This document shows positions 1 through 10,495 of a stretch of 10,495 nt of DNA, piece by piece. The notes beneath the pieces were generated by a model. It was not told the DNA's origin and did not search any database. It saw only the letters and a list, made by a program, of their open reading frames with translations. The position numbers were made by a program, and so were the translations under genes. Each line of letters opens with the position of its first letter. Position 1 is the first letter of the stretch. This DNA comes from an uncultured bacterium (GTDB taxonomy: Bacteria; CAIJMQ01), in the NCBI GenBank assembly GCA_903821905.1, contig CAIJMQ010000049.1, forward strand, positions 1 to 10,495, written 5' to 3'.

Positions 1-1
1 C

Positions 2-688
2 GTACCATTTATAAGTAAAGTTATAGGAGTTCCTCTTGCTAATCTTGCAACCAAGATAATGCTTGGCAAAACACTGGAAGAGCTGAAATTTACAAAGGAG
101 AAACAAATTAACTGTGTTGCAGTAAAAGAATCCGTATTCCCATTTATACGTTTCCCGGGTGTAGATGCTATCCTTGGTCCTGAAATGAAATCCACGGGAG
201 AAGTTATGGGCATTGACTCAACATTCGGCATTGCATATGCAAAGAGTCAAATAGCTGCAGGACAGAAATTACCCACAAAGGGAAATGTATTTATAAGTGT
301 AAAAGACACTGACAAGAAACGCATCATACCTATTACCAGAAAACTTATTGACCTCGGATTTAAAATCTTTGCGACTTCCGGAACAGCGGATATTATCAAA
401 AACAATGGCATAGAAGTCCAAACTCTTCCAAAACTCCAAGAAGGTATAAGACCTAATATTATTGACCTTATTAAGGACAAGAAAATAGACCTGATGATAA
501 ATACCCCGGCAGGCAAAGTAACTAAAGAAGATGAAACGAAAATAAGGTCACACTCAATACTTTATAATGTGCCGTTAATAACTACCATTGCCGGTGCACA
601 AGCATCCGTTAACGGTATAGAGAGCTTGATTAAGAAACCCAAGTTGGACGTAAAATCTCTACAGGAATACCAGAAAAATATAAAATGA
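2..688 (+). CDS. carB: Carbamoyl-phosphate synthase large subunit, C-terminal part (5' end outside window)
   Basis: The large subunit of carbamoyl-phosphate synthase makes carbamoyl phosphate from bicarbonate, ATP and ammonia for pyrimidine and arginine synthesis, in the cytoplasm. Only the last 228 residues are here; the reading frame is open to the window edge, and the first ATG (base 59) is internal. The first residues read VPFISKVIGVPLANLATK, the end of the second ATP-grasp domain. Next comes the family-typical segment FPGVDAILGPEMKSTGEVMG, and then from about base 275 a complete MGS-like allosteric domain, with the ATSGTA, EGIRPNIIDLI and INTPAG motifs and a closing ITTIAGA motif. This domain binds effectors such as UMP or ornithine in known enzymes. 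The gene ends in TGA, 64 bp before the PurF-like gene on the same strand. carA is not in the window and may lie upstream. Identification is secure. Confidence 0.97.
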   Translation, partial: VPFISKVIGVPLANLATKIMLGKTLEELKFTKEKQINCVAVKESVFPFIRFPGVDAILGPEMKSTGEVMGIDSTFGIAYAKSQIAAGQKLPTKGNVFISVKDTDKKRIIPITRKLIDLGFKIFATSGTADIIKNNGIEVQTLPKLQEGIRPNIIDLIKDKKIDLMINTPAGKVTKEDETKIRSHSILYNVPLITTIAGAQASVNGIESLIKKPKLDVKSLQEYQKNIK

Positions 689-738
689 TAGTTTTAAGTA
701 TTAAGTTTCAAATTTAAAACTCAAGACCTAAAACCTAT
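688..738. repeat. Imperfect ~50-bp palindrome between carB and the PurF-like gene
   Basis: Bases 691-712 and 713-734 form inverted arms with 18 of 22 positions complementary and no loop. Allowing one bulged base, pairing extends to ATAG at 688-691 against CTAT at 735-738. The core TTAAGTTTCAAA / TTTAAAACTCAA (701-724) matches at 10 of 12 positions. It begins at the last base of the carB stop codon and fills most of the gap. There is no T-tract after it, so it does not look like an intrinsic terminator. It could be a dispersed intergenic repeat, an mRNA-processing or stability hairpin, or chance symmetry in AT-rich DNA. Copy number in the genome would decide. Confidence 0.5.
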
Positions 739-741
739 AAC
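713..741 (+). promoter_or_regulatory. Possible weak internal promoter ahead of the PurF-like gene
   Basis: TTTAAA (713-718, 4 of 6 consensus) is followed after 17 bp by TATAAC (736-741, 5 of 6). The -10 box ends 11 nt before the ATG at 753. It overlaps the right arm of the palindrome. Such matches are common in AT-rich DNA, so this is only a candidate; the gene could equally be read through from carB. Confidence 0.25.
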
Positions 742-742
742 T

Positions 743-746
743 GGAG
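743..746 (+). promoter_or_regulatory. Ribosome binding site of the PurF-like gene
   Basis: GGAG lies 6 nt before the ATG at 753, a good Shine-Dalgarno at normal spacing. It fixes the start of the PurF-like gene and so its Met-Ser-Gly N-terminus. It is the only clear Shine-Dalgarno seen at a gene start in this window. Confidence 0.75.
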
Positions 747-752
747 TTAAAT

Positions 753-2159
753 ATGAGCGGAATTTTTGGAGTAATTTCTAAAAAGGGCGATTGCGCACAA
801 GACTTGTTTTACGGGACTGACTATCATTCCCATTTAGGTACACAATATGGCGGGATGGCTGTTCTTGGGGAAAAATTTACACGCCAAATACACGATTTAA
901 GCCAGACTCAATTTAAGTCAAAATTCTACGAAGATTACAAGAGAATGAAAGGGAATAAAGGAATAGGAGTTATAAGCGACCTTGATGAACAACCTATTTA
1001 TTTGAGATCGAAATTCGGACCTTTCTGTATAGTTACCAACGGACTTGTAGAAAATTCCGAAGAATTAATGAAAAAATTACTCGAAGAAGGCGGCTCTTTC
1101 AGTGAAGTAAGCAAGGGAGTTGTGAATGTTACTGAACTTGCAGCTAAGTTAATAAGTACAGGCAGTAATTTTATAGATGGCATCCAAAAGATGTTCGATG
1201 TAATAGATGGTTCATGTTCACTATTATTACTTAACAAAGACGGAATATATGCTGCAAGAGACAGGTTCGGATACACACCTCTTGTAATCGGTAAAAGCCA
1301 GGATGCCTGGGCGGTCACTACCGAAACAAGCGCTTTCCCTAATTTGGGATTTGAAGTAACAAAATACTTAAACCCCGGGGAAATAGTTCTAATCAACGAA
1401 AAGGGAATACAAGATAAAAGACATGGCGACAAGGTAAATCAAATCTGCTCTTTCTTGTGGATATATACCGGTTTCCCGGCATCAAGTTACGACGGAATAA
1501 ACGTAGAAATAACAAGAGAGAAATGCGGCAGAGCCTTAGCAAGAGGTGATAAGGACATAGAGGTAGATATAGTTGCGGGAGTCCCGGACTCGGGCACTTC
1601 GCACGCAATCGGATATGCCATGGAATCCGGCAAACCATATAGACGTCCGCTTGTTAAATATACTCCGGGATACGGGAGAAGTTATACTCCTCCTTCGCAA
1701 CAGACCCGGGATTTAATAGCAAAGATGAAACTCATTCCTATTAAAGAAATCATTAACGGAAACAGAATTGCAGTTTGCGAAGACTCTATAGTCAGAGGAA
1801 CACAGCTTAAGAATTTTACCGTAAAAAAACTTTGGGACGGCGGGGCTAAAGAAATTCATGTAAGACCTGCATGTCCACCGCTTATGTTCCCGTGCAGGTT
1901 CAATCTTTCTACACGCAGTATTAATGAACTTGCTGCCCGTAAAGCAATTAGAGCTCTTGAAGGTAAAGATATCGATGATGTTTCAAAATATATGGACCAT
2001 ACTTCTAAAGAGTATAAGAAGATGGTTGAATGGATAGCCAAAGATTTAGAAGTTACTACCTTGAGATATCAAACCGTAGACAATATGGTAAAAGCCATCG
2101 GGACTGCAAAAGAAAAACTCTGCCTCTATTGCTGGACAGGGAAATGCAGTCGAGATTAA
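753..2159 (+). CDS. Divergent PurF-like amidophosphoribosyltransferase with degenerate glutaminase site
   Basis: This 468-residue protein has the PurF layout: a class II (Ntn) glutaminase domain (about 1-225) and a phosphoribosyltransferase domain (about 230-468). Canonical PurF converts PRPP and glutamine to phosphoribosylamine, the first purine step. The PRPP loop is present (VCEDSIVRGTQ, 341-351), as is PDSG (278-281). C232, C381, C457 and C460 fall where Bacillus-type PurF carries its four Fe-S ligands. The glutaminase part is unusual. The protein starts MSGIFG, with Ser instead of the nucleophilic Cys. The segment that should read GHVRYS is GVISD (71-75), losing the glutamine-binding Arg. 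The usual SDTE is VTE (126-128), losing the Asp. The oxyanion NG (97-98) is kept. I infer an ammonia-dependent enzyme or one fed by a partner. It starts 64 bp after carB and ends 23 bp before glmS. From memory, similar MSGFFG proteins occur in Bacteroidales, so this may be a conserved subfamily. I withhold purF because the glutamine-dependent role is doubtful. Confidence 0.85.
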   Translation: MSGIFGVISKKGDCAQDLFYGTDYHSHLGTQYGGMAVLGEKFTRQIHDLSQTQFKSKFYEDYKRMKGNKGIGVISDLDEQPIYLRSKFGPFCIVTNGLVENSEELMKKLLEEGGSFSEVSKGVVNVTELAAKLISTGSNFIDGIQKMFDVIDGSCSLLLLNKDGIYAARDRFGYTPLVIGKSQDAWAVTTETSAFPNLGFEVTKYLNPGEIVLINEKGIQDKRHGDKVNQICSFLWIYTGFPASSYDGINVEITREKCGRALARGDKDIEVDIVAGVPDSGTSHAIGYAMESGKPYRRPLVKYTPGYGRSYTPPSQQTRDLIAKMKLIPIKEIINGNRIAVCEDSIVRGTQLKNFTVKKLWDGGAKEIHVRPACPPLMFPCRFNLSTRSINELAARKAIRALEGKDIDDVSKYMDHTSKEYKKMVEWIAKDLEVTTLRYQTVDNMVKAIGTAKEKLCLYCWTGKCSRD

Positions 2160-2182
2160 CTGTCAAAATAGTGAGCTAAACT

Positions 2183-4060
2183 ATGTGCGGAATAGTAGGT
2201 TATGTCGGGAAGAAAAATGTTGTTCCCATTGTATTGGAAGGTCTCAAGAAACTCGAATATCGCGGTTATGACTCAGCCGGCATAGCTGTCATAGATAAAG
2301 GGAAACTTTCCGTTTTAAAGTGTAAGGGAAGAATTGCCGATTTAGAAAAATTAGTTAAAAAAAACCACCTTTCGGGGAATATAGGATTGGGACATACCCG
2401 TTGGGCTACACACGGAGACCCTTCAGATAGAAATGCTCATCCTCACACAGATGGTTCCGGTAAAATCGCAGTAGTTCATAACGGCATCATAGAGAATTAT
2501 GCATCTTTACGAAAGCTATTAATAGCCAAAGGCCATCAATTTAAATCCGATACTGATACAGAGATATTTGCCCATTTAATAGAAAGATTCTATAAGGGAG
2601 ATATTTTAAAAGCAGTCCAGAAAGCACTTACTTTGACCGAAGGAGCTTATGCTTTTGCTGTCATATGCAAAGATGAGCCGGATAAAATTGTAGCAGCCCG
2701 TTTGGGGAGCCCCTTAGTCATAGGCATAGGCAATAACGGAGAATATCTTATCGCTTCCGACCCCGTAGCCATAGTTAAACACACCCGTAAAGTAATATAT
2801 TTGGGCGACAAGGAAATCGCAGTACTTCAACCGTCAGGATACCGAATTACAAATATAGATAATGTAGAGATTGAAAAAGAAACTGAAGAGATAACATGGT
2901 CTTTGGATAAAATTACAAAAAATGGACTTCCTCATTATATGTTGAAGGAGATACTTGAACAGAGCCAGACCATATATGATGCTATACGCGGACGCATATT
3001 AAAAAAAGAAGCTAAAATTAAACTCGGCGGGTTGGAATCCCCGCTAAAATGGGTTACTGGGAAAGATAAACAAAAGACCGGGTTAAGTTGCCTCTTGAAT
3101 GCAAAAAGAATCATAATTGTTGCCTGTGGAACATCGTGGCATGCAGCTCTCATCGGAGAGTATATGTTCGAGAATATTATAGGCATACCCGTAGATGTAG
3201 AATATGCTTCGGAGGCAAGATACAGAAATTTTATAGTTGACGGAGATACCGTCGTTATAGGTATCAGTCAATCCGGCGAAACTCTGGACACGCTGGCTGC
3301 TCTCAGGGAAGCGAAAAAGAGAGGAGCAATTACATTAGGTCTTGTCAATGCTGTGGGTTCCACGATTGCACGGGAAACTCATGCCGGCGTATATCTACAC
3401 GCAGGGCCGGAAATAGGAGTGGCTTCTACTAAAGCATTTACCAGTCAGGTTTGTGTTCTGGCATTAATTACACTTCTAATAGGGCAGGAAAAACATCTAA
3501 TAACCAAGACCAAAACCAATCGTATTGTTCGCTCCCTTCTAAAAATTCCATCACAGATAAAAGAAATTTTGGGGCAAAGTGATGCGATTTTAAAGATAGC
3601 AAAACAATATGTTAACTTTAACAACTTCTTATATTTAGGAAGAGGATATAATTTCCCGATTGCTTTGGAGGGAGCGCTTAAATTGAAAGAAATTTCTTAT
3701 ATCCACGCTGAAGGATACCCAGCGGCAGAGATGAAGCACGGGCCCATAGCGCTCATTGATAAGAATATGCCTGTTGTATTCATTGCAACTGATACCGAAG
3801 ACCAGATATACAAGAAAATAATATCTAATATTGAAGAAGTAAGAGCCCGCAAAGGACAAGTCATTGCTATAGCCAGCAAAGGGAATAAGTCTATAGGGGA
3901 AATTGCGGACTCCGTAATAACGGTTCCCAAAACGATGGATTTTCTTACTCCTCTTTTAACGGTCATACCTCTTCAGCTCTTTGCTTATCATATAGCGGTT
4001 TTAAGAAAATGTGATGTAGACAAACCCCGTAATCTTGCCAAGAGTGTGACTGTTGAGTAG
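2183..4060 (+). CDS. glmS: Glutamine--fructose-6-phosphate aminotransferase (isomerizing)
   Basis: GlmS makes glucosamine-6-phosphate from fructose-6-phosphate and glutamine, the entry step to UDP-GlcNAc for peptidoglycan and LPS. The 625 residues contain an intact class II glutaminase: Cys2 in MCGIVG, Arg73 in HTRWATHG (71-78), HNG (99-101) and SDTDTE (122-127). Two SIS isomerase domains follow, with CGTSWHA (315-321), SQSGET (362-367), STKAFTSQ (415-422) and KEISYIHAEGYPAAEMKHGP (502-521). The C-terminus is the family's DKPRNLAKSVTVE, with K620 matching the lysine that forms the fructose Schiff base in E. coli. It is about 15 residues longer than the usual 608-610, and the extra length seems to lie in the interdomain linker (about 272-305). 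It follows the PurF-like gene by 23 bp with only a weak GTGAG upstream, so translational coupling is likely. No terminator is visible after its stop; a convergent gene ends 16 bp further on. Confidence 0.98.
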   Translation: MCGIVGYVGKKNVVPIVLEGLKKLEYRGYDSAGIAVIDKGKLSVLKCKGRIADLEKLVKKNHLSGNIGLGHTRWATHGDPSDRNAHPHTDGSGKIAVVHNGIIENYASLRKLLIAKGHQFKSDTDTEIFAHLIERFYKGDILKAVQKALTLTEGAYAFAVICKDEPDKIVAARLGSPLVIGIGNNGEYLIASDPVAIVKHTRKVIYLGDKEIAVLQPSGYRITNIDNVEIEKETEEITWSLDKITKNGLPHYMLKEILEQSQTIYDAIRGRILKKEAKIKLGGLESPLKWVTGKDKQKTGLSCLLNAKRIIIVACGTSWHAALIGEYMFENIIGIPVDVEYASEARYRNFIVDGDTVVIGISQSGETLDTLAALREAKKRGAITLGLVNAVGSTIARETHAGVYLHAGPEIGVASTKAFTSQVCVLALITLLIGQEKHLITKTKTNRIVRSLLKIPSQIKEILGQSDAILKIAKQYVNFNNFLYLGRGYNFPIALEGALKLKEISYIHAEGYPAAEMKHGPIALIDKNMPVVFIATDTEDQIYKKIISNIEEVRARKGQVIAIASKGNKSIGEIADSVITVPKTMDFLTPLLTVIPLQLFAYHIAVLRKCDVDKPRNLAKSVTVE

Positions 4061-4076
4061 GATAGTGCAGGAGACC

Positions 4077-4796
4077 TTATCTCGTTTCAATTCCTAACTT
4101 TTTATCTTTTACCTCGTAAGTAACAATGATCGACTCTGCAATTTCTTTCAGCGGCTTTCTTGTTTTCATCGAATATTTTCTCATCAAATTATAAGCAGCA
4201 TCTTCGTTCATTTTTTCTTCTTTCATGAGAATACCTTTTGCTTTTTCCACTTTCTTCCTCGTTTCAAGCTCTTCTTTCATGACCTGCGTCTCAAGCATGA
4301 GCCGCCAGTTATCGATTACAATCGCAGCTTGATTTGTTATCGACTCTAATATGTTGATTTCGGAAGGGGTAAACTCATGTTTCTTGGAGGTATAAAAATT
4401 CAAAACACCAATAACCGTGCCTTTTACTTTCAGCGGCAAAGAAAGAAGTGAACATAATCCTTCAGCTTTAGCAACATTCTGATTAATATACAGAGGGTCT
4501 TTTCTTACGTCCTGAGAAATAATAAGTTTATTTTCTTTGGCTACTTTGCCGGCTATGCCTTCGCCAAGTTTTATGGAGGGTTTCGTAAGATACCGCTTGC
4601 TGATTGATTGAGTTGCCTTGATAGATAGTTCTCCTTTTTCAGCATCAAGAAGCATAAGAGAACAGATTTTAAATCCCATTGCTTCCGCTGTAAGAGTTAC
4701 TATTAGTTTTAAAATATCTTCAGTATATTGTTCGGAAGTTATAGCATACGATATACGAGAAAGCGCTTCCAACTTTTTGGCTAATTCTTCTACCAT
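4077..4796 (-). CDS. GAF-ANTAR putative RNA-binding antiterminator
   Basis: This 239-residue soluble protein has a GAF sensory domain (about 25-165, with LGEGIAGKVAKENK and SLPLKVKGTVIGVLNFYT). A short helical linker leads to a C-terminal ANTAR domain (about 172-225), recognised by VEKAKGILMKEEKMNEDAAYNLMRKYS followed by KPLKEIAESI (split here: VEKAKGILM 183-191, AAYNLMRKYS 200-209, KPLKEIAESI 214-223). ANTAR proteins such as AmiR, NasR and EutV bind paired stem-loops in mRNA leaders and prevent termination, often for nitrogen-source genes; GAF domains usually bind a small ligand or report redox state. Neither ligand nor target can be told from sequence. No receiver or kinase domain is fused, so it looks like a one-component regulator. 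Its stop faces that of glmS 16 bp away, and it is divergent from nth. It has no Shine-Dalgarno; a -10 box ends 9 nt before the ATG. Confidence 0.93.
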   Translation of the reverse strand: MVEELAKKLEALSRISYAITSEQYTEDILKLIVTLTAEAMGFKICSLMLLDAEKGELSIKATQSISKRYLTKPSIKLGEGIAGKVAKENKLIISQDVRKDPLYINQNVAKAEGLCSLLSLPLKVKGTVIGVLNFYTSKKHEFTPSEINILESITNQAAIVIDNWRLMLETQVMKEELETRKKVEKAKGILMKEEKMNEDAAYNLMRKYSMKTRKPLKEIAESIIVTYEVKDKKLGIETR

Positions 4797-4805
4797 GATG
4801 CGATG

Positions 4806-4835
4806 ATTTTATCACTTTGAGGATATGATTGTCTA
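4806..4835 (-). promoter_or_regulatory. Predicted promoter of the GAF-ANTAR gene
   Basis: On the - strand, TAGACA (4835-4830, 5 of 6) and TAAAAT (4811-4806, 5 of 6) are separated by 18 bp. The -10 box ends 9 nt before the ATG (4796-4794), placing the expected transcription start within a few bases of the start codon. No Shine-Dalgarno lies between. The -35 is 4 bp from the -35 of the nth promoter, so the two promoters are back to back. Confidence 0.55.
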
Positions 4836-4839
4836 AAAT

Positions 4840-4868
4840 TTGACGGGCATGATTTTTACTTATAGAAT
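4840..4868 (+). promoter_or_regulatory. Predicted sigma70-type promoter of nth
   Basis: TTGACG (4840-4845, 5 of 6) and TAGAAT (4863-4868, 5 of 6) are separated by the ideal 17 bp. The expected start is near 4875, giving a leader of about 8 nt before the ATG at 4883, with no Shine-Dalgarno in it. It would drive nth and the AddB-like gene together. Confidence 0.6.
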
Positions 4869-4882
4869 ACCGCTCTAGAACA

Positions 4883-5536
4883 ATGACAGTAACTAAAAAA
4901 TCAGACCGCGTAGAAGAAATAATTGAAATCCTAAGAAAGAACTATCCCTACCTCAAAACTGCTTTAAAATATAATTCACCTTTTGAGCTTTTAGTCGCCA
5001 CTATTCTTTCTGCCCAGTGTACCGACAAAAGAGTGAACAAGCTGACACCTGCGCTTTTTGCCAAATATCCGTCTATTAAGGATTTCGCGAATGTAAAACC
5101 AGAGGAATTAGAGAAAGATATCTATTCAACGGGTTTTTATAAGAATAAAACAAAAAGTATTATTGGAACCGCCAAAAAGTTACTGGAGGATTTCAATGGG
5201 GAAGTCCCGGATAGTATGGAAAAGTTAATAACCTTACCGGGAGTAGCAAGAAAAACAGCAAATGTTGTACTGTCGTCTGCTTTTAAAAAAGTAGAAGGAA
5301 TAACAGTGGATGTGCACGTAAAAAGAATTGCTGAAAGATTGAGATTAAGCAAAGAGAAAGATGCAGAGAAAGTAGAAAAAGACCTTATGCGTATAATACC
5401 CTGGGACGAGTGGATGGATATAAGCTATCTTTTTATAGACCACGGAAGAGCAATTTGCAATGCAAGAAAACCTTTGTGTCCCAAGTGTCCAATAAAACAT
5501 CTTTGCCCTTCAATGCAGAAATTTTATCCTAATTAG
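4883..5536 (+). CDS. nth: Endonuclease III (DNA glycosylase/AP lyase)
   Basis: Nth removes oxidised pyrimidines from DNA and nicks the abasic site, starting base excision repair. At 217 residues it is of usual length. The helix-hairpin-helix LPGVARKTANVV (118-129) contains the catalytic lysine K124. The catalytic aspartate is D143 in TVDVHVKRIAERL. The C-terminal 4Fe-4S ligands C192, C199, C202 and C208 have exactly the family spacing C-X6-C-X2-C-X5-C. The early segment LLVATILSAQCTDKRVN (37-52) is also typical. No active-site residue appears missing. The ATG at 4883 has no Shine-Dalgarno and lies just downstream of a good promoter. The AddB-like gene follows after 12 bp, making a small DNA-repair operon. 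Confidence 0.98.
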   Translation: MTVTKKSDRVEEIIEILRKNYPYLKTALKYNSPFELLVATILSAQCTDKRVNKLTPALFAKYPSIKDFANVKPEELEKDIYSTGFYKNKTKSIIGTAKKLLEDFNGEVPDSMEKLITLPGVARKTANVVLSSAFKKVEGITVDVHVKRIAERLRLSKEKDAEKVEKDLMRIIPWDEWMDISYLFIDHGRAICNARKPLCPKCPIKHLCPSMQKFYPN

Positions 5537-5548
5537 ATAACCCTCCTC

Positions 5549-8323
5549 ATGAAAATACGAACTATCCCGTTCAATATGCCTTTTCTTCCTGTACTGGCAA
5601 AATATATAGCACAAAAACATAAAACAATTTCACCGGATTTCAGTTCTGTTCTTATTGTTTTCCCATCCGAGAGAAATAAGATGTATTTTAGGGAATACCT
5701 GCTAAAGGAAACAGGAAAAGATGGAATCATACCACCATATCTTCTTACCATTGAGCAGCTTTATGGGCATGTTTTTGAAGAAACAGGAGGGATAAAATCG
5801 GTTTTATCTGAAGAGATAGAACGTAATGTATTACTTAAAGAAGCGGTTGAAGAAATTAAGGTAAAAAATTGGGAAGAGTTGTCATTCATTAAATTTATAT
5901 CTATAGGTAAGAAACTTTTAGGGTTTTTTGATGAACTGACAAGCTGGGGCATTACCATAGAAGAGATTGAAAATATGAAGGACAAGCTGCATTTCCCGTC
6001 ACAGTATATAGACGAGGAATTACCGATTTTGAAAAAGATTCAAACAAGATACAAAATAAATCTTAATAATAAAAACCTTGAAGATAAAGTCTCTTCCTAT
6101 CTTTCAGCAGCAAAAAATTTCAAGCCCAAACATCTAAAAGATTTCGAATTTATTTATCTTGCCGGCTTTCTTGCTTTTACGTCTACCGACGCATTTTTCT
6201 TAAAGAAAATTCTAAAGAATTTGCCATCCGAACTTATACTTCACTCTGATAAAAATAAACTAGAAGATAGTTCCTTAGATAATGTCTTCTATCACCATAA
6301 CAAGATGCTTAATATGCTACAAACCAATACGAAAAACATTAAGATTCTTTCCCTGCCAAATTTAAAAAATAAAGTTATAACGCGGGTTTATGTCCAAAAA
6401 TGCAAAAATATGCTTGATGAAATCTCTTTTATTATAGACACTCTTTATACTGTTACGCCTAAATATCAGCTTAACCGTATCGGTGTAATGCTCCCTGAAG
6501 AATCTTTCTATCTACCATTAACAGATGCATTAGAAAAGTTTGATATCCCTTACAACCTTTCAATGGGCATACCCTTTAAACATTCATCTTTATATTCGTT
6601 CTTAAGAAGTTCTTATGAGTTTATAGATTCAGACTTTAAAGCAACTCAATTCCTAATATTATTACAAAATCCGATAATCAAAGGTATCGTTAAAGACGGG
6701 ATTTCTTTCAGTGAACTAATATATAAACTCGACAGTAAAATCAGGAAGGAAAACTTTTCTTTTATTAACCCACAAACCGGGGATTCCCAGTCACAGCTAC
6801 TCATGGACTATATTTTCAAGATAATAAATAAACTAAATCAAAATCGTACTTTCAGTGAATATGTAAAAAATGTACGTGAAATTATTCAGGAATTAACTGA
6901 AACCAATGAGATATTTTTTAAACAAAACGCTAACATTTTAGTTGGCTTAATGGATAAACTCATTACTATAGAAAACTCTTATGTACCGGACGAATTCTGC
7001 CCTAAAGGTAAAGATAAACTGAGATTTTTAATAAGTACACTTGAAGGAATAAGCTTCCCAACTTCGGGAGATTTCTTGAATGGTGTGCAGGTTATAGGTA
7101 TTTTGGAAGCCAGGAATATTGATTTTGATTGCATCATAATCCCGTCCTGCAACGAAGGAATCCTACCCCAAAAAAGCGAAAAAGACCTTTTTCTTCCAGC
7201 CAATTTAAGAAAAGAAATGAACTTGCCATATTATAAAGAGAGGGAAGCCCTTTACTCTTATTATTTCCACCAATTAATCACAGGTAAAAAGGAAGTATAT
7301 CTTTCCTACAAGAGTGAAGAAAATACGGAATTAGGCTTAAGGAGTAGATGGATAGAAAAACTTGTTGAAAATGTAAATAGAAATTTTGCCGTTATAGAAA
7401 AAACCGGGATAGACTTTGCAAATATTTTTAGTACAGGTAAAGGCAAAAGAGATAAAAAACCTTCTGCAGTAGAAAAAGACAATAAAACCTTGAACCTATT
7501 GAAATCCTTTACTTTTTCTCCGTCCATCTTAAAAACATATAAACAGTGTCCTTATAAGTTTTATCTTTTGTATATCCTCAAACTGAAAGAGCCAAAAACT
7601 ATAAAAGAAGAATATGATGCCTCTATGTGGGGAACTATTTTCCATCATGCATTTGCACGATTATACAATGAAATATATCCCGAAGGTTACGCGGAAAACA
7701 TAAAAAAACAGGTAATAGAAAACCTGATAAAAATAGGGGAAGAAGAGTTTAAAAAAATCTATCCTCAGCCAAAAGCTTCCCTTTCTTTTGAGTGGGAACT
7801 AAACCAGAAAAAGCTTGTAAATTTAATAGACCGTGAAATCATGCATTTTAAAGATGGTTTTATGCCTGTCAACATGGAGAAAAAACTTACACCCTACGTT
7901 ATAGATATCGATAATAATATCGAAGTAAAGATTGGCGGGATACCGGATAGAATAGACACGAAAGATGAGAAATTTTATATTATAGATTACAAGATAGGTA
8001 AAAAACCGTCCACAAAAACATACAGAATTGGTAATGACTTCACCGAATTTCAACTGCCTTTATATGGACTAATCTTCACAAAAGGCAAAATAGATTTAAT
8101 CGGAGGGCTTATTTATTATCATTTAGATGAAAACCGCCAAAATTTTCTTACACTGGATATATTGGAAAAAGAGGGAAAAGACTATATCAAAAAATTTGAA
8201 GAGGGAATACTATTCCCAACTCTTAAAGATATATTTAACAAAAATATCCTTTTCAAATTAACTGAAAACTTTGATACTTGCCAGAGATGCATTTTTATAG
8301 AACACTGCAGAAGAAGGGTTTGA
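5549..8323 (+). CDS. AddB-like PD-(D/E)XK nuclease, helicase-like N-terminal region without P-loop
   Basis: This 924-residue protein resembles the AddB/RexB side of double-strand-break repair exonucleases. The C-terminal nuclease has the RecB-type motifs: GTIFHHAF with H700 (695-702), GGIPDRID with D800 (796-803), IIDYKIGKK with D813 and K815 (811-819), and QLPLYG (835-840). Cysteines C667 (KQCPYKFY) and C911, C914, C920 (C-X2-C-X5-C) match the AddB/Cas4 Fe-S staple. The middle carries a UvrD-like helicase motif, VQVIGILEARNIDFDCIIIP then NEGILP (513-540). At the N-terminus I see no Walker A (GxxxxGKS/T); in its place is IVFPSERNKMYFREYL (36-51), so ATP-driven unwinding by this subunit is unlikely. 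No AddA-type helicase is in the window. The start is 12 bp after nth; the gap (ending CCCTCCTC) holds no Shine-Dalgarno, so coupling with nth is probable. I am sure of the nuclease family, less sure that it works as AddB. Confidence 0.88.
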   Translation: MKIRTIPFNMPFLPVLAKYIAQKHKTISPDFSSVLIVFPSERNKMYFREYLLKETGKDGIIPPYLLTIEQLYGHVFEETGGIKSVLSEEIERNVLLKEAVEEIKVKNWEELSFIKFISIGKKLLGFFDELTSWGITIEEIENMKDKLHFPSQYIDEELPILKKIQTRYKINLNNKNLEDKVSSYLSAAKNFKPKHLKDFEFIYLAGFLAFTSTDAFFLKKILKNLPSELILHSDKNKLEDSSLDNVFYHHNKMLNMLQTNTKNIKILSLPNLKNKVITRVYVQKCKNMLDEISFIIDTLYTVTPKYQLNRIGVMLPEESFYLPLTDALEKFDIPYNLSMGIPFKHSSLYSFLRSSYEFIDSDFKATQFLILLQNPIIKGIVKDGISFSELIYKLDSKIRKENFSFINPQTGDSQSQLLMDYIFKIINKLNQNRTFSEYVKNVREIIQELTETNEIFFKQNANILVGLMDKLITIENSYVPDEFCPKGKDKLRFLISTLEGISFPTSGDFLNGVQVIGILEARNIDFDCIIIPSCNEGILPQKSEKDLFLPANLRKEMNLPYYKEREALYSYYFHQLITGKKEVYLSYKSEENTELGLRSRWIEKLVENVNRNFAVIEKTGIDFANIFSTGKGKRDKKPSAVEKDNKTLNLLKSFTFSPSILKTYKQCPYKFYLLYILKLKEPKTIKEEYDASMWGTIFHHAFARLYNEIYPEGYAENIKKQVIENLIKIGEEEFKKIYPQPKASLSFEWELNQKKLVNLIDREIMHFKDGFMPVNMEKKLTPYVIDIDNNIEVKIGGIPDRIDTKDEKFYIIDYKIGKKPSTKTYRIGNDFTEFQLPLYGLIFTKGKIDLIGGLIYYHLDENRQNFLTLDILEKEGKDYIKKFEEGILFPTLKDIFNKNILFKLTENFDTCQRCIFIEHCRRRV

Positions 8324-8325
8324 AC

Positions 8326-8339
8326 TTAAATATATTTAA
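8326..8339. repeat. Perfect 14-bp AT palindrome between convergent genes
   Basis: TTAAATATATTTAA is a perfect palindrome filling most of the 18-bp gap between the stop of the AddB-like gene and the stop of the convergent MFS gene. An all-AT hairpin of this kind is weak and lacks a T-tract, so a role as bidirectional terminator is only a guess. Confidence 0.35.
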
Positions 8340-8341
8340 AA

Positions 8342-9517
8342 TTACTTTATCTTTGACTTAAGAATTGAAAATAAAATTATTGCAGTTACGGAAACAACAG
8401 CCCCATAAATAAATGTGTAGGTTACATTCAAATCCCACAACGAACCCGCAATAAAACCGCCGGGCAAAGCTACCAGACTTGTAAACATATTAAAAGTACC
8501 CAAAGCTGTTCCTCTAATAGACTCGGGAACTATATCCGATACAAATGCTCTTTCAGTCGCTTCAACCAAGGCATAGTTCAAACCAAAAAGCACAAACAAT
8601 ATTATGAAGAATACCAGGGTCTGTGAAAAAATAAATCCTAAACATATCAAACTAAATAAGCTATACCCCATAAATAAAACAGTCCTTCTTCCTATTTTGT
8701 CGGACAACATTCCCGCCGGAACAGAAAATAAAGAATATGCGGCACTATATATAATATATGCAATTATCGGAATTATAGGAATTCCACCCGCTCCTACCAA
8801 TTTCCACTTAACAGAAGTCAGGCTTCTTAAGATAAAAAACATTTCACTAAAATTACCAAGTGCAAATAGGGTAGCTACTATCATAAAAAGTTTGAGGGAT
8901 AGCGGCAGACTCTTAATTCCCACATGTAAGCTCGTTGTGTTCGGTGGAGTCTTTTTGTCTTTCACAAAAAATATAGGTGTAAGTGATAAAAAACTGATAA
9001 TACCAGCTATTAAGAAAATATCCCTGAAAGTAAACCCAAGAGCCCAACTCATAATGAGAGTTAAGATAGAACCAAATGCTGCTCCTCCACTATCCATGGC
9101 TCTATGAATACCAAATCCTCTACCTCTTGTTTTTTTCTCTGTGGAAGCAGCAATAATTGCATCTCTGGGAGCTGACCTTAAACCCTTACCTAATCTTTCC
9201 GCAGACTTCAAAATCAAAATATGGTGCCATGTCTTAGCAATACTGAATAGGAATTTGGATAGTGAAGCTGTCAAATATCCAAGAAAAACAAAAGGTTTCC
9301 TTCTGCCTAACCTGTCTGACAGGAAACCGGAAACTACTTCGAATAGGCTTGCAATACTGTCACCCAATCCTGCAATTATCCCTACTGCAAGACCGGTCCC
9401 TCCTATTTCTTTAGAAACTATGAATAGCGGTAATATGGGAATTATGATTTTACTTGCGGTATCGTTAATGAAACTTACCAATCCCAACAATAAAATATTC
9501 TTATTATTCTGATTCAT
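8342..9517 (-). CDS. Major facilitator superfamily transporter, substrate unknown
   Basis: This is a 391-residue integral inner-membrane carrier with about 12 hydrophobic segments. The MFS signature is present in both halves: SGFLSDRLGRRK in the loop after helix 2 (residues 63-74) and AGMLSDKIGRRT in the loop after helix 8 (268-279). The segments SFINDTASKIIIPILP and ERLGKGLRSAPRD place it in a common DHA1-like bacterial group annotated only as MFS transporter; efflux is plausible but the substrate cannot be read from sequence. I chose the ATG at 9517-9515. The frame also has a GTG at 9565, but that would add 16 residues without family features, and a good promoter lies between the two starts. 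The gene converges on the AddB-like gene with 18 bp between stops. It is on the same strand as the prepilin gene but is separated from it by a terminator, so it is probably transcribed alone. Confidence 0.93.
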   Translation of the reverse strand: MNQNNKNILLLGLVSFINDTASKIIIPILPLFIVSKEIGGTGLAVGIIAGLGDSIASLFEVVSGFLSDRLGRRKPFVFLGYLTASLSKFLFSIAKTWHHILILKSAERLGKGLRSAPRDAIIAASTEKKTRGRGFGIHRAMDSGGAAFGSILTLIMSWALGFTFRDIFLIAGIISFLSLTPIFFVKDKKTPPNTTSLHVGIKSLPLSLKLFMIVATLFALGNFSEMFFILRSLTSVKWKLVGAGGIPIIPIIAYIIYSAAYSLFSVPAGMLSDKIGRRTVLFMGYSLFSLICLGFIFSQTLVFFIILFVLFGLNYALVEATERAFVSDIVPESIRGTALGTFNMFTSLVALPGGFIAGSLWDLNVTYTFIYGAVVSVTAIILFSILKSKIK

Positions 9518-9526
9518 TTGGTAGAT

Positions 9527-9555
9527 ATTGTAATGGATATGAAGTATTGTGTAAA
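9527..9555 (-). promoter_or_regulatory. Predicted promoter of the MFS transporter gene
   Basis: On the - strand, TTTACA (9555-9550, 5 of 6) and TACAAT (9532-9527, 5 of 6) are separated by 17 bp. The -10 box ends 9 nt before the ATG at 9517, so the transcript would start within about 3 nt of the start codon. No Shine-Dalgarno is visible before that ATG. The promoter supports the ATG over the GTG at 9565. Confidence 0.55.
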
Positions 9556-9609
9556 CCTCCAACACCTCTTTTAAGAAAAAGACAGTTTGACAGCGTAGCG
9601 ATACTGTAT

Positions 9610-9651
9610 AAAAAGAAAACTCGGACAGGAATTTCTTTTATCCCATCCGAG
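9610..9651 (-). terminator. Intrinsic terminator of the prepilin-like gene
   Basis: Read on the - strand, CTCGGA (9651-9646) pairs with TCCGAG (9625-9620). After a 2x2 internal mismatch, three more pairs close a 10-nt loop. The stem is followed at once by TTTTCTTTTT (9619-9610). It lies about 45 nt past the stop of the prepilin-like gene and isolates that gene from the MFS gene. On the + strand no T-run follows the stem, so it acts in one direction only. Confidence 0.8.
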
Positions 9652-9695
9652 CTTAACAAATAATCAAAGCTATACTGTATTCAACAGTTTCCGCG

Positions 9696-10495
9696 TTAGT
9701 AAGATGGACATGCTTGGCCAGCAATATGTTCCGTAGCAGAACATCCCCAAGTGCCCCTCTGAACCTTCTTTAAATCCAGATTGCCAGGCGAAGAAACACC
9801 CCAAACAAGCTGATTTGCGGGGGCAACAGTGCGTGAGTCTACCCATTTCCAATATTCGGCATGCCCGTCTACAAAAGAGAAGTTTGCACCATTACCGTGC
9901 CTCAAAGGAGGAGGAGTATGCCAAATTTCCGCATCATACCTAACACCAAAAGCACCAAGATATAGAAGTCCATTATCAACAAAAACAAGTCTTCTAGTTG
10001 TATCGCCGGTAAGTTGACTCATATTACTTATTTTTGTACAGCCTGTACCATTACAGGGCCAAAGCGAACCCTGCAAAACTGAAGCATCCATAGAAACAGC
10101 TATGTTATATGTTACTTTAGACCATTTCTCACCATTTGAACATCTATACATCGACCTCTCATTACTCATATATGGCCAAAATTGACCAGTCGTAATACAG
10201 GTTTCCCATTCTGCGGGGGTGCTAGAAGCAGAAGGAGCAGTAGCAACATTGGAATTAATCCAATATACCCAAGTCGGATGGTAGTATCCTAAATCAGCAC
10301 CTGGGAGAAAACCCCTGTTATCATCTGTATACCAAAGCCATGTTAATTGCAGCTGTTTAAGATTACCAAGACAAGTTGCACGTTTGGCAGATTCTCGAGC
10401 ATGATTTAACGAGGGAAGTAATACTGCAGCCAATATTCCTATAATAGCGACCACCACTAAAAGTTCTATCAGGGTAAAACCTTGATGTTTATTCA
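9696..10495 (-). CDS. Prepilin-like protein with H-X9-DG motif (lacks first base of start codon)
   Basis: The frame extends upstream of the internal GTG at 10457 to the window edge and reads TG AAT AAA CAT CAA GGT. If the next base outside is A, the protein is 266 residues starting MNKHQG. The N-terminus is a class III (type IV prepilin) signal: cleavage after Gly6, then [20 protein letters not shown] with Glu at mature position 5, followed by [20 protein letters not shown]. The C-terminal part contains [18 protein letters not shown], an exact H-X9-DG (H200, D210, G211). This pairing defines the prepilin-type processing-associated H-X9-DG class, numerous in Lentisphaerae and Planctomycetes and of unknown function. 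The globular part is rich in Trp, Tyr and Asn and has several Cys, consistent with an exported surface protein. No pilus assembly gene is nearby. An intrinsic terminator follows. Confidence 0.93.

Follow-up and report, generated by a model that had tools for sequence, protein, structure and literature searches.

The window, i.e., the whole stretch of DNA analyzed here (10,495 nucleotides), contains a gene encoding a full-length homologue of PurF, located between the C-terminal part of carB and a canonical glmS gene. We use the name PURF2 for the deep, monophyletic family that includes this protein. The features of the window are:

2-688, + strand: carB, C-terminal part, carbamoyl-phosphate synthase large subunit, upstream of PURF2
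743-746, + strand: GGAG ribosome-binding site of PURF2, read from the sequence
753-2159, + strand: PURF2, PurF paralog of 468 amino acids with an inactivated glutaminase domain (ORF translation, profile search, alignment, tree, fold model)
756-758, + strand: codon 2 of PURF2, AGC (Ser), replacing the Cys nucleophile
966-980, + strand: GVISD (residues 72-76), at the place of the canonical GHVRY(S/A)T (alignment)
1446-1448, + strand: Cys232, Fe-S ligand position (B. subtilis C236), in 118 of 119 relatives (alignment)
1773-1805, + strand: PRPP loop VCEDSIVRGTQ, residues 341-351 (alignment)
1893-1895, + strand: Cys381, Fe-S ligand position (B. subtilis C382), in 118 of 119 relatives (alignment)
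2121-2132, + strand: Cys457 and Cys460, Fe-S ligand positions (B. subtilis C437 and C440), in 119 of 119 and 118 of 119 relatives (alignment)
2183-4060, + strand: glmS, canonical glutamine-fructose-6-phosphate transaminase (MCG, intact), 23 bp 3′ of PURF2
4077-4796, - strand: GAF-ANTAR regulator, convergent with glmS
4883-5536: endonuclease-III-like gene, adjoining the AddB-like gene
5549-8323, + strand: AddB-like DNA repair protein, below the cut-off of the curated model
9696-10493, - strand: prepilin-like protein bearing an N-terminal methylation motif, truncated at the contig end

An Rfam search of the window gave no match, and a tRNA search found none. ANTAR proteins frequently exert antitermination control of nitrogen genes, and a related ANTAR gene is present two genes 3′ of PURF2 in one other genome (G223, locus L199).

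A PurF homologue with an altered glutaminase half

The PURF2 protein of the window starts at an ATG at position 753 and begins MSGIFG. An in-frame TAA is present at 738-740, 12 bases upstream, and therefore no earlier start can add an N-terminal Cys, which rules out a longer N-terminus bearing this residue. Against the NCBIfam purF model TIGR01134 the protein scores 209.3 bits and does not reach the cut-off of 350, and every match to it among the curated NCBIfam models is below the cut-off. The closest solved structures by sequence are those of B. subtilis PurF (1AO0/1GPH, E 3e-57). A predicted structure of the protein (pLDDT 86.2, pTM 0.83) matches 1AO0 by Foldseek with E 3e-39 and TM 0.83, showing the two-domain fold of PurF over the whole chain, and VIA gives Z 41 to 6LBP and Z 40.1 to 1AO0 (418 residues, rmsd 2.2).

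The first-pass annotation of this gene had described a glutaminase site that has lost three residues, next to a second site that is kept. Comparison with 1AO0/1GPH and an alignment of 185 rows confirmed that Ser replaces Cys at codon 2 and that the Asp of SDTE is missing. The Arg of GHVRYS is also gone, as claimed, but by a deletion of four residues (RYxT) in the alignment and not by substitution, and the GVISD that had been placed at residues 71-75 occupies residues 72-76 when Met is counted as residue 1. The PRPP loop at residues 341-351 and Cys 232, 381, 457, and 460 are kept as described. Beyond this earlier reading, Arg26 of QHRGQ is also missing (Leu), and the oxyanion Asn-Gly (residues 96-97) is retained in the window protein, the Asn being missing in most relatives.

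The PURF2 family, its residues, and its phylogeny

A scan of one genome per species, using patterns that include the PRPP loop, confirmed at least 589 relatives. Read from the best 80 of these, with MAG labels as deposited, the taxa are Omnitrophota, Planctomycetota, Aminicenantes, Acidobacteriota, Desulfobacterota/Syntrophaceae, Spirochaetota, Lentisphaerota, Kiritimatiellae, Gemmatimonadota, Chloroflexota, Myxococcota, Loki- and Heimdallarchaeota, and Thermoplasmata. The family is also present in Bacteroidota, Clostridia, and Asgard archaea, and named strains with PURF2 are Bacteroides finegoldii, Parabacteroides distasonis, Phocaeicola massiliensis, and Peptoclostridium acidaminophilum DSM 3953 (48-49% identity). 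Members in Bacteroidales had been anticipated as MSGFFG proteins; Bacteroidales members do exist, and the two that we read begin MGGFFG and not MSGFFG. Matches in 60 related genomes (mostly other bacteria) fall into two classes, i.e., PURF2, with 49-90% identity and at least 472 bits, and canonical PurF, with at most 39% identity and at most 214 bits, short fragments excepted. No PURF2 relatives were found in the viral contigs searched.

Residues were tabulated for 119 non-redundant PURF2 proteins and 60 canonical PurF proteins in the 185-row alignment, with B. subtilis numbering taken from the reference row. At the nucleophile position, 59 of the 60 canonical proteins contain Cys (one is gapped), and none of the PURF2 proteins does, with Ser in 66, Gly in 51, and Asp and Val in one each. 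Since Gly occupies this position in 51 of 119, Ser as an Ntn nucleophile across the family, i.e., a Ser-dependent glutaminase, is ruled out. All 119 PURF2 proteins have Arg26 replaced by Leu, Met, or Phe, the RYxT of GHVRYxT deleted, and the glutamine-binding Asp127 missing, and only 24, the window protein included, contain the oxyanion Asn. A pattern of loss found in 119 of 119 relatives is therefore due neither to sequencing error nor to chance.

The PRPP loop D346-S-I-(V)-R350-G-T352 is invariant in all 119 proteins (with one Val to Ile), as are P-D-S-G of the PPi loop and Arg311 and Lys328 of the mobile loop. The putative Fe-S cysteines at C236, C382, C437, and C440 (Bacillus type) are present in 118-119 of the 119, and at position 345, 95 proteins have Glu and 24 have Asp. 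Thr353 of the phosphate loop is Gln in every PURF2 protein (Gln351 of the window protein), a signature of the family, and Arg307-Tyr308 of the mobile loop is changed throughout; by motif, this matches the E. coli loop around Tyr329, which couples both sites. With residues of the glutamine site and mobile loop lost and those of the transferase kept, the glutamine site, and likely its coupling, is therefore gone and the transferase left. Near-invariant residues of the PURF2 glutaminase half are C14, D23-Y24-H25, E118, G143, and N197, and the family-specific invariant residues of this half and the PRPP site are the same residues except G143, together with R298, Y303, and Q351. Mean pairwise identity in PURF2 is 54% for the glutaminase half and 63% for the transferase half, compared to 43% and 53% in the canonical set; judged by its sequence, the inactivated half is under conservation and not decaying. 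The residue table, the tree, and these half identities strongly support the earlier proposal of a conserved subfamily that combines a dead glutaminase with a preserved second site.

In the tree (a quick tree, without bootstrap), PURF2 forms one clade with an SH-aLRT of 100, and canonical PurF and four archaeal PurF′-type proteins are placed on the other side, also with an SH-aLRT of 100. The comparison of MSG-type with MCG-type proteins, which the first-pass annotation had proposed, thus sets PURF2 apart from canonical PurF, and the tree rules out that PURF2 is in the same clade as archaeal PurF′. Because the two are on separate sides, glutaminase residues have been lost in PurF paralogs at least two times. 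The PurF′-type rows (L149, L150, L157, and L160) come from archaeal purL-purF-purF′ loci, and Cys1 is still present in three of the four although the Arg73 segment is lost, so that loss of the Cys may not come first. Sister to PURF2 stands one protein alone (L178; G111 C43:32665-34002). It keeps Cys1, lacks the Arg73 segment, the oxyanion Asn, and Asp127 (His in its place), and already contains the phosphate-loop Gln; it is a possible evolutionary intermediate.

Gene neighborhoods and canonical PurF in PURF2 genomes

The carB gene is a conserved neighbor of PURF2, both in the window's own family and in other phyla. At 136 PURF2 loci, a set that includes duplicate fetches of one genome, the close neighbors recognized most often are carB (20), canonical purF (14), a DUF1846 gene (9, named from reading the translation), and glmS (6), with purL, purM, purB, greA, purQ, and guaA recognized more rarely; many or most immediate same-strand neighbors belong to no recognized or shared set. 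One Omnitrophota group contains a compact operon, purB-purL-LOG-purQ-PURF2-purF-purM-purD, with small variations (L191-L194, L196-L198), and Omnitrophota versions of the operon without purF at that spot are present at L186-L190 and L201. In Lokiarchaeia, PURF2 adjoins canonical PurF in approximately 20 genomes, and 9 of the 41 Omnitrophota holding both genes have them within approximately 3 kb (chance probability ~4e-12, kinship ignored). In Peptoclostridium and three genera of Bacteroidales, pepT comes directly after PURF2 (L210-L213), a pairing found across phyla, and at L062 PURF2 is flanked by a glutamate-dehydrogenase-like gene and a pyrG-like gene. The genes linked to PURF2 belong to purine synthesis and other amidation routes and, where the host uses peptides, to ammonia-releasing catabolism. 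Two of the records with pepT (L210 and L211), labelled as plasmids of Bacteroides finegoldii and Parabacteroides distasonis, carry eno together with ribosomal protein genes, and appear to be parts of a chromosome.

The question of whether the window's genome also encodes a canonical PurF, raised with the first-pass annotation, is answered by a purF gene on contig C33, apart from PURF2 (544 bits, MCG, GHVRYST), with hisF, hisH, and pyrG as neighbors (names from reading the translations); purM is also present in this genome. Canonical PurF was likewise found in 38 of 50 PURF2 genomes, and since most hosts keep it, PURF2 is not generally a replacement for PurF. The remaining 12 contain no PurF above the TIGR01134 cut-off, and purM is present in 11 of these. 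One of these genomes, that of Oligosphaera ethanolica, contains a divergent 626-aa PurF-like ORF (G103 C1:1045946-1047052) whose TIGR01134 score of 134.6 bits falls far short of the cut-off, and its presence rules out this species as a PurF-less isolate.

Among Omnitrophota with a completeness of at least 92%, 9 of 50 PURF2 genomes show no PurF, and 7 of these 9 contain purM. Two genomes (G176 and G148) have a contiguous purine operon with PURF2 in the place of PurF, and PurF was not found elsewhere in either genome. An archaeal genome (G082) contains only PURF2, plus purM, in a class where all 16 of the PURF2-free genomes contain PurF. PurF is missing and purM held in 7 of 48 PURF2-positive genomes and 4 of 66 PURF2-negative genomes (Fisher p 0.20), i.e., PURF2 genomes are not significantly more often without PurF than others. 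One genome missing both PurF and purM (G167) was considered as a purine auxotroph, and this was rejected, as purN, purB, and purL are present; its purL runs into an apparently N-filled stretch (a 24,675-aa open frame), making the missing PurF an assembly gap. PurF and purM are both missing from a further genome (G173), which may be incomplete. The PURF2 genomes that synthesize purines and have no PurF suggest replacement, but the missing PurF in those few genomes may be due to MAG gaps.

Candidate functions of PURF2

We hold with moderate confidence that PURF2 is an ammonia-fed phosphoribosylamine synthase, an enzyme that would, we infer, be catalytic, use PRPP with free ammonia as the donor instead of glutamine, and be able to replace PurF. 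On this proposal, the glutamine half has been dismantled (nucleophile, Arg26, the Arg73/Tyr74 segment, Asp127, and mostly the oxyanion Asn) and would persist in a structural role, as a conserved domain. The PRPP half is retained, with its PRPP loop, PPi loop PDSG, mobile-loop Arg and Lys, and Fe-S cysteines, and PURF2 would serve beside PurF as an ammonia-fed entry to de novo purine synthesis, possibly taking the place of PurF in some lineages. In E. coli PurF, changing Cys1 to Ala or Ser abolishes glutamine use, and ammonia still serves (PMC3261824); PurF enzymes can also draw on external NH3 to form phosphoribosylamine (PMC12017579). PURF2 resembles an ancient, naturally occurring counterpart of the Cys1 mutant in which the loss is more complete, and we therefore favor the ammonia-fed synthase. 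Moreover, the same altered protein is found across many bacterial and some archaeal phyla, often beside purine genes, which makes an ammonia-fed first purine intermediate probable.

The losses and retentions of residues, the single clade, and the linkage to purine operons are what we observe, and several of these observations argue for the synthase, i.e., glutaminase residues lost and transferase residues invariant in a protein with the PurF fold over its whole chain, placement in purine operons, PURF2 in the place of PurF in G176 and G148 and standing alone in G082, and neighbors that release ammonia or amino acids (the glutamate-dehydrogenase-like gene and pepT). Against it, PurF is kept in 38 of 50 hosts, the excess of PurF-less genomes is not significant, and MAG assemblies have gaps; the loop that binds the 5-phosphate carries Gln instead of Thr353 in every member; and the dead half has invariant residues of its own, for which a mere ammonia-fed enzyme has no obvious need. 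The first-pass annotation had offered an ammonia-fed synthase, a different PRPP amidation, or a sensor, and among these the purine-operon context favors the synthase or else a partner of PurF.

Such a partner is the main alternative, a tentative one less probable than the synthase, in which PURF2 is a regulatory pseudoenzyme that forms mixed oligomers with PurF, or uses its intact PRPP site to sense PRPP and nucleotides, and acts on the purine-pyrimidine balance (PurF, CarB). The retention of canonical PurF in most hosts, the adjacency to PurF in about 20 Lokiarchaeia and 9 of 41 Omnitrophota, carB as the commonest recognized neighbor, and the Thr to Gln change of the phosphate loop in all PURF2 proteins are in line with this, and the new invariant residues of the dead half fit a binding or contact role. 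However, the invariant catalytic residues of the transferase, mobile-loop Arg and Lys included, go beyond the need of a pure sensor, PURF2 does not adjoin purF in most genomes, and PurF was not found in several purine-synthesizing genomes that contain PURF2. It is unlikely that PURF2 carries out a different PRPP-dependent reaction in a rebuilt pocket, with another amine donor, ammonia from a partner glutaminase (PurQ, CarA), or another acceptor. Invariant residues specific to the family, both in the former glutaminase half and at the PRPP site, point in this direction, as do the neighbors carB, glmS, guaA, pyrG, and purQ, which are all amidation systems, but placement in purine operons indicates the ordinary product, no other pathway occurs consistently among the neighbors, and no partner gene is present at all loci. 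We give a similarly low probability to the idea that the old glutaminase pocket was rebuilt for another ligand or nitrogen donor, giving new PRPP chemistry or an input of nitrogen status in a protein that may also be the sole entry to purines. An ordinary PurF that has been misread, whether it is a degenerate copy, has a misplaced start codon, or is a glutaminase with a serine nucleophile, would agree with the automated annotation as amidophosphoribosyltransferase and with the PurF fold, and is highly improbable in view of the in-frame stop just 5′ of the start, the Gly at the nucleophile position in 51 of 119 proteins, and the occurrence in many phyla of a glutaminase half more conserved (54% against 43%) than that of the canonical set.

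PURF2 shares with canonical PurF (B. subtilis 1AO0/1GPH, E. coli 1ECB; EC 2.4.2.14) the whole-chain fold, the PRPP and PPi loops, the mobile-loop Arg and Lys, the four Fe-S cysteine positions, and placement in purine operons. It differs in having no Cys nucleophile, Arg26, Arg73/Tyr74 segment, or Asp127, in the change of Thr353 to Gln, in the loss of mobile-loop Arg307-Tyr308, in its separate clade, and in its score of 209 bits against a cut-off of 350. A PurF paralog often without the Cys nucleophile is known from Crenarchaeota as PurF′, located near purF and other purine genes, and the 2011 study suggested ammonia-dependent aminotransfer for it and asked for this to be tested (Brown et al. 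2011; PMC3261824). PURF2 is likewise without the Cys nucleophile, and adjacency to purF, a PurF′ trait, is found for PURF2 in Lokiarchaeia and some Omnitrophota but not in the window, where purF is on C33. The sampled PurF′-type loci group with canonical PurF and not with PURF2, and the four proteins keep Arg26 and Thr353 in all cases and Cys1 in three. PURF2 forms a clade of its own, which is spread far more widely and whose alterations go deeper. By analogy only, the NAD synthetase family has some members that use ammonia directly and others that use glutamine (PMC3376133); this is an unrelated protein, and in PURF2 the glutaminase domain is inactivated but still present. A literature search, with subscription journals mostly outside its reach, found no study of the PURF2 family.

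If PURF2 is an ammonia-fed synthase, lineages of many phyla, gut Bacteroidales among them, could carry out the committed first step of purine synthesis without glutamine. Hundreds of proteins often automatically labelled amidophosphoribosyltransferase would then be misdescribed, and metabolic models would be wrong in counting PURF2 as a glutamine-using PurF. With two lineages, PURF2 and archaeal PurF′, losing glutaminase residues and yet found beside purF, the role of a glutaminase-dead PurF is now testable.
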